Shown here piece after piece: positions 1 to 60,018 of a DNA stretch of 60,018 bases. Source of the DNA: a virus; IMG/VR virus record IMGVR_UViG_3300020083_000009, positions 1 to 60,018 of that record; one strand, given 5' to 3'. The position numbers and the translations under genes are program-made. How positions within the stretch are numbered: the stretch's first letter is position 1; each line of letters starts with the position of its first letter. The notes beneath the pieces are model-generated. The model worked only from the letters and a program-made list of their open reading frames with translations. It made no database searches and was not told the DNA's origin.

Positions 1-175
1 GTTGCTCAACTGCCCCACGGTTCCAGCTGCTGAAGAACGTGACTGCCTCCAGAATACGCTGTGCCTCATAGGGCACCTGATCGCATCCATCATACACGCT
101 CAGCAGGTCATCCATCCGATCACACGCTAGTTTGTGGATGATGGCGTAGGTCTCTTCGCTCAGGGTGATGGTCAT
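1..175 (-). CDS. Small phage protein, 3' end outside the window
   Basis: The ATG lies at 175-173 and the frame is open to the left edge (58 codons), so the C terminus is missing. The visible part begins MTITLSEETYAIIHKLACDR and is acidic and helical in character. I do not recognise the family. A TATAAT box and a GC hairpin lie just upstream (197-218), suggesting that it starts a transcript. Confidence 0.6.
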   Translation of the reverse strand, partial: MTITLSEETYAIIHKLACDRMDDLLSVYDGCDQVPYEAQRILEAVTFFSSWNRGAVEQ

Positions 176-196
176 AGGTCTGTTGCTTATGAGAAT

Positions 197-218
197 ATTA
201 TAGGGGTAGTTTCACCCC
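197..218 (-). promoter_or_regulatory. -10 box abutting a GC hairpin
   Basis: Read on the minus strand, a 5-bp hairpin (GGGGT...ACCCC, 218-203) ends directly at TATAAT (202-197), about 22 nt before the ATG of the gene at 1-175. No good TTGACA is present at the usual distance. The layout copies the fused hairpin-promoter at 1483-1512, so it may be a terminator for the upstream gene merged with a promoter. Confidence 0.35.
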
Positions 219-243
219 TTTCTAGGGTGAGTGTGCCAGTTCC

Positions 244-567
244 TCAAGTGTCCTCGTCTTCTGTCATCTGTTTCAGTTCTTCCATAACATCTTCTAAAGG
301 ATAGGTTTTAACTTTGCCACTTTGAACATCCTCAACCATTCGTTGTAGATGCTCTAAAAAATCTTTGGATAGTGTATTGTCCTCTCCAAGAGATTGCCAG
401 AACCAGTCATAACATTCTTCATAAGGGTCATCATACCACATCAGTGCATAATCCTTATAGTTGCCTGTCATTAGATCAGACCAAATGCGAAATGATCCTC
501 TAATGCTCTGCCACCCTGTCATCCAGCAGTGATTGATGTAGTAATCAAACCAGTTCATGCTACTCAT
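244..567 (-). CDS. Hypothetical early protein, 107 aa
   Basis: The protein is rich in Trp and Tyr at the N terminus (MSSMNWFDYYINHCWMTGW) and acidic at the C terminus. There is no signal peptide or membrane segment. It starts inside the last 8 bases of the gene at 560-847, so translation is likely coupled. A second ATG three codons in (558) is an equally good start. I do not recognise the family. Confidence 0.6.
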   Translation of the reverse strand: MSSMNWFDYYINHCWMTGWQSIRGSFRIWSDLMTGNYKDYALMWYDDPYEECYDWFWQSLGEDNTLSKDFLEHLQRMVEDVQSGKVKTYPLEDVMEELKQMTEDEDT

Positions 568-847
568 TTATGGAATCTATTTCATCAAGATACTTCCAGT
601 TCCAGGTTCTTCCAAATACATCCAAATCAAATCCAAACTTATAAGCCCAGAAAATAATGCTAAAGAGTGTATTGTTACCTAAACTGAGTTGTATGTAGGG
701 AGAACTGGGATAATCATTCCATGAGAAGGAGACCTGTAGAATGGAGTGATTCTTCAGTGGTTTAGGAAAGTGAGATTCAAAGTTTAGAATCTGCACATAA
801 TAATCATCACCATAGTCTTCACGATGCTTGAATCGAATAAGTGTCAT
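560..847 (-). CDS. Hypothetical early protein, 95 aa
   Basis: A soluble protein of mixed strand and helix, rich in aromatic residues (WNDYPSSPYIQLSLGNNT in the middle). Its ATG overlaps the stop of the membrane-peptide gene at 844-963 by 4 bases (ATGA), fixing the start and indicating translational coupling. Function unknown. Confidence 0.65.
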   Translation of the reverse strand: MTLIRFKHREDYGDDYYVQILNFESHFPKPLKNHSILQVSFSWNDYPSSPYIQLSLGNNTLFSIIFWAYKFGFDLDVFGRTWNWKYLDEIDSINE

Positions 848-963
848 AGAGATAACTTACCTGGGTCGGGGACATCTTGGTGCAAGTAGGGTTGCACTTT
901 TACATATTTAAACACAAAGGCAAGTGCAAGACCAATGTACACAATCGGAAGAAAGTTTTTCAT
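844..963 (-). CDS. Single-span membrane miniprotein, 39 aa
   Basis: The sequence starts MKNFLPIVYIGLALAFVFKY, a Lys-flanked hydrophobic segment of about 15 residues followed by a short polar tail containing DVPDPG. It probably sits in the inner membrane with the C terminus outside or in the periplasm. ATGA overlaps at both ends (960-963 and 844-847) support it as a real gene. Confidence 0.55.
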   Translation of the reverse strand: MKNFLPIVYIGLALAFVFKYVKVQPYLHQDVPDPGKLSL

Positions 964-1109
964 TTACATTCAGGGTGTGGTTGTTTGCAATACTCTTGTT
1001 TGGCAGTCTCTTTATAATAAGACTTGAACAGTTTCTCATCACGATGAATGAGAGAGACATTATACATCAAAATGCCAATAACTGCAAGAAAGATGTATGT
1101 AGTTTTCAT
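960..1109 (-). CDS. Membrane-anchored miniprotein, 49 aa
   Basis: The N-terminal segment MKTTYIFLAVIGILMYNVSL is a single transmembrane span or uncleaved signal. It is followed by a charged tail with two Cys (YCKQPHPECK). It overlaps its neighbours by ATGA on both sides. With the next gene it forms a pair of consecutive membrane miniproteins of unknown function. Confidence 0.55.
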   Translation of the reverse strand: MKTTYIFLAVIGILMYNVSLIHRDEKLFKSYYKETAKQEYCKQPHPECK

Positions 1110-1282
1110 GCGTTGTAACCTTGTGTTTTTAGGATAGCACGGCGAGCATCATAAGCAAGAAACTGATTTGCAAACTCAGCCACCTTTTGATGGGTGTCAC
1201 GATGATACAATCCCCAACGTGATGTGCCTACGATTCCACGAATCACGTAGGGATTGTCAATGCCAAGAGGATAGGGTTTCAT
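1106..1282 (-). CDS. Hypothetical early protein, 58 aa
   Basis: I place the start at the ATG (1282) that overlaps the upstream stop by ATGA, not at the longer in-frame extension, which would overlap the upstream gene by 70 bases. The protein begins MKPYPLGIDNPYVIRG. Its second half (KVAEFANQFLAYDARRAIL) looks like a compact helical domain. Function unknown. Confidence 0.6.
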   Translation of the reverse strand: MKPYPLGIDNPYVIRGIVGTSRWGLYHRDTHQKVAEFANQFLAYDARRAILKTQGYNA

Positions 1283-1461
1283 TTGATAAAATCGGGAAGT
1301 GGTTTGCCCTGGATACGCATCAGGTTTGTGAAACGCTCCATGTCCCAAGAATAGTAGATCCAGGGATTGCTGTCAAGGTCAGTGTGTGGTGGTTTCATGA
1401 CAGCATTGGAGAAGAAGTCTCCACGACCGTCTGGATTGTGTTCGGTGAATGGAAGTGCCAT
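1279..1461 (-). CDS. Hypothetical early protein, 60 aa
   Basis: The start MALPFTEHN at 1461 is preferred because the further upstream Met lies within the promoter and hairpin at 1483-1512. The protein is rich in Pro, Asn and aromatic residues (DSNPWIYYSWDMERFTNLM). It is the first gene of the operon that runs left from that promoter. Family not recognised. Confidence 0.6.
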   Translation of the reverse strand: MALPFTEHNPDGRGDFFSNAVMKPPHTDLDSNPWIYYSWDMERFTNLMRIQGKPLPDFIK

Positions 1462-1482
1462 TGTAGTGTGACGTATGAAGGT

Positions 1483-1512
1483 ATTATAGGGGGCTGGAAG
1501 CCCCCTTGTCAA
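1483..1512 (-). promoter_or_regulatory. Host-type promoter whose spacer is a terminator-like hairpin
   Basis: On the minus strand TTGACA (1512-1507) and TATAAT (1488-1483) are separated by 18 bases. Of these, 17 (1505-1489) form a hairpin with five G-C pairs (GGGGG/CCCCC) plus an inner C-G. Both hexamers match the consensus perfectly. The element starts 4 bases after the stop of the upstream gene (1516), so one sequence could end that transcript and start the next. Confidence 0.75.
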
Positions 1513-1515
1513 GTA

Positions 1516-1923
1516 TTAGAGGTAAAGATAGCCTCCAGCCCAGTCAGCCTGCTCGTAGAGCCTCTCACGGCTCTCTTCGTCAAGCACGTTATACCGTACA
1601 TGCTTTGCAGGTGCCTGCCAGTTGGCTGGCTTGTAGACATCGCCAGTGGTACGATCAATGAAAGCATGAACAGACTTCTGACCCCCAGTGTCCCTAAAGA
1701 TCAGTTTAATGTACTTACGACCGACTTTTGTATAAAACTCAGCATCAATACCGTGATTGTTAATGTGATCAATCTTGGATTGATGATAGTCCATGTTGAT
1801 CTCTTCACGAATCGAACGTTTGTGAGAACATAGTTGTTGTGTTTTGAGATGCATGTAAAGAACATCACACAGCATCACTGCATAATGTTCAATTTTGTCA
1901 GCAGTCAGAGTGGTGTTGTACAT
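1516..1923 (-). CDS. Conserved phage protein, 135 aa
   Basis: The C-terminal half reads KSVHAFIDRTTGDVYKPANW and continues QAPAKHVRYNV. I associate this arrangement with a small conserved protein found in many large phages, of unknown role. The N-terminal half is helical and His-rich. It is soluble, and starts 3 bases after the stop of the gene at 1926. Confidence 0.65.
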   Translation of the reverse strand: MYNTTLTADKIEHYAVMLCDVLYMHLKTQQLCSHKRSIREEINMDYHQSKIDHINNHGIDAEFYTKVGRKYIKLIFRDTGGQKSVHAFIDRTTGDVYKPANWQAPAKHVRYNVLDEESRERLYEQADWAGGYLYL

Positions 1924-1925
1924 GA

Positions 1926-2108
1926 TCAGAGTGTGAATGCTTTGGAAACGAGGACTTCATCGGATTTAGAATACTTTTCGTAAATCCAATCGCTGTTCTC
2001 AACATTGAGATAGGTGTGAAGACTGCCATCGGAGTCTTCCTTCATGTAGGAGCCCACCCACTTGTCGTAGATGTAGCCACCTTTGAGAAGCTCTTGTTCA
2101 AAGTTCAT
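1926..2108 (-). CDS. Hypothetical early protein, 60 aa
   Basis: The ATG at 2108 (MNFEQELLKGGYIYDKWVG) is used because the longer frame would need a TTG start. It is a small acidic soluble protein with no recognisable domain. It is in line with the genes on either side. Confidence 0.55.
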   Translation of the reverse strand: MNFEQELLKGGYIYDKWVGSYMKEDSDGSLHTYLNVENSDWIYEKYSKSDEVLVSKAFTL

Positions 2109-2157
2109 GGCATCAGTTGCGTTGACCAATTTAGTATGAGGCAGAATTGGAGCAGAA

Positions 2158-2679
2158 TCAAGCCGTAGTGGACACCTTCGGAAGTATCACATCACGAAAC
2201 AGCTCTGCCAATTCATATGCCCAAAACCTCTTCCTATCATCATTTTCCATCGCAGCTTTAAACATTTTGTTATATTCAATCCATTGTTCTTTTGTTGTAT
2301 TCATGTCAATGTCAGAAACACATGCTGTTGCCCAAGAGATAAAATTATTTAAGTTGCTTTGATTCCATTCATCAGAATGATGATCACTGACAAACATAAA
2401 GTCTAACCTAAGATCTTGACTGCGATAATTTTCTTGCAAAAGACGATTGTAAAGATATGGTGTTTTAATTTTACTTAAAGTGTAATCACAAACGCCAACA
2501 CGTTCAAAACACCGTGGATATTCATATCCTTTACCGAATTGCTCTCTACCACGCTTAATTCGACTCATCCACTTATTAAGTTCATGATTATGAAGTTCAA
2601 ACTCCCAGTATTCACCAGGATTTACCTCTTCTTTGAGTGCAGACCACTCATCAAAGGTGAGAAAAATGTTCCGTCGCAT
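2158..2679 (-). CDS. Hypothetical early protein, 173 aa
   Basis: A soluble, largely helical protein beginning MRRNIFLTFDEWSALKEEVN. It has many charged residues, and Cys residues around FERVGVCDYTLSK. No catalytic motif is evident. It is the first gene after the promoter at 2705-2733. Confidence 0.65.
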   Translation of the reverse strand: MRRNIFLTFDEWSALKEEVNPGEYWEFELHNHELNKWMSRIKRGREQFGKGYEYPRCFERVGVCDYTLSKIKTPYLYNRLLQENYRSQDLRLDFMFVSDHHSDEWNQSNLNNFISWATACVSDIDMNTTKEQWIEYNKMFKAAMENDDRKRFWAYELAELFRDVILPKVSTTA

Positions 2680-2704
2680 TGGAATGAACCTTGACTACTC
2701 ACAT

Positions 2705-2740
2705 AGCATAAGACCCCCAAGGCGTCTTGCCAAGGGGGTC
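2705..2740 (-). promoter_or_regulatory. Promoter overlapping an intrinsic-terminator hairpin
   Basis: On the minus strand TTGGCA (2733-2728), a 17-base spacer and TATGCT (2710-2705) precede the gene at 2158-2679. A hairpin, GACCCCC (2740-2734) with GGGGGTC (2718-2712) plus an inner GGC/GCC, spans the -35 and spacer. It would also end transcripts of the gene at 2754-3131. This is the second clear terminator-promoter fusion in the early block. Confidence 0.55.
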
Positions 2741-2753
2741 AGTGGACAGTTAA

Positions 2754-3131
2754 TCAATCGTTACAACCGAGGAGCAACCCACCACCAACAGCACCTAGAG
2801 GGATTGACCAGCCGTAAGCATCAGGTTTTGATATGCTGGCTGCAATTCCACCACCCAACAGAGCACCAAAAATGGTATTAGATGGCGTACATACTGTGCT
2901 TCGTTGATATTGTGGCTGTGATTGTCGATAGTACGTTGACCCAGAACATTGATCCTTGTAGGATTCTGTTTTGACGTAACCTGGAGTATAATTCCCATAA
3001 CGATCATAGCCACCAGGCATGTAAACTTCTCGATAACGAGTTTGTTCACAAAATTCATTGGAGTTTGAGTATTGTGCTGCAGCAGGTAATGCTGCTAATA
3101 CCATAAATGGTATTAAGAATAGACTTTTCAT
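2754..3131 (-). CDS. Secreted or envelope protein with glycine-zipper tail, 125 aa
   Basis: A classical signal peptide is visible (MKSLFLIPFMVLAALPAAAQ, probable cleavage after AAA or AAAQ). A Tyr/Gln/Ser-rich region follows, and a C-terminal Gly-rich stretch (IFGALLGGGIAASISKPD, then LGAVGGGLLLG) resembles glycine-zipper membrane segments. Four Cys residues may form disulphides in the periplasm. It resembles small bacterial envelope proteins, so an action in the host envelope during infection is possible but not shown. Confidence 0.65.
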   Translation of the reverse strand: MKSLFLIPFMVLAALPAAAQYSNSNEFCEQTRYREVYMPGGYDRYGNYTPGYVKTESYKDQCSGSTYYRQSQPQYQRSTVCTPSNTIFGALLGGGIAASISKPDAYGWSIPLGAVGGGLLLGCND

Positions 3132-3134
3132 TTG

Positions 3135-3296
3135 TTAGAAATCGTAGGATGAACCTAGATATGCCTCAAAATCATTAGATTCATCATCCATGTCAAGATC
3201 CCAAATATCATCAGATTCTAGGAGTTCTTCAACTTCATCACGAAACAGCATTTGAGGCATTTCTTCAATGTTAGGACGATCTGTGAAGTGTGTCAT
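3135..3296 (-). CDS. Acidic hypothetical protein, 53 aa
   Basis: The ATG at 3296 lies one base after the upstream stop (TGACATG). The same junction recurs at 4804-4798, so I prefer it to a longer start. The protein is very acidic (EEVEELLESDD-type residues, then DLDMDDESNDFEAYLG). Small acidic phage proteins of this kind can be DNA mimics or inhibitors, but nothing here proves that. Confidence 0.55.
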   Translation of the reverse strand: MTHFTDRPNIEEMPQMLFRDEVEELLESDDIWDLDMDDESNDFEAYLGSSYDF

Positions 3297-3297
3297 G

Positions 3298-3447
3298 TCA
3301 GTAAGAAACAATTTCAATCAGTTCTTGACGAAGATCTTCATAATCTTCCTCAAGCATTTCCCGCTCTTCTGCGGAAAGATTATGTTTAAGAAGAGACTGG
3401 ATGCGGGACATTTCCGCTTTGATTTGTTTAGTATTCATGGTAGACAT
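3298..3447 (-). CDS. Helical hypothetical protein, 49 aa
   Basis: The start MSTMNTKQIKAEMSRIQSLL at 3447 is chosen because the upstream part of the frame runs through a terminator hairpin (3462-3477). Met codons at 3447 and 3438 are both possible. The protein is almost wholly helical, with heptad-like Leu spacing and many Glu. Confidence 0.55.
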   Translation of the reverse strand: MSTMNTKQIKAEMSRIQSLLKHNLSAEEREMLEEDYEDLRQELIEIVSY

Positions 3448-3461
3448 AAAGGGGAAATAAA

Positions 3462-3477
3462 GGGGGCAGAGCCCCCC
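3462..3477 (-). terminator. Intrinsic terminator after the gene at 3518
   Basis: On the minus strand a GC-only stem (GGGGGC, 3-base loop, GCCCCC) is followed by TTTATTT. It lies 40 bases downstream of the stop of the 77-aa gene and just before the start of the 49-aa gene. Confidence 0.7.
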
Positions 3478-3517
3478 GCAAATACACTTCAATGAAACAC
3501 AAATAAACTAAATCAAA

Positions 3518-3751
3518 TCAAACGAGAACTGGCTTCAGCAACTCGTTTTTCAGAGCGGTATTCACAAAACGACCCACAGAACCGTTTTGATCAGCGATCT
3601 CACCTTCCAGTTGCACCGTGAAAGATGCAGGATCAGTGATTTCGTAGACATACTCACGATTGCCTTTAAAGACAATGTTAGCACGGTTAGCGGTCACAGT
3701 GATACCGTTGTCAACGATAGCAGAGGAACCAGTAAAGTTGAAAGTACGCAT
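3518..3751 (-). CDS. Small beta-rich conserved protein, 77 aa
   Basis: The ATG at 3751 gives MRTFNFTGSSAIVDNGITVT, a protein dominated by predicted beta strands with alternating hydrophobic residues. The longer frame would start at TTG. It has its own promoter (3814-3843) and terminator (3462-3477), so it is a monocistronic transcript, unusual in this block. Function unknown. Confidence 0.6.
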   Translation of the reverse strand: MRTFNFTGSSAIVDNGITVTANRANIVFKGNREYVYEITDPASFTVQLEGEIADQNGSVGRFVNTALKNELLKPVLV

Positions 3752-3813
3752 AGTAAAAAACAACAAGTAAGGGACAGATGGAGTCTTTGGGGCGCTGCCA
3801 TTCCCATATGTAT

Positions 3814-3843
3814 ATTATACAGTCAAATAGCTAGGGATGTCAA
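3814..3843 (-). promoter_or_regulatory. Consensus host-type promoter inside the upstream gene's 3' end
   Basis: TTGACA (3843-3838), an 18-base spacer and TATAAT (3819-3814) are perfect hexamers. The -10 box contains the TAA stop codon of the gene at 3815-4276, so the promoter costs no extra DNA. It would drive the gene at 3518-3751. The -35 end (TTGACATCCCTAG) is repeated exactly at 5711-5723. Confidence 0.75.
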
Positions 3844-4276
3844 CCCTCTCAACTGGACCCCAACCAATCTTGTAAGCTTTCCAGTTGCCATTGAGATCAA
3901 ACAGGTAAGCATACTCTTCACCACCCATTTTACCAGAAACAAACTCATCAAAGCTGCTGATGTCAGGTTCATTCATCTCACCACGCTCAGAATGATACAG
4001 TGGTTGTGCATCACGAGTGTGAGAATAAGACCAACTACCAGCATCATCTTCAATGATTTTGCCGTTTTCATCACGAAGAGCAGAACTCTCCCAGGTGTGA
4101 GTGGTACGAAGAGAAGACATAGAACCACCATCAATGAGATCTTTGACAGCATCACGATCTTGATAGTGCTGCACAAGGATCCTACCATTGTGCTCAACAT
4201 AACCATCCCAGTGGCAGTAGACACTAACCACGGTATGATCAGCGAGTTCGTAACCGATACGAGAACGAGTGCCCAT
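3815..4276 (-). CDS. Conserved phage protein, 153 aa
   Basis: The N terminus MGTRSRIGYELADHTVVSVY, followed by CHWDGY, matches a conserved small phage protein I have seen in many T4-like and other phages. Its role is unknown. A conserved SSFDEFVSGKMGGEEYAYLF segment and a Trp-rich C terminus follow. The protein is soluble and acidic. It is transcribed from the promoter at 4320-4348, with a small hairpin in the leader (4296-4312). Confidence 0.7.
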   Translation of the reverse strand: MGTRSRIGYELADHTVVSVYCHWDGYVEHNGRILVQHYQDRDAVKDLIDGGSMSSLRTTHTWESSALRDENGKIIEDDAGSWSYSHTRDAQPLYHSERGEMNEPDISSFDEFVSGKMGGEEYAYLFDLNGNWKAYKIGWGPVERVDIPSYLTV

Positions 4277-4295
4277 TGGATTAGAAGCGAAGTGG

Positions 4296-4348
4296 TGAGG
4301 CTCTGTGCCTCATGAGATCAATATAAGGGATAGCCACGACCTTGGCAA
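4296..4348 (-). promoter_or_regulatory. Promoter with leader hairpin
   Basis: TTGCCA (4348-4343), a 17-base spacer and TATATT (4325-4320) precede the 153-aa gene. Between the -10 and the start codon lies a 6-bp hairpin, TGAGGC (4312-4307) with GCCTCA (4301-4296), which would sit near the 5' end of the mRNA and may stabilise it. Confidence 0.55.
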
Positions 4349-4373
4349 CCCCCTGAACCATCAGAGTTTCTTA

Positions 4374-4610
4374 TCAGTCAGAAGCACGGTAGGGTCGAGG
4401 AGGAGTTGCCTGAGGTTTAAGGGCAGGCTCATCACAACCCAGCACAAGGTAGTAGTGTGTGATGCCAGTCTTCAGGTGCTTCTCGATCTTGATGTCCATG
4501 ATGTCCAATACGGAATCATCAATGTCATCAAACAACCTATCACATGTCCTAATATCTGCATTAGGATCGTTGAGAGAGTTCAACAGCTCAACTAGATTTT
4601 GAATCTTCAT
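4374..4610 (-). CDS. Hypothetical early protein, 78 aa
   Basis: It starts MKIQNLVELLNSLNDPNADI at 4610, overlapping the upstream gene by 23 bases. The middle alternates hydrophobic and acidic residues (DIKIEKHLKTGITHYYLVLG), and the C terminus is Pro-rich and basic. The family is unknown. The longer frame has no better start. Confidence 0.55.
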   Translation of the reverse strand: MKIQNLVELLNSLNDPNADIRTCDRLFDDIDDSVLDIMDIKIEKHLKTGITHYYLVLGCDEPALKPQATPPRPYRASD

Positions 4611-4800
4611 GGTAATCAGAAAAATCGGGGGAACAATACACAGTGTCATCAGTTTCATCAGCCCATGCTAGAAACTCAGCTCCAAGGGCAAGGGCATCAT
4701 CATGACGATCATCACAGAGAAGTTCAGTCATGCGTTCCTGTGCCCATCCAAGGCAACTGGTAACATAACTCGTCATGTCTTTTAGTTCATCGTGGTCCAT
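4588..4800 (-). CDS. Acidic hypothetical protein, 70 aa
   Basis: The ATG at 4800 (MDHDELKDMTSYVTSCLGWA) lies one base after the upstream stop. The protein is acidic and helical, and ends CSPDFSDYHEDSKSS. Function unknown. Confidence 0.55.
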   Translation of the reverse strand: MDHDELKDMTSYVTSCLGWAQERMTELLCDDRHDDALALGAEFLAWADETDDTVYCSPDFSDYHEDSKSS

Positions 4801-4801
4801 G

Positions 4802-5035
4802 TCAAGTTGTGAATGAATCGACAATCCGACTTTTTTGGTCTTCTGCGAGAAGAAACTTTTGAGCCTTTTTGATGTTTTCCATAGCTTGTGAATAATACTC
4901 AGAATAGTAGTCATCGTCCCACTCAACAATAAGATCATAACACTCTTCGTCAGTTTTAGCAATCACTGACAAAACGCCACCATACTCAGATGAGGGGAAA
5001 GGAACCCAGTAGTCAATGATGTACAGATAAGTCAT
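4802..5035 (-). CDS. Conserved early protein, 77 aa
   Basis: The protein begins MTYLYIIDYWVPFPSSEYGG, with an N-terminal beta-rich half and an acidic Tyr-rich helix (EWDDDYYSEYYSQAMENI). It overlaps the membrane-peptide gene at 5032-5160 by ATGA. No known function. Confidence 0.6.
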   Translation of the reverse strand: MTYLYIIDYWVPFPSSEYGGVLSVIAKTDEECYDLIVEWDDDYYSEYYSQAMENIKKAQKFLLAEDQKSRIVDSFTT

Positions 5036-5160
5036 TTGCGATAAGGAGAGTTGTAGTAGGAACGAAAAACAGAAACAAGAATAACGAGCGTTGAAACCAC
5101 ACCAATAAGACCAAGGAAGGTGGTGGCATCACCGCTAAAATTGAGAGTGTCGGGTGTCAT
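5032..5160 (-). CDS. Membrane miniprotein, 42 aa
   Basis: With the start at 5160 (ATGA overlap with the upstream gene) the product is MTPDTLNFSGDATTFLGLIG followed by a hydrophobic span (VVSTLVILVSVF) and a basic C terminus. This is a single transmembrane segment of about 20 residues. It lies in tandem with another membrane gene. Confidence 0.6.
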   Translation of the reverse strand: MTPDTLNFSGDATTFLGLIGVVSTLVILVSVFRSYYNSPYRK

Positions 5161-5339
5161 TTTTTGAAAAGAAGTTGAATGGTAAAGGTAATTACAAGCC
5201 ATTTCCAATAGGGAAGAACCATCATTGGAAACAACCAGGAGCAAGACAGAGACAACAACCACGCTATAAGAAGCGTAACTGTAACGGCACCAAGAACTTC
5301 TCCAACGAGTTGATCTGTGGTTTTATCCTTAGATGTCAT
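5157..5339 (-). CDS. Two-span membrane protein, 60 aa
   Basis: Two hydrophobic segments are visible, about residues 13-35 (VGEVLGAVTVTLLIAWLL) and 40-56 (VLPYWKWLVITFTIQLLF). They follow a charged N terminus. ATGA overlaps on both sides support expression. It may act in the host membrane with the 42-aa protein, but the function is unknown. Confidence 0.6.
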   Translation of the reverse strand: MTSKDKTTDQLVGEVLGAVTVTLLIAWLLSLSCSWLFPMMVLPYWKWLVITFTIQLLFKK

Positions 5340-5473
5340 TCTACAAACTCCATAAGGTAATAGTCAACTGTGACTTCAAGCTCTGCCGCTTTGCTTTCAA
5401 GCTCCATAGCAAACTCATGTGCCAGTTGCTCGTCTTCGTGGGCGCAAAAAAGATCAAGAGTCGATTTATGCAT
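5336..5473 (-). CDS. Acidic small protein, 45 aa
   Basis: The product begins MHKSTLDLFCAHEDEQLAHE and is strongly acidic and helical. The first gene after the promoter at 5495-5523, its stop overlaps the ATG of the next gene by ATGA. Confidence 0.55.
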   Translation of the reverse strand: MHKSTLDLFCAHEDEQLAHEFAMELESKAAELEVTVDYYLMEFVE

Positions 5474-5494
5474 GGTTAGAAACGTAACATGGAC

Positions 5495-5523
5495 AGTATA
5501 GAGGATTTAGTGTGGCTTGTCAA
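5495..5523 (-). promoter_or_regulatory. Host-type promoter
   Basis: TTGACA (5523-5518), a 17-base spacer and TATACT (5500-5495). The -35 and spacer lie inside the 3' end of the gene at 5507-5668. The first downstream ATG is at 5473. Confidence 0.7.
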
Positions 5524-5668
5524 CTGGTAGGTCAGATTTATCTTGTAGGCTCCGAACAAAGAGTTCAGTAAACCGTTGCATCTTATCAGGATGGACGCTG
5601 GCTGGATAATCGTTGATGGCTCTTCGTAAAGTGTCCATCTCATTCCATTCCTCTGTGTTCAGTGTCAT
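5507..5668 (-). CDS. Conserved cyanophage miniprotein, 53 aa
   Basis: The product begins MTLNTEEWNEMDTLRRAIND and has a helical core (KMQRFTELFVRSL). I recognise this pattern as a small protein recurring in T4-like cyanophages, function unknown. It overlaps the end of the upstream gene by 29 bases, and its own 3' end contains the -35 of the next promoter. Confidence 0.6.
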   Translation of the reverse strand: MTLNTEEWNEMDTLRRAINDYPASVHPDKMQRFTELFVRSLQDKSDLPVDKPH

Positions 5669-6107
5669 TGTTTACCTCTGTGTTAGGATTTGCTAACTTT
5701 ACAATACTATCTAGGGATGTCAACGACTCTTTCTTTTGTTTTAAGGATTCATCCGCCAGGAAGTTGTCTAATGAGTCAAAATCATCCTTAAGTTCTTGGA
5801 TTTTCTTTTTGTCGTGGTAGAATGCCCACAGAGCATTGTGAACGTCCATCAGATGATCAATCCAAAACCCAGCAGGATAGATTCCAAGTGCATCTTGCAG
5901 ACCACGATGACTCGTTCCTTCACTTTCTGCCTTACACATAATATAACAGATAGCCTGAACTAGATCGAGTTTATCCGATTCAGAAAGCATAAAATACTTT
6001 CCTACTGCACGTTGCCTTGCCTCTTCATTTGCCTTCTGAAGTTCCTTGAAAGCATCAGAGTCCCACCATTCTTGAAGGGATTTACCAAGTTTGTTAGGTT
6101 CAGTCAT
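5640..6107 (-). CDS. Conserved cyanophage protein, 155 aa
   Basis: The start MTEPNKLGKSLQEWWDSDAF at 6107 overlaps the upstream stop by 8 bases. A longer frame would begin deep inside the upstream gene. The protein is soluble and mostly helical, with Trp/Tyr/His-rich segments (YPAGFWIDHLMDVHNALWAF). The conserved look suggests a real early function, but no domain is recognised. A weak promoter candidate (5696-5723) lies in its 3' end. Confidence 0.65.
   Translation of the reverse strand: MTEPNKLGKSLQEWWDSDAFKELQKANEEARQRAVGKYFMLSESDKLDLVQAICYIMCKAESEGTSHRGLQDALGIYPAGFWIDHLMDVHNALWAFYHDKKKIQELKDDFDSLDNFLADESLKQKKESLTSLDSIVKLANPNTEVNNDTEHRGME
5696..5723 (-). promoter_or_regulatory. Possible promoter
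   Basis: TTGACA (5723-5718), a 16-base spacer and TAAAGT (5701-5696). The -10 is poor, but the -35 region shares a 13-base identity (TTGACATCCCTAG) with the strong promoter at 3814-3843. It would serve the gene at 5507-5668. Confidence 0.35.
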
Positions 6108-6330
6108 CTTTTCCAAAAAATGTGCCGAATAGACCAGAATCACCTGGCTTACGATTTTCAAGTTTGTCCAACAGTGCATCAGTATGAATTACACTATCAA
6201 TACGAGTGATGAGATCTGCAATTACACTGCAAACCATAGGACGTTCTTGACGTGAAGCATAAGACAATGCATTACGCAAGTTTGCTTCTGCTTCTTTCAA
6301 AGATTCTTCAACAGATTGTGATAGTGCCAT
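6100..6330 (-). CDS. Conserved early protein, 76 aa
   Basis: It begins MALSQSVEESLKEAEANLRN and is helical for about 55 residues, ending in a Gly/Phe-rich tail (GDSGLFGTFFGKDD) that could be a docking motif. It lies 3 bases after the upstream stop. Function unknown. Confidence 0.6.
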   Translation of the reverse strand: MALSQSVEESLKEAEANLRNALSYASRQERPMVCSVIADLITRIDSVIHTDALLDKLENRKPGDSGLFGTFFGKDD

Positions 6331-6333
6331 GGA

Positions 6334-6597
6334 TCATTCCTCAGTAAGATATCTAGATTTTTGTGACTGATAATCTTCTGGATAGGTTTCTTTAATAAAA
6401 GCATTACATTCCAGGCTCAAATCAGATACGATATATTGAAGGAATTGTAATCCAGCAGGAGAAAACTCCTTCAAATCATCAGTCTTGAAGAAACGATTTG
6501 CTACCTCTTTATGAAGCAACACCTTTTCATCAAGTTTTTGGGAGAAGAACTGTGTCCACTCCTCTGCGTGTTCTTGGCTTTTAAAATTAAGAATCAT
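6334..6597 (-). CDS. Hypothetical early protein, 87 aa
   Basis: The start MILNFKSQEHAEEWTQFFSQ overlaps the upstream stop by ATGA. The protein is soluble and helical, with charged and aromatic residues. No known motif. Confidence 0.6.
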   Translation of the reverse strand: MILNFKSQEHAEEWTQFFSQKLDEKVLLHKEVANRFFKTDDLKEFSPAGLQFLQYIVSDLSLECNAFIKETYPEDYQSQKSRYLTEE

Positions 6598-7187
6598 TTG
6601 GGTTCTCCCACTTTACGAATTTCAAATGCACCGTCTTTACGATCAACCCACTCAATCTGGTCACCCTCACCCCAACCAGTGTGTTCTAACATATCTTGAG
6701 GAAAAGTAATTTTATAGTCTGTTTCGTAAGTGTCATCATTAATAACTTCTTCAACAGGAACTATCCAAGTTTTTTTCTTGGTAATTGTAGAGGTTGTATC
6801 AGCATGTGCTGCGGCATCACACATAGCATCAAGTTCTTCATCAGTATATTGATTATTTTCTTGCACTTTAGTAACTTTAGAGATATGTGGTAGATTATCA
6901 GAATGATTTTTCTTTTCAGGTGGCATCCAGAAACCATCATCAGTCATCCAATATCCAGCAGCAATCATCTCATCATAAGTTGCATCTTTCTTTTGATTAA
7001 CATCTTTCAATTTACACAACAATTCATATGCTTGAGAAGCATATTTCCTATGATGCTCATAATTTTCTGACACTGCATTCCAGATGCAATCATAAATTTC
7101 TTCTGCTGTTGCTTCACCAGAAGACATTGCATCATGCAGCCAGCTCTCAAGATTTTCAAGTGAATACTCTTTGTAATCAAAAGACAT
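6594..7187 (-). CDS. Two-domain protein with C-terminal AbrB/MazE-like hairpin domain, 197 aa
   Basis: Residues 1-60 are a helical domain (MSFDYKEYSLENLESWLHDA) of unknown role. A linker of low complexity follows. Residues about 155-193 (YKITFPQDMLEHTGWGEGDQ, then IEWVDRKDGAFEIRKV) match the swapped-hairpin AbrB/MazE DNA-binding pattern: a strand, a helix with P, a GW.EGD turn and two strands. In bacteria such domains bind DNA as dimers and often act as transcription regulators or antitoxins. Here it could regulate early phage promoters, an inference from fold-like pattern only. It is followed in the operon by a zinc-finger protein. Confidence 0.65.
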   Translation of the reverse strand: MSFDYKEYSLENLESWLHDAMSSGEATAEEIYDCIWNAVSENYEHHRKYASQAYELLCKLKDVNQKKDATYDEMIAAGYWMTDDGFWMPPEKKNHSDNLPHISKVTKVQENNQYTDEELDAMCDAAAHADTTSTITKKKTWIVPVEEVINDDTYETDYKITFPQDMLEHTGWGEGDQIEWVDRKDGAFEIRKVGEPK

Positions 7188-7189
7188 AA

Positions 7190-7357
7190 TTAATCCCTCG
7201 GTTTTGGTTTGTTACACTCGTTACAGTAGTAGGAAAACCCACTCTTAAAGTATTTTACCACTTGATAGTGATCTTTGTCAAGGGGTTTCTCTTCATGACA
7301 ATTACTACATGTCCTTGAGGTGTTGTTTTTTTGCTTGCTTAAGTTGCTTGAGTTCAT
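7190..7357 (-). CDS. Small zinc-finger protein, about 55 aa
   Basis: The C-terminal 40 residues hold two CxxC pairs (CSNC...CNEC, about 26 residues apart) around DKDHYQVVKYFKSGFSYY. This is a treble-clef or zinc-ribbon arrangement common in small phage proteins related to HNH-type zinc domains, but without the catalytic residues. The ATG at 7357 (MNSSNLSKQ) puts the start inside the upstream gene by 53 bases. No later in-frame ATG exists before the Cys cluster, so the start is uncertain. Confidence 0.55.
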   Translation of the reverse strand: MNSSNLSKQKNNTSRTCSNCHEEKPLDKDHYQVVKYFKSGFSYYCNECNKPKPRD

Positions 7358-7478
7358 CTTTGATTTGTTTGTAGGCAATTGGAGCAGGAATTTTACCACC
7401 CATTTCCAGGGCGATGATAATGTCAACTCTTGTGCCAAAGTGTGCAAGTGCTCTTTCAAAGTCATCAAGGTCATACAT
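7305..7478 (-). CDS. Conserved cyanophage protein, 57 aa
   Basis: The product begins MYDLDDFERALAHFGTRVDI and continues with GGKIPAPIAYKQIKDELKQL and a basic C terminus. It is helical, and overlaps the zinc-finger gene in a different frame. The pattern RVDIIIALEMGGKI is one I associate with small T4-like cyanophage proteins. Function unknown. Confidence 0.55.
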   Translation of the reverse strand: MYDLDDFERALAHFGTRVDIIIALEMGGKIPAPIAYKQIKDELKQLKQAKKQHLKDM

Positions 7479-7479
7479 T

Positions 7480-7743
7480 TTAGTTTTTATATATTTCTAA
7501 AGATAAAATATCTATGCGGGCATCCAATGAATTTTCAAGACGATACAATTCATTTGTAGTGTTAATATTCTCCTCTTCAAGAACTTTAATTCGATCCTCT
7601 AATTTAATAACCTGTTGAGTTAGAGATTGAAGTAGTTCAATCAAGGAATATTCATTATCATTAGCATCATAGCAGGTAATACGATACCGACTCTTATCGT
7701 TGTCAGTATTAGAGAAAAACCAATTAAATAATTGTTTGATCAT
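7480..7743 (-). CDS. Coiled-coil protein, 87 aa
   Basis: Residues about 33-85 form a predicted coiled coil (LLQSLTQQVIKLEDRIKVLE and following heptads). The N terminus MIKQLFNWFFSNTDNDKSRY is amphipathic and aromatic. It may be an oligomeric adaptor or membrane-surface protein. It ends just before the ATG of the 57-aa gene. Confidence 0.55.
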   Translation of the reverse strand: MIKQLFNWFFSNTDNDKSRYRITCYDANDNEYSLIELLQSLTQQVIKLEDRIKVLEEENINTTNELYRLENSLDARIDILSLEIYKN

Positions 7744-7889
7744 TTAACAGCAACCTCATTTAGATAAGCATAATAACGCATGAAAGATCCTAAACGACAG
7801 AGACTACCCAGACTAGCACAAAACTCCTGATATGGCAAGAACTCAAGGCAGAGTGTTGTTGAATCCAACACATGTTTAATTAGATCCAC
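7740..7889 (-). CDS. Hypothetical early protein with GTG start, about 49 aa
   Basis: I favour a GTG start at 7889 because GGAG lies 6 bases upstream and the gene then overlaps the previous stop by only 10 bases. The alternative is an ATG at 7934, which adds a Ser/Thr-rich extension. The body (LIKHVLDSTTLCLEFLPYQE and following) is helical with several Cys. Function unknown. Confidence 0.5.
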   Translation of the reverse strand: MDLIKHVLDSTTLCLEFLPYQEFCASLGSLCRLGSFMRYYAYLNEVAVK

Positions 7890-8407
7890 TCTGGTCTCCG
7901 TTGTGGAAGACGAAGATAATTGCTGGCTACCCATGGTTTTGATGCAATGTACATTTTATAAGCAGTGAAGGTATCAATGCTTGTATCTAATTTATACTCA
8001 TCAGGCATTGCCCTGACAAATGATGTAGGTTCTTTTCCGCTACGACCTTGAATATCTGACGTTGGAAAGATTTCACTTGCATGTAGCAATGTGGTAAAGC
8101 AGGTATGTGTTTTACCATAACGTGCAGAATATTCTGCACACAAGGCAAATCCATGAGCAATCAACCATCGCCAATTATTGACATAGGATGATGCCCAGAT
8201 GGTACATGGATGATTACGAAAGGCACCCCTATCAGTAGCGTAAGGTGTGCCATCTGCTTTTGGAAGAGTGCCAAATCCATGCCCCCATTTGTCGGATGCA
8301 ACGATGGACAGCATTTGACAAGTTTCCAAGGGCATCTTGACAATATGCTTGTCAGGTAGCACAATGGCAGACTTGTAGGGATCGGGGTCAGTGACAAAAA
8401 TGTTCAT
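7880..8407 (-). CDS. Conserved phage protein of the MNIF..DKHxVKMxLExxQML type, 175 aa
   Basis: The start MNIFVTDPDPYKSAIVLPDK is fixed by an ATGA overlap with the upstream gene. The signature DKHIVKMPLETCQML is followed by a conserved NHPCTIWASSYVNNWRWL block and an EYSARYGKTH block. Together they define a family found in many large phages, sometimes near DNA-metabolism genes. The repeated His/Asp/Glu residues suggest an enzyme, but I cannot name an activity. Confidence 0.7.
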   Translation of the reverse strand: MNIFVTDPDPYKSAIVLPDKHIVKMPLETCQMLSIVASDKWGHGFGTLPKADGTPYATDRGAFRNHPCTIWASSYVNNWRWLIAHGFALCAEYSARYGKTHTCFTTLLHASEIFPTSDIQGRSGKEPTSFVRAMPDEYKLDTSIDTFTAYKMYIASKPWVASNYLRLPQRRPEWI

Positions 8408-8559
8408 AGTGGTCTTGGATTCCCACATAGTATAGCACTAGGCATCTCACAATGGGCAAGTGCCCTTGCTTCAAATTGTGTCGTTGCCTCAACAATTCGT
8501 TTATGATACTTGGATCCAGTCTCTTTAAGTTTGTAGGTAATTTCCCATTTCCTTGTCAT
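8404..8559 (-). CDS. Conserved cyanophage miniprotein, 51 aa
   Basis: The product begins MTRKWEITYKLKETGSKYHK and ends EMPSAILCGNPRPL. The arrangement is a strand, a helix rich in Ala (FEARALAHCEMP) and a C-terminal strand with GNPRP. Similar small beta-alpha-beta proteins recur in cyanophages. Its stop overlaps the ATG of the gene at 7880. A TATACT box (8434-8429) lies inside it but lacks a convincing -35. Confidence 0.55.
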   Translation of the reverse strand: MTRKWEITYKLKETGSKYHKRIVEATTQFEARALAHCEMPSAILCGNPRPL

Positions 8560-8574
8560 AGAAGTGCTGCCCTA

Positions 8575-8916
8575 TCAATTGTTTTTTACTTTCCTTGGTC
8601 TTCCTCTCTTTTTAGGTTGGTCAGTTGTCTCTGCAACTCTACTTGTACGCTTATTAAATTTAGGTTTAGATACTCTTCGTACTGGTTTCCCTTCACTAAC
8701 TTCTGAAGATTCTCCAATTGTAGAATAGACAAGATCAAGTTCATTTTGGAGTTCATTTCGATCAATCCTAACCTCATTTTTTTTGAGTTTGTAACGGGTT
8801 AAATGCTTTTCTAGATGTGTTTCATTTTGAAACCAACAGATCTTATGATCTCCTTGGTCAGTGTACTCCAACCGTACTGGAAATCCAAAATGAGGAAATA
8901 GTTCTTCAGTAGTCAT
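8575..8916 (-). CDS. Protein with C-terminal AT-hook-like motif, 113 aa
   Basis: The N-terminal 45 residues (MTTEELFPHFGFPVRLEYTD and following) look like a small folded domain. A coiled helix and a basic disordered tail follow, ending QPKKRGRPRKVKNN. The core GRPRK is the AT-hook motif that binds the minor groove of AT-rich DNA. It may therefore bind the AT-rich phage genome or host nucleoid, an inference from the motif alone. It overlaps the upstream gene by ATGA. Confidence 0.65.
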   Translation of the reverse strand: MTTEELFPHFGFPVRLEYTDQGDHKICWFQNETHLEKHLTRYKLKKNEVRIDRNELQNELDLVYSTIGESSEVSEGKPVRRVSKPKFNKRTSRVAETTDQPKKRGRPRKVKNN

Positions 8917-9086
8917 ACTCGACCTCCATCAACTTGATTCATTTTAAAATGTTCTACTTGACGCAAAATAGTATTTGACAACTCTTTTGCATTCTGTTCG
9001 TTCCAAGGCTGCTGCGTATAACCGCTTTGCCACACCTTGAACAGTTGAGAGTTAATTGTGTCAATAATCATCTGGTAATTAGTCAT
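8913..9086 (-). CDS. Hypothetical early protein, 57 aa
   Basis: The product begins MTNYQMIIDTINSQLFKVWQ and is helical and soluble. Both ends overlap neighbours by ATGA, so this is a coupled three-gene unit with the AT-hook gene and the membrane gene upstream. Confidence 0.55.
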   Translation of the reverse strand: MTNYQMIIDTINSQLFKVWQSGYTQQPWNEQNAKELSNTILRQVEHFKMNQVDGGRV

Positions 9087-9325
9087 TGTTTTAAGTCCTC
9101 AAATTCTTTTTGAAGTTCTTTTGCAAGTTTCCATGAACGTCTCCATGATAAGCATTTAAAAAATGGATTTTTAGGATGTAGCCAAAGATACAAATATGCA
9201 CTGCTGTATTTAGATTTAATGATTTTGAGGACTAGAATAAAAGCTTTTGCTACATTCTGATCCACAGCAATCATGTAAGCAACAATGCCAAAAATAATTA
9301 ATAAGGTAGAATAGTAAGTACTCAT
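9083..9325 (-). CDS. Membrane-anchored protein, 80 aa
   Basis: The first 40 residues are hydrophobic (MSTYYSTLLIIFGIVAYMIA then KAFILVLKIIKS), giving one or two transmembrane spans. The C terminus is basic and helical (WRRSWKLAKELQKEFEDLKQ). Cytoplasmic tail and membrane anchor suggest a host-envelope role, but none is known. Confidence 0.6.
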   Translation of the reverse strand: MSTYYSTLLIIFGIVAYMIAVDQNVAKAFILVLKIIKSKYSSAYLYLWLHPKNPFFKCLSWRRSWKLAKELQKEFEDLKQ

Positions 9326-9340
9326 GATTTCATCATTTAA

Positions 9341-9991
9341 TTACTTTTTAAGTTTGTATGTGTAGATGTGTTTACCTGGAGTGTCAACGTAGTGTGCCTC
9401 TCCAGTTTCTAATGCAGTCTTCAATTCTTGTGCAAAGGGTTTCAATGCCTTAACACCATACTTGTTCTCATAATATGTTCTGATTGACTTATCATGAAAC
9501 GTGCGTCCACGATACTCAATCAATTTACCCTTTGAGGTTAAACCATGATATTCAAAGTTTGATGCCTTGTAGATTGTACCACAGTGACCATGGTGACTGT
9601 CTGCATAAGAGACTACAGTTTTGTAGCCAGTATTTTTCTTCATCCAACGTAGTGTCTTACCAATAAAGTAACTCTCAGTGTTACGTGGAGTCTTATCAAT
9701 ACAACAGAGGCGGCGAAGTTCAACAATATCCTCCTCTCGGTCAGCATACTTCTTCCAAGTATTTGCCATACCAAGAGAACCATAGATCATGGCACCAATA
9801 AGATTATTATCTGCCATGAGTGCAAACACATTTGATATACGAAGACCATTGACATTACCAGAATAATGCCAAGTCTCTACAAAATCTCTTACAATTTGAA
9901 TGTTTGATGGGGCAACGACAAACTGCTTTACGTTACATGAGGTATAATCCTCATCCCCGTAAAACATGTCCATAAGCATATTTGACTTCAT
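9341..9991 (-). CDS. Mom-like GNAT-fold DNA modification candidate, 216 aa
   Basis: The protein matches the pattern of the phage Mu Mom family: WHYSG near residue 41, a hydrophobic strand pair (LIGAMIYG), ELRRLCCIDKTPRNTESYFI at 91-110, then VVSYADSHHGHCGTIYKASN. Mom proteins use a GNAT-like fold to convert adenine in DNA to N6-carbamoylmethyladenine, protecting phage DNA from restriction. I infer a base-modification or acyltransferase role; the exact chemistry is not visible. The first ATG (9991) overlaps the upstream nuclease-like gene by 41 bases. ATGs at 9973 and 9967 are alternative starts. It is the last gene of the operon starting at 10720. Confidence 0.65.
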   Translation of the reverse strand: MKSNMLMDMFYGDEDYTSCNVKQFVVAPSNIQIVRDFVETWHYSGNVNGLRISNVFALMADNNLIGAMIYGSLGMANTWKKYADREEDIVELRRLCCIDKTPRNTESYFIGKTLRWMKKNTGYKTVVSYADSHHGHCGTIYKASNFEYHGLTSKGKLIEYRGRTFHDKSIRTYYENKYGVKALKPFAQELKTALETGEAHYVDTPGKHIYTYKLKK

Positions 9992-10508
9992 CTGCGGTCT
10001 CTCTAGCAGTGTTAATGACTATATCACGTAGCTGAGCGTAATCAATACCGATCCATGCCCAGAAGGCTTCTCCTCCGATGTAGCGGATATTGTCCTTAGT
10101 GTAATCGAAAGAATCACCAAAAGCAATAGCAAAGAAAGCTTGAGACTCATGTTGTACGGTGGTACGAATAAGTTTTTCAAGTGAATCATTCTTATGAGTC
10201 CCAGTTTGTGTGTTTTTGTTTGCCTTAAGTTGACCTTCCCACTCTTCATTGATGAAAAGATCCACACCTAAAACCTTTCGTTGCCCCTTGTCAGTATTGC
10301 GGACATTATTTCCACAGGTCTCTGCAATTTCTTGAAGAGCATAACCAAGACAAGTTGTAAAGGTCTTCTCAAAGGTTGCCCAGATGAGAACCTCTGGAAC
10401 TGCCTCTTTGATAATGTTAAGGTTTTTAGCATGAAGATTCTTGTAGATCTTCATGACGGTCTTCTGTTTAATTGGATGTAAAATTGCTTCAATTAAAAGT
10501 TTATTCAT
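9951..10508 (-). CDS. Nuclease-like (restriction-endonuclease-type) protein, 185 aa
   Basis: Residues 81-96 (GVDLFINEEWEGQLKA) fit the PD-(D/E)xK nuclease core: Asp83 at the end of one strand and a (E/Q)xK at 93-95 on the next. A Glu in a preceding helix (about residue 60) also fits. The later block FGDSFDYTKDNIRYIGGEAF, then WAWIG, is distinctive and recalls restriction-endonuclease-like genes I have seen in cyanophages. I cannot test this without a profile search. Its stop lies inside the Mom-like gene and its start overlaps the Lys-rich gene by ATGA. Adjacency to a modification gene makes a restriction-modification-like pair plausible. Confidence 0.55.
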   Translation of the reverse strand: MNKLLIEAILHPIKQKTVMKIYKNLHAKNLNIIKEAVPEVLIWATFEKTFTTCLGYALQEIAETCGNNVRNTDKGQRKVLGVDLFINEEWEGQLKANKNTQTGTHKNDSLEKLIRTTVQHESQAFFAIAFGDSFDYTKDNIRYIGGEAFWAWIGIDYAQLRDIVINTARETADEVKYAYGHVLRG

Positions 10509-10720
10509 TTCATAAAAGCCTCTAGCCCTTTGATCTTAGCAGCTTTTTTAACGGTGCGTCTACCCTTTGTGGCAGTTTTTTTACTGGCACTCTTGATGTA
10601 GTTTTTAGCTTCGTCCAAGGTTTTAAACACCTTGTCCTGCTGCCCCATGTGAATAATCATATATTCTTTACCAAAGGGGACAGCAGCCCACTCCTGGTTA
10701 CTTGACACGAATCCTTCCAT
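10505..10720 (-). CDS. Small protein with histone-like basic tail, 71 aa
   Basis: Residues 1-42 (MEGFVSSNQEWAAVPFGKEY and following) look folded. Residues 43-65 are Lys/Ala/Thr-rich (KSASKKTATKGRRTVKKAAK), as in DNA-binding tails. It is the first gene of an operon with the nuclease-like and Mom-like genes, so it may be a DNA-binding accessory or controller. This is inferred from composition and position only. Confidence 0.6.
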   Translation of the reverse strand: MEGFVSSNQEWAAVPFGKEYMIIHMGQQDKVFKTLDEAKNYIKSASKKTATKGRRTVKKAAKIKGLEAFMK

Positions 10721-10730
10721 GTGTTATGCT
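10702..10730 (+). promoter_or_regulatory. Plus-strand promoter for the two small rightward genes
   Basis: TTGACA (10702-10707), a 17-base spacer and TATGCT (10725-10730) precede the gene at 10772. The -35 and spacer overlap the first codons of the leftward gene. Confidence 0.6.
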
Positions 10731-10742
10731 GTGAACATTCTA

Positions 10743-10771
10743 AATATAGCATACTTTGTGGAAGATGTCAA
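10743..10771 (-). promoter_or_regulatory. Minus-strand promoter of the nuclease/Mom operon
   Basis: TTGACA (10771-10766), a 17-base spacer and TATATT (10748-10743) fire leftward into the gene at 10720. It sits back to back with the plus-strand promoter at 10702-10730, so transcription in the two directions would interfere and could be balanced by one regulator. Confidence 0.7.
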
Positions 10772-10963
10772 ATGATGAATCCAAATGAAATCAAGCTAGA
10801 GTCGATTGATCGCATGTTTCATTATGAGGCTCAAGCAAGATACTTAGACGAGTTGGATCGTGAACCCGCGATTGAAATGGCAAAGTGCTATCTCAAGCTG
10901 TATCTCAAGCAACAGGAGGTTATTGCAGACCTTGGTGGCTTGGGGTTGACAGACGAAGATTGA
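10772..10963 (+). CDS. Conserved cyanophage helical protein, 63 aa
   Basis: The product begins MMNPNEIKLESIDRMFHYEA and is wholly helical, ending LKQQEVIADLGGLGLTDED. The NPNEIKLES...YLKLYLKQQEV pattern is one I recognise from many T4-like cyanophages, of unknown function. Two consecutive ATGs (10772 and 10775) are possible, with GGAAG upstream. It is one of two rightward genes in an otherwise leftward block. Confidence 0.6.
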   Translation: MMNPNEIKLESIDRMFHYEAQARYLDELDREPAIEMAKCYLKLYLKQQEVIADLGGLGLTDED

Positions 10964-11002
10964 AGTGTTAAGATAGTTAAGTTAAAACACAGGAGCAATC
11001 TC

Positions 11003-11161
11003 ATGTACTCGACAGTCCAGAAAAAGCGGTATCGTGTTGTCTTGGATATTGAAGCCTATGAAGATCTTGATGTGCTCAATCTTGATTGGCATGAGGTTCT
11101 TAAGCTAGATGGTAATGAGTGTGTTTACGCTTCTGTTAAGGATTATGATGATTTGTATTAA
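11003..11161 (+). CDS. Hypothetical protein, 52 aa
   Basis: A good ribosome-binding site (AGGAG, 10991-10995) precedes ATG at 11003. The product begins MYSTVQKKRYRVVLDIEAYE and is acidic, with alternating strand residues. Its TAA stop overlaps the TAA of the convergent tail-fibre gene at 11158, leaving no room for a terminator between opposing transcripts. Confidence 0.6.
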   Translation: MYSTVQKKRYRVVLDIEAYEDLDVLNLDWHEVLKLDGNECVYASVKDYDDLY

Positions 11162-11769
11162 TAATATCCCGATTGAAGTTCCCACCCAACATAGGTCCAA
11201 ACAGTTTTACTTCCAGCTGCTGCTCCATCAAAGGATGAAAGACGAAGAGCTATAATATTCGACCCATTATTAACAATATTAATATTGCCATTATCTAGGG
11301 AGCCGCTGGTAACAAGTACATTGTTTCTGGTGATACTTCTAAGCGTAACTGTACTGCCATTTACTTGAATGCCACCATAAACGAATCCACTATAAGTATG
11401 TAATAGTGTATTTGAAGAATCATAGTATGAAGCATTACATTCAAGACGAAAGGAATTATAAAGACCAGTACGCTCGAAAGCAGCTCCATTTGAATTTATA
11501 AATGGAGCCTCATCAACAGTTCCAGAACCAGAAATAACAGTTCTTCCTTCTAGAAAGCTGTAATCAAAATTCAAATCAGAATTTTGATAAGGCGATGGAT
11601 AAACATTCATACTCCGAGAAGATTCTATATCATTATAAAATTTTACAGCATCACTGGAACGAGTAACTACAATGCCCCCAGCACCAAATCCGAAATTGCT
11701 GTTTCCTATTCTAAAATTTCTAGTAGCACCTGTTGTAGAAAAAGTTCCATCTGTTATATTAAGTGTCAT
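11158..11769 (-). CDS. Tail-fibre-associated protein, paralogue A, 203 aa
   Basis: A Ser/Gly/Asn/Thr-rich beta protein without Cys pairs or membrane segments, typical of phage adhesin tips. The C-terminal segment SGSLDNGNINIVNNGSNIIA...YVGWELQS aligns with that of the gene at 12943-13551 (SGSLDTGNFTIVVVSGRPCF...YVGQVVQS), so the two are paralogues. Placed in the fibre cluster, it is probably a fibre tip or accessory receptor-binding protein (inference). The gene just downstream is convergent. Confidence 0.6.
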   Translation of the reverse strand: MTLNITDGTFSTTGATRNFRIGNSNFGFGAGGIVVTRSSDAVKFYNDIESSRSMNVYPSPYQNSDLNFDYSFLEGRTVISGSGTVDEAPFINSNGAAFERTGLYNSFRLECNASYYDSSNTLLHTYSGFVYGGIQVNGSTVTLRSITRNNVLVTSGSLDNGNINIVNNGSNIIALRLSSFDGAAAGSKTVWTYVGWELQSGYY

Positions 11770-11778
11770 TTTATTTTA

Positions 11779-12222
11779 TTAGAGATACATTGTTCCATAT
11801 CCATTTTCATCATATTGTATTCCACCATTAGTTCGTCTTTTATCAATTTTTTTCATAGATCTAAGAACTTCAACTTCTGGATTTTCACAAAGTCCCATAG
11901 TAAATCCATATTTTTGAATTAAAAATAAATATCTTTCATTGTTTAAAATTCTTTCTTGAATAACTGGTAGAAATAATTCATAATTTAATTCTTTTATTGG
12001 AACAAATTGCTCTGGATTAGGTTCAGGTAATTGAATTTGTTCTCTTCCAACAAAGTAAAAGTGTGGGGATTCTTCTGTGCTTAAATTCTGATTTAACATC
12101 ATAATTTGACAATCAATAGTGACTGCACAATTTTTCATTCCATTCACATCTTCTAAAACTCCCATTCCAATAAAATCAAGGGTAATGTCAAGATTATTAA
12201 TGTTGATGATTTTTCTTTGCAT
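11779..12222 (-). CDS. Tail-fibre-region protein, possible assembly factor, 147 aa
   Basis: Unlike its neighbours this protein is not Gly/Ser-rich. It has a beta N terminus (MQRKIININNLDITLDFIGM), a Pro-rich middle (LPEPNPEQFVPIKEL) and a basic C terminus. This composition suits a chaperone or connector. A late-type box (12248-12255) lies 26 bases before the ATG. Confidence 0.5.
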   Translation of the reverse strand: MQRKIININNLDITLDFIGMGVLEDVNGMKNCAVTIDCQIMMLNQNLSTEESPHFYFVGREQIQLPEPNPEQFVPIKELNYELFLPVIQERILNNERYLFLIQKYGFTMGLCENPEVEVLRSMKKIDKRRTNGGIQYDENGYGTMYL

Positions 12223-12247
12223 AATTAATTTTTTTCTTTATTTCAAG

Positions 12248-12255
12248 TATTTATT
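12248..12255 (-). promoter_or_regulatory. T4-late-like box AATAAATA
   Basis: The minus strand reads AATAAATA 26 bases upstream of the gene at 11779-12222. T4 late promoters use TATAAATA, recognised by gp55 with the gp33 coactivator (gp33 is encoded at 52631 here). Confidence 0.45.
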
Positions 12256-12937
12256 AAAAAAATCCTTGCCCACAACCTGAATTTGTCACTCCCGCATCAT
12301 AACCACCATTAAATGCATATTGTTCAAAAGTACTAGCTCCAAACCAACTAATACTGCTATATGTGGTAAAATTACCTGATACAGGCGCTTTTCTTGCTCT
12401 GAGATATAAATCATTACCTATGGCAATAAAAGCAAATGCATTTCCAACGTTATCTGAAGTTCCTGGAGAAGACCAGTTAGATCCAGAGTATCCTCCAACA
12501 CGTTGAAGCCCAGCAACTGTTATTGTACCAGAACTATTCCATCTAGCACTACCACGATATATACCTCCAGTTATTCTTGTAGTATCTATTGAACTAGTGT
12601 TATTATTATAATTATAAGCTGAAAGAAAGGAATAAATTGTTATTGAATTATTAGGCGACGGCCCTCCTATATAATAATCTAATATTGGAGTGCTATCGTC
12701 TAAATCAAAATGAGTAGTAGAACCTGCAAAACCACGTCCGTCATAACCAATGACACCATTACCGTATAAATTTATATCTTCTGAGTTGTATACAGTTACA
12801 ACTTTTTGATATGGGTAACCAGAAAATATAGTATCTCTAAGCCGATATTGTCTACCATGTAAGGTAAAAGCACGATCACCCCCTTGGAATACTGTGTCTG
12901 GTATAAAAATTTTGTTGCTAGTAAAACGGGTTGCCAT
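12254..12937 (-). CDS. Tail-fibre-associated beta protein, 227 aa
   Basis: The product begins MATRFTSNKIFIPDTVFQGG and is Gly/Ser/Asn/Tyr-rich with repeated short beta segments (GYDGRGFAGSTTHFDLDD). The C-terminal block GNDLYLRARKAPVSGNF...SWFGASTFEQ weakly resembles the ends of paralogues at 11158 and 12943. Probably a virion surface protein near the fibre tip (inference from composition and position). Confidence 0.55.
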   Translation of the reverse strand: MATRFTSNKIFIPDTVFQGGDRAFTLHGRQYRLRDTIFSGYPYQKVVTVYNSEDINLYGNGVIGYDGRGFAGSTTHFDLDDSTPILDYYIGGPSPNNSITIYSFLSAYNYNNNTSSIDTTRITGGIYRGSARWNSSGTITVAGLQRVGGYSGSNWSSPGTSDNVGNAFAFIAIGNDLYLRARKAPVSGNFTTYSSISWFGASTFEQYAFNGGYDAGVTNSGCGQGFF

Positions 12938-12942
12938 AAAAA

Positions 12943-13551
12943 TTAAATTGATTGTACGACTTGACCAACATAATTAAACATAGTTGCCGTTGATGTGCTA
13001 GAACTCGCTGGTGTAAATCTAAAACATGGTCTTCCACTAACAACAACAATAGTAAAATTACCCGTATCTAATGAACCAGATCCACTACCATTTCCATAAT
13101 AATTATTCCTAAGAACAGAAGGAGTTCCACTACTATTATAAATTATTCTATTATACGCGCTAAAATTATAAACATGGGTTGCCGCCGTGTTTAAACCACC
13201 AGCATGATATGACATTGAACAGGTAATGTCAATTAATGTTATAGACGAACTTGTTGTAGTAATGAATGCATACTCATTATCCTCTATAGGACGATCTATA
13301 GATGATCCACCTTGGAGAAGAATTGAACCAGCAACTTGACCCTTCCTACACCAGGGACCCCATCCACTGCCATGGTAATTGTATGCGTTGTTATCCACGC
13401 TCAGAGTAACTGTATCCAAAGTATTATTTGGTTGCCAAATATCAGTGCCCAATAGGTTCAAAAAGCTGGCACCAAATGTTATATGTTTAAAGGTTCCAGT
13501 ATCACGGCATATAGAAGTAATTCCAGTTAAAGATGTGGAATTTATAATCAT
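12943..13551 (-). CDS. Tail-fibre-associated protein, paralogue B, 202 aa
   Basis: The protein is Ser/Thr/Asn/Gly-rich and beta-type. The N terminus MIINSTSLTGITSICRDTGT contains a Cys, and Cys residues recur. Its last 50 residues align with those of the 11158-11769 product, so these genes are a duplicated and diverged pair. Likely a fibre tip or receptor-binding module. Confidence 0.6.
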   Translation of the reverse strand: MIINSTSLTGITSICRDTGTFKHITFGASFLNLLGTDIWQPNNTLDTVTLSVDNNAYNYHGSGWGPWCRKGQVAGSILLQGGSSIDRPIEDNEYAFITTTSSSITLIDITCSMSYHAGGLNTAATHVYNFSAYNRIIYNSSGTPSVLRNNYYGNGSGSGSLDTGNFTIVVVSGRPCFRFTPASSSTSTATMFNYVGQVVQSI

Positions 13552-13557
13552 AATACT

Positions 13558-13971
13558 TTACTCTGGAGGATTATAAGAATTTTCATCTTCAGGAGAAATT
13601 ATTGGTGCCCCAACTGGAGCAATTGATGAATCCCAAGGAGCAGCAACACCAACTTCAGTAGGCTCTAATACATCTAAAATTTTTCTTTGCTGCATAAGCT
13701 TTAACTCACCAATATTCGATGCATTTGCTTCAACCCAACTAATAACCTGCGCCTCTGTAACTTCATCAAAAGAAGTAAAATTTTCTTCTGCCAAATCTGC
13801 CGCTGAAACTTTAAATGGAGTTGCTCCAGGAAAAAATACTTTTTCATCTGGATAATCAGATCTATAAGTTTCTAACTCCCATCTTGCATGACAAATTACA
13901 TCATTTTGCCCATTATGTAATAGTTTTTTTTTCAATTCTGTAATTCTAATTGTGTGAACGAATTGTGCCAT
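13558..13971 (-). CDS. Tail-fibre-region protein, 137 aa
   Basis: The protein begins MAQFVHTIRITELKKKLLHN and contains ENFTSFDEVTEAQVISWVEA, then a short helix and a Pro-rich C terminus (VAAPWDSSIAPVGAPIISPE). This strand-strand-helix-plus-PW tail pattern recurs beside fibre genes in many cyanophages and is usually unannotated. It could be a fibre assembly or capping protein. Late-type A/T boxes lie upstream (14004-14011). Confidence 0.55.
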   Translation of the reverse strand: MAQFVHTIRITELKKKLLHNGQNDVICHARWELETYRSDYPDEKVFFPGATPFKVSAADLAEENFTSFDEVTEAQVISWVEANASNIGELKLMQQRKILDVLEPTEVGVAAPWDSSIAPVGAPIISPEDENSYNPPE

Positions 13972-14003
13972 AATTGATATAAGACCGTTAATTTATCTTT
14001 GTT

Positions 14004-14011
14004 TATTTATT
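14004..14011 (-). promoter_or_regulatory. T4-late-like box AATAAATA
   Basis: The minus strand reads AAATAAATAAAC here, overlapping the stop region of the giant fibre gene and lying 33 bases before the ATG at 13971. It matches the pattern of other late boxes in this window. Confidence 0.45.
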
Positions 14012-17000
14012 TAGCTTCCAAAGCAGCAACACGCTGCATTAGTTGATCAATTAATTCTTGCTGATTTTGAAGTTGGGTTCTTTGTCTTCTAGCAAGATTT
14101 ACTAAATGAGGTACAAATTGGTCATACTGAACATATTCTGGTTCATTATTTTCATCAAGACCCACTAATCTTATATCCACTTCAGCAACTTCTTCAGCAA
14201 TAAAACCATAGAAACCGTGATGCTCAGGATCAGCCTTGCACTTAGAACGATACCAAACAGGTCTTACATTATCTAACATATTGTCAACATAAGAATCTTC
14301 AAGATCTTCAACATCTTTTTTATATTTGATAGATGATACAGCTCTTACCCAGTCGTTCTCTGCGGCTGTCATTCTGATGTTGGCACCACCAGATGCAGTA
14401 TTATTAAAAGTGCCTGGGGAGCGAATTCTATTAAGTCTGGTGGTGCCATTGGGGTCAACATACCAACCAGTATCATTAAAATCATATAAAATATTTACTC
14501 TCGTATCATTAAAGCGACTCACTCCATCTGGATCAGAATTATAACCAGTATTATTACGATCATAGAAAATATAACCACGACCATCATTCCAATATGTTAT
14601 ATCATATAGCTCAACTTCAGAGTTATTAATACGAACTTGCCAGTTCCCATCATTACTTAATAAACCAAAATTATTATCATACTGACCGTATAAGTAACCA
14701 GCAATAGTTCCATTATAAGAGTGCCTTAGACGAATACCAAATCCATTACCATTTGCACCAACGTTCCACCAATTACCAGCATCAGAGTACCAATGCTGTC
14801 CAGTTGCCTGATTATACAAACCGGACCCCGAATTATTATTTCTAATCCAACTTCTAGCAAAATAGTCATTTGTGGTTAGGCTTTCATTCAAATTTGATGA
14901 GGAGGCGGGATCCACATAAAAACCAGTGTTATTAGCATCGTAATAAATACCAGCAAATAATCCTCCACCACTTCCATCATTCCTATCATGCATTGCAACG
15001 GTTGTCCAGCCACTGTTATTGGGCCAAGAGTTTCTAAATCTTAAGTTTCCAATTGGTCCACCACACATTTGCCAACCATAACCAGAGTTATAAGCATTAA
15101 CGTAGTGATATGCTTGCACACCAACCCAATGCGATGTTCCTGATGGTTGGTTTGCTGGATTACTCCAAGTATCAAAGAATCCCGAACCCCATGTCATCAC
15201 AGAGTTAAGGTCTGTAGTACCCCAACCCATAGTTCCAACAAAATAATTGCCGTCTGAGGTGAAATCTCTTCTATCGGCATCATACTTACCAGTAAGTCCA
15301 AGTTGAACTTTTATTGCATTTCTATCAATATAACGAATATAATCATCATTTGAGCAGTAATACTTGTTGACACCATTACCCGAATCACCCATATTACCAG
15401 ATATAGAATTAATCCATCCAGCCATGATATAACCATTTCCCTGAGTTCTTACAACTTTATTAGCTTCATTGTTTGTTCCAGTATGAAGTTCAAGCCCATC
15501 AAGCGTATCAGCATCTAGACCAGACCCAGAACCATCATTTCCAGAGTGCCAAATTCTTGACCAAGCAGTATTACCATTGTTATTGACTGAACGATAGAAC
15601 AAATCAGTCTGATTGAAGAAACTTGCGGCAAATTGCATCGCAAAGTAATTATTATTATTACTATGAGTGGAAGAAATTAAATGCATCCAACTTCCATTAA
15701 GGGGCCATCCCTCACCTGTAGTTGGACTGTCATGTTCATAAAAACCAGAATCAATTCTATTGTTTATATTTGATACATTTACAGCGTCACCTGAAAAGGT
15801 ACTTCCAGTAGCATTGGTTGCAGTAGTTGCATTACCAGCTAAGTTTGCAGTAATTGTACCCGCAATAAAGTTACCAGAAGCATCACGAGCAACGATTGCT
15901 CCTCCAGTATTTGCTGAAGTTGCATTTGATGTTACTGTGAATGTAACCCCAAGTCCACCAGAGTTATTATATGTGGCGGCACCAGAAAGACCAGTTCCAA
16001 AAGTATTCAGAGTTAATGTATTCGCTAAGTTTCCAGAAAATGTTGTAGCAGTAATTGTACCAGCAGAGAAGCCACCAGCATTATTACGTCTTACAATAGT
16101 ATCAGCATTGTTATCGCTTGTTGAAGCAAATCCATTAAGTAATGCAGCGTTTAAATTATTAACTTGAGTTGTTGATGAAACTACGAATGGTGCAGTTGCT
16201 CCAGTTACATTGGAAATGAACTGAGTACCTGTAATAGTACCACTAGCAGTTACATTTCCAGGGAACGATGTGTTACCAGATTCATCAAGAAGAGTTGCAG
16301 TTCTTTGTAATGATGAAAAAACACCAGTATATTGTCTAACGTGAATTGGTTCGGTTCCATCATCAGCAGTTGCAATTTCAACAAAACCAGCATTAGATGA
16401 AGTTCCACCAATAAGAATTCGGAACTGATCATTATCTGCCATATTACCACGAACAAGTTCAGTGGAGTTTGTTCCAGTAACTGTATTTGTAATGTTACCA
16501 GTCAAATTAGCAGTAATCGTACCAGCACTAAAGTTTCCTGAAGCATCTCGTTGGACAACATAGTTGGCAGTATTGGCATTTGTAGCATTGATACCAATAG
16601 TAACTGCAGCAGAGTTATTATATGAGTTTCCAGTAAGCGGTGATTGAATGGTTAAGGTATTGTTAAGAGATCCAATTAATGATGTGCCTGTAATTGCTCC
16701 AGCCGAGAAGGCACCAGTAGCATCACGAGTAACTACAGTATTAATTACATTACTAGATGAAGTATCAAGACCATCGAGTAAATCGGCATTTAAGTTTGTA
16801 ACTTTTGTGGTAGAGGAAACCGTAAATGGAGCACCAGTTGCAGTTGTAACTGTTGAAGTAAAAGTAGTTGCTGTTACTGCTCCATTAAATGAAGCGTTAC
16901 CAGAACTACCAAGAGTAAACACATCGATTGCACTAGCGTTTCTTCCAACTAGGCTACCAGTAAATTGTAGGTAAAGATTGTTACCGTGGAATTGAATCTT

Positions 17001-20000
17001 GCCTGCTTTCTCACCCGTCCAAGTTCCTGTTGTAAAACTTATGTCATGGTCTGCTCCAATCGCAATTGATTGTGTAGTCAATAACCCCTGTAATGTTGCA
17101 CTGGTTGCAGTTAATGCACCCATGCTAAATTCACCACTTGCTCCACGTTGGACAACATAGTTGGCAGTATTAGCATTTGTAGCATTGATACCAATAGTAA
17201 CTGCAGCAGAGTTATTATATGAGTTTCCAGTAAGAGGTGATTGGATAGTTAAGGTATTGTTAAGAGATCCAGTAAAGTTAGAAGCACTAACTGTACCAGC
17301 ATTAAGTTGTCCTGTAAATGTAGATATACCTGCAACTGTAAGTCTTTGTAGATCAGAAGTTTCATTAGAAGATTGCTCTAATCTTGCAACAGTAGATACA
17401 CCAGCAACAGTTAATCTGTTCAGTGCTGCAGTACCAGCAGTCTGATTAATGTTGTTTTTAGTGCCACTAAAGGTAGAAACTCCACTGGTTTGACTATTTG
17501 CATAAACAAGTGTTCCACTAATATCAACAGTGCCAAAGTTTGCAGTACCAAAGTTTGTAAGACTAACAAAGGTGGAAACACCAGCAACAGTTAGGTTGTT
17601 AAGTTCAGCAGTGCCTGCCTGTTGTTGAATATTATTTTCAGCTGAGGTGAAAGTTACAATTCCACTATGAATCGCATTAATATTGGTCATGTATGGAATT
17701 GATGCCCCAGAAGTTCCGCCAAGAGAATCAAAGAATAATGTACCTACAGTTGTAACACCAGTAACGGTAAGTCTATTCAATGCCGCAGTACCAGCAGTTT
17801 GATTAATATTATTACCAGAACCACTGAAGGTAGAAACTCCAGATACAACTTCGTTAGTGACCTTAAAGTTTTGGAAGGTTGCAATACCAGTTGCACCAGT
17901 AACTGAGATATTAGTTGCAGCAATTCCAAGAACTTCTAATTTACTATTATTAGTAATAGTGACATTGCCATAAAAAACTGGAGTAGTCACTAAGTCATAG
18001 CTTAATCCATTACCTTGAAGAATTGCTCCTAAGGATGGTAGCGCAGAAAGACCAGTACCACCTCTGGTAATAGAAATATTACCAGTAAAGTTAGCGGGAT
18101 CAAGGAAGTATGCACCAGAAACACCACCAAGAGTTGCAGCATCAACATCACCAGTTGCTGAAGGTTTGATTGAAACCGCACCATCAGCATCTACGCTGAA
18201 AGTAGAAGTTTTAAATTTAGCAACACCAAGAGTTGAATAAAGATTAGGAGTTCCTGCAGCTCTATTGACTTTTAATTCTACCTTACCGTAGTATGTGTTA
18301 ATACCAACACCACCAGGAGCAGAATCAGACGTAGTTGCAGTGGCACTTAATGGTTGTGTTGTACCAATACCAACTGAAGTAACAACTTTCTTGTATGAAG
18401 AATCACCTGCAAGGAACGTAGTATCACTTGCAGATCCACTACCTAATCTAGATGGGCTAATTGTTCCAGTTGTAACATTGGAAGCGTCAATTGATGCCGA
18501 AGAAAGAACTGTAAAGTTATCAAAAATTGCTGATGAAGTATTAATTGTTGCGTTATATGTTACATTCTGTTTGGTAAGTGAGAATACGCCTCCATTAGTA
18601 TTTGCAATTCCTGCGGCGCCCAAGGTTAAACCATTTACAGAGGTTAAAGCATCTGCTCTAGTTTCATGAAGTGTGAAGGCGTTTTGTGTGATTGAGCCAA
18701 CAAAGTAGAATGCTCCTGTAGTAATTCCTGTTGGGGTTGTTCCAGAAGCCCTAACTGCATCACCAGTTGTATAACCATGATTGACAAAGATAATGTGCTC
18801 TTCTGAAGTATTAACACCAACTCTTGTTAAAGAGTGTGATCCAGTTCCACTACTAGTGAAATCAACTTTTGTTGCTAATGCATAAGAAGTATACAGTTCA
18901 ACAGAACTAACGCCAACTCTCTTAATATAATAAGTATTTGATTGTGTTAATCCACCAACCAAGTTTCCATTATTAGAGGAATAAATTACAGGATCTCCAT
19001 TTGTAAATGTTGTAACTCCGACAATGATTCTATCATTGGCAAAATCAACATCACCACCAATTGAAGTATCCGTAGGTTCAAATGTTTTACCATATCCAAC
19101 ACTAGTATCAGTGCTGATTGCTACAGCATTACCATCAGCAATATAATCAGGAAGTAGTGTTGAACCAGTAAACTTTTGGTTATTTGTCAGTGTTAGATAT
19201 AATCGTGTTTCAAGATCATTTACTGTTGCACTAAATCTAGATCCACTAACTCTTCCACCAATTAATGAGTCATCGTTAATTGTTAAAGTATCTCCAGATA
19301 CATATTTTCTACCACCAAAATTAACTCTAACTTGTGTGACAGTTCCTGCAGCACCAACCGTGATTGCAGCTCTTGCACTTGTACCAATACCTGTATTAGT
19401 ATCAAGAACACAGGTATACACACCAGGATTAGTATAACCAGATCCACCACTCGTAACTGTAACACCTAAAAGAACACCCTTTACAAGACCTGTAGTACCA
19501 TATCCAACAGCATTAATTGGAGGTCCTGTAACAATGCCAACAGCACCACCAGCACTATTAGCACTGACTACAGTATCTCCATTATTAAAGTTATAATTAG
19601 TAGTATCACTAGAAAGAATTAAATATTGACCGTAAACATCAGAGATAAGAACATAACCATTTCCAGGTTCAATTACGGTATCGCCGTTTTGTAAATTTGT
19701 AGCAGGAATTAGGTTAACAAGATCAGTTCTACCACCAGATACATTGGCACGATAATAATTAACAACTTTAGGTGGAATAAGATCTGCGTTAATTTGTCCA
19801 GTTGCGTTTAACTGAACAACAGCACTTGGAACGGCATTTGTTGTTAGGTTTCTATCGATAAAGCTTCCAAGTCTATTATTTAAGAATGTTCTTATAGCTT
19901 TTTGTGTAGAAACTTTAGTATCCTGGGATCCACCAACTTCATTATCACCAAGACCAATATCAGTTGAGAACGCTTCAATTTCAACACCACCAGAAAGGCT

Positions 20001-23000
20001 AAGTTTTAAGCTGGCAAGAACACCAATACTTACTTTGTTATTGAAAACAATATTACCTGTTCTGTTGAATGCTGTAATGAAGGCACCAATTTTAAAATCA
20101 CCAAGTTCATTAGTACCCGAAGAATAAACACGACCACCAAGTTCAAAGATTTGCTCAGACGCTGGATCAGTTTGACCACCGTTTTGTGGTAAGGCATTAT
20201 AGTCCGTACCAGATCCAGAATATTCCCACGTATGACCAGAAGAGTTAATAATAGAAGGTCTGTGGAAAAATAATTGATAATTTTCTGGAAGAGTAGCAAT
20301 ATTAGAAACAACTGTTCCAGAAGGTGTTGATGCAACTTTAAATTCTGTGGTTCTATAAGTTGTAATACCTGTAACTGATGTTACCGCAATTGAAACTGGA
20401 GATCCACTATGATCTGCAATTTTCAAAGTATTTGTATAATTAGTAACTCCAAATAATCTTCTAACACCACCAGAAGCTTCTACAGAAACAATTAGTTGCC
20501 TACTTTCACTCAGATAAGTTAATGCAAATCCAACAGCAGTTCCGCCTGGGACAGTTTGTTGAACAGTTCTACCAGAAACAAAGTTTAATGTGCTTGTGGT
20601 AGATGCAATTCCAACTGATTGATATGCTGCATGTGTATCTAATACTTCACTTACAAAGAACTCAAGATTACCCTTGGTAAATGTATGAATACCTACAGCA
20701 GGTGATGTTAAATTAACTCGTCGTATTAAAGAGTTATCTTCATAAAGTTCAAATGTGTTTTGATCAATATATGAAAGATAGTATTGGTTGCCACTAACAA
20801 GACCGCCAATGACTGATGGAGGAATCGCTCCCTCATCTCCAGTGTATAGAACAATATCTTGGTTGGAGAATGGATGATTTGTAATTAAAAATCTATCTGT
20901 AGAGGTATTAATTCCAGTGGTTGCATTAAATTGTTGTTGAGTTGTAATTGGTTTAAACGAAGAAGTTTGATCTACGTTTGCATTATTGTAGAATCTAGTA
21001 ACATATAAATCTTGATCAGTTCTACCAAGACCAATAACTTTAAGTGTTTGTAAACCACCACTAATACCAGTAGCAGCAATACGTCCACGGTCAAATCTAA
21101 ATGAATTTGGAGACCAACCAACTGCTCTTAGTGCAAAAAGACCAAAGTTAGTTGCAGAGTTAGTAATGGACAGATATCCACCAGACTGACATAGTGATCC
21201 ATACTTACAGAAAATTTGGAAGCAAGAAACGACCTGAGCATAGCCTTCATTAATACAACGCCAACCAATACCACCGAAGGAAACCATGGTATAGGCAGCA
21301 GCAACCATGGATTTACCTTGTTCTGGCTGTGACTGTTCTACAGGATTTTCAACTTCCTGCTTAATAATTGGTGTGTTTGGCGAAGCAACTTTACTACCAT
21401 CTACAAGAATACCATTTGCACCTAAAAAGGATATAATTGAACAGTTCTGAATATATGGAGAACGAGTTATTACTGGCTTCGTATTCTTAGTTGCATATCC
21501 AACTCTACTTGCTGTTGAATCAGCTGGATCGTCAAATGCTAGACCATTATCAAATGTAAATTGTGGAATTCCAGCTTGATCCACAAAATCTTTCATTGCA
21601 AAGTTGGTTATATAACCGCCATTTCTAACACGGAATAAGTCCTTTCCAGCATTTGATGGTCGTATAATTGTATTTCTTAAGTTATCTCCAAGTACGGCAA
21701 CATCCTCATAAAGAAGAATTGGGTTATCTTCAACATAATCACCAGCTTCAACGATAATTGCAATTGGTTCAGATTTTGTTGAAGGATTTGTTACGTTTGG
21801 TGCTGCAGTTGTACCAATGCCAATAACAGATGTAATAATACCAACATAAGATACAACAGCAGATCTTACATTAGCACAATCAGTAATTGTTCCGATTCCT
21901 GGTGCTGGAACTGCTGATAGACTACTATTACCAATAGCTACAGTAAGAATTCCGACAATATTATCAATGCTTGTTTGAATATTTGCACAAGATGCGGGAT
22001 CAGTATTAAACCCAGTTACAGGATCCGCAATAATTGTAAAATCTTGTGAATTTAATTGGTTGGCGATTGCCTTTTTAGCATAGTCTCTAGCAGCTACAAA
22101 GGCAGTAATAGATTCAGATTCTTCATTAAGCAGCCCAGTTGTTAAAGCATATCCAGCTCCATTGAAATATCTTTTAGTTGCATAAACAATGTGCTGGTTA
22201 GAACCATAAGAAACATCTTGAGCAATAGCATCAACAATCTGACCAAGGTCTCTGGCACACTTACGACCACCAATAATGTTAGTTGAACCAATACCAATAC
22301 TACCGCAAACTACATTACATGATGTAGTGATACCTGCAAAAAAACCATTATTTGCAGTTGTAATACCAGCTGTGCTACCAGCACCAATCGTTGTTGTAAC
22401 AATACCTACAAGGGTATCAACAGCAGATCTTACATTAGCGCATGAGGATGCACTAGTATTTGAACCAGTTGCAGGATCTGCGGTAATACTAAGATCTGTA
22501 ATTGGAAGTCTGTTTGTCAAAGCTTCGTTCATTAACGTTCCAGCGGAACGGAACGCGTAAATGGTTTCTTGCTCTTCTCCAGCAAGACTGTTGATACCTA
22601 CACCATTAAAATACTTAAATACAAATTCTCTAGCATAACTATTACCACCAGTGAATACGTCTGTTGACACTGCATCAACAAACATACCCAAATCTCTTTG
22701 ACACTTGGCTGGGTTTGGTTGTACAAAGGATGGATACGCTGTAGCAATACCAGCATATGCATAGTTAATAATTGTTTGCCTATTTTGCTGAATCAAACGA
22801 TATGCATCATAAAATCTTGAACGAATATTAGTTGATTGTTCACCAGGGAAGTAAAAATCTGAGTGTGCAATTGCGACTGCAGCAAGAGATTTATCAATAA
22901 TCTCCTGTCTATTTGCTACAATTCTATTTCTAGCGTCTTTTCTACGATGGAAGTAATTTGCGTTGACATTATTAGGATCTTGAATTATAGTGTAATCAAA

Positions 23001-23843
23001 GACTTGTCCTACAGCAGTTTGATAGAGTGTGGGTGGTGTTTGATTGTTGATGATATACTGGGAAATAAAGCCAATATACTGGTAGGCAAAGAGAGCTTCC
23101 TCCTCTTCACCAGCAACAGAAGATACACCACCACTCCAGTAAGATAGAGCAGCTTCAACTGTTTTAGAATTACCACCATAGGAAAGGTCATAAACAATTG
23201 CATCGACGATGAGCCCTACGTCTCTAATGCAAGTTGTGCGATCATAATCTGGTTTATCAGTAGTAATATTTGGATAGCTAAATTCTAAATATGAAACAAC
23301 TTCATTTTGAATAAATTCTCTGTTGGAATTTAATAAATTACCAGCATCTATGAATCTACCAGCAGGAAGATTAAAACTTCTAAAGGATGCTAACTGAGCA
23401 GCTTTCTTGATAGTTTTGACAGGAAGTGCTCGTCCATCATTAATATCGTCACCATTTGCAGCAGAAACATATAATCTATTTTCGTATAAACCTGCAGTAG
23501 TAAATCCTAGCTGTCCATTTGGTCCAATGGTAAGGGTTTGACCATCAGTACCTGCTTTAGGAGGTAAAATAATTTCGTAAGAACCAGTAAATCCAGCTCC
23601 TGCGCTTGGAGGAGAAATAGTGATTTGATTTCCGTTAGAACTGATTCCAATTCTAGATTGGAAGGTAACAATTCCTTGAGCACCATTACCATCTACTGCC
23701 GAAATAATTCCAACAGTGGTAATACCAGTAACTTTAGCATGGCGAAGTGTTGCAATTCCAGCGTTGATATTTCTATTTGCGTCGGCAAAGGTATTTGTTC
23801 CAATACCAATACCGTGTTTTACCCTAAAGTTTTGATCAGCCAA
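14007..23843 (-). CDS. Giant tail fibre protein with S74 chaperone domain, 3278 aa
   Basis: This is the largest gene in the window and almost certainly a long virion fibre. Residues 1-130 form an attachment region (MADQNFRVKHGIGIGTNTFA). About residues 200-600 carry three copies of a helical repeat (C.RD.G..VDA....V..G and a following helix). The rest consists of hundreds of short Gly/Thr/Ser/Val beta repeats. Near 2980-3150, repeated NTGxYxDPxGxS-type segments appear. The last 111 residues begin AVSSIKYKKDVEDL and end in a Leu-zipper helix. This fits the S74 intramolecular chaperone domain, with the candidate nucleophile at Ser3170 or Ser3171, which trimerises the fibre and then cleaves itself off. 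Preceded by TATAAATA (23881-23888). Confidence 0.85.
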   Translation of the reverse strand: MADQNFRVKHGIGIGTNTFADANRNINAGIATLRHAKVTGITTVGIISAVDGNGAQGIVTFQSRIGISSNGNQITISPPSAGAGFTGSYEIILPPKAGTDGQTLTIGPNGQLGFTTAGLYENRLYVSAANGDDINDGRALPVKTIKKAAQLASFRSFNLPAGRFIDAGNLLNSNREFIQNEVVSYLEFSYPNITTDKPDYDRTTCIRDVGLIVDAIVYDLSYGGNSKTVEAALSYWSGGVSSVAGEEEEALFAYQYIGFISQYIINNQTPPTLYQTAVGQVFDYTIIQDPNNVNANYFHRRKDARNRIVANRQEIIDKSLAAVAIAHSDFYFPGEQSTNIRSRFYDAYRLIQQNRQTIINYAYAGIATAYPSFVQPNPAKCQRDLGMFVDAVSTDVFTGGNSYAREFVFKYFNGVGINSLAGEEQETIYAFRSAGTLMNEALTNRLPITDLSITADPATGSNTSASSCANVRSAVDTLVGIVTTTIGAGSTAGITTANNGFFAGITTSCNVVCGSIGIGSTNIIGGRKCARDLGQIVDAIAQDVSYGSNQHIVYATKRYFNGAGYALTTGLLNEESESITAFVAARDYAKKAIANQLNSQDFTIIADPVTGFNTDPASCANIQTSIDNIVGILTVAIGNSSLSAVPAPGIGTITDCANVRSAVVSYVGIITSVIGIGTTAAPNVTNPSTKSEPIAIIVEAGDYVEDNPILLYEDVAVLGDNLRNTIIRPSNAGKDLFRVRNGGYITNFAMKDFVDQAGIPQFTFDNGLAFDDPADSTASRVGYATKNTKPVITRSPYIQNCSIISFLGANGILVDGSKVASPNTPIIKQEVENPVEQSQPEQGKSMVAAAYTMVSFGGIGWRCINEGYAQVVSCFQIFCKYGSLCQSGGYLSITNSATNFGLFALRAVGWSPNSFRFDRGRIAATGISGGLQTLKVIGLGRTDQDLYVTRFYNNANVDQTSSFKPITTQQQFNATTGINTSTDRFLITNHPFSNQDIVLYTGDEGAIPPSVIGGLVSGNQYYLSYIDQNTFELYEDNSLIRRVNLTSPAVGIHTFTKGNLEFFVSEVLDTHAAYQSVGIASTTSTLNFVSGRTVQQTVPGGTAVGFALTYLSESRQLIVSVEASGGVRRLFGVTNYTNTLKIADHSGSPVSIAVTSVTGITTYRTTEFKVASTPSGTVVSNIATLPENYQLFFHRPSIINSSGHTWEYSGSGTDYNALPQNGGQTDPASEQIFELGGRVYSSGTNELGDFKIGAFITAFNRTGNIVFNNKVSIGVLASLKLSLSGGVEIEAFSTDIGLGDNEVGGSQDTKVSTQKAIRTFLNNRLGSFIDRNLTTNAVPSAVVQLNATGQINADLIPPKVVNYYRANVSGGRTDLVNLIPATNLQNGDTVIEPGNGYVLISDVYGQYLILSSDTTNYNFNNGDTVVSANSAGGAVGIVTGPPINAVGYGTTGLVKGVLLGVTVTSGGSGYTNPGVYTCVLDTNTGIGTSARAAITVGAAGTVTQVRVNFGGRKYVSGDTLTINDDSLIGGRVSGSRFSATVNDLETRLYLTLTNNQKFTGSTLLPDYIADGNAVAISTDTSVGYGKTFEPTDTSIGGDVDFANDRIIVGVTTFTNGDPVIYSSNNGNLVGGLTQSNTYYIKRVGVSSVELYTSYALATKVDFTSSGTGSHSLTRVGVNTSEEHIIFVNHGYTTGDAVRASGTTPTGITTGAFYFVGSITQNAFTLHETRADALTSVNGLTLGAAGIANTNGGVFSLTKQNVTYNATINTSSAIFDNFTVLSSASIDASNVTTGTISPSRLGSGSASDTTFLAGDSSYKKVVTSVGIGTTQPLSATATTSDSAPGGVGINTYYGKVELKVNRAAGTPNLYSTLGVAKFKTSTFSVDADGAVSIKPSATGDVDAATLGGVSGAYFLDPANFTGNISITRGGTGLSALPSLGAILQGNGLSYDLVTTPVFYGNVTITNNSKLEVLGIAATNISVTGATGIATFQNFKVTNEVVSGVSTFSGSGNNINQTAGTAALNRLTVTGVTTVGTLFFDSLGGTSGASIPYMTNINAIHSGIVTFTSAENNIQQQAGTAELNNLTVAGVSTFVSLTNFGTANFGTVDISGTLVYANSQTSGVSTFSGTKNNINQTAGTAALNRLTVAGVSTVARLEQSSNETSDLQRLTVAGISTFTGQLNAGTVSASNFTGSLNNTLTIQSPLTGNSYNNSAAVTIGINATNANTANYVVQRGASGEFSMGALTATSATLQGLLTTQSIAIGADHDISFTTGTWTGEKAGKIQFHGNNLYLQFTGSLVGRNASAIDVFTLGSSGNASFNGAVTATTFTSTVTTATGAPFTVSSTTKVTNLNADLLDGLDTSSSNVINTVVTRDATGAFSAGAITGTSLIGSLNNTLTIQSPLTGNSYNNSAAVTIGINATNANTANYVVQRDASGNFSAGTITANLTGNITNTVTGTNSTELVRGNMADNDQFRILIGGTSSNAGFVEIATADDGTEPIHVRQYTGVFSSLQRTATLLDESGNTSFPGNVTASGTITGTQFISNVTGATAPFVVSSTTQVNNLNAALLNGFASTSDNNADTIVRRNNAGGFSAGTITATTFSGNLANTLTLNTFGTGLSGAATYNNSGGLGVTFTVTSNATSANTGGAIVARDASGNFIAGTITANLAGNATTATNATGSTFSGDAVNVSNINNRIDSGFYEHDSPTTGEGWPLNGSWMHLISSTHSNNNNYFAMQFAASFFNQTDLFYRSVNNNGNTAWSRIWHSGNDGSGSGLDADTLDGLELHTGTNNEANKVVRTQGNGYIMAGWINSISGNMGDSGNGVNKYYCSNDDYIRYIDRNAIKVQLGLTGKYDADRRDFTSDGNYFVGTMGWGTTDLNSVMTWGSGFFDTWSNPANQPSGTSHWVGVQAYHYVNAYNSGYGWQMCGGPIGNLRFRNSWPNNSGWTTVAMHDRNDGSGGGLFAGIYYDANNTGFYVDPASSSNLNESLTTNDYFARSWIRNNNSGSGLYNQATGQHWYSDAGNWWNVGANGNGFGIRLRHSYNGTIAGYLYGQYDNNFGLLSNDGNWQVRINNSEVELYDITYWNDGRGYIFYDRNNTGYNSDPDGVSRFNDTRVNILYDFNDTGWYVDPNGTTRLNRIRSPGTFNNTASGGANIRMTAAENDWVRAVSSIKYKKDVEDLEDSYVDNMLDNVRPVWYRSKCKADPEHHGFYGFIAEEVAEVDIRLVGLDENNEPEYVQYDQFVPHLVNLARRQRTQLQNQQELIDQLMQRVAALEAK
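16550..17271 (-). repeat. Duplicated 125-bp module within the giant fibre gene
   Basis: Copies lie at 16550-16674 and 17147-17271. They differ at only a few positions. Both encode the same protein block (LTIQSPLTGNSYNNSAAVTI and following). The near identity at DNA level points to recent duplication or recombination. Confidence 0.75.
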
Positions 23844-23880
23844 GGTTCACTATCCCCTCATGCGTGCTGTTATCTTAGGT

Positions 23881-23888
23881 TATTTATA
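23881..23888 (-). promoter_or_regulatory. T4-late promoter TATAAATA
   Basis: A perfect TATAAATA on the minus strand overlaps the stop codon of the gene at 23884-29193 and lies 37 bases upstream of the giant fibre ATG at 23843. Confidence 0.65.
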
Positions 23889-26800
23889 TTCTGAATCCTA
23901 CAAAATTAATTACAAATGTAGTAATCCCAACTTGTGCTGGAGTTGCTTGTAAACGAATATAACCAGCGTCTATTCCTTCGTCAATATCAACTTCATAAGT
24001 AGCAACATCTGTGCCAGTTCCAACAGTTGCATATTCAACATTATAAGATACTGTACCATTATGGATTGCCAATATCTTAGTAAATTGGTATCTACCAGTT
24101 GCTCCAACACCTGATGTAGATGCTTGAATTTGATATTCTACGGATCGGTATTCTAATCTAGATAGTGTTTCATGAATTGTTATTGCTGTTGTAGTAGTAA
24201 CTCCAATTCTAGCGGTGCCTGTATTAGTATCATTACCATACATGATATTACCATAGACATGAAGTTTCTCTCTTGCTGCAGTTGTACCAATACCAACAGA
24301 TCCAATGCCACTTACCGCACTAAGAATTGAACCACCAACTCCAACATGTAAACTTGTAGTTGTTGTAAATCCACTATTTTGAATTTGAACACTATTTAAG
24401 AACGATATTGTACCAATTCCACTGTAATTTAAATTAGTACCAGTTAAAAATTGTGCAGTTGTATTTGTTGATTGTAGATTAACAAAGGTTGCAATGCCTG
24501 TAAAGTTAAGACCCCCACCACCAAGATCAAAATCAACGGTGCTAATTGATTGTGCAGTTACAATTCCAAGAGTAACAATCCCCGTGTAAGTCAAATTATT
24601 TCCTTTTAAGAAATTAATCGTACCGACGCCAGCATAATTTAAATTAGTGCCTGAAATAAAGGTTACAACACCAACTGCTGCTCTTAGATCTGAAATACTA
24701 GAAATACCTGCAGTATAAGTATTTGTAAGATCTGCTTGAGTATAAGTTGCTCTCGTACCAGAAAGTGTAGTTACAACACCAACATTAGCGTACAATGTTT
24801 GAATTGTACCAATTCCACTTGATGCAATATTAATATTGTCAATGTATTCTAGGTCTGCAGAAGTATATCCAATTCCAAGACCATAAAGATTTTGTATCGT
24901 ACCAATGCCAGTATAATTAAGATTTGTTCCACTTACAAAAGTTACAAGACCAACATTAGTAATAACCTTTTCACTAATTGTACCAATTCCACTGAAGGAA
25001 AGATTTACACCATTAGTTAAATGAGCGAGTTGGTTATTTGGTGAGATTAATAAGGTATTAATTGTTGTTATGCCAGAAATATTAGCATTTGTAATACTTG
25101 CAAATCCTACCGTTGCAACTCCAGTATAATTTAAGTTAGTACCAGATACAAATGTTACAATACCAATGTTAGCATTTAAATCACTAATGCTACCAATTCC
25201 ACTATAGTAAATGTTTATTCCATTTAAATATGTTTGTGTAGAATTTGTAGCTGTTAGTGTCGTAACAACTCCACTGTTTACATTTAATGTACTTAGTGAA
25301 GTAATACCAGCAGAATAACCATTTGTTGCAGTAAAGTGTGTAATTATACCAACATCAGCCTTTAAAGTACTGATTGAAGCACCACCAGAAACAATGGTAT
25401 CAGTGTTTCTAAAGTTTACTGCCGTTGATAATCCACTATAATATAAATTTGTACCACGAAGTTCTGTGATTGTGCCAAGACCAGTAAACTGAGCGTCGGT
25501 TCCGTAAATTATATTAACTGTAGCAATTCCAGATGTGTTTGTATTGGTAAGTGTTGATTCAGTAGCATTAAAATTAGTTATTGTACCAATTCCACTGTAC
25601 GAAATATTAGTACCAGTTAAATAACTTATTGTAGAAATTCCTGTTACATTTAACTGGGGGGCACTTAAAGATTCATTAATATTAAGTGTTGTTATAATTC
25701 CACTATTAACATATAAAGTTGAAATTGAACCTATACCGCTATTATAAAAATCAGTGCTTCCTAGGTGAGTTACAACACCAACACTTGAATTTAGGATTTG
25801 AAAATTAACCGTAGTGATAGTAGCTGCTGAGCCCACTATGTTTAATGTGTTAAAGTCAACTGCAGTTAAAATACCCGTTACATTTAAATTTGGTGCACTT
25901 AAAGACTGCGTAATGTTAAATGTCGTTACAAATCCACTGTTAACATATAAAGTTGAAATTGAACCTATGCCACTATTATAGAAAGTAGTGCTTCTTAAAT
26001 CAGTTACAACACCAACATTTGAAGTTATGATTCCAGAATTAATTACGGAAATTGTTGCTGCATAGCTTACATTTGCATAAGCTGCAGTTATAATTCCAGT
26101 AATATTTGCGTTTGTATTAGTTAATGTAGTTATAATACCGCTGTTAACATATAATGTTCTAATACTGCCAATTCCAGCGTTATTACTTCTAACGATTGTT
26201 ACTAATTCTGTATCAATATAATCATTAGTTGTTGTGGTATTAATTTGAATTTCTCCAACAGATATAAATGTAACTGATGCATCACTAGGTATTGATTCAG
26301 CGTAAACAAAATCTCCAACTTCAATATCAGAAGTGTTAATTCCAATTATGTTTGTAGTGATTCCAAGTGCAATATCAGCTGTTTTAATGCCAACAGAAGT
26401 TGCATTAGTTAGTAGATAAGAATTTCTAAAACTAGATACAACGCCAACATTAGATGTTATGATACCTGAATTTATCGTGGTAATCGTAGCTGCTGAACTA
26501 ACATTTACATCAGTCGCTGTTAATATGCCAGTAATATTACTATAAGTGTTTGTTAATGATGATACGATGCCGCTATTAACAAGTAATGTTGAAATTGAAC
26601 CTATGCCACTATTATAGAAAGTAGTACTGCTTAAATTGGTTATAACTCCAACATTAGACTTAATATCAGTAATCGTAGCTGCATAGCTTACAATAGCATA
26701 CTCAGCTTTTACACAAAATGCAGTTAGAATTCCAGTAATATTTGCATCTGTATTAGTTAATGCAGTTATAGTACCAGAGGTATAGGAAAGACTTTCTCCA

Positions 26801-29193
26801 CTTAAAGATGTTACAACACCAATATTATTATATAAATTATTAATATTTGCATCATCTGTTACATCAAGATATGCAAAAGTATTAATTCCAGCACCAGTTA
26901 CAACAACACTTGTTGCATATAAATCACCAGTAAAGGTAGAAATACCTGCAACAGTAATATTGTTTAACTCGGCAGTACCAGCAGTTTGAACAATGTTATT
27001 TTCAGAACTACTAAACGTTGCAATACCAGATAAACTAGCATTGACAAGTTCTACTCCAGTAGAGTGAACAAATGAATTTCCAATGTCATAGCCAGTAGTA
27101 TGAATTCTAGTGTCAGCTCCAACAAATACTTCATTAGTAGTTCCCTTTAAAGTAATTGATGAAGTACCAACTGTAAGAATTCCAGTAACTCTAGCATTAC
27201 CATTGACAATTAAATCAGTATTACCAAATCCAATTTGAACATTTGCAAACGTGCTTATTCCAGTAACTTTAGCGTTTGTTGCGGTAAAGTGAGTAATTAC
27301 TCCAACATTTGCATTAAATGTACTAATAGAACCAATTCCACTATAGTAAATATTTGTTCCTTGAAGGAATAAAATATCTCCATCTCTTCCAATAAACTTA
27401 GTGGCAGTTACATTTGTATCGGTTAGTTGAATACCACCTACAGATAATCTGACACCATTTGGAACTAAGGTTGATCCAATGCCTACTGCATAATTAAACA
27501 ACCATGCATCGGTTGTACCAGCACCCATTGTGTTGGCTTTCACCCACAGTAATTGTTTGTAGGTACTTGGTAGTGTATTAATTCCACTTACAGTAAAGGG
27601 AACTAGTGAACTTCCTTCAGTCGATGCAATTGCAATACCGCCATGATTAGCTGTTGTATCTGATGAGGTATCATTTCCAGCTGTATTTGTAGTAAATCCA
27701 AGAATAATTTCTTTATCTTTAATCGTTAAATTCTGTGCAGTTAATGCAAGAGTTGTACCACCAACTGTTACGTTACCAGAAACGACTAAATCACTATTAA
27801 TTGTGACAGGAGCACTTAAAGTTGCACTGGTAGCATAGAGTGGACTTGCTAAAGTAGTAATACCAGCAACATAAAGATTGTTGTTGAGAATTGCACTGTT
27901 TGCGAGTGTTGTAACACCAGTAACACTTAGATTATTTGGAATTAAAACTACTGGAGTTGCAGTAGTACCAAAATTAATTGCCTGATTACCAGAAGCATTA
28001 TTAATACTTGATGCCCCAATGGTTCCTTGGAAGGCTACATTACCATTGGTATTGTAAATGTAGAATGAATTTGTTCCATCAGCTGCTTGAATATACCCAC
28101 TGCTAGGTCTAAAGCTGTTCGCAGTGATAATTCCTGTTGCATCTACACTTGTAGCAGAAAGAACACCAACTGTAGATATACCAGTGGCTCTAAAGTTTAC
28201 TGTTGTAGTAATGCCACCAATATTTAAGTTATTTGTAAGATTGACATCACCTGTTAAGGTTGAAATACCAGTAACTCTAAAGTTTCCAGTTGTAGTGATA
28301 CCAGAAACATTTAAATTGCTACTAAAGTTAGAATCGCCAGTGATTGTTGAGAATCCAGTGACTCTAAAGTTACCTGTTGTGGTGATACCACTGACATTTA
28401 AATTACTACTAAAGTTAGAATCGCCAGTGATTGTTGAGAATCCAGTGACTCTAAAGTTTCCCGTTGTGGTGATTCCAGTAACATTTAAGTTACTGTTGAT
28501 CATTGCTGGATTACTAAATGTAGAAACGCCAGATACTCTAATGGCGTTTGTAAATTCAGTATCACCTGTTAAGGTTGAAATGCCAGTAACCCTAAAGTTT
28601 CCAGTTGTAGTGATACCAGAAACATTCAAATTGCTACTAAAATTAGAATCACCAGTTAATGTAGAAACACCTGTAACTCTAAAGTTTCCTGTTGTGGTGA
28701 TTCCAGTAACATTTAAGTTACTGTTGATCATTGTACTTGAGGCAAACGTAGATACCCCAACTACTCGTAGATTATTATCAAAAGTAACATCACCAACAAA
28801 AGTAGTTACACCAACGTAGTATAATCCTCCAGTAAATCTTGTATCACCAACAAGATCTAAAGCATACTCAGCTTTTGGAGTTGTACGAATACCAACACTG
28901 CTAGTTCCATCAACACGAAAATTGGTATTAATATCCAATCCATAGATCGGATCTGTTTTGGCAATACCAACGTATCCATCCGTAAAGAAAGTATTGAAAA
29001 CTGTACTACCTAACCCAACTGCCCATGGGTTAATAAGAGTTATTGTTACTCCTACGCCAACACCACCTTGATCACGTTTAAAGTATGCTCTACCATCATA
29101 CGTGTTATAAGCTAATTCACCAAACTCTAGCTGCGATATGGATGGAAGTTTTCCAGGTACAGCAGATCTTCTTAACTTGATTGGTGTTGCCAT
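23884..29193 (-). CDS. Giant repetitive virion protein, 1769 aa
   Basis: The N terminus (MATPIKLRRSAVPGKLPSIS, then LEFGELAYNTYDGRAYFKRD) is a typical fibre-attachment region. The rest is built almost entirely of short beta repeats: 29-residue units (SGITTTGNFRVTGFSTITGD) near residues 140-320, and longer repeats containing SGIGSISTLYVNSGIITTL. The C terminus (about the last 100 residues) is non-repetitive, but I see no S74 serine/lysine signature, so it may not self-process. Long fibre or whisker-like protein by composition and position. A palindrome (29221-29242) and a possible late box lie just upstream. Confidence 0.75.
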   Translation of the reverse strand: MATPIKLRRSAVPGKLPSISQLEFGELAYNTYDGRAYFKRDQGGVGVGVTITLINPWAVGLGSTVFNTFFTDGYVGIAKTDPIYGLDINTNFRVDGTSSVGIRTTPKAEYALDLVGDTRFTGGLYYVGVTTFVGDVTFDNNLRVVGVSTFASSTMINSNLNVTGITTTGNFRVTGVSTLTGDSNFSSNLNVSGITTTGNFRVTGISTLTGDTEFTNAIRVSGVSTFSNPAMINSNLNVTGITTTGNFRVTGFSTITGDSNFSSNLNVSGITTTGNFRVTGFSTITGDSNFSSNLNVSGITTTGNFRVTGISTLTGDVNLTNNLNIGGITTTVNFRATGISTVGVLSATSVDATGIITANSFRPSSGYIQAADGTNSFYIYNTNGNVAFQGTIGASSINNASGNQAINFGTTATPVVLIPNNLSVTGVTTLANSAILNNNLYVAGITTLASPLYATSATLSAPVTINSDLVVSGNVTVGGTTLALTAQNLTIKDKEIILGFTTNTAGNDTSSDTTANHGGIAIASTEGSSLVPFTVSGINTLPSTYKQLLWVKANTMGAGTTDAWLFNYAVGIGSTLVPNGVRLSVGGIQLTDTNVTATKFIGRDGDILFLQGTNIYYSGIGSISTFNANVGVITHFTATNAKVTGISTFANVQIGFGNTDLIVNGNARVTGILTVGTSSITLKGTTNEVFVGADTRIHTTGYDIGNSFVHSTGVELVNASLSGIATFSSSENNIVQTAGTAELNNITVAGISTFTGDLYATSVVVTGAGINTFAYLDVTDDANINNLYNNIGVVTSLSGESLSYTSGTITALTNTDANITGILTAFCVKAEYAIVSYAATITDIKSNVGVITNLSSTTFYNSGIGSISTLLVNSGIVSSLTNTYSNITGILTATDVNVSSAATITTINSGIITSNVGVVSSFRNSYLLTNATSVGIKTADIALGITTNIIGINTSDIEVGDFVYAESIPSDASVTFISVGEIQINTTTTNDYIDTELVTIVRSNNAGIGSIRTLYVNSGIITTLTNTNANITGIITAAYANVSYAATISVINSGIITSNVGVVTDLRSTTFYNSGIGSISTLYVNSGFVTTFNITQSLSAPNLNVTGILTAVDFNTLNIVGSAATITTVNFQILNSSVGVVTHLGSTDFYNSGIGSISTLYVNSGIITTLNINESLSAPQLNVTGISTISYLTGTNISYSGIGTITNFNATESTLTNTNTSGIATVNIIYGTDAQFTGLGTITELRGTNLYYSGLSTAVNFRNTDTIVSGGASISTLKADVGIITHFTATNGYSAGITSLSTLNVNSGVVTTLTATNSTQTYLNGINIYYSGIGSISDLNANIGIVTFVSGTNLNYTGVATVGFASITNANISGITTINTLLISPNNQLAHLTNGVNLSFSGIGTISEKVITNVGLVTFVSGTNLNYTGIGTIQNLYGLGIGYTSADLEYIDNINIASSGIGTIQTLYANVGVVTTLSGTRATYTQADLTNTYTAGISSISDLRAAVGVVTFISGTNLNYAGVGTINFLKGNNLTYTGIVTLGIVTAQSISTVDFDLGGGGLNFTGIATFVNLQSTNTTAQFLTGTNLNYSGIGTISFLNSVQIQNSGFTTTTSLHVGVGGSILSAVSGIGSVGIGTTAAREKLHVYGNIMYGNDTNTGTARIGVTTTTAITIHETLSRLEYRSVEYQIQASTSGVGATGRYQFTKILAIHNGTVSYNVEYATVGTGTDVATYEVDIDEGIDAGYIRLQATPAQVGITTFVINFVGFRI
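28230..28740 (-). repeat. Tandem 87-bp repeats (29 codons) in the 1769-aa gene
   Basis: Successive units share long identical blocks. For example, the 50 bases beginning at 28321 recur at 28408. Each unit encodes one 29-residue beta repeat. About five units are visible, with the outer copies diverging more. Confidence 0.75.
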
Positions 29194-29220
29194 CTAGCAA
29201 TCCTCGGTGGTATATACCCT

Positions 29221-29242
29221 AATGGTGGTATATACCACCATT
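29221..29242. repeat. Perfect 22-bp palindrome between two giant genes
   Basis: The sequence is its own reverse complement, centred between 29231 and 29232. The core GGTGGTATATACC also occurs at 29206-29218. It sits 3 bases beyond the stop of the 2343-aa gene and 28 bases before the next ATG. It could be a terminator or processing hairpin, although no U-tract follows, or a dimer binding site. Confidence 0.7.
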
Positions 29243-29244
29243 TT

Positions 29245-32200
29245 CTATTTAGTTTTCTTTAACTCGTCAATTTCAGCTTTGAGTTCCTTGATTGCTTCAA
29301 TCAGAACTGGAATGATAGCAGTGTATTCAACTGTTTTCAGTCCCTTATCATCTTCTGAAATAATTTCAGGCAATACCTCTTCAACTTCTTGTGCGATCAA
29401 ACCAAGTTGATGCTTATCACAATCAATTCTATCATACTCAACTCCACGTAGACCAAGAATCTTAGCAAGAGATCCCTCAAGTGGTTTGATATTTGTCTTT
29501 AAGGAAAGATCAGAGGTAATCGTAATTTGAGTGGTAACTTGTAAGTTAGTAGCAAATAGTGTTGAACCACTATAGTAAAAATCAAGGTCTATATGTGGAA
29601 GATAGGTATTACCTCCACCACCAGAAGAACCCATCAGATAATACTGCCCACTGGTAATAGTATTGACTTGTACCGAACTTGCTGATGAAGCATTACCACT
29701 ACAAGAATTAGAAGAACCAAGAATACTAATATTCCAGCCCGTTCCCGATGCATTAGTACCATTAGCAGCAGCAGCACCTATGGTATTGTAAGAAATGGTT
29801 CTTGCTGCACTTCCGTCGAAAGTAGTTCCTGATCCATTTCCACCACCAGTATTAGTAAATGCGAGGGAAGCTACTGTAGCACCAGAAGAACCAAGAATAC
29901 TAATATTCCAGCCCGTTCCCGATGCATTAGTACCATTAGCAGCAGCAGCACCTATGGTATTATAAGAAACGATTATTGCTGCACTTCCGTTGTAATTAGT
30001 TCCTGATCCATTTCCACCACCACCATTATTAAATGTAATGTTAGTAAGATTATTTCCTAGAGATACACCACTGATCGTGGAATGGGCAAGTTTAGAAATT
30101 GCAATCGCTGCGGATCCACTAATGTCTGCATTTTCAATAGAACCTGCGGCATAAGCTGTAGTAAGTTGAACCGCTGAAGTTCCATCAAATGCAACTGCAC
30201 TTGCAGTTACATCACCAGTAAGATTAAAGTTTCTTGGCGTTGCAAGTTTCGTTGAAGTTGCAGCTAGTCCTACAAAGTTATTTGCATAAACATTTGCAAA
30301 TCTCTCATTAGCAGCACCAATATCACCACTGTTGGCAGTTTGAGGTAGAATGCTAGATGCTAATTTAGCATTAAACGTAACCGTGTCAGTGTTTGCATTG
30401 CCAAACGTAGTGTTACCCTCAAATGTAGCAAGTCCTGTTACAAAAAGACTTGATGTGGATGTAAGTCCTGTGACTGTTATAGATGGAGCTTGTACTGCGC
30501 TGAAGAATGTAGTTAACCCAGTAACCGCAAGACTTCCAGAAGCATCAAGTCTGTTTGAAATTGTTGCAACACCAACAGTTAAATCAGTACCACTAATATA
30601 TGGTAATGTTGAAAGACCAATTGAATTAACATTACCTGTTAAGTTTCCTGTTACATTTCCTGATACGTTTCCACTTAACGAAGCATTAATTGTGCCAGCA
30701 TTGAAGTTACCAGAACCATCTCTAGCAACAATAGTTGACGCAGTATTTGCAGATGTAGCATTTGATGTTACAGTGAACGTTGCTGCACCAGAGTTATTAA
30801 AAGTTGTTGATCCTGATAATCCAGTTCCAGAAGTATTAAGAGTTAGAGTATTTACTAAGTTTCCACTAAATGTGCTAGCAGTAACACTACCACCAACTAC
30901 AAGGTTATTTGTGGAAGGATTATACGAAATGCCAGGATCTACATAAACTTTTTCACCACCACCTGCTTGATTAACGCCAGTGCTGCTTGCCACAAATGAT
31001 AGGTAATGTGCGGCGTTTGTTGATACGCCAGTGGTAATGATATTTTTAGAGGCTGCAGCTGTTCCAGTAAATCCATCAGGGAATACAATATTAATAGTAT
31101 CAACTTCCAAGTTACCCATCTTAACATTGCCCGTGAAGGTAGATACACCAGCAACACTTACACTAGTATTTGTAGTAATTGCAACACGAGAAGTAGCAGA
31201 TCCACCAAAAGTTGTAATTCCTGCAAAGGAAATTCCTACTCCAGGTTGAGCATAAACACCAGAACCAGTAATAAATGTTGTAAAGCCAACATTTTGAACA
31301 TCACCAAGAGCGATTCTATTAACACTACCACCATTATCAAAGGTTACAATACCAGTAACTCTAAGTTGATCAAAAATAGCACCACCGCCAGAAATTTGAA
31401 GAAGATCTTGTGGTTGTGGAGTTCCAATACCAATTTTGTCAGGGGTAATGACTGTGGAATTTGTCTCTTGGCTAACAAGACCATATCTCTTCCATCCAGT
31501 TGCTGCACCAGTGTAAACCCAACCAAGATACTTACCAACCTCAGGGGTGCTGTTAAAGGTAACATCACCTTGAGTTACAACAGTTACAGGTGTTGAGATG
31601 CCAACAGTATACGATCTAACTTGTGTTGCATTGCCCTTAAGTTCCAACTTGATAGCTTCAATACCATCAGTTGCACTAGAGGTAAGTTTCTTATACAATG
31701 AAACTGGACCTCTAAATTCTGAGGATTGGAAGTTACCAATACCACCAGTTACCTTAAGACTATTATTAACTGTAATATCATCATAAGTTACTGAAAGACT
31801 TGAATCATTAATTCCAAGATATGTCTCAGTTGGAACATTAATTGAAATCTCAGTGTTATTGATTGGGCTAATAATCTTATTACCAATATAGAAATCACCA
31901 CTATCGTTAGTACCAGTATATGCAGCAGTACCACCATCACATTGCACTGATTGGGTTAGGAACTGTTCTTCACGACTTAAAATTCTATTCTGTCTTGATG
32001 GTAATGCAACAGCATAGTTACCATGACCAAAACCAACATATTCAAATGTATGACCAGATGCACGAATAATTGAATGTCTTCTAAGTTCTGTAGGAATTAC
32101 ACGAATCTTTCTTGCTAGTGAGTTTGCTTCGTGAGCATCTGCATCAGTTCCAAGAACACCTCTGATAATATCTGCAGTATTGGTTGCAGTATTAATTGAA

Positions 32201-35200
32201 CCAGAAATACGAACAATCTCGTTATCAATTTGTAAGAAATCGCCAGTGTTGAATCCAACAATACTACCACTTAAAGTAATTGAAGTGCCAGTAGTTGTAA
32301 TGCCTGCCGAAGAAATTGTTCCAATTCCAGCATAGAATGGAATCATTCGGTTTGCAATCTTTTCATCAGCAAGAGCAGTATCTGCAGATCTTGATTCGGT
32401 TGCTCCAGAAAGAATAAAGCAACTACCAGTAAACGCGGGATTGGTAACTCCAGCTCCAATAAAGAAGTTAAAGCTATTAACACTTAAACGAGTTGCTATC
32501 AGGAAAGTTCCGTTATAAACAGTTTGTGCAGCACCAACAACTGTAAATTTATTACCAGCTACAAGACCATGAGGTTGTGATGTAGTTACTGTTACAATTC
32601 CAGTTGCAGTGCTAGAATATTCAATTCCAGTTGCGACTGTAACCTCATCAGTTAATCTTACATAACCATTAATGCCAGTACTACCCGTGTAGATACCAGG
32701 ATTGCTGCCATTATCATAAGTTATAATCTTGCTACTTGTAATTCCAGCAATTCTATAAACACCGTTATAACCACTATTAGTTCTATTTCCAGTTGTACCA
32801 ACACCAACAACTTCAATTGCATCACCAATATTATTATTGATGGCAGTAACTTGTACAACAGCAGGAGACCATGAAGCTTGCGTAGCCACTCCAATGACGG
32901 TCATGGTCATGCCAATTCCATAGGCAGAACCACCATCAACTACAGTAACACCATCGATTGCACCAGCTGCACTTACTGAGACATTAGCTGTTGCACCTTC
33001 ACCAGTAATACCAACACCAACAAGCTTAGCATTATAAAGAACTGTGGTAATACCAGCATATCCATAATTTGCACCAGCAGAAACGATTGAGAGAGATCTT
33101 ACTGAGTTTAGATTATGATCAACTTCAGTGAAGATTGAAGTAATACCAGCATTATTTGCAGCTCCAGTTACAGCAATACCAATTCTGTTGTTGCGTAGGA
33201 AAGTTGATACAGTTTCCTTAGTAATACTATTTTGTCGATCATTGATTACAACTTTACCAAGTAAATCATTCTTAGCATTAGAAATTGATGATTGTGGATC
33301 AGAATTAAAGTTATCTCTGTCTAAGGTTGGATATAGATTTGCTGGACTCTGTGAGAAGTTATAATGATCAAAATAAGTATCTGATGGCGAAACATTACTT
33401 GTTAGGCAAGTTAAGTGATAAATTCCATCAGTCTTATTATACTCATGTGTTTGTAATTTATCAATGCTGTAGATATAAAAAGTATTCTTATACTCTTGCC
33501 TATAGACATAAGGAAGAGTTTCATTTCTTGTGGAGGATGTATCTACAAAGGTTCCAAGTGTAGTATCAACTGAATACTGGAATTGTTTTGAATTTAGAAC
33601 CGCAGTTACAGAATTAATTCCATTATATGCACGATTATCAAGGCGAGTTAAATTATCAGAACTCTTAACATTTTTAAGAGTTACTTTATCTCCAACTATG
33701 AAGTTATGTCGAGTTTCAGTAGTTACAGTGACTAAATCGTTGAGTGAATCATAAGAAACACTTGCAATAATTTTAGGATTTCTCTTTTTAATTTGATTAT
33801 CAACTAATGAAAATTCTGTAGAATTGCTAATACCACTTGTTCTTGATTCTTGAATAATAAAGTTTGTGGAGGGTTCTCTTGCAATCGTATACTCTTTAGG
33901 AATCACATAACGGAATCTGTAAATTCTATCATTTACAGAACGAGTATCAATTTTTCTTGTAATATATGACTTAGAACTTTCTCCAGTGATTAAAAATTGT
34001 CTGTAAGTTATAAATCCACTTCTGATTGTATTATTACCTGATGATGAAGTATTTACATACCAATTAAAATTGCTAGGGTCATATTGAATTGGGTGACCAA
34101 TTTCATTTGGTGCCTTGTCATTAACACGGCTAACGACTCTAAGGAGACCACCATTAGTGTTGTAAATATCAATTGGAATTGGTGTTCCAGAAATAGCATT
34201 ATTTAAGCTTCTAGAAAGTTGAATTTGATTTGCAAAAAGAGCACCACCAGTGATTGCATAGTATAGTTGATTTGCTTCAAGTCCATCAGGAGTTAAGCCA
34301 TTATCGCTTAAAACACGAACACTCTCACCAGTAAACAGTGTATGTGGTGCTTCTAAGTTTAGAGTATTACCAGAAGTGATACTGTTTGCCGCGCCAACAC
34401 GAATAACTTTAAATTCTTTTTCTGAAGTTGGTCCGTCTGCTCCACTAGGAATGGGCATTAAAATAGGAGCAGAAAGAGTTACTTCAGAGGTTGCTGTTGC
34501 AACGTTAACATAGAGAATCTCGTCTCTTTTAGCACCAACTGAAAAAGAGTCTACAATGTGTGGAGGTGGATTATCCGCACGGGTTGATCCAAATAGATAA
34601 ATTCTGTTCGTTGTTGAAATCCCAGGAGCATTGGTTGTTAAACCAACATTAAGTGACAACCAAGTTTTTGTATCAGCACTAGTTGCTATGTCCTTTGGTG
34701 GAATGATGTGAGTAATGTAGCCAACATCATCTCTGTCAAAGGCTCTTTCTTGGAATCCTTTAGCAACAAGTGATCTTGCACCAAAGTTAGAGTTAGAGTT
34801 GGTAATTGAAATATCACCACCAGACTCTACAAGGAAATGTTGAGAGAAACCGATAGAGAAGATTGAAACTGCCTGAATGAATGAGGAGTTAGAAACCCTT
34901 ACATGATAAGTTTCATAATCAGGCTTATAAATTGCACTTGAATTTAAGTGTAAAGGAAGTGATGAAATACCAGCGTTGATTGCGGTGTCATTATCCTGAT
35001 AAGTTCCAGTATTTCTATTATAGATTACAAATGCATTATCATCACGTTGTAGAGAAATACCAGTGAACTGTGCTACAACGATTGATTTAAATCCAGAAGC
35101 TTTTGAACCGTCTCCATGGAGACCATTCATGCCATATGTAGATCTTAGTGAACAGTTAAAAATGTATGGAGAGGCACCATTAACGTTATCTGGTTCGATA

Positions 35201-36276
35201 ATTGCTTTTTCATCACCAGTTAAAACTACACCAGCCGTTGCGGGAATAGCGCCGATGTTAACTTGAAATCTCTTATCACTAGAGACACCAACAACAACCC
35301 ACGATCCATTATAAACTGTTGAAGTAAATCCAGAAATTCTTACAACATCATCCTTAGAAAGACCATGATCTATAGAAGTATCAACAGTAACTGTTAAAGG
35401 ATTGGCAGAAACCGCAGCAGCACTACTAATACCAATATCATTTGCATTTACAGCGCCAACAATCTTAAATTCTGGTATTGATGGTTGAAAATCTTCACCA
35501 GCTGGATAATCGAGAATATCTCTTCCAGAAGTTGCACCATAAGCTCTTGTAAGCTTATAATAATACATCTGAAGATCAGTAATACCTGAGGATGTACCGA
35601 TACCAACACCATTTACACCATCTGCATACTCAAAGCAGGATAGTTTATGGTGAGAGAAGGTTGGAGCTTTTAAATTTCTTGTATTATTAAAGTAAACGCT
35701 ACCATTAATATCACCATCAAAGATAGAAAACTGCCAGAAGTAGCAACCACCAGTAATTTTAAATATAGATGCTGGTTTTACTGTTGCAGTATAAGGATCT
35801 GGAACATACTTAGGTCTAATCTTAGTTTTACGAAGATCAAGACCTACAATTGATGTACCTCTAGGTACAATAATACCACCCTCTACTGAGTTGAATTTAT
35901 ATAGATCATTATCAGCATCTTCAATATCGTAATTACTATTATTTGTTAGTTGTAAAACAGTTTGTACCTGCCCATTAACATCACGGAAGGATGCAGTTCC
36001 AGAGGAGTCTACAACACTAAATCCAGGTCTATTGTCTAAGATATATGTTCCTGGCATTAACAGAATCGTAGTTCTGTCAAATCTATCGTTTTCTACACCA
36101 ATATTATAAGAAAAACGAGCAGCTTCAATCAGTGCTCTTTGAAGTGTTTTAAATGGTTTTGTCTGCGAATTACCCTGATTCTCAATAGAGTCTGTAGAAT
36201 CTAAATCAGATGGATTGACGTAAATAATATTGCCATCTACATTTTTGAGAAAATTTTCCAGTCTACTTAGAGGCAT
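29245..36276 (-). CDS. Giant tail fibre protein with S74 chaperone domain, 2343 aa
   Basis: The N-terminal part (MPLSRLENFLKNVDGNIIYV, then PFKTLQRALIEAARFSYNIG) resembles a right-handed beta-helix entry, seen in many cyanophage structural proteins. The middle and C-terminal two thirds are Gly/Thr/Asn-rich beta repeats. Two 58-residue direct repeats (NTGGGNGSGTTFDGSAARTI) occur near the C terminus. The last 89 residues carry the canonical S74 signature SDLSLKTNIKPLEGSLAKIL, then QLGLIAQEVEEVLPEII and a helical tail. The catalytic Ser is Ser2255. The domain drives trimer folding and is then released. Preceded by a perfect late box (36306-36313). Confidence 0.85.
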   Translation of the reverse strand: MPLSRLENFLKNVDGNIIYVNPSDLDSTDSIENQGNSQTKPFKTLQRALIEAARFSYNIGVENDRFDRTTILLMPGTYILDNRPGFSVVDSSGTASFRDVNGQVQTVLQLTNNSNYDIEDADNDLYKFNSVEGGIIVPRGTSIVGLDLRKTKIRPKYVPDPYTATVKPASIFKITGGCYFWQFSIFDGDINGSVYFNNTRNLKAPTFSHHKLSCFEYADGVNGVGIGTSSGITDLQMYYYKLTRAYGATSGRDILDYPAGEDFQPSIPEFKIVGAVNANDIGISSAAAVSANPLTVTVDTSIDHGLSKDDVVRISGFTSTVYNGSWVVVGVSSDKRFQVNIGAIPATAGVVLTGDEKAIIEPDNVNGASPYIFNCSLRSTYGMNGLHGDGSKASGFKSIVVAQFTGISLQRDDNAFVIYNRNTGTYQDNDTAINAGISSLPLHLNSSAIYKPDYETYHVRVSNSSFIQAVSIFSIGFSQHFLVESGGDISITNSNSNFGARSLVAKGFQERAFDRDDVGYITHIIPPKDIATSADTKTWLSLNVGLTTNAPGISTTNRIYLFGSTRADNPPPHIVDSFSVGAKRDEILYVNVATATSEVTLSAPILMPIPSGADGPTSEKEFKVIRVGAANSITSGNTLNLEAPHTLFTGESVRVLSDNGLTPDGLEANQLYYAITGGALFANQIQLSRSLNNAISGTPIPIDIYNTNGGLLRVVSRVNDKAPNEIGHPIQYDPSNFNWYVNTSSSGNNTIRSGFITYRQFLITGESSKSYITRKIDTRSVNDRIYRFRYVIPKEYTIAREPSTNFIIQESRTSGISNSTEFSLVDNQIKKRNPKIIASVSYDSLNDLVTVTTETRHNFIVGDKVTLKNVKSSDNLTRLDNRAYNGINSVTAVLNSKQFQYSVDTTLGTFVDTSSTRNETLPYVYRQEYKNTFYIYSIDKLQTHEYNKTDGIYHLTCLTSNVSPSDTYFDHYNFSQSPANLYPTLDRDNFNSDPQSSISNAKNDLLGKVVINDRQNSITKETVSTFLRNNRIGIAVTGAANNAGITSIFTEVDHNLNSVRSLSIVSAGANYGYAGITTVLYNAKLVGVGITGEGATANVSVSAAGAIDGVTVVDGGSAYGIGMTMTVIGVATQASWSPAVVQVTAINNNIGDAIEVVGVGTTGNRTNSGYNGVYRIAGITSSKIITYDNGSNPGIYTGSTGINGYVRLTDEVTVATGIEYSSTATGIVTVTTSQPHGLVAGNKFTVVGAAQTVYNGTFLIATRLSVNSFNFFIGAGVTNPAFTGSCFILSGATESRSADTALADEKIANRMIPFYAGIGTISSAGITTTGTSITLSGSIVGFNTGDFLQIDNEIVRISGSINTATNTADIIRGVLGTDADAHEANSLARKIRVIPTELRRHSIIRASGHTFEYVGFGHGNYAVALPSRQNRILSREEQFLTQSVQCDGGTAAYTGTNDSGDFYIGNKIISPINNTEISINVPTETYLGINDSSLSVTYDDITVNNSLKVTGGIGNFQSSEFRGPVSLYKKLTSSATDGIEAIKLELKGNATQVRSYTVGISTPVTVVTQGDVTFNSTPEVGKYLGWVYTGAATGWKRYGLVSQETNSTVITPDKIGIGTPQPQDLLQISGGGAIFDQLRVTGIVTFDNGGSVNRIALGDVQNVGFTTFITGSGVYAQPGVGISFAGITTFGGSATSRVAITTNTSVSVAGVSTFTGNVKMGNLEVDTINIVFPDGFTGTAAASKNIITTGVSTNAAHYLSFVASSTGVNQAGGGEKVYVDPGISYNPSTNNLVVGGSVTASTFSGNLVNTLTLNTSGTGLSGSTTFNNSGAATFTVTSNATSANTASTIVARDGSGNFNAGTINASLSGNVSGNVTGNLTGNVNSIGLSTLPYISGTDLTVGVATISNRLDASGSLAVTGLTTFFSAVQAPSITVTGLTSTSSLFVTGLATFEGNTTFGNANTDTVTFNAKLASSILPQTANSGDIGAANERFANVYANNFVGLAATSTKLATPRNFNLTGDVTASAVAFDGTSAVQLTTAYAAGSIENADISGSAAIAISKLAHSTISGVSLGNNLTNITFNNGGGGNGSGTNYNGSAAIIVSYNTIGAAAANGTNASGTGWNISILGSSGATVASLAFTNTGGGNGSGTTFDGSAARTISYNTIGAAAANGTNASGTGWNISILGSSNSCSGNASSASSVQVNTITSGQYYLMGSSGGGGNTYLPHIDLDFYYSGSTLFATNLQVTTQITITSDLSLKTNIKPLEGSLAKILGLRGVEYDRIDCDKHQLGLIAQEVEEVLPEIISEDDKGLKTVEYTAIIPVLIEAIKELKAEIDELKKTK
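29711..29961 (-). repeat. Identical 77-bp direct repeats near the C-terminal end
   Basis: Copies at 29711-29787 and 29885-29961 are identical, with a period of 174 bases (58 codons). They encode NASGTGWNISILGSS-type segments next to the S74 domain. Recent duplication or gene conversion would explain the identity. Confidence 0.75.
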
Positions 36277-36305
36277 TGATATTAACCAATAGAGCTATTA
36301 TGTTT

Positions 36306-36313
36306 TATTTATA
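36306..36313 (-). promoter_or_regulatory. T4-late promoter TATAAATA
   Basis: A perfect TATAAATA on the minus strand, 30 bases before the ATG of the 2343-aa fibre gene and downstream of tRNA-Ala. Confidence 0.7.
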
Positions 36314-36328
36314 ACTTCATTTTTTGAA

Positions 36329-36401
36329 TGGAGAATAGGGGACTTGAACCCCTGACTTGCAGCTTGCAAAGCTGCCACTCTACCAACTGAGTTAATTCCC
36401 C
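36329..36401 (-). tRNA. tRNA-Ala (anticodon UGC)
   Basis: The cloverleaf is complete: a 7-bp acceptor stem (GGGGAAT/ATTCTCC with one G-U), D-arm, anticodon stem with TTTGCAA loop (anticodon TGC) and T-arm with GTTCAAGTC. The discriminator base is A. The CCA end is not encoded. Confidence 0.9.
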
Positions 36402-36507
36402 TGGCGGCCCTTTTGTTTAATGGAGGAGTAGCCGATCCCCACTATGAGAATAGGATTTGGACTCCTATTCTGTTTGTAGGAAGAACCAGACATGTCCAGA
36501 TCTTCCA
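36402..36507 (-). ncRNA. Structured non-coding spacer between tRNAs
   Basis: No ORF fits these 106 bases. On the minus strand they fold into a 9-bp hairpin (AGAATAGGA/TCCTATTCT, 36450-36474) whose loop GTCCAAA resembles a tRNA T-loop (GTTCAAA). Another hairpin has GGAAGA paired with TCTTCC (36481-36508). Both are stronger than expected by chance. It may be a decayed tRNA or a small RNA excised with the tRNAs. Confidence 0.4.
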
Positions 36508-36579
36508 AGCCCTCGACTGGATTTGAACCAGCGACCAATGGTTTACAAAACCATTGCTCTACCACTGAGCTACAAGGGC
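36508..36579 (-). tRNA. tRNA-Thr (anticodon UGU)
   Basis: Acceptor GCCCTTG pairs with CGAGGGC (one G-U). The D-arm contains AGCTCAGTGG, the anticodon loop TTTGTAA (TGT) and the T-arm GTTCAAATC. The discriminator is T and CCA is not encoded. The gene is 72 bases long. Confidence 0.9.
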
Positions 36580-36656
36580 AAAAAACCTATTTAGAAAATT
36601 TTTGGCGGGATTTTTTTCCGACCTTTTTTGAAACTAAAAGTCAATTTTGGTTTAGG

Positions 36657-36740
36657 TAGGGCGAGGGAGACTTGAACTCCCACGGGCATACGCCCAACAG
36701 ATTTTAAGTCTGGTGTGTCTACCGATTCCACCACCGCCCC
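36657..36740 (-). tRNA. tRNA-Leu (anticodon UAA)
   Basis: A class II tRNA with a long variable arm (GGGC/GCCC). The D-region TGGTGGAATCGGTAGACACA is typical of Leu, the anticodon loop CTTAAAA gives TAA and the T-arm contains GTTCAAGTC. Acceptor GGGGCGG pairs with TCGCCCT (two G-U ends). Length 84 bases. First gene after the promoter at 36753-36781. Confidence 0.9.
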
Positions 36741-36752
36741 ATGAACAAGAGT

Positions 36753-36781
36753 AGTCTATCAGACTGCCTCTTGGATGTCAA
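36753..36781 (-). promoter_or_regulatory. Promoter of the tRNA cluster
   Basis: TTGACA (36781-36776), a 17-base spacer and TAGACT (36758-36753). The -35 and spacer lie within the 3' end of the gene at 36759-36929. The tRNA-Leu 5' end begins 13 bases beyond the -10, so the transcript may start with almost no leader. Confidence 0.6.
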
Positions 36782-36929
36782 CCCCGTAAACTGGAGGATG
36801 GAAATTGCAATACTCGTTGAAAGTAATTTTCATTTCCTTGTTAGTAAGTCTAGCATGTTCTGCTGCCTTTGGCAAGTTCCACTTAGCAGTGAAAAGCATT
36901 TCCATTGCTCGTCTAGTTTCTGGTCTCAT
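36759..36929 (-). CDS. Conserved cyanophage miniprotein, 56 aa
   Basis: The product begins MRPETRRAMEMLFTAKWNLP and continues KAAEHARLTNKEMKITFNEY, a basic helical protein that looks like a small helix-turn-helix. I recall very similar proteins in many cyanophages, of unknown function. It lies between a consensus promoter (36997-37025) and the tRNA promoter, with a GC hairpin in its leader. Confidence 0.6.
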   Translation of the reverse strand: MRPETRRAMEMLFTAKWNLPKAAEHARLTNKEMKITFNEYCNFHPPVYGVDIQEAV

Positions 36930-36952
36930 AAGATACAAGTAAGATTTGAGGA

Positions 36953-36970
36953 GGGGGGATTGCTCCCCCC
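36953..36970 (-). terminator. GC hairpin in the leader of the 56-aa gene
   Basis: On the minus strand GGGGGGA and TCCCCCC form a 7-bp stem with a 4-base loop. No long U-tract follows. It lies downstream of the promoter at 36997-37025 and upstream of the ATG at 36929, so it could attenuate this transcript as well as end read-through from the structural operon. Confidence 0.5.
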
Positions 36971-36996
36971 ACGCACCCCTTCACACGGACAAGAGT

Positions 36997-37025
36997 ATTA
37001 TAAAACATTTAAACAAACTTGTCAA
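36997..37025 (-). promoter_or_regulatory. Consensus host-type promoter overlapping a stop codon
   Basis: TTGACA (37025-37020), a 17-base spacer and TATAAT (37002-36997), both perfect. The -35 contains the TGA stop of the structural gene at 37022-38311, as in other promoters of this genome that reuse the stop region. Confidence 0.75.
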
Positions 37026-38311
37026 GTATCAATGATCGCCTTCACAGCAGTTGAATTTATGTAAGCAGATGCCTCATTAAATTGATTTTCTTCCTTATAT
37101 AATTCAGATAATACTTGCCTCATACCCCATATCTGTGAATTATATTTGTTTCTCAGAACTCTTAATGCATTTGAAACTTGAATTCTTTGTGTTATATTAT
37201 TACTACCAACGGTTAATCCAGTTTCTAAAGTTGTTAGTGTATTTAATGCATTTGTATTATTTGTTTCTACTGTTGCATTACATGATGGCAATGGGGTATA
37301 CATAGTTCCAATTCCGAGAGAAAGAAAAGTAGTCGAGACTCCAGGATTAGCTTCAGCTCCAAATATTGTTGGCATTTGAGTACTACCAATATTATATAAG
37401 GTTATGCCAGCACCAACTACAGGTTCAGAAATTATTGCCTTTTTTATTTTTAATCCATTTAAAAATGGATTCCAACTTTGTGTTGTTGGTGATGAAGATG
37501 AATTTGTATACTCAATATAAGTTCCAGTACCTACAATACTTGTATACATAATACCAATTGTCTGAGGTACAAATGGAGAATCTGTCATTTTTACAGGTGG
37601 AATGTTGAATGAAGTTGCAAATCCCAATACATCAAATTCAACTGCAGATGCTGCAGCGACTGCAGCACCAGTAGAATTTGATGTTATGATTACATCAACA
37701 ACTTCAATATCACCAGATGTGCCGATTCCCACAGGAAATAAATTTGCAACAGAAGTAGTAAATCCTATAATAGTAGTTGGTGAAGCAAACACTCCCGATT
37801 GATCACAAGTAATTGTTTGACCAACTTGCATACCTTGTGTTGTACCAGATCCTGCAATACTCATAACAGTAATGTGAGTTGATCCAATACCACAAGTTCC
37901 AATGAAAGAACCGATTGTAGAATCTAAAATATCTTTTGTAGCTGGTTCATCATAATATTTAATTTTATGTAATGGTTTAATTTGTTGTAGGTCTGGATCT
38001 ATAGCTACGCATGTGTAAACTGGATACTCAGTTACACCAACTGTAGCAATTCCAGTTTGCACCCAATTCTTCAGTGTTCTACATCCACTATCAATTCTTG
38101 CTTGATATGTTGCAACAACATTTTGAATCTGAGTATTTACATTATCAATTTGTTGTTGAATCGAAAGATCAATTTTATTAATTGATTCATCGAGATCTTC
38201 TTTCTCACTATCAAGAACAAGAATTCTTTGAATCATGAAATCAACTTGCTCCTCAGCTTGAGTCTTAGCTAAGTTAAGTTTTGATGCAATATTTTCTGAC
38301 GGTGTAGCCAT
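37022..38311 (-). CDS. Virion structural protein, 429 aa
   Basis: Residues 15-80 are a coiled coil (AKTQAEEQVDFMIQRILVLD and following). Most of the rest is beta-rich (GIGSTHITVMSIAGSGTTQG) and resembles cyanophage tail structural proteins. A helical C terminus (RVLRNKYNSQIWGMRQVLSE) follows. Position at the end of the baseplate operon suggests a tail or fibre-connector role. No specific T4 counterpart can be named. Confidence 0.6.
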   Translation of the reverse strand: MATPSENIASKLNLAKTQAEEQVDFMIQRILVLDSEKEDLDESINKIDLSIQQQIDNVNTQIQNVVATYQARIDSGCRTLKNWVQTGIATVGVTEYPVYTCVAIDPDLQQIKPLHKIKYYDEPATKDILDSTIGSFIGTCGIGSTHITVMSIAGSGTTQGMQVGQTITCDQSGVFASPTTIIGFTTSVANLFPVGIGTSGDIEVVDVIITSNSTGAAVAAASAVEFDVLGFATSFNIPPVKMTDSPFVPQTIGIMYTSIVGTGTYIEYTNSSSSPTTQSWNPFLNGLKIKKAIISEPVVGAGITLYNIGSTQMPTIFGAEANPGVSTTFLSLGIGTMYTPLPSCNATVETNNTNALNTLTTLETGLTVGSNNITQRIQVSNALRVLRNKYNSQIWGMRQVLSELYKEENQFNEASAYINSTAVKAIIDT

Positions 38312-38322
38312 AATTAATAAAG

Positions 38323-39369
38323 TTAGTTCGGTTTAATGTCGTAGTGATATCCAGCAATAGAACATTCATCATTATTTCCAGGATAGTCTGCTGGAGTTTG
38401 ACCTTGATATTCTGGAATTAATTTTTCACCATCTGCACGTTCTGCAAATATATGATAGTAACAATGAACTGGTGATATTGATTGAAGATAAACTTTATTG
38501 TCTTCTATTTTTTCAACCACAATATTTTGTTGTGTTTGAATTGGTGTAATTGAAACTGTGATGCTATCATAATCAATAAATTCTTTCCAGAATTCTGGAA
38601 GTTCAATAGTATAAGCATCCTTAAGTTTACCTCTTATGTATACATCAGCAGAGGGAGCTTCTACACATGCATGACGTAATCTCCACCCCTCTTTATTTGG
38701 ATGTGGAATATCAAAAGTTTTCTTACTTGCTAGTGCTACATCAATTCTAGTGATTGTAGGACTAGTAATTGTTGCTGCAACGTTTAAAGTTGCATTTTGT
38801 GCTGCTGCTCCAGTCTCAGCTCTTGCACCTGTATCTGCTTTAGCACCAGTCTCTGCCTTTGCACCTGTTTGAGTTTCTGCACCAACTTTATTTCTAGCAC
38901 CTGCTGATGTATAAGTTCCTAAAAGAATTTCATTAGCAGTAATTGCTAATGATGGGGATGCTATAGTAACAACGTCTGCGCTTAGTAAATTAATTCCTAC
39001 AGGAGCAGTTGGAGGAATAGGAACTTTAGAACTAATAACATGTCCCAAAGCATTTGCTGCAATTCCAGTTCCAGGATAAGGAACAGCACCATCACCTAAA
39101 GCACTGATTCTAATTGCAGATGTTGTTACTGGTGTCATTCCAGTTGGAATTGGTACTGACGATGTTGTTGTTACCGCAGGAGTAATAATATTAATTAATC
39201 CAAGTTTTTGAAATGGTAATAAAAGTGTGCCATCAGCTTGCCCACCAACCACAACAGGCCCGTTTAAAATTGTTGTACCTGAGGGGAGAATTGGATTTTT
39301 AGGAATGAATGTTGGATCACAATGCCCAACATACAAACGACTTACTGCCCAGCCTGGTGTATTACTCAT
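38323..39369 (-). CDS. Tail structural protein with pentapeptide-like linker, 348 aa
   Basis: Residues about 165-195 are a hydrophilic low-complexity segment (TGAKAETGAKADTGARAETG) dividing a beta N-terminal half from the C-terminal domain. That domain (KKTFDIPHPNKEGWRLRHAC ... IRGKLKDAYTIELPEFWKEF ... YYHIFAERADGEKLIPEYQG) matches a domain that ends many cyanophage fibre proteins (my recollection). It is probably a tail or fibre protein that recognises a partner through this domain. Confidence 0.6.
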   Translation of the reverse strand: MSNTPGWAVSRLYVGHCDPTFIPKNPILPSGTTILNGPVVVGGQADGTLLLPFQKLGLINIITPAVTTTSSVPIPTGMTPVTTSAIRISALGDGAVPYPGTGIAANALGHVISSKVPIPPTAPVGINLLSADVVTIASPSLAITANEILLGTYTSAGARNKVGAETQTGAKAETGAKADTGARAETGAAAQNATLNVAATITSPTITRIDVALASKKTFDIPHPNKEGWRLRHACVEAPSADVYIRGKLKDAYTIELPEFWKEFIDYDSITVSITPIQTQQNIVVEKIEDNKVYLQSISPVHCYYHIFAERADGEKLIPEYQGQTPADYPGNNDECSIAGYHYDIKPN

Positions 39370-39370
39370 A

Positions 39371-39940
39371 TCAAATACTCGCTAATAGTTTTAATAGATC
39401 AAGGACTCTAATATCTAGAGATGATATTGAACTTATAACGTCTGTTGTGTCTGCAATTGCAACAAAATTAGCTGCTATATTTGTGGTGCTTTTTCCAACC
39501 AACGTTGCAGTCTTTGATCCATTGACTGTAACATTAGTACCTGCAATAGTAACGCTATCTGTTGATTTAATGTAAACATCATTGCACGAACTTAGAAAAA
39601 TATTTCCATCAGGATCTGCTGCATTAGAAACAAGAACAATATTTTTGGCATTCAAATATATTGTTCCTTGGGGTGCCTCAAAAACAATATCTCCACTATC
39701 CGCTCTAATCCATTTTGCTGGTTGATAAGCAGAATTTTTTGCTCCACTACCTTTTAAATCAAGACCTACAGATTCATGTGAAGTTCCTTTACATGACACA
39801 AGATGATTGCCATTTGGCAAGTAGGCATATCCATCTCCATTCTGAGTTATCATGGAGTAATCTACCGTACCAAACTCTGGTAGTTTACCTCCAGAATCTA
39901 TTCTATACCTGTCATATATTAGTGGATGTCCTAATGTCAT
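39371..39940 (-). CDS. Baseplate spike-like beta-helix protein, 189 aa
   Basis: The product begins MTLGHPLIYDRYRIDSGGKL. Its second half consists of repeated short hydrophobic-Asn-Ser strands (GNIFLSSCNDVYIKSTDSVT, then TIAGTNVTVNGSKTATLVGK), as in the beta-helical needle that completes the T4 baseplate hub. Its ATG overlaps the stop of the gp5-like hub gene. This supports a spike or needle role, separate from gp5 (T4 carries its needle on gp5 itself). Confidence 0.6.
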   Translation of the reverse strand: MTLGHPLIYDRYRIDSGGKLPEFGTVDYSMITQNGDGYAYLPNGNHLVSCKGTSHESVGLDLKGSGAKNSAYQPAKWIRADSGDIVFEAPQGTIYLNAKNIVLVSNAADPDGNIFLSSCNDVYIKSTDSVTIAGTNVTVNGSKTATLVGKSTTNIAANFVAIADTTDVISSISSLDIRVLDLLKLLASI

Positions 39941-42036
39941 ACGCAGTCAATCACCTTGAGTACACCTGTTGAAATTCCTGATGTAGTAGTAGTAACTCCA
40001 ACTTCAACGAAGGAAAGAACTGGAACAAGCTGTGCAGCAGCTCCGTTTTCACTATTTATAGTTACATCTGGAAGATCATCTACGTTACAACCAGCTTCCA
40101 CAGTAACCTTGGTAAATTCCCCATCAGGTCCTAACTTAAACGAAGTCGCACATTCTCCAACTGTAACTACAGTATTATTATCATATCCATATCCAGGATT
40201 AAGAATTTCAACATTAGTAACAATACCAACATAAGATTTTTTATCACCTGTAGTTGCTACATTATTATCTTTTGTATCACCATTGCCATACTCTTGAATT
40301 TGTGTTGAGTTTAAATAACCACTACCAGGATCCAAGATAATAATTTTTTCTACTTGTTTTCCATCATTTTTTGGCGACCCTGGAGTAAACTTCGAGTTGG
40401 GTGGAATCTGCTCCATGATTGCAATAGCTTGTGCTCCATTGCCAAATCCACATGGATCAATAATTGAAACATTTGGTGCAGAAGTATAGTTTGATCCTGG
40501 ATTATTAAGTATTGCACCAATAACTTTACCTAAACCATTTACGATTGGCGTAGCAGCTGCTCCTTCTCCACCACCTCCAGTGATTACAAATTTTGGAGGT
40601 CCACAAACTTCCTTCTTAGGATTACATGAATTTAAGTCTAGCTTAAGATTACCAATATCTTTCATATCAGAACCAAGTTTACCCACAAGTTTTCCTACGT
40701 CACCAACACCGTTTACCAAACCCTTCATATCCGAAACAACAGATCCAAAATCAATACCACCACACATTGAAAACGTGGTTGGTTTTGGGCAGAATTTTTC
40801 AGGTTTAGCATAATTTAAAAGTTGGCTGATGACTCCAATCAAATTTAAAGATTGCTCTAATAAATTTGCTGCAGATCCCAACGCACCCTGCACTAAGCTA
40901 TTAATTTTATCTAGTAGTGGAAGAATTGTTTCATTAATTGTTGCTAGAATTTTTGAAAGAAGTTGACCAAGAAAATTTTGAACTGCACATGCAGTAGCTG
41001 CAACTGCATTACCAACAAAATTAGTAAGTGCATCAGATACAAGATCTGGAAGAGACAATCCTATTTGCTTAAAGATGGCGTAGATTGCTTCTAGAATAGT
41101 GTCTATTGTTTTTGCTATCTCAGACTGCTTTGTTTTTGGATACAATCCTCCAAATGATAGACCTAATATTTTACTAATCTCTTCAAACAAGAACATCATT
41201 CCTTGTTTAATGTACGATGATATATCACCAGCAACTATTGCCGAAACCTTTGATATTTCTCCTGAGAAATCTGTAATCTTATTTTTTATCTTTTCTTTAT
41301 AATATGTGTTAGCTATATTCTGATAGTTCTTAAGTTTTTTTAATAACGATTCTATTGCTGCAGTAATTTTAGCAAATCTATTTTTGTTACACAGCGTTGG
41401 TTGAACTGTCTTATTGCAGAGACCATCTGCAAAACTTTTCATTGCACCAGTGTGCTGTTCTTCTTTTTCAGATGCAACGTTTTCTATTCCAGAAGAGTTA
41501 CCTTTAGAAGGTATTCCTGGAGTATCTGGTGAACCTTTACCTGTTCCAACATTTTGTCCACCAGATTGTGTTGGTGGTAGTGAGTTATGAGATGCTGGTT
41601 GATAAGGATCCCAAGGTTGTAGTTTTGAATTAGGTCCGTATGTTTTTATTTCTGAAGACTTATATAAACTGCCGAAAATAACTGGTTGTTGTCCATCATC
41701 ACCATCTAAAAAGAAACCGATAACAGTCTCACCACCTTGATAACCATGTGCCTTTCCAACTTTACCTACACCATTTGATTCCCCAGGTGGAACTAAAATA
41801 TGTGCCCATGGCAATTTATCATCGGGCAATTCAGTATCATTTAGTGGGTGATATCCAAAGATTCTTACCTTTACTCTATTATAATAGAGTTCTTTTCCCG
41901 CTTGTTTATTTTTTAAATCTGCCTTATCCCACTTACTTGTTTCTCTAGAGGCAATCTGTCCCACCCACCAAACGAACCCGTCTCGTCCAATGAAATGTGT
42001 TTTTAATAGTTGACTGGAGGATTGATCTAATAACAT
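39937..42036 (-). CDS. 5: Baseplate hub protein, gp5-like OB-fold, 699 aa
   Basis: Residues 10-130 match the OB-fold of the T4 baseplate hub gp5 (HFIGRDGFVWWVGQIASRET, VRIFGYHPLNDTELPDDKLP, then GETVIGFFLDGDDGQQPVIF). Residues 200-420 are a long helical segment with several Ala-rich helices. The rest is a Cys-containing, Gly-rich beta-repeat tail (NPGSNYTSAPNVSIIDPCGF and similar). I see no T4-type lysozyme domain. Peptidoglycan-degrading activity is probably supplied by the two neighbouring genes at 43507 and 44591. Start overlaps the CP12-like gene (TAATG). Confidence 0.75.
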   Translation of the reverse strand: MLLDQSSSQLLKTHFIGRDGFVWWVGQIASRETSKWDKADLKNKQAGKELYYNRVKVRIFGYHPLNDTELPDDKLPWAHILVPPGESNGVGKVGKAHGYQGGETVIGFFLDGDDGQQPVIFGSLYKSSEIKTYGPNSKLQPWDPYQPASHNSLPPTQSGGQNVGTGKGSPDTPGIPSKGNSSGIENVASEKEEQHTGAMKSFADGLCNKTVQPTLCNKNRFAKITAAIESLLKKLKNYQNIANTYYKEKIKNKITDFSGEISKVSAIVAGDISSYIKQGMMFLFEEISKILGLSFGGLYPKTKQSEIAKTIDTILEAIYAIFKQIGLSLPDLVSDALTNFVGNAVAATACAVQNFLGQLLSKILATINETILPLLDKINSLVQGALGSAANLLEQSLNLIGVISQLLNYAKPEKFCPKPTTFSMCGGIDFGSVVSDMKGLVNGVGDVGKLVGKLGSDMKDIGNLKLDLNSCNPKKEVCGPPKFVITGGGGEGAAATPIVNGLGKVIGAILNNPGSNYTSAPNVSIIDPCGFGNGAQAIAIMEQIPPNSKFTPGSPKNDGKQVEKIIILDPGSGYLNSTQIQEYGNGDTKDNNVATTGDKKSYVGIVTNVEILNPGYGYDNNTVVTVGECATSFKLGPDGEFTKVTVEAGCNVDDLPDVTINSENGAAAQLVPVLSFVEVGVTTTTSGISTGVLKVIDCV

Positions 42037-42248
42037 TAGTCTTCGTAAATTTTACATTCAACAGCATCTGGATGACTGTCACAAAACAATTCTAATGAGG
42101 TAGGATCATGAGTATCTTCTGGATGACGCTCATGATAAAGTTGTAGATTTTCTAATTCCTCTTCATAATGTCTTCTGCTCTGGCTGGAAGTTAATGGATC
42201 TTCCAGCTTAGCCTTATTATATTCAATATGTTGGTTAATGTTTTCCAT
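42036..42248 (-). CDS. CP12-like protein (Calvin-cycle regulator), 70 aa
   Basis: The C-terminal 20 residues (SLELFCDSHPDAVECKIYED) match the conserved CP12 C terminus, including the Cys pair separated by eight residues. The middle (YEEELENLQLYHERH) aligns with the CP12 helix that carries the AWD.VEEL motif. The N-terminal Cys pair of classical CP12 is absent. CP12 binds GAPDH and phosphoribulokinase and slows the Calvin cycle; cyanophages are known to carry it to favour NADPH for nucleotide synthesis. Here it lies inside the baseplate hub operon, overlapping both neighbours, an odd location. Start at ATG 42248. Confidence 0.6.
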   Translation of the reverse strand: MENINQHIEYNKAKLEDPLTSSQSRRHYEEELENLQLYHERHPEDTHDPTSLELFCDSHPDAVECKIYED

Positions 42249-43507
42249 CAATTGTATCCTGTTTTAAGTTCGTAAGAGTCACGTACTAAACTTAACATAG
42301 TATAGCCTTGATTTCCTTGAAATCTATGGCACAGATTTGCAATCATATAGTTACCACTTTGTTGTGACTCAAATGTTTTGTTTTTAGACCCCGCTGTTGA
42401 CTCAGCTATGTTGCATGTGATGACTTGTCCCGCTCTCAAATCTAAATTGCATGGTATAACAACATTTAAAATTTGTGAAAATAATAAATTGTATCTTACA
42501 GCAGCTTCTGATTGATATTTAGGAAGGTTTTCGTTGCCTTCTATTTTTCCAGCATCAGTTAAATTTCCAACGTCAAGTGTACGAGTTAATAATCTTGAAA
42601 AAGAATTTTCAATTCCCTCTGGAAGTTTTGGGTATGAACTGGTGCTTGCAGATTTTGAAATGCTAGCATATTTAGTAGATAATTTGTACTCAGTGAAATT
42701 TATTTCATTAGTATATAAGTTATAGAACAAACTTTTGTTTGCATACATTCCCATTCTCAATGATGTTAAGATATCATTGTTCTTTGCTACGGTAGCCGAG
42801 AGTATTCTAAATTTATTCTTATTACTATAAGGATCTACTGCCTCAGTTTTTTCATAAGTAAAGGAACTTGCTTGAGTGATTAACTTATCAATACTTCTAA
42901 AGTTATAGCCGTCTTGTGTTTCAAAAAATAGATACCCTGCAGTTCCAAATCCCTTTGTTCCCGTGGGGACTGCCTTTGGACATAACCACAGCAATAAATC
43001 AAATGGTCTCTTAGTATTCCCAATGAAGGAATACTTATTCACACTGTCTTCTACGTTTAAACTTTTTTGTGATTTAAGTTTAGCAAAAATAAGTTTTGCA
43101 CTATCACTTACCTTTCCATCGAATCGATTTACAAGTCTAGCTGTTTCATTGGTTATCATTTCTCGACTTACCATTTCAATAGTATACATTCCCAAGTTAG
43201 ATCTCTTATCTACTGTTGCACTTCTAACAAACAATCTACTCTTATCATCATTCAAATATAATTTTTTTGTAGAACCTGAAACATCAATTGCAATATTAAC
43301 CTTCTCTCCACCGTATATTTCAAATCCCTGAGGTAAACCCTTAACATCTACAATTGCAAACGAAGCCTTTGCAGTTACTGTTGGAGATAGAATATCTTCA
43401 TAATATTCAAATGATGCTAGAGAGTTTATAGACAAGTCAACATTAACATTACCTGTGAAGGGAACAATGTTAAATTCTTGTACTGTATAATTATTCTCTG
43501 CTGACAT
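42248..43507 (-). CDS. 27: Baseplate hub protein, gp27-like, 419 aa
   Basis: The protein begins MSAENNYTVQEFNIVPFTGN and is beta-rich throughout, ending with LDLRAGQVITCNIAESTAGS and MIANLCHRFQGNQGYTMLSL. This pattern fits the tail-hub fold of T4 gp27 (391 aa), which forms a trimeric ring under gp5. The assignment rests mainly on size, adjacency to gp5 and beta pattern; other hub or tail protein identities are possible. It overlaps the next gene (TAATG). Confidence 0.6.
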   Translation of the reverse strand: MSAENNYTVQEFNIVPFTGNVNVDLSINSLASFEYYEDILSPTVTAKASFAIVDVKGLPQGFEIYGGEKVNIAIDVSGSTKKLYLNDDKSRLFVRSATVDKRSNLGMYTIEMVSREMITNETARLVNRFDGKVSDSAKLIFAKLKSQKSLNVEDSVNKYSFIGNTKRPFDLLLWLCPKAVPTGTKGFGTAGYLFFETQDGYNFRSIDKLITQASSFTYEKTEAVDPYSNKNKFRILSATVAKNNDILTSLRMGMYANKSLFYNLYTNEINFTEYKLSTKYASISKSASTSSYPKLPEGIENSFSRLLTRTLDVGNLTDAGKIEGNENLPKYQSEAAVRYNLLFSQILNVVIPCNLDLRAGQVITCNIAESTAGSKNKTFESQQSGNYMIANLCHRFQGNQGYTMLSLVRDSYELKTGYN

Positions 43508-44589
43508 TATCCAACACCAAAGGTAGTGTGATTATACAAAACGTGTAGGGGATTACTATAATTTTTATTTAGACTGGTATTCGATGCAACTTCTTGTGAT
43601 GGTTGAATGGAATCTTGTGATGATTGATTATTTACAACTGCAACAACTTGTCTTCCAGGATTAGGCATTGAAGAAATTTGTTGTGGCACATTGGTTTTCT
43701 TTGTTGCAGGTGCTGCTGTTGATGTTGCACCACCAAGAAGATTAGCAAACCATACAAGAACAGAATTACTAGCACGAAATCCAATGCCATTAACATGAAG
43801 TGAAATGTGTGGATAAGGTTTGTTAGAACCATCACGCGGATCGCTTCTACCAGAAGCACCTTGATAACCAAGTAAAGTTCCTTTAGGTATGGGGTCATTT
43901 TCTTTACTTCCCTTATAACCCATACTAGCCAAGTGTGCCATCAAAACTTCATATTGTTTTCCATCCTTCATAAATCGATAAGCAACATAATAACCAAAAC
44001 CACTTCCAGAAGGTCCCCTAGCATCTGAATTTCCCTGCAATCCAACTGAGGGCATTCCATCTGTACCTCGATTCACATAAATCAAATCTATGGGTGCATA
44101 GATTGGTGCTCCAATCCCCCCTGGAAGATGCATGTTCAAACCAGTTTGTTGTCCGTCAGTATCTCCAGTTGGTCCAATACGAAGATCTTTTTCAGCATAT
44201 TTTCCACCATCAACTACATCCCCAGGTAGCATAGACTCTCCAAGGACTGCAGCTCCTGCTACAGCTGCAGTAATTGCAGCAACTGCTTTGTCCTGTTCGT
44301 CACGTATCTGGTTAGCAATTACAGAGTCTTCATTTCCTGATGGGGGTGCTGCAAGTTGATACTGTGGTTGTTCTCTAATTAGTGCTGTTGGTTGTGTTGA
44401 AACTTCTTTTTGTTTTTGGCGAGTATAATATTGCGTAACTAAAGATTGTAAAGCTTCCTTATCAGTCAATTGTTTAGATAAGGTTAAAGATTTTATCATT
44501 GAATTTGATGTCTTAGTCAAATCCAATACCAAGTTGTCCAAATATGTTAATGAATTTTTTGATAGCGTATCTACCTTTAAGTCAGCCAT
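43507..44589 (-). CDS. Tail-associated M23-type peptidase, 360 aa
   Basis: Residues 1-90 form a helical region, perhaps a baseplate contact. Residues about 150-280 form an M23 (LytM) domain: a HLPGGIGAPIYAPI entry, the conserved LMAHLASMG strand and PHISLHVNG, in which the two His usually bind zinc (HxxxH here, HxH in the classic motif). Such domains cleave peptide crosslinks in peptidoglycan. The C terminus is low complexity. Together with the transglycosylase-like neighbour it may replace the gp5 lysozyme of T4. The spacing change makes activity uncertain. Confidence 0.65.
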   Translation of the reverse strand: MADLKVDTLSKNSLTYLDNLVLDLTKTSNSMIKSLTLSKQLTDKEALQSLVTQYYTRQKQKEVSTQPTALIREQPQYQLAAPPSGNEDSVIANQIRDEQDKAVAAITAAVAGAAVLGESMLPGDVVDGGKYAEKDLRIGPTGDTDGQQTGLNMHLPGGIGAPIYAPIDLIYVNRGTDGMPSVGLQGNSDARGPSGSGFGYYVAYRFMKDGKQYEVLMAHLASMGYKGSKENDPIPKGTLLGYQGASGRSDPRDGSNKPYPHISLHVNGIGFRASNSVLVWFANLLGGATSTAAPATKKTNVPQQISSMPNPGRQVVAVVNNQSSQDSIQPSQEVASNTSLNKNYSNPLHVLYNHTTFGVG

Positions 44590-44590
44590 C

Positions 44591-45916
44591 TTACATAATA
44601 CCTAACACAGCTTTAGCAATAAAAGGATAGATGTTGTTTAAGTTTGCAGTCAATCCACCAGGGATAGCATCCCCAGCAGATACTTGTGTTTGTGCTACAG
44701 GTTGTTGTTGGTTATTAATTGGTACTACAATTGGAGCGCCGCCTGAAGCAGCACCCGCAGGTGGAGTTAGTGCCTGTGCTGTTTTGTCTCCAGCTGCACT
44801 TGGAACAGCAGATACTGAACTTGTCTCCATTGGATCTGTATCTGCAGATGGTGTTGCTGCTGCTACAGTTGAAGATGCTGGTTCTGCAGATGCACTAGCT
44901 TGAGGAGACGTTGCTCCAGGTTTTGCCGATGGTTTTTGACTAGTTTGATCTGGAAGTTTTTTAATTTTTTCCAATGCATCTTTATATGTTTCATTACCAT
45001 AAGCACCCCAAGCCTTCCAATTAGATCCCCCAGATAATGCGAATGCAACTTTAGCATTAACTTGAGGATCCCACAATTCTTCATTAGATTTCAATCCAAA
45101 TTGCTTTCTTCGTTGTTTACCAAGCATATATCCTGGTATATCAATCATGTTGATTTGCCACAATCCATAAGAGTTATCTTTACCACCTATCTTGTAACTA
45201 TCATTATGTGCTTGAGTATTTCCAGTAGATTCCGCATAAGCAAGTGCAGCGGCTTCATCTGCCTTATCACCCTTAAATCCAGCACTCAATGCTAGTTCTT
45301 TTAGTTGCGGTAGTGTATAAGTTTTTGCAGCTGGAGGAGTATAATTTGGATCTCCCCCATCTTCTTCACTACCATCTTTCATTCCAAGTGCTCCAAGCAC
45401 CGCTCCAGTAAATCCAGCAAGAGCAGCTGCAACACCTCTAGATCCAGAACTATTACCTGAGGGTTCATCTGCCATTTCATATGCAGAAGATTCATAATCC
45501 ATTAAGTTTTGCTGAGCAGTAGCCATACCCATGGCTTTTGATTCTTCTGCTCGTCCAGCAAATGCAGCACGGTTTTCTTTTTGTGCTGCTCGCTGTCTTG
45601 CTAGAAGATCTCTTTCAAACTGTCCTCTCAATTTTAATAAACTTGATTGCAATCCAAAAATATTTTTTTGTAGATTGTTAACTGCACTTTGCAGTAAATT
45701 ATCATTCCGATCTTCAACCCTTATAAATTCCTGCTGCTCCTTTGTTATTTCAGTATTTGTTTGTATGATTTTTAAAATAGAAGCTAAATTACCTCCGCTC
45801 ATAGTAACTTGAGCTTGAGGATTAATCCCCATAGTTTCTCTAACCCCAACACCAGAAGGCACAGCAGAATCTTGTCTGAAAAATTTAGATAAATTTATCG
45901 TTTTAGTTCCTGCCAT
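44591..45916 (-). CDS. Tail protein with lytic transglycosylase domain, 441 aa
   Basis: Residues 205-320 match the soluble lytic transglycosylase fold: Glu within AYAESTGN (catalytic candidate), then SYGLWQINM and a WKAWGAYGNETYK motif. These enzymes cut the glycan strand of peptidoglycan without water. The N-terminal 200 residues are helical and coiled-coil (LLKLRGQFERDLLARQRAAQ). The C-terminal 120 residues are Ala/Pro/Ser-rich and disordered. It probably assists DNA ejection by opening the wall at the baseplate. It overlaps the small gene at 45903 by 14 bases. Confidence 0.7.
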   Translation of the reverse strand: MAGTKTINLSKFFRQDSAVPSGVGVRETMGINPQAQVTMSGGNLASILKIIQTNTEITKEQQEFIRVEDRNDNLLQSAVNNLQKNIFGLQSSLLKLRGQFERDLLARQRAAQKENRAAFAGRAEESKAMGMATAQQNLMDYESSAYEMADEPSGNSSGSRGVAAALAGFTGAVLGALGMKDGSEEDGGDPNYTPPAAKTYTLPQLKELALSAGFKGDKADEAAALAYAESTGNTQAHNDSYKIGGKDNSYGLWQINMIDIPGYMLGKQRRKQFGLKSNEELWDPQVNAKVAFALSGGSNWKAWGAYGNETYKDALEKIKKLPDQTSQKPSAKPGATSPQASASAEPASSTVAAATPSADTDPMETSSVSAVPSAAGDKTAQALTPPAGAASGGAPIVVPINNQQQPVAQTQVSAGDAIPGGLTANLNNIYPFIAKAVLGIM

Positions 45917-46034
45917 TTTGTCTTGCCTTTTCGTTTAATTCCTCAATGTGTTGCTTCAGCAATTCTAAGTATATTTCTCTCTCCCAAGGAATCATATTTT
46001 CAATCTCGGTCAAAGAGTATTTATGGTGCTGCAT
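45903..46034 (-). CDS. Small baseplate-operon protein, possibly gp51-related, 43 aa
   Basis: The product MQHHKYSLTEIENMIPWERE continues IYLELLKQHIEELNEKARQN. This short helical protein, with a conserved ENMIPWERE motif, always appears next to gp26 in cyanophages as far as I recall. It may be the counterpart of the T4 hub-assembly factor gp51, but this is uncertain. Start chosen because no earlier in-frame ATG exists. Confidence 0.5.
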   Translation of the reverse strand: MQHHKYSLTEIENMIPWEREIYLELLKQHIEELNEKARQNGRN

Positions 46035-46084
46035 CAAAGAGAAATTAATTCGATAGTAAGTCTCAAGATCTTCATGTGCTAGGG

Positions 46085-46810
46085 CTAGTTGAAAAAATCA
46101 GAAAGACCCTCCAAAACTACATCATTTTCTACACCAGTTACAGGGTTAGTAACTTTTGTTTTGTAGGAAAGTTTTGGCATGGTCTTAAAAAAGTTGTCTA
46201 CTTTTTTATACTGTTGAGGTGTTAACTTCTCAATGTAATCAATCAATTCCTTTTCAGTACAATCAGACGCTGCCCATGCAGTCTCCAAATTATAAACAGA
46301 ATCAATGCAGGATGAAATTAATTTGAAAGCACGATCAATATCACTAGAACTCTTCTTACTAAACTCAAAATTTTCTTCAATAAATTGGATTAACGACGGA
46401 TACTTCATTTTAATAAAGTATCCATTCTCCAAATCAACCGTATCAGTATGATCACTTGGAACTTCTACTTTAATTTCATCAACAAACATTGTGATTGGAA
46501 CTTGAGTAGCTTGATCATCTCCACAAGTAATTACCAGATCAATTGATTCTCCAATCGATTTTCCTCTGATGTTTAAAAACAAATATTCAATATCAAAGAT
46601 TGGAAGAGAGTCTATTTTAACTCCCTTAGTAACAATACAAGCATTAAGAACTTGTTTAATTGAATTAGAAATTTGCTTAATATCTTTTGACTCTACTGCC
46701 ATGATTAGAATCTTTTCTTCCTTCACAAGAAATGGTCTATATGTTATAGTCTTTCCGTTAGAAGGTAGTGTAAGCTCATACTGTGGCGCAGTCGGTTGTG
46801 GTAAAGGCAT
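46085..46810 (-). CDS. 26: Baseplate hub subunit gp26-like, 241 aa
   Basis: The N terminus (YELTLPSNGKTITYRPFLVK, then EEKILIMAVESKD) matches the T4 baseplate protein family containing gp26. gp26 (208 aa in T4) takes part in assembly of the baseplate hub. The protein is mixed alpha/beta and ends with EGLSDFFN. A late-type GATAAATA box lies 28 bases upstream (46838-46845). Confidence 0.75.
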   Translation of the reverse strand: MPLPQPTAPQYELTLPSNGKTITYRPFLVKEEKILIMAVESKDIKQISNSIKQVLNACIVTKGVKIDSLPIFDIEYLFLNIRGKSIGESIDLVITCGDDQATQVPITMFVDEIKVEVPSDHTDTVDLENGYFIKMKYPSLIQFIEENFEFSKKSSSDIDRAFKLISSCIDSVYNLETAWAASDCTEKELIDYIEKLTPQQYKKVDNFFKTMPKLSYKTKVTNPVTGVENDVVLEGLSDFFN

Positions 46811-46837
46811 AATGTCCTAAAGTAACTTCAGTAAAAT

Positions 46838-46845
46838 TATTTATC
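46838..46845 (-). promoter_or_regulatory. T4-late-like box GATAAATA
   Basis: GATAAATA on the minus strand, 28 bases before the gp26 ATG and inside the 3' end of the upstream gene. It matches the late-promoter pattern seen elsewhere in the structural region. Confidence 0.5.
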
Positions 46846-47716
46846 AGGCTATGTTAGCATCAAAACCTGCGGTGTTTCCTATGACTTGATCAACTCCTCC
46901 AATGTTTAATGGTGGAGTTGTACTTGATGTAGTTTCACCAAGATTAGGAGGTGAAAAATTAAATGTCTTTAAATCTGGAAGTGTGATTGTAGTTCCAAAT
47001 TCTGGTTGTGAAGTATTAACAAAATATCTACTATAAACAAAGGTCACAGTATAACTTAAAACTGAAGTTCCTTCATAAGCAACAGCAGATGCTACAATAT
47101 TACTTGGATATGCTTTAACAAATTCGTAAGTTAAGGTTGATGAATTTTGAAGTTTATATGCGTTGTTTTTTGTTCCAGTTAGTTTTACTGTATTTAAATC
47201 TCTTTCAAATTTAGTAATGTAAATTGTTTGAGTATAATTATTTGGATACCTCATTCTAAAATAATCATTTTCATTTTTAGCTTCACTTGCTAGAAGTCCT
47301 TTATTAGTAACAGGGATTTCACCACCTTTGGTAGAGTATAGTGGTGTAATATAATTTGTCCACTCTTCAAAAAATTTAATAACTTGGTGATTAGAATCAA
47401 CGTAAAATGTTAAAGATAGTTCTGGATATTGTTTGAATATTGGATACTTCTCAAGAACTCCTTGACGATTTCCCATCACCTCAGTCATCTTTAAGTTTGT
47501 TCCAGGAAGAATTGCTGCGGAACATAGTAGTTCAATGCTTTCAATCGGATCTAAACCATCGCTATTTTGTGTAATATAAAGCCCAGTATTCTTTAACCAA
47601 CCAGTCAGTCCGCCCGAAATAGGAAATGCCACCTTATAAAAGGATGTCATTGCCACTTTAGAGAAAGTATTTTTTACACTATCAATTGGATAATAAAGCT
47701 TTTGGTTTGAGGACAT
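46844..47716 (-). CDS. Tail-tube junction protein, gp54-like, 290 aa
   Basis: The segment LPGTNLKMTEVMGNRQGVLE, followed by LSLTFYVDSNHQVIKFFEEW, matches the tail-tube fold (gp19-type) shared by T4 gp54 and gp48. Those proteins form the tube base that joins baseplate and tail tube. Since a gp48-like gene is present at 48708, this one is more likely gp54. The start is at MSSNQKLYYPIDSVKN. Divergent from the gp4 gene. Confidence 0.6.
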   Translation of the reverse strand: MSSNQKLYYPIDSVKNTFSKVAMTSFYKVAFPISGGLTGWLKNTGLYITQNSDGLDPIESIELLCSAAILPGTNLKMTEVMGNRQGVLEKYPIFKQYPELSLTFYVDSNHQVIKFFEEWTNYITPLYSTKGGEIPVTNKGLLASEAKNENDYFRMRYPNNYTQTIYITKFERDLNTVKLTGTKNNAYKLQNSSTLTYEFVKAYPSNIVASAVAYEGTSVLSYTVTFVYSRYFVNTSQPEFGTTITLPDLKTFNFSPPNLGETTSSTTPPLNIGGVDQVIGNTAGFDANIA

Positions 47717-47720
47717 TTCT

Positions 47721-47737
47721 AAATACTTTTAGTATTT
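47721..47737. promoter_or_regulatory. Divergent AT-rich region with inverted repeat
   Basis: A 7-bp inverted repeat (AAATACT/AGTATTT, 3-base loop) lies between two divergent ATGs only 27 bases apart. The plus strand reads CTAAATAC and the minus strand reads TATAAAATA, both near the late-promoter consensus. It may hold two facing late promoters. Confidence 0.4.
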
Positions 47738-47743
47738 TATACT

Positions 47744-48187
47744 ATGTATATGTATTATCAAGGGAAATTTACTCCCCAAAATTATAAGAAGTACAAAGGA
47801 AACCCAACGAATATTATCTATCGGTCTCTCTGGGAATTAAAATTCATGAAGTACTGTGATTTGAATACAAATATTCTTGAGTGGAATAGTGAGGAAGTAG
47901 TTATACCATACATATCTCCACTAGACAATTGTCGTCACAGATACTTTGTTGACTTCTGGGTTAAACTTAGAGAACAAACTGGTGAGGTAAGAACATACTT
48001 ATTTGAAATCAAACCAAAAAAATACACGCAACCACCAAATCAAAATCCAAAAAGAAAAACAAAGAAATGGGTGCAAGAAAATTATGAGTATGTGAAGAAT
48101 CAAGCCAAGTGGAAAGCAGCAAAAGAATATTGTGCGGATAGACTTATGGAATTTAAAGTTCTAACTGAAGAGGAATTAGGAATATGA
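47744..48187 (+). CDS. 4: Head completion protein gp4
   Basis: The conserved block YKGNPTNIIYRSLWELKFMK, followed by WNSEEVVIPYISPLDNCRHR and YFVDF, is diagnostic for T4 gp4 (gene 50/65/4). This head completion protein acts after DNA packaging, before tail joining, and is related to small nucleases. A basic C-terminal segment with RKTKKWVQ follows. Two in-frame ATGs (47744 and 47750) are possible starts. Its stop overlaps the next start by ATGA. Confidence 0.85.
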   Translation: MYMYYQGKFTPQNYKKYKGNPTNIIYRSLWELKFMKYCDLNTNILEWNSEEVVIPYISPLDNCRHRYFVDFWVKLREQTGEVRTYLFEIKPKKYTQPPNQNPKRKTKKWVQENYEYVKNQAKWKAAKEYCADRLMEFKVLTEEELGI

Positions 48188-48708
48188 GTGGTAGACTCAA
48201 GGCTTCTGATGAGATCATGGCAAGAAAGATAAAAGAATTTAAAGGTAGGTTCGTATCTCAAGATTGGTATCGAAATGCCATGTTTGAAGCTTTGAGAAAT
48301 CAGCCACAAGAAGACTCTACAGATTTATCAGATACATTTGGGTTAGAAGTTGGAAAGTTTTATTTCTTTTCATACTCAGCAAAGTATCCAAATAGATATC
48401 CATACTGGGACAGATATCCCTTTGCACAAATTTTAGAAGTTAAAGGTGATGGAACAGTATTAGGTGCTAATGTTCATTATTTAAATCCAGCCTATCGTGG
48501 GGACATCGCTAAAAGTTGGCTAAATAGTTTAAATAGTGTGCCAGATGTTTGTTTACATACTTATATTGTAACTGGCATGAGTAGTATTGCAAGAGTTCCT
48601 GATGATGATATAGCTGGGTTATCAGGTAATCCATTTATTGTTGAATCTTTTGTTGATAAACGAGGGCAAAGAGTTTCACCAAGCAAAGTATGGGCAGGTA
48701 ACAAGTAA
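48184..48708 (+). CDS. Conserved structural-block protein, 174 aa
   Basis: The core reads KFYFFSYSAKYPNRYPYWDR, then YPFAQILEVKGDG and NVHYLNPAYRGDIAKSWL. This motif set is conserved in T4-like phages, and I associate it with a virion morphogenesis factor. A DNA-end protector role is possible from gene order beside gp4, but it is not demonstrated. Overlaps gp4 and gp48 genes by 4 bases and 1 base. Confidence 0.55.
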   Translation: MSGRLKASDEIMARKIKEFKGRFVSQDWYRNAMFEALRNQPQEDSTDLSDTFGLEVGKFYFFSYSAKYPNRYPYWDRYPFAQILEVKGDGTVLGANVHYLNPAYRGDIAKSWLNSLNSVPDVCLHTYIVTGMSSIARVPDDDIAGLSGNPFIVESFVDKRGQRVSPSKVWAGNK

Positions 48709-50135
48709 TGTCAGTACCACAAAAAAATGAAAAAGTTACAACTACCATTTCAACTGGTGGAAATCAATATCTTGTACAAGTAGCTAGTGACGGTCCAGAA
48801 AAAGGAAAAATTATGTCGGTTTACGACACTACAAATAATAGTCTTCTAAGTTACAATCAAGCTAATACATTATATCAAGCTAATCAATCACAATGGAATA
48901 CCAATATTAATAAAATTTTAAAAGCTAACAATACTGGAGCACCAGGAACTGCTCCAACTGTATCTGGTCTTTCTCCCGAAGCATTGTATACTAAACAGTA
49001 TAATCAAGACGTTAAAAGTTTAGGTGTAATTGATCCCACAGGTGGTGCTCTTCCATCAGATGTTGCAGCAACAATAGCACAGAATACAGCTTTAGATAAT
49101 TTAACGCCAAAAAATATTCCCAAACCACCCACAACAAAGGGTAAGATCTATGTCTTCCCATCAGACTTAAACGTTGGTAAAACTAATACAAAGGGAGCAA
49201 CGCCACAAGATTACATTAGAATTGGTGCTCTTCAATATACTCCACCAAATAAAGGTTTACTAAATGCTGGTGGAATTGATAAATCACTATTCATTTCACC
49301 ATCAATTGTTAAAAAGGGGTTAGCATCTTTCAATGCATCAATTCCAACTTACATGGAATTTATTGGTGAGATTGTTCTTCCAATGCCAATGTCAATTACT
49401 GACGGTGCAAAGGCAGAGTGGGGTGTATCCAAGATGAGTATGATGGGGGCAAGCCTGGCTGCAGCAATTTCTGGGGTGTATAATGAAGGTATTCTTGGTG
49501 GCACTGCTGCTATGGCAAATGCAATGGGAGTTGGTGGTGAACAAATGGCAGCTGCCGCATTAGGAAAATATGGATTTGAAGCATTATTATCATATACGGC
49601 TAATTCCCCTGGTGCTGCTGAAGCTTTTAAAGCAGATTTAACTGCTCAACTTGTAAGTAAAGTATCAAGCACTCCAGTTAATGCTGGAGATCTTTTAACC
49701 AGATCCACTGGTGCAGCAGTAAACCCAAATGCAGAATTGCTTTTCAGAGCACCCTCATTAAGAACATTTGACATGCAGTGGAAGCTAGCCCCCAGATCTG
49801 AAAATGAAGCCTCACAAATTAGAAAGATTATAAGGTTTTTGAAAATAAATATGTTGCCAACAATCCCTCAATATGGAGCTGCTCTTTTACAATCACCTAA
49901 TGTATTTGTACTTCGTTATGAAAAATCTAACGGATCACAAAACGCCAGTTTGCCCAAACCAAAACTATGTGCATTAGGTCAAGTTGTAGCAAACCATACT
50001 CCAGATGGTATTGGTTGGGCATCGTATAATGATTCTCATCCCGTGGCAACGACTTTACAAATGTCTTTCCTTGAACTAACCCCACTTCTTTCTAATGATT
50101 TTAGTGGAATTCCCGAAGACGACGTAGGACTCTAA
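48708..50135 (+). CDS. 48: Baseplate tail-tube cap protein gp48-like, 475 aa
   Basis: The C-terminal 130 residues include AVNPNAELLFRAPSLRTFDM and RKIIRFLKINMLPTIPQYGA, a pattern shared by T4 gp48/gp54 family members that cap the baseplate and start tail-tube polymerisation. The N-terminal 130 residues are low-complexity and probably disordered. A Gly/Ala-rich middle may be a membrane-like or flexible helix. It sits between the gp4 block and gp53, overlapping both neighbours by single-base stop-start (TAATG). Confidence 0.7.
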   Translation: MSVPQKNEKVTTTISTGGNQYLVQVASDGPEKGKIMSVYDTTNNSLLSYNQANTLYQANQSQWNTNINKILKANNTGAPGTAPTVSGLSPEALYTKQYNQDVKSLGVIDPTGGALPSDVAATIAQNTALDNLTPKNIPKPPTTKGKIYVFPSDLNVGKTNTKGATPQDYIRIGALQYTPPNKGLLNAGGIDKSLFISPSIVKKGLASFNASIPTYMEFIGEIVLPMPMSITDGAKAEWGVSKMSMMGASLAAAISGVYNEGILGGTAAMANAMGVGGEQMAAAALGKYGFEALLSYTANSPGAAEAFKADLTAQLVSKVSSTPVNAGDLLTRSTGAAVNPNAELLFRAPSLRTFDMQWKLAPRSENEASQIRKIIRFLKINMLPTIPQYGAALLQSPNVFVLRYEKSNGSQNASLPKPKLCALGQVVANHTPDGIGWASYNDSHPVATTLQMSFLELTPLLSNDFSGIPEDDVGL

Positions 50136-50800
50136 TGGCTTATTTTAGAAGGTTACCCAATGTAATTTATCCTGTTCAACAGGGAGAGAAAAATTTCTCA
50201 CACGATTACAGTACAATTAAGAATTTTTTTAGAAGACCTTTCATACCAGCTGATCTTTTAAAAATTTATGGAGCATTTGAAGATTATCAAATTCAAGGTG
50301 ATGAACGTCCAGATAATGTTTCTCAAAACTTTTATGGCAGTCCTGAGTATGATTGGGTAATCTTTCTTGCAAACAATATTCAGAATGTAAGAACGGATTG
50401 GCCCATGACACAATCAGATCTCAATAAATTTTTATTCACAAAGTATACCGAAGCCCAGTTGTCAGAAATACATCACTATGAAACTACCGAGGTAAAGAAT
50501 TCTTTAGGGCACGTCATTTTAAAAGCAGGAATTAGAGTCAAGAGTGATTTTACTTTTCAGTATACTGAATTCGTTGCTGGCAATACAGTGATTAAAAACC
50601 ATGTTCCAGTTAGAGACGTAACTAATTATGAATATGAGTTACTTTTAAATGATCAAAAAAGATCTATTGTATTAATACGTCAAGAATTTATCAGGACAAT
50701 AGAGGTTGATGCAAATACCATTCTAAGATATAAACCATCATCATCATACATCGACCCAACTACAATTAAAGTTGCTGATCAGTGCATTCCTCCGATGTAA
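50135..50800 (+). CDS. 53: Baseplate wedge protein gp53
   Basis: The N-terminal half (RPFIPADLLKIYGAFEDYQI, then DERPDNVSQNFYGSPEYDWV) has the gp53 pattern of tyrosine-rich short helices ending in YDWVIFLANNI. gp53 (196 aa in T4) is a wedge subunit that links wedges to the hub. The C-terminal part is beta-rich and longer than in T4 (221 aa). Last gene of the plus-strand run, ended by a bidirectional terminator. Confidence 0.85.
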   Translation: MAYFRRLPNVIYPVQQGEKNFSHDYSTIKNFFRRPFIPADLLKIYGAFEDYQIQGDERPDNVSQNFYGSPEYDWVIFLANNIQNVRTDWPMTQSDLNKFLFTKYTEAQLSEIHHYETTEVKNSLGHVILKAGIRVKSDFTFQYTEFVAGNTVIKNHVPVRDVTNYEYELLLNDQKRSIVLIRQEFIRTIEVDANTILRYKPSSSYIDPTTIKVADQCIPPM

Positions 50801-50803
50801 AAA

Positions 50804-50825
50804 AACCCCTCCCGAAGGAGGGGTT
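50804..50825. terminator. Bidirectional intrinsic terminator
   Basis: A 9-bp stem (AACCCCTCC/GGAGGGGTT) with a CGAA loop and an A-tract on the left and T residues on the right. It separates convergent gp53 (plus) and gp32 (minus) and could end transcription from either side. Confidence 0.85.
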
Positions 50826-50832
50826 CTAATTA

Positions 50833-51738
50833 TCACTCGTCTACGAGACTTTGGAAATAGCTGAGAGCATCATCCTCTTCACCACTGGCGGAAGAAGAAA
50901 AACTATTCAGCTCTTTCTTGAGATTATCAGGAACTGCAGGTGCCCGATAATCATCCTCATCTTCAAAAGATTCATCAACAACTTCTGATTTGCGGGAAGG
51001 AATTTTGCCAAGAACAGTATCAAGACGGGTCTTCAACTGTTCATAAGACTTGAACTTATCAGCAGAAACAAATTCTACAAGAGAGTACTGTTTCTTCCAG
51101 ATTGCTTCTAGTGCTTCGTCATCCTTCAGCAGTGGCGAGGGGAGGGCAAATTCACTGGAATCATAGTTCCAATAACCTGCAACCTTCTTGATCTTCAGTT
51201 TGAAGTCAGCCCCATCCCAAAAATCAAAGGGGTTGATAGCGGATTCATCTTCAAACTCAGGTTGCATTGCTGCTTGAATCTTGTCAAAGATTTTCTTACC
51301 ATACTTAAAGAGAAACACTTTACCCTCGTTATGAGGATTGGAGGGATCTTTCACAACATAAATGTTGCTGTAGTAAGACATTTTACGCTTACGACCACGG
51401 GCGATTTCTTTGTTTGCATCGCTACCGCTGTTCCAAAGTTCGCTGTTGGCTTCGCAAACAGGGCACTTTGCATTGATGCTGGTGAGGCAATTATCAATCA
51501 ACCAACCACCAGTTCCCTGGAAAGCGTGGTTATAGATCTTAACCCAGGGAAGCTCTTCCCCCTCGGGAGCAGGAAGAAAACGAATGACTGCATAGCCATT
51601 ACCTGCTTTATCAACTTCTGGTTTCCACAGACGGTCATCAGAAGAGGAGCTTACTGTGTTAAGTTTTTCGACTTCCTTCACCAATTTGGCAGTGAGGGAG
51701 CCGAGTTTGGATTGTTTCTTAAGATCTAAAAAGGACAT
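50833..51738 (-). CDS. 32: Single-stranded DNA-binding protein gp32
   Basis: At 301 aa it has the T4 gp32 length. The N-terminal LAST-like basic segment (LGSLTAKLVKEVEKL) and the zinc-binding set His71, Cys84, Cys92, Cys95 (FQGTGGWLIDNC, NAKCPVCEANSEL) are visible. A C-terminal acidic tail (VVDESFEDEDDYRAP and ending ALSYFQSLVDE) controls interactions with replication proteins. gp32 coats ssDNA during replication and recombination. It is preceded by a host-type promoter and a leader with three TATCCG repeats. The last repeat touches the start codon, and there is no Shine-Dalgarno. Confidence 0.92.
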   Translation of the reverse strand: MSFLDLKKQSKLGSLTAKLVKEVEKLNTVSSSSDDRLWKPEVDKAGNGYAVIRFLPAPEGEELPWVKIYNHAFQGTGGWLIDNCLTSINAKCPVCEANSELWNSGSDANKEIARGRKRKMSYYSNIYVVKDPSNPHNEGKVFLFKYGKKIFDKIQAAMQPEFEDESAINPFDFWDGADFKLKIKKVAGYWNYDSSEFALPSPLLKDDEALEAIWKKQYSLVEFVSADKFKSYEQLKTRLDTVLGKIPSRKSEVVDESFEDEDDYRAPAVPDNLKKELNSFSSSASGEEDDALSYFQSLVDE

Positions 51739-51739
51739 A

Positions 51740-51775
51740 CGGATAAATCGGATAAGTTGGATGTATATACGGATA
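51740..51775 (-). promoter_or_regulatory. Three TATCCG repeats in the gp32 leader
   Basis: On the mRNA strand TATCCG occurs at 51775-51770, 51754-51749 and 51745-51740. The last ends 2 bases from the ATG, where a ribosome-binding site should be. T4 gp32 represses its own translation through its leader. These repeats could be the equivalent operator (inference). Confidence 0.45.
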
Positions 51776-51776
51776 G

Positions 51777-51805
51777 ATTCTAACAGATGTTAGTTCGTTT
51801 GTCAA
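51777..51805 (-). promoter_or_regulatory. Promoter of gp32
   Basis: TTGACA (51805-51800), a 17-base spacer and TAGAAT (51782-51777), starting 3 bases after the stop codon of the upstream coiled-coil gene. Confidence 0.7.
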
Positions 51806-51808
51806 GCA

Positions 51809-52045
51809 TCAGCGAGCTGTTTTTGTTGGAATCGAAGATGCCTTAGTTTCCTCAGGTGGGGTTTCAGCTGGTGCATCTTTTTGTTCAAGTGTAACACCTG
51901 TGCCTTGCAGATATTCAATGATACCAGACAGCTTGGTAGCCATATCTCTACGTTGAGTGAGCTGTGCCTCAATTTCACGAATTTCAGCAACTGTTTTTTG
52001 CAAATTCTCATAACAAGTTTTGAGATGTTGTTGTTGTTCAGTCAT
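51809..52045 (-). CDS. Coiled-coil protein between gp32 and gp59, 78 aa
   Basis: Residues 1-48 form a coiled coil (MTEQQQHLKTCYENLQKTVA, then IREIEAQLTQRRDMATKLSG). The C terminus is Pro/Glu/Thr-rich. The start overlaps the gp59 stop by 8 bases. The location in the replication block suggests an accessory replication or gp32-interacting role, but it is not assignable. Confidence 0.6.
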   Translation of the reverse strand: MTEQQQHLKTCYENLQKTVAEIREIEAQLTQRRDMATKLSGIIEYLQGTGVTLEQKDAPAETPPEETKASSIPTKTAR

Positions 52046-52634
52046 GGATTAGTGTCTCCTTCAAAATTTTTTTGTAAGATTTTACATCAATGTTAATAAA
52101 TGGTTTATACTTCTTGATCCTCATACTATAAGTTTCCCAAATGGGATCCACCAGATTCGCATCAAATTTTTGAACATAATTAAAAACATGATCAAGAATA
52201 ACCATTGTTTCAATAGACACTGTATTTATAATGTGCTGTTTAAGCAAGATTGGGTGATTACCCATCTTACATGCAAACACATCTTTGAAATTAAATTCAG
52301 AAAACAGTGTCTCTATTTCTTGCTTAAAGTTATAACTTAAACTTTGAATGCGTTTACTCCATCGATCATAATATTGATCACCACAATTGATGATTTCTCT
52401 GATCCATATTTTTTGAGAATCATCACACTCAATAAAACTAGCAAGAAAATAATTTGTTATCTCATCATCACTTTTTTGTCTAGACATCTTTTCAAAAAAG
52501 TAACGATCATTTCTTTTATAAAATGCTTCTGCTGATGCTTTACTTTTTCCGTGATATTTAAAATAATCAAATTTACTTTTAGAAAAATGATTTTTAAATG
52601 CTAGGTATGTTCTATAGCAGTCAATAGCATTCAT
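52038..52634 (-). CDS. 59: Helicase loader gp59
   Basis: At 198 aa it is near the T4 size (217). The conserved KFDYFKYHGKSKASAEAFYK, then RNDRYFFEKMSRQ, matches gp59, as does IETMVILDHVFNYVQKFDAN near the C terminus. gp59 loads the gp41 helicase onto gp32-covered forks. It forms an ATGA-coupled pair with gp33, and gene order matches T4 (33-59-32). Confidence 0.88.
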   Translation of the reverse strand: MNAIDCYRTYLAFKNHFSKSKFDYFKYHGKSKASAEAFYKRNDRYFFEKMSRQKSDDEITNYFLASFIECDDSQKIWIREIINCGDQYYDRWSKRIQSLSYNFKQEIETLFSEFNFKDVFACKMGNHPILLKQHIINTVSIETMVILDHVFNYVQKFDANLVDPIWETYSMRIKKYKPFINIDVKSYKKILKETLIHD

Positions 52635-52891
52635 AAAGGAAGTTTTGCTTTAGATGATTTACGAAGACAGTTTAATTGAATTGCTTCACATCTAATTCTT
52701 TCTTTTAATGGTTTTGATAAAAGTTTAGGCACAGATTCAATTTCAAGATTGTTTTCTTCACAATACTGTACGATTGCTTCAATGTAAGTTAATCTATCAG
52801 ATCTAACTATACTTTCAATTTCACTTGAAAATTTACTCTGACTTAAAAATTTATCGTTCAGCGCCGTTTGAACGTTAGTTAGTGTTTCCAT
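52631..52891 (-). CDS. 33: Late transcription coactivator gp33
   Basis: The pattern SSEIESIVRSDRLTYIEAIV, then QYCEENNLEIESVPKLL and EAIQLNCLRK, fits T4 gp33 (112 aa). gp33 bridges the gp45 clamp to RNA polymerase at late promoters, which fits the TATAAATA boxes of the structural genes here. I start at the internal ATG (52891). An ATG at 52915 would overlap the upstream nuclease gene by 41 bases. Confidence 0.75.
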   Translation of the reverse strand: METLTNVQTALNDKFLSQSKFSSEIESIVRSDRLTYIEAIVQYCEENNLEIESVPKLLSKPLKERIRCEAIQLNCLRKSSKAKLPL

Positions 52892-53555
52892 TTGATTCCA
52901 ATTTATCGTGAACAAATTGTTTGATATACTGAATCAAAAGTTCTATGTAGTCCCCTTTGTTCCTTTTATCAAAGACTTTAACCTCACCATCAGGTGTTAC
53001 CATAATGGTGATAAGTTTTTTAACAGGAATTTGTTTAAGTTCATAATACATGCAAGCATAAGCAACCTCTTGAACAAAGTATTGCTGAATCCAGGCTTCT
53101 GGTTTAATACTTTTAGAGGTCTTGAAGTCAATGATTGCTAATTCTCCATCATATTCAGCAATGCAATCTACTCGTCCAGCGATGCCAAGCACATCACTAT
53201 ACATCGATCTTTCGATTGCGTGAATATTGTTTATCCTATCTATATAGGGCTTGGCAGCAAGGAACATATAGTATGCTAGGGAATCATAACTTACATCTTC
53301 TTTCAGATTATTCTCAAGATAGTCTTGACAAATTTCGTGAAAGTTAGTTCCCCTAGTTGTAGATTCCTTGGTGATCCGATTTGCTTCCTCATCACCCACA
53401 CGTTCACGCCACTCCTTAAAGACCTGACGATTATAGTGTGAGGTTACAGAGGTAATAGATGGATATAAAGAACCTTCTGGAGTCGGATAATACCGAACTC
53501 CGTCAATGCTGCGGCTTGCCATTTCTGGAAAGTCAATTTCAAGATGAGTAAACAT
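52875..53555 (-). CDS. RecB/Cas4-like PD-(D/E)xK nuclease, 226 aa
   Basis: The nuclease core is visible in order: GTNFHEICQDYLEN (helix with His), GIAGRVDCIAEYDG (Asp), ELAIIDFKTSK (Asp/Lys pair) and QQYFVQEVAYACMYYE (the Q..AY motif of RecB-type nucleases). Such enzymes degrade or trim DNA ends in recombination. Cyanophage relatives are often labelled exonuclease. It sits between phoH and gp33, so it may act in phage DNA repair and recombination or host genome breakdown. Its start overlaps the phoH stop (TAATG). Confidence 0.7.
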   Translation of the reverse strand: MFTHLEIDFPEMASRSIDGVRYYPTPEGSLYPSITSVTSHYNRQVFKEWRERVGDEEANRITKESTTRGTNFHEICQDYLENNLKEDVSYDSLAYYMFLAAKPYIDRINNIHAIERSMYSDVLGIAGRVDCIAEYDGELAIIDFKTSKSIKPEAWIQQYFVQEVAYACMYYELKQIPVKKLITIMVTPDGEVKVFDKRNKGDYIELLIQYIKQFVHDKLESNGNTN

Positions 53556-54304
53556 TAGAATCCCAAATTCAGTTTATTAACGATATAAGATTTAACCAAA
53601 CCTGAACGAACAATATCCTCTACACCAAATTCAATACAATCAAATTCAGGCATGGCATGTAGAATCTTTGTGAAATCAAGGATTCCATTGCGTTCATAAG
53701 TCTTAGTCAAATCAGATTGTGTGGCATCACCACAGAACATGATCTTACAGTTTTCACCAACCCTAGTAATTATACTATCAAGTTCGTGAAAATTCAAGTT
53801 CTGGCATTCATCAATTAGAAGAATCGAATTGTCAAATGTCGTACCACGGATGAAGGATGTTGACCAAAAGCTGATGGTTTCTTGTCCTTTTAAATTTGCA
53901 TAGAGCATATCAAAGGAAGGATCATCGGGCATTTCAAACATATACTTTACCATATTCTTATAAGGAATTTGATAAAGTGCTGACTTGTCATCATGATCAC
54001 CAGGAAGAAAGCCAATCTCTCTTGTTGCTACCAACGACCTTACAATGTAAAGTTTTTCATAAGGTGTGGTAGGATCCAACACATCACGAAGAGTAAGGTA
54101 AAGGGTAACAAATGTCTTACCAGTACCTGCGGCACCATAAGCAAAGATGTTTTTACCTTCACCATAAGAAGCGAATAGACGCTTCTGGTTATCCGTCATC
54201 GGATCAATGTCTAAAAGAAAATCATCATTGATGGGCTTCTTACGACGAAGTTGTTTGGCACTCATACCAATACCAACTTGAGAGATTTGCTTTTTTCTTG
54301 CCAT
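53555..54304 (-). CDS. phoH: PhoH-like P-loop ATPase
   Basis: The Walker A motif (FAYGAAGTGKT, near residues 54-64), the Walker B ILLIDECQN and the PhoH-specific FCGDATQSDLT segment are all present, giving a 249-aa protein. PhoH-like ATPases are common in marine cyanophages; their role is uncertain, although links to RNA metabolism or phosphate stress have been proposed. It is part of the replication operon, with a 4-base gap to the gene at 54309. Confidence 0.9.
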   Translation of the reverse strand: MARKKQISQVGIGMSAKQLRRKKPINDDFLLDIDPMTDNQKRLFASYGEGKNIFAYGAAGTGKTFVTLYLTLRDVLDPTTPYEKLYIVRSLVATREIGFLPGDHDDKSALYQIPYKNMVKYMFEMPDDPSFDMLYANLKGQETISFWSTSFIRGTTFDNSILLIDECQNLNFHELDSIITRVGENCKIMFCGDATQSDLTKTYERNGILDFTKILHAMPEFDCIEFGVEDIVRSGLVKSYIVNKLNLGF

Positions 54305-54308
54305 TTAA

Positions 54309-54548
54309 TTACTTGTAAGGTTTGACTACAGATCCAGGAACTTTGGATACTCGATGAAGAACTTCGTTCCATCCACCATCAGTTTTGTTTTGAAAATCAC
54401 CAATGCCGCTTACAGCACTAGCAGTTCCAGCAGACCAGTCTTTATCCCAGTCTGGATTTTCTTTTCTCCACTTATCATATTCCGCCATAGGCATGAATAG
54501 TTCTTGTTTTTCACCAGTCACTTTGTTGACTACAGGATATGTTGGCAT
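54309..54548 (-). CDS. Conserved cyanophage protein, 79 aa
   Basis: The product begins MPTYPVVNKVTGEKQELFMP and continues AEYDKWRKENPDWDKDWSAG. The N terminus (a YPV.NK.TGE...MP...Y..W...NP.W) resembles the FmdB/zinc-ribbon pattern of small bacterial proteins, but the Cys are absent. It recurs between phoH and thyX in cyanophages as far as I recall. Function unknown. Confidence 0.6.
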   Translation of the reverse strand: MPTYPVVNKVTGEKQELFMPMAEYDKWRKENPDWDKDWSAGTASAVSGIGDFQNKTDGGWNEVLHRVSKVPGSVVKPYK

Positions 54549-54556
54549 AAATCCTC

Positions 54557-55252
54557 CTATTCGATTGTGATTGCCGATTGATCATTACACGTCCATTCAA
54601 GTGCTTCAGCAATTGTTGGAAATTGGTTTACAAAAACACAACGACATTCTTCTGCAATCTGCATATGTTCTTTTTGTGTGCCATGTGCAGATCGAAGATT
54701 AATATAATGAACCCATGATCTTACAGAGCCTGTCATATAAATTTTTGTAGGCGTTGCAATAGGAAGAACAAATCGAGCAGACTCTTTTGCAATACCATCT
54801 TTAATCATATCATCATACAAACTTTTTGCACGATTAAAATGATAAGTAATTCGTGAATGATATTCAGCAATCAATTCTGCAGGAAGATCGTCAATAGAAT
54901 TTTGACGATTCTTTGTATCCTGCCGTCGAAGTTCTGGAATCTCAATCTCATCAGTTAATAAACTAGTGTCTGCATAACGTTGAGAAAATTCTTGGAACGT
55001 AAAAGATCTATGACGAAGAATCTGAGCAGCAATACCTCTGGTTGTATTGATTTCAAGAGTCATATATGCCTGTTCAAAAATTGACCAGTGTTCATGCTTG
55101 ATGCAGTACTTAAGAAGTCCTGCTGCTGTTCCAAAATTAAGTTGATTGTTTGGATTACTTACACGAGCAATGTAAGAAATAACTTCTTGTGCATTACTGT
55201 TAATAAGTTCTCCAGCACCTTGAGTAATTGCAATCAATTTAACATTATTCAT
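54557..55252 (-). CDS. thyX: FAD-dependent thymidylate synthase ThyX
   Basis: The ThyX motif is visible as RHRSFTFQEFSQRYAD (RHRxx(S/T)xxExSxR), and GSVRSWVHYINLR near the C terminus is the other conserved block. ThyX makes dTMP from dUMP using FAD and methylene-tetrahydrofolate, supplying replication. I start at MNNVKL (55252), overlapping the previous gene by 8 bases. A GTG-started extension is possible but less likely. Confidence 0.9.
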   Translation of the reverse strand: MNNVKLIAITQGAGELINSNAQEVISYIARVSNPNNQLNFGTAAGLLKYCIKHEHWSIFEQAYMTLEINTTRGIAAQILRHRSFTFQEFSQRYADTSLLTDEIEIPELRRQDTKNRQNSIDDLPAELIAEYHSRITYHFNRAKSLYDDMIKDGIAKESARFVLPIATPTKIYMTGSVRSWVHYINLRSAHGTQKEHMQIAEECRCVFVNQFPTIAEALEWTCNDQSAITIE

Positions 55253-55397
55253 CTGGTTCACCTTTCATATGCAATAATTTAATAGCTTGATTTGCAAGCC
55301 GTTTAGCTTTACGAAGATAGCGTAGTTCTTCCTCTTCGTACATCCAAGGTTGCTTCAAAGCTTTTTTTGAAAGTTTCTTTGTATCTTGAAATCTCAT
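55245..55397 (-). CDS. Small basic protein, 50 aa
   Basis: The product begins MRFQDTKKLSKKALKQPWMY and continues with a helical stretch of Glu, Leu and Lys. It is highly basic overall. It is the first gene after the promoter at 55420-55448 and overlaps thyX by 8 bases. Function unknown. Confidence 0.6.
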   Translation of the reverse strand: MRFQDTKKLSKKALKQPWMYEEEELRYLRKAKRLANQAIKLLHMKGEPDE

Positions 55398-55410
55398 AGA
55401 GATAGAAATA

Positions 55411-55448
55411 GACTCTAATATTATAGCCTAGAGTCTTGAATTTGTCAA
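55411..55448 (-). promoter_or_regulatory. Promoter of the thyX-phoH-gp33/59/32 side, with inverted-repeat operator candidate
   Basis: TTGACA (55448-55443), a 17-base spacer and TATAAT (55425-55420) are perfect. An inverted repeat GACTCTA (55411-55417) and TAGAGTC (55429-55435) brackets the -10, so a dimeric regulator could block polymerase. The -35 overlaps the end region of the upstream structural gene. Confidence 0.75.
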
Positions 55449-55449
55449 G

Positions 55450-56775
55450 TTATTTTCTTACCGATGGGTTCGATCCACTACCTCTTCGACCACCCATACC
55501 GCCGCCAGCGACTCGTGGTTCTGGTGCTGGTTTTGGTTTTGGCGCTGCTGGTGCAGTTCCATAACCAGGAAGTTTTTGGGCAGTTGCAGATTTAGTTGAA
55601 ATGCCTAAATCTCTAGTATATGCTTGAGTGTTTTTCAGTGCAGTTCTATATTCAGTTTGTGCTGCTTTTTGTTCTGCTTCTTTAGAATACCTACCAAGGT
55701 TAAGTGCTCTTCCAATATTGGCAACTACACTTGTATCTCTTGAAGAAACTGAAGGTCTTGCAAGATAAACTGCTTTACCACCTCTATATGCAAGATCTCC
55801 TACACGTTGTTGCCCAGTTTTAGGATCACGAACTAGTTGAGTTGATGCAAGTTTAACAGTTTTATCTTTAGTGGTCAAAGTTCCCGCTTTAGTATCAACC
55901 TTTGTAGGTCCACCAAGTCCAGTTAATGCAGAACCTCTTGTTGCACCATAGGTTTTTGCTTGTGATGCAACTTGTCTGGCACCTCTAACATCCATAGTTT
56001 GTCCAGCTCTTGCAACACCAGTCAATCCTTGACCACTTTGAATTGCTTTTTGTTCAAGACCTTTTCTTTGTTGTAGATAAGATATTCCAGTTTTATCTTT
56101 AATCGCTTGCTTCACTGAAGATGGAGCAACTGATCTAGCAATATCAGCTGCCACAAATCCATATCCAACTGGTCCAGGTATTGCAGAACCATATCCTAAA
56201 ACAGCACCAAGTTTATCTCCCCTTAATGCTGCAGCTGTACCTGCCGTAACACCATAAGCTTGCTGCAATCCAGGTACAAATCTAGCAAGTTTTGGTGCGA
56301 CTTTTGGTGCGACTTTTTGTAGAACTTGTTTTTGAACACGAGGAACTGCGGCTGAAACTCTACGTGAAGCCATTCCAGCACCTAGACCACTCACTGCAGC
56401 ATCAGCATAATTTCCTTGACTCGCTTGATAAGCTGCATCGGCAGCACTCGCTACACCAAGTCCACGAATAAGACCTCTTCCAACTTGTCTGACTGGTTTG
56501 GGAATTTTAGATTGGTTTGGTGGTTTGGAGGGTGGTGGAGTTGTTCCTGTTGGTGGTTTGGAGGGTGGTGGAGGCGTTCCACCACCACTCGCCCAACCAG
56601 GAGGCTTACCAGTTGATTGGTAAGTTTTCATAAATTCTTTAGCCGCTTTACTAGCCTCTTCATTAGATTTATAATTTATGCGAGAAGCTTTCCCAGCATC
56701 ACTCTTTAACCAAGCAGCCCACGCTTTTTGTGCGTCTTCAACACCTTCGTTAATAAATTGACTAAAAGTTTTCAT
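55450..56775 (-). CDS. Probable internal capsid protein with T4-type capsid-targeting N terminus, 441 aa
   Basis: The N terminus MKTFSQFINEGVED closely resembles the capsid-targeting sequence of T4 internal proteins (MKTYQEFIAE), which directs packaging into the prohead. FINE is an (I/L)xE cleavage site for the gp21 protease. A Pro/Gly-rich linker (residues 55-90) and several Ala/Gly-rich helices follow. The C terminus is basic and disordered (GGMGGRRGSGSNPSVRK). I infer a protein packaged in the head and perhaps injected, not a verified function. Late-type box at 56795. Confidence 0.55.
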   Translation of the reverse strand: MKTFSQFINEGVEDAQKAWAAWLKSDAGKASRINYKSNEEASKAAKEFMKTYQSTGKPPGWASGGGTPPPPSKPPTGTTPPPSKPPNQSKIPKPVRQVGRGLIRGLGVASAADAAYQASQGNYADAAVSGLGAGMASRRVSAAVPRVQKQVLQKVAPKVAPKLARFVPGLQQAYGVTAGTAAALRGDKLGAVLGYGSAIPGPVGYGFVAADIARSVAPSSVKQAIKDKTGISYLQQRKGLEQKAIQSGQGLTGVARAGQTMDVRGARQVASQAKTYGATRGSALTGLGGPTKVDTKAGTLTTKDKTVKLASTQLVRDPKTGQQRVGDLAYRGGKAVYLARPSVSSRDTSVVANIGRALNLGRYSKEAEQKAAQTEYRTALKNTQAYTRDLGISTKSATAQKLPGYGTAPAAPKPKPAPEPRVAGGGMGGRRGSGSNPSVRK

Positions 56776-56794
56776 GTATTAATCTCTTTTTAGT

Positions 56795-56802
56795 TATTTA
56801 TC
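56795..56802 (-). promoter_or_regulatory. T4-late-like box GATAAATA
   Basis: GATAAATAAC on the minus strand, 20 bases upstream of the ATG at 56775, overlapping the stop of the gene at 56798. Confidence 0.55.
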
Positions 56803-57127
56803 TTCTTTTCTTTTTAGGATCATCAGGCTTAGTGGCACCATAAAGTCTTGGATTAACTGTGCCTTTTGTCCATGACATAGACTGCAGAACTCCAGTTCCA
56901 AACTTATCATAATATGCATCAAAGATTTTTACTTGAGCATGAGATTGAACAATATCGTAAAGTATAATATCATTCACCTTATAAGTGACAAGATAAGAAT
57001 TTAATGGCAGATGTTTAGACTCTGCCATTACCTTATCACACTTCTCATGTAAAATTCTTACTCCACTTTTTTTTATTTCTTCCTTCTCGTCCTTAGTCCA
57101 GACGGAAGAAAGATCATACTCGTTCAC
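56798..57127 (-). CDS. Conserved cyanophage protein with GTG start, 109 aa
   Basis: The longer frame starts at TTG deep in the upstream gene, so I use GTG at 57127, giving VNEYDLSSVWTKDEKEEIKK. The overlap is then 14 bases. The protein has a helix followed by beta strands (SYLVTYKVNDIILYDIVQ) and a basic, Lys/Arg-rich C terminus. Function unknown. Confidence 0.55.
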   Translation of the reverse strand: MNEYDLSSVWTKDEKEEIKKSGVRILHEKCDKVMAESKHLPLNSYLVTYKVNDIILYDIVQSHAQVKIFDAYYDKFGTGVLQSMSWTKGTVNPRLYGATKPDDPKKKRR

Positions 57128-57560
57128 CCCATTGGATTGTGGGGAAAGCTTCTTTGACAACGTTGTGTGTGATTCGATATTTTTTGCCAAGATTTTTGTC
57201 CTTTACTAAACATACAATTTCTGCTTCATCTTGATGAAGTGCTTCAATCATTTGAATGAATAAAACTTCCTTTTTAGCTTGGCTCATCTCATAATCACCA
57301 CCTTCAATGAAGTGATAGAATTTTCTATATTCACTATGAACACGAGTATGTTCAGTGCCAGCAGGTGCATCATTAGCTGTATAAGGTACGTCACCTTCTG
57401 GCAGACAGCTCTTGAGTGAAGGATCAAAGTTCCAAATTAAAAGTGCTTTTAATCCTGGGCTTTCATTTTCCCTTAGAATAGAAGTTTTTTCTTCTTTGGT
57501 TTTGGCGTTTGATACTTTCTGTAGAATTTCCGACATTAACGGATTGTTAGGTAATTTCAT
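57114..57560 (-). CDS. Conserved T4-like cyanophage protein, 148 aa
   Basis: It begins MKLPNNPLMSEILQKVSNAK and contains LIWNFDPSLKSCLPEGDVPY, EYRKFYHFIEGGDYE and EALHQDEAEIVCLVKDK. This is a conserved architecture I associate with an uncharacterised family in T4-like phages. It is soluble and mostly helical. Confidence 0.65.
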   Translation of the reverse strand: MKLPNNPLMSEILQKVSNAKTKEEKTSILRENESPGLKALLIWNFDPSLKSCLPEGDVPYTANDAPAGTEHTRVHSEYRKFYHFIEGGDYEMSQAKKEVLFIQMIEALHQDEAEIVCLVKDKNLGKKYRITHNVVKEAFPTIQWGERV

Positions 57561-57576
57561 TTCAAGTCCTCTTTAA

Positions 57577-57792
57577 TTATTCGTCCTCCTCGTAATCGAG
57601 GTATTCTGGGTTTTCAAAACTAAATGCAATAACTTCGTCTGGAATAAGTCTCCCACTATCATCAAACATTTCTGGGTGAATGCTTTGCTTTTTAAAGTAA
57701 TCTTTAGCTACCCATCCTACTAATCCACCGACAATCAAAAACATTAATGAAAATAAAACAGTGAATGTAATTGAAAATGCTAAGAGTTCCAT
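57577..57792 (-). CDS. Membrane protein, 71 aa
   Basis: A transmembrane segment is visible (FTVLFSLMFLIVGGLVGWVA) at residues 10-30, followed by an acidic cytoplasmic tail (EVIAFSFENPEYLDYEEDE). It overlaps the next gene by 13 bases. Confidence 0.6.
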   Translation of the reverse strand: MELLAFSITFTVLFSLMFLIVGGLVGWVAKDYFKKQSIHPEMFDDSGRLIPDEVIAFSFENPEYLDYEEDE

Positions 57793-57935
57793 TTGTTTTC
57801 TCCTCTATGTTTGTCCCTCACATCAAGGGAAAGTTCAAAATAGATGGTTAGTTCTTTTTTGAAGAAGGTAACCAACTTTCCAAACTTTATGAAAAATGTT
57901 TTTGGATCGGGTTCTTTCCTCCTTGGACGAAGCAT
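57780..57935 (-). CDS. Small basic protein, 51 aa
   Basis: The ATG at 57935 gives MLRPRRKEPDPKTFFIKFGK, followed by TFFKKELTIYFELSL. It is basic at the N terminus and beta-like in the middle. A GTG start 10 codons upstream (57965) is also possible. It lies directly after glutaredoxin, with a 31-base gap. Confidence 0.5.
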   Translation of the reverse strand: MLRPRRKEPDPKTFFIKFGKLVTFFKKELTIYFELSLDVRDKHRGENKWNS

Positions 57936-57966
57936 TAGTTCAACACCTTTATTTATTCTATCCACA

Positions 57967-58215
57967 TTAACTCTTCACGTAACCCTCGTTAATTAAGTAG
58001 GCAACTGTGTCAGCACAACCTCCAAGTTGTTGGTCATCCAAAAGAACTTGTGGAAAAGTAGAACCCTCACCAAACTCATTGTAAAATTGTTCTTTAGTGA
58101 AGTGTTCGTCCAGATTGTAAACTACGTGTTCCAGATGTGCAAGTTCAAGAACTTGTTTAATCTTTACGCAATAAGGGCAACCAGTCTTAGAATAAACAGT
58201 AAATTTCATTTTCAT
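57967..58215 (-). CDS. Glutaredoxin
   Basis: The redox motif CPYC is at residues 13-16 (VYSKTGCPYCVKIKQVLELA). The TFPQV turn and the GG(C/S)ADT motif that hold glutathione are at the expected positions. It reduces disulphides using glutathione and supports ribonucleotide reductase (as T4 nrdC does). A strong AAGGAG (58222-58227) lies 6 bases before the ATG, with a perfect promoter upstream. Confidence 0.88.
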   Translation of the reverse strand: MKMKFTVYSKTGCPYCVKIKQVLELAHLEHVVYNLDEHFTKEQFYNEFGEGSTFPQVLLDDQQLGGCADTVAYLINEGYVKS

Positions 58216-58231
58216 AAAAATCTCCTTACCT

Positions 58232-58260
58232 ATTATACAGTAAATTATAATTTATGTCAA
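58232..58260 (-). promoter_or_regulatory. Promoter of glutaredoxin
   Basis: TTGACA (58260-58255), a 17-base spacer and TATAAT (58237-58232), both perfect. It sits just after the terminator at 58273-58304, so glutaredoxin transcription is independent of psbA. Confidence 0.8.
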
Positions 58261-58272
58261 TAGCCTCTAGAA

Positions 58273-58304
58273 ATAAAAAGACCACCCAGAAATTCTAGGT
58301 GGTT
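58273..58304 (-). terminator. Intrinsic terminator after psbA
   Basis: The minus strand has ACCACC paired with GGTGGT, an extended inner stem and a small loop, then CTTTTTATTT. It ends the psbA-coupled transcript 6 bases past the stop of the small ORF. Confidence 0.8.
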
Positions 58305-58309
58305 TGAGA

Positions 58310-58426
58310 TTATCTGTCAAGTGGTCGTTCGGCTGGAGGCTTATAATCTTTTGATGGACGATACAAATTAGGAAATGTATCTCTGATTATTCCCGCCAAC
58401 TTATACGGCACATCTGTTGCAATCAT
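58310..58426 (-). CDS. 38-residue ORF coupled to psbA
   Basis: The ATG (58426-58424) overlaps the psbA stop codon by ATGA. The product [20 protein letters not shown] continues [18 protein letters not shown], a basic peptide with a Pro-rich tail. It ends just before the terminator, so psbA and this ORF share an mRNA. The ATGA coupling and full open frame argue for a real gene. Confidence 0.5.
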
Positions 58427-59502
58427 CCAATAGAAGGTGCAATCAAAGCAACAGAGGTTGATCCAGCAGTAGCCAAGTCCAGAGGGAAGTTGTGAGCATT
58501 ACGCTCGTGCATCACTTCCATACCAAGTCCTGCACGATTGAGGATGTCTGCCCAGGTAGGGATGACTTTGCCTTCACTCGATACAATGGACTGGTTGAAG
58601 TTGAAACCATTCAGGTTGAATGCCATGGTGCTTACACCGAGAGCAGTGAACCAGATGCCAACCACGGGCCAAGCAGCCAGGAAGAAGTGCAGTGAACGAG
58701 AGTTATTGAACGATGCATATTGAAAGATCAAACGACCGAAGTACCCGTGGGCAGCAACGATGTTGTAGGTCTCTTCTTCTTGACCGAACTTGTAACCATA
58801 GTTCTGGCTTTCGTTCTCGGTAGTCTCACGAACCAGCGAGGAGGTCACGAGTGAACCGTGCATCGCAGAGAACAGAGAACCACCAAACACACCAGCAACT
58901 CCAAGCATATGGAAGGGGTGCATCAGAATGTTGTGCTCAGCCTGGAACACAAGCATGTAGTTGAACGTACCAGAGATACCCAAAGGCATCGCATCAGAGA
59001 AGGAACCTTGACCAAAAGGATACACCAGGAACACAGCAGTTGCAGCTGCAACGGGTGCAGAATAAGCAACCATAATCCAAGGGCGCATACCCAGACGATA
59101 GGAGAGTTCCCACTCACGACCCATGTAGCAGAAGATGCCAATGAGGAAGTGGAAGATAATCAGTTGAAAGGGTCCCCCATTGTACAACCACTCATCCAGA
59201 GAGGCTGCTTCCCAGATGGGATAGAAGTGAAGTCCAATAGCATTGGAAGATGGGACAACAGCACCAGAGATGATGTTGTTTCCATACATAAGCGACCCAG
59301 CTACGGGTTCACGGATACCATCGATGTCCACGGGAGGAGCAGCGATGAAGGCGACGATGAAGCAAATAGTTGCGGCAAGCAACGTCGGAATCATCAACGT
59401 ACCGAACCAACCCACATAGAGGCGGTTGTCGGTTGAAGTAACCCACTGGCAGAATTCTGTCCAGAGATTAGAAGTTCGTTTTTGAGCAATTGTAGCAGTC
59501 AT
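58423..59502 (-). CDS. psbA: Photosystem II D1 protein PsbA
   Basis: The 359-residue D1 is complete and includes Tyr161, Asp170, His190, His198, His215, Ser264, His272, His332, Glu333, His337 and Asp342, the ligands of P680, YZ, the manganese cluster, iron and QB. Residue 130 is Glu, as in high-light D1 forms. The C-terminal processing site is after Ala344. I use [10 protein letters not shown] at 59502, discarding the upstream open frame, which lies in the leader. Phage D1 keeps host photosynthesis running during infection. The gene is GC-richer than neighbours, suggesting host origin. It has no intron. Confidence 0.97.
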
Positions 59503-59589
59503 TTGTTTTAAAAGGGTAAGTAAAGCCAGCAGGGAACTGGAAGTACAAATATGTTCCACACCACCCTCAGATGTGGACATGAGAGACGT

Positions 59590-59597
59590 AATTTATA
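59590..59597 (-). promoter_or_regulatory. Possible late box in the psbA leader
   Basis: TATAAATT on the minus strand, about 90 bases before the psbA ATG, differs from TATAAATA at the last base. It could give extra psbA transcription late in infection. Confidence 0.3.
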
Positions 59598-59671
59598 CAC
59601 CCTATAAGTCTCGGTTTGGGGTGTTACAAACATTAAAGAACTGTTAAATTCCTTAACGTATTGATCTATTT

Positions 59672-59701
59672 AGTATAGCACGGGTGTCAACTGCCTGTCA
59701 A
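59672..59701 (-). promoter_or_regulatory. Promoter of psbA
   Basis: TTGACA (59701-59696), an 18-base spacer and TATACT (59677-59672) upstream of a leader of about 160 bases. A second TTGACA (59690-59685) lies inside the spacer. The long leader holds no ORF and may carry translation control. Confidence 0.6.
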
Positions 59702-59713
59702 GGGGTCCATAAA

Positions 59714-59721
59714 CATAAATA
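59714..59721 (+). promoter_or_regulatory. T4-late-like box CATAAATA
   Basis: ACATAAATAG on the plus strand, 26 bases upstream of the ATG at 59747, the only late-type signal facing right in this end of the window. Confidence 0.5.
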
Positions 59722-59746
59722 GCGTTAGCCCACAATGGTCTAAAAA

Positions 59747-60018
59747 ATGAAAAGATTAGCCCTTATCTTTTCGTTATTCTTCGCCATTCCTGCTAGTGCT
59801 GCTGAAATTACATCTAAAATTACCGACTCTGTACAACTGACAGTCCAGGGTACTGCTGTTCAATCAACTAGGGTTGGAGCATCATATTCTGTCAGTGGTT
59901 CAAATGTGCAGTTCTCTGCACTTGGTCTTGGTAATAATTCATTTGGTCTTGGTGCCAATGGTGCATATGGAGATACAACACCAAGTCTTACTAATGCTGG
60001 TCAGGCATTTACATTTTC
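59747..60018 (+). CDS. Secreted or virion protein, 3' end outside the window
   Basis: The product starts MKRLALIFSLFFAIPASAAE, a clear signal peptide (probable cleavage after SAA or ASA). A Ser/Gly/Asn/Thr-rich beta sequence follows (TDSVQLTVQGTAVQSTRVGA, then NSFGLGANGAYGDTTPSL). Similar signal-bearing Ser/Gly proteins occur beside psbA in T4-like cyanophages, as I recall. The frame is open to the right edge after 90 codons. It is divergent from psbA. Confidence 0.65.
   Translation, partial: MKRLALIFSLFFAIPASAAEITSKITDSVQLTVQGTAVQSTRVGASYSVSGSNVQFSALGLGNNSFGLGANGAYGDTTPSLTNAGQAFTF

Follow-up and report, generated by a model that had tools for sequence, protein, structure and literature searches.

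An overlapping nuclease-Mom gene pair in cyanophages as a candidate restriction-modification-like module with an exchangeable nuclease

A Mom-family DNA modification gene of a T4-like cyanophage is preceded by, and overlaps with, a gene for a predicted EcoO109I-like nuclease, and relatives of this nuclease are exchanged in place beside mom. The pair can be envisioned as a two-gene, phage-borne restriction-modification-like module in which a broad protector (Mom) is joined to an exchangeable cutter, a reading to which we give a probability of about 0.75. It was studied in a 60,018-nt stretch of viral DNA (the window; IMG/VR record IMGVR_UViG_3300020083_000009), whose origin in a T4-like cyanophage is indicated by psbA (58423-59580) and by T4-type baseplate and tail genes; the closest named relative is Synechococcus phage DSL-LC03 (173 kb). 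The original prediction had described nuclease-like and Mom-like genes as co-oriented and overlapping, as the reading frames confirm (Table 1). That the two belong together as a pair is borne out by the nuclease fold, linkage, co-inheritance, a shared promoter and purifying selection on both genes.

Table 1. Features of the module and its upstream region in the window
Feature	Position	Strand	Basis
Mom-family (GNAT-fold) DNA modification protein, 216 aa	9341..9991	-	PF25680, PHROG 1384, PDB 8bv8
Predicted PD-(D/E)XK (QxK variant) EcoO109I-like restriction-type nuclease, 185 aa	9951..10508	-	AlphaFold model, Foldseek, motif
41-nt overlap of nuclease 3' end and mom 5' end	9951..9991	-	ORF coordinates
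Lys-rich small ORF, 71 aa, 13 Lys	10505..10720	-	Conserved only in the window's subgroup
Sigma-70-like promoter TTGACA-N17-TATATT, TG before -10	10743..10771	-	Promoter-like site scoring

The assignment of the downstream gene to the Mom family, proposed from Mom/GNAT motifs, stands far above chance. Its protein belongs to Pfam family PF25680 (E 6.4e-34; 117.8 bits against a curated cut-off of 27.1) and matches both PHROG 1384 (E 6.3e-58) and PDB 8bv8, ‘Methylcarbamoylase mom’ (E 9e-9), with the HYS, EL.R and AD...G..Y.ASNF blocks of 8bv8 kept in the alignment. Mom relatives are frequent among phages (252 records). The window enzyme is predicted to modify adenine in DNA. Purifying selection is seen on mom (dN/dS about 0.02-0.11) as on the nuclease gene (0.06-0.15), ratios that are rough, dS being high in both cases.

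Profile searches run directly with the nuclease against Pfam, PHROGs, NCBIfam, PADLOC and PDB sequences gave no usable match. No resemblance in sequence between the window protein and known restriction enzymes can be detected; the orthologue in DSL-LC03 was labelled ‘type II restriction endonuclease’ by its depositors. Close relatives are held in IMG/VR (78-84% identity), and a DNA-level pattern built on the conserved QxKxNxNTQxG block led to a diverged branch (about 47-51% identity) of what we call family A. Scans by short conserved peptides, which distant relatives can escape, found no homologue in 84,980 bacterial and archaeal genomes or in plasmids, and among annotated phages DSL-LC03 was the only carrier. 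The possible PD-(D/E)xK core proposed at the outset (Asp83, with QxK at 93-95) is exact in the sequence and invariant in 18 of 18 distinct aligned family A members, as are the helix glutamates E47 and E60 and a TQTGTH segment, and the fold model agrees with it.

That model was obtained with AlphaFold from a 32-row alignment joining family A to a second family (B, described below) and reaches a mean pLDDT of 90.5 and a pTM of 0.86, confidence being lower around residues 71-80 and 101-110 (block means 66-71); an earlier input of 10 close sequences had given a pLDDT of only 40. It contains an alpha-beta-beta-beta-alpha-beta core (H38-65, E69-71, E84-86, E90-95, H103-119, E123-128), with D83 before or at the second core strand and Q93 and K95 on the third. 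Foldseek returned EcoO109I (1wtd) as the top PDB match (E 4.6e-5, probability 1.00) at a moderate TM-score (TMq 0.52), followed by the DdmD nuclease, the small subunit of BspD6I and, much lower, AgeI. A structural match to a nuclease, named at the outset as the check for the 185-aa protein, was thereby found, and the model shows a PD-(D/E)XK nuclease fold. The Pfam profile RE_EcoO109I (PF14511) does not match the window protein at its curated cut-off; it matches 5 of the 32 aligned family members, the best score of 24.9 bits (cut-off 22.5) being reached by L017, a family A protein of a different phage. Endonuc_Holl is weakly matched by two aligned members. Taken together, the model, the weak Pfam matches to relatives and the conserved motif point to a nuclease, which would be expected to cleave DNA in a metal-dependent manner. 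TnsA is another nuclease with QxK. Glutamine also stands in for glutamate in at least one restriction enzyme, BtgZI (PMC4081073), and with these two precedents the QxK of the window protein is compatible with an active nuclease.

Approaching the pair from the Mom side revealed how widely it recurs. Among the 80 best Mom loci, inspected for an upstream partner, 20 carry family A and 25 carry family B. Of the rest, 11 are preceded by another Mom-like gene, 20 lack a partner of these kinds and 4 are truncated. Family B stands where family A does, likewise overlapping mom, is about 20% identical to family A and carries a canonical ExK motif (D70-x8-E79-x-K81) whose D, E and K are invariant. The B HMM reaches family A proteins (E down to 6.5e-6), the sub-threshold B HMM matches listed in the fetched loci are family A proteins, and profile-profile comparison of the two agrees only moderately (E 9e-5, probability 59%); A and B are taken as one superfamily.

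Linkage is complete on the nuclease side. Mom lies downstream of and overlaps the nuclease in 25 of 25 family A contigs with a visible neighbour (the window and DSL-LC03 included; two more contigs end within the nuclease) and overlaps it in 27 of 27 family B contigs gathered by a scan directed at B. These counts are per contig, near-duplicates included; 17 different Mom sequences are accompanied by a family A partner and 14 by a family B partner. The overlap is retained in relatives of both families, while genomic context varies (psbA/psbD neighbourhoods, glutaredoxin and other genes). Conversely, Mom stands without an A or B nuclease in 31 of the 76 related loci among those best 80 whose upstream side is readable. 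In S-SSM7 Mom is present and the nuclease is absent genome-wide, by a search that finds the DSL-LC03 copy at E 3e-84, and no nuclease is annotated beside Mom in RaK2, ICP1 or Enterococcus, Corynebacterium and Aeromonas phages. Because the nuclease is always with Mom and Mom is often alone, the nuclease appears to depend on Mom and not the reverse, as would be expected if Mom is an antidote; for Mom itself, its solitary occurrence makes shielding from host enzymes a sufficient role. Comparison of co-occurrence, put forward as a check of the pairing, thus came out as a strong correlation (52/52).

Other arrangements were encountered at mom. Two diverged Mom-like genes stand in tandem at L067, L072, L079 and L082, the upstream copy carrying SYADATQ.HHGGIYQACSW, and possibly represent two modification specificities. 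In Geobacillus phage PK3.6 (L124:2505-3687) an HNH nuclease gene likewise precedes and overlaps mom, and the two may be a nuclease-Mom pair of independent origin.

Nuclease and Mom have also been inherited together. Their distances correlate in family A (Mantel r 0.85, 0/999 permutations) and in family B (r 0.44, 4/999 permutations). On the Mom tree, carriers of A and carriers of B interleave, and there are pairs of loci whose Mom proteins are 90-92% identical and whose partner nucleases are only about 20% identical. In three such comparisons (L076/L085, L088/L095 and L040/L073) the sequences run colinear up to the nuclease gene and again beyond it, and are dissimilar within it. In base-level alignments of two pairs the swap begins just past the shared promoter region and the ATGACTGC start and ends at the last nuclease codons, inside the mom overlap. 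Given these colinear flanks and junctions, the nuclease ORF has been swapped as an exact unit with promoter and Mom retained: the nuclease gene of one family takes the place of the other's, from start codon to stop codon. Together with the constant linkage to mom, such swaps suggest a plug-and-play, phage-borne restriction-modification weapon.

Several other readings of these patterns deserve consideration. The nuclease could be a selfish, homing-like or competitive element that cuts genomes lacking the cassette or bearing a rival one, with Mom as its immunity gene; the module is indeed found at many different genomic positions, its nuclease gene is replaced in place in colinear phages as competing mobile cassettes would be, and the HNH gene of the Geobacillus phage overlaps mom. 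We regard this as unlikely, since the fold is EcoO109I-like and not of a known homing type and an intron or intein setting is absent; moreover, a nuclease with Mom as immunity is functionally a restriction-modification pair, so that the two readings overlap. Alternatively, an enzyme of general repair, of recombination or of host DNA degradation, such as one resembling Holliday-junction resolvases, might merely adjoin mom. PD-(D/E)XK folds do include resolvases, the weak Endonuc_Holl matches fit, and T4-like phages encode several nucleases, but linkage with mom in every one of the 52 contigs across unrelated contexts, the kept overlap, co-inheritance and the exchange of only the nuclease while Mom stays in place make this account highly improbable.

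It is also conceivable that the nuclease-like protein does not cut at all and instead assists Mom, binding DNA or RNA so as to target or regulate it, comparable to Com in phage Mu. The obligate association with Mom on the nuclease side and a gene order and overlap like those of com-mom would suit such a helper, yet D83, Q93, K95 and the helix glutamates are invariant in A, and D, E and K in B, under purifying selection; Mom is found elsewhere without a nuclease-like protein, and the model has a nuclease fold and no zinc finger. A non-cutting helper is distinctly unlikely on these grounds.

For the restriction-modification-like module, the following sequence of events can be envisioned. Transcription from the sigma-70-like promoter and translational coupling through the overlap would lead to both proteins being made together. 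The Mom-type GNAT enzyme would modify adenines of the phage DNA and so shield it, and the compact EcoO109I-like endonuclease would cut DNA at sites without the modification. Virion DNA would arrive already modified, leaving the nuclease to meet only unmodified DNA, whether the host chromosome, co-infecting phages and plasmids, or both. Mu Mom has relaxed specificity. If modification takes place in a similarly relaxed context here, one Mom could protect against nucleases of differing specificity, and such broad shielding would account for the exchange of the nuclease while Mom stays. More tentatively, at odds a little short of even, a relaxed Mom may protect against the whole nuclease repertoire, giving restriction-modification without matched specificity in which nucleases are swapped freely, forming an arsenal that evolves in conflicts between phages or with the host. 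Should one Mom indeed shield against interchangeable nucleases, the rule that restriction and modification share a target would not apply, and nuclease-Mom pairs would offer new nucleases that share one resistance gene.

Parallels with known systems are partial. T4 combines glucosyl-hmC protection with the host-degrading nucleases EndoII and EndoIV, and there, too, a modified base restricts the attack of phage nucleases to foreign DNA; in T4, however, cytosine is the modified base and the nuclease genes are unpaired with the modification gene. Mu com-mom has the same gene order and overlap as the window pair, a Mom-family enzyme likewise following an overlapping upstream gene. In Mu, by contrast, this upstream gene encodes Com, a small zinc-finger translational activator and not a nuclease, and Mom only protects. 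PMC6483171 describes Com as a regulator of Mom translation in phage Mu. EcoO109I (PF14511, PDB 1wtd) offers the closest solved fold, with a shared PD-(D/E)XK core; it differs from the window nuclease in length (a chain of 267 residues against 185 aa) and in its ExK motif, whereas the window protein has QxK, is phage-borne and is partnered by Mom instead of a methyltransferase. Type II restriction-modification systems link a nuclease to a modification gene, as is the case in all contigs with a visible neighbour, and the modification enzyme is a SAM methyltransferase, a place taken here by a GNAT-type Mom. The partner not being a methyltransferase, the module is not a classical type II system, though it may work like a restriction-modification pair.

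The coupling itself has been anticipated. Iyer et al. 2021 predicted REase-fold domains fused to Mom in jumbo phages, which would turn on host or superinfecting DNA while leaving modified phage DNA intact (PMC7824862); this prediction for fused proteins is the sole published statement on such coupling that we found. The cyanophage module resembles the jumbo-phage fusions (PMC7824862) in coupling a REase-fold nuclease to a Mom GNAT enzyme. Unlike those single fused proteins, it consists of two separate, overlapping genes, and its nuclease is EcoO109I-like and exchangeable. The idea of REase-Mom coupling is therefore already published, and what differs here is the unfused overlapping cyanophage pair, the EcoO109I-like nuclease and its in-place exchange. 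The module provides an unfused, genetically separable and recurrent case of a phage restriction-modification-like pair in which Mom is the likely protector, and suggests a concrete mechanism, open to test, by which cyanophages could compete or degrade host DNA. One fusion-like protein was compared directly: a 538-aa protein of Pseudomonas phage PA5oct (L163:406-2022), with weak NUMOD3 and REase_MTES_1575 matches and a divergent Mom-like GNAT domain, shows no match to the A, B or joint HMMs. Its nuclease-like part differs from A and B and its Mom is very divergent, and it looks more homing-like than a protective Mom.

Upstream of the pair, the original prediction of a leading Lys-rich protein and a promoter holds in that both are present, with the refinement that the small protein is no part of the module, with which it is not conserved. 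The 71-aa ORF overlaps the nuclease start by 4 nt, is conserved only among close relatives of the window and is absent from the diverged module loci tested; other cyanophages also have homologues, and two of these phages, DSL-LC02 and S-SRM01, gave no match to Mom. It is presumably a co-transcribed neighbour outside the conserved module, and a role as controller protein was dropped for want of this conservation. The promoter is one of the two best promoter-like sites in 6 kb (11/12), in a region where such sites number no more than chance, so that the match alone is weak evidence; its -35 TTGACA does not vary among the 7 sequences aligned from the window's subgroup. Most diverged loci have a sigma-70-type site (10-12 of 12, scored with no shuffle control) upstream of the nuclease start, the spacer being nearly always 17 nt, and in about half of them an intrinsic-terminator-like hairpin carries the -35 box within its loop or next to it. 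At L018, L038, L073, L085, L095, L133 and others this composite terminator-promoter stands about 30-60 nt upstream of the nuclease start, with the -35 TTGAC in the hairpin loop, then a T-run, then TATAAT at 17 nt. So compact an arrangement would insulate the module.

Further observations concern the surroundings of the pair. The promoter overlaps the 5' part of a divergent ORF (10721-10963, plus strand), and a plus-strand CTAAATA in this region resembles cyanophage late-promoter motifs. A few genes downstream of mom lies a gene of the pyrimidine dimer DNA glycosylase family (PF03013; 7880-8428, minus strand), a family also represented in DSL-LC03.

Site avoidance was considered as a possible imprint of modification. 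The window is depleted in CCGG (1 observed, 29.5 expected) and GGCC (7 observed, 42.9 expected), and most A-containing palindromes are not depleted. As a Mom signature the palindrome pattern was rejected, given that the Mom-less phages S-CAM8 and S-T4 avoid CCGG and that marine family A contigs avoid AGCT; genome-wide, palindrome avoidance does not differ between module carriers and non-carriers. In S-CAM8, which holds a structurally similar protein, profile searches found no A or B relative and no Mom, the Mom search having been run without a positive control. Avoidance of CCGG in cyanophages with and without Mom probably reflects host restriction pressure.
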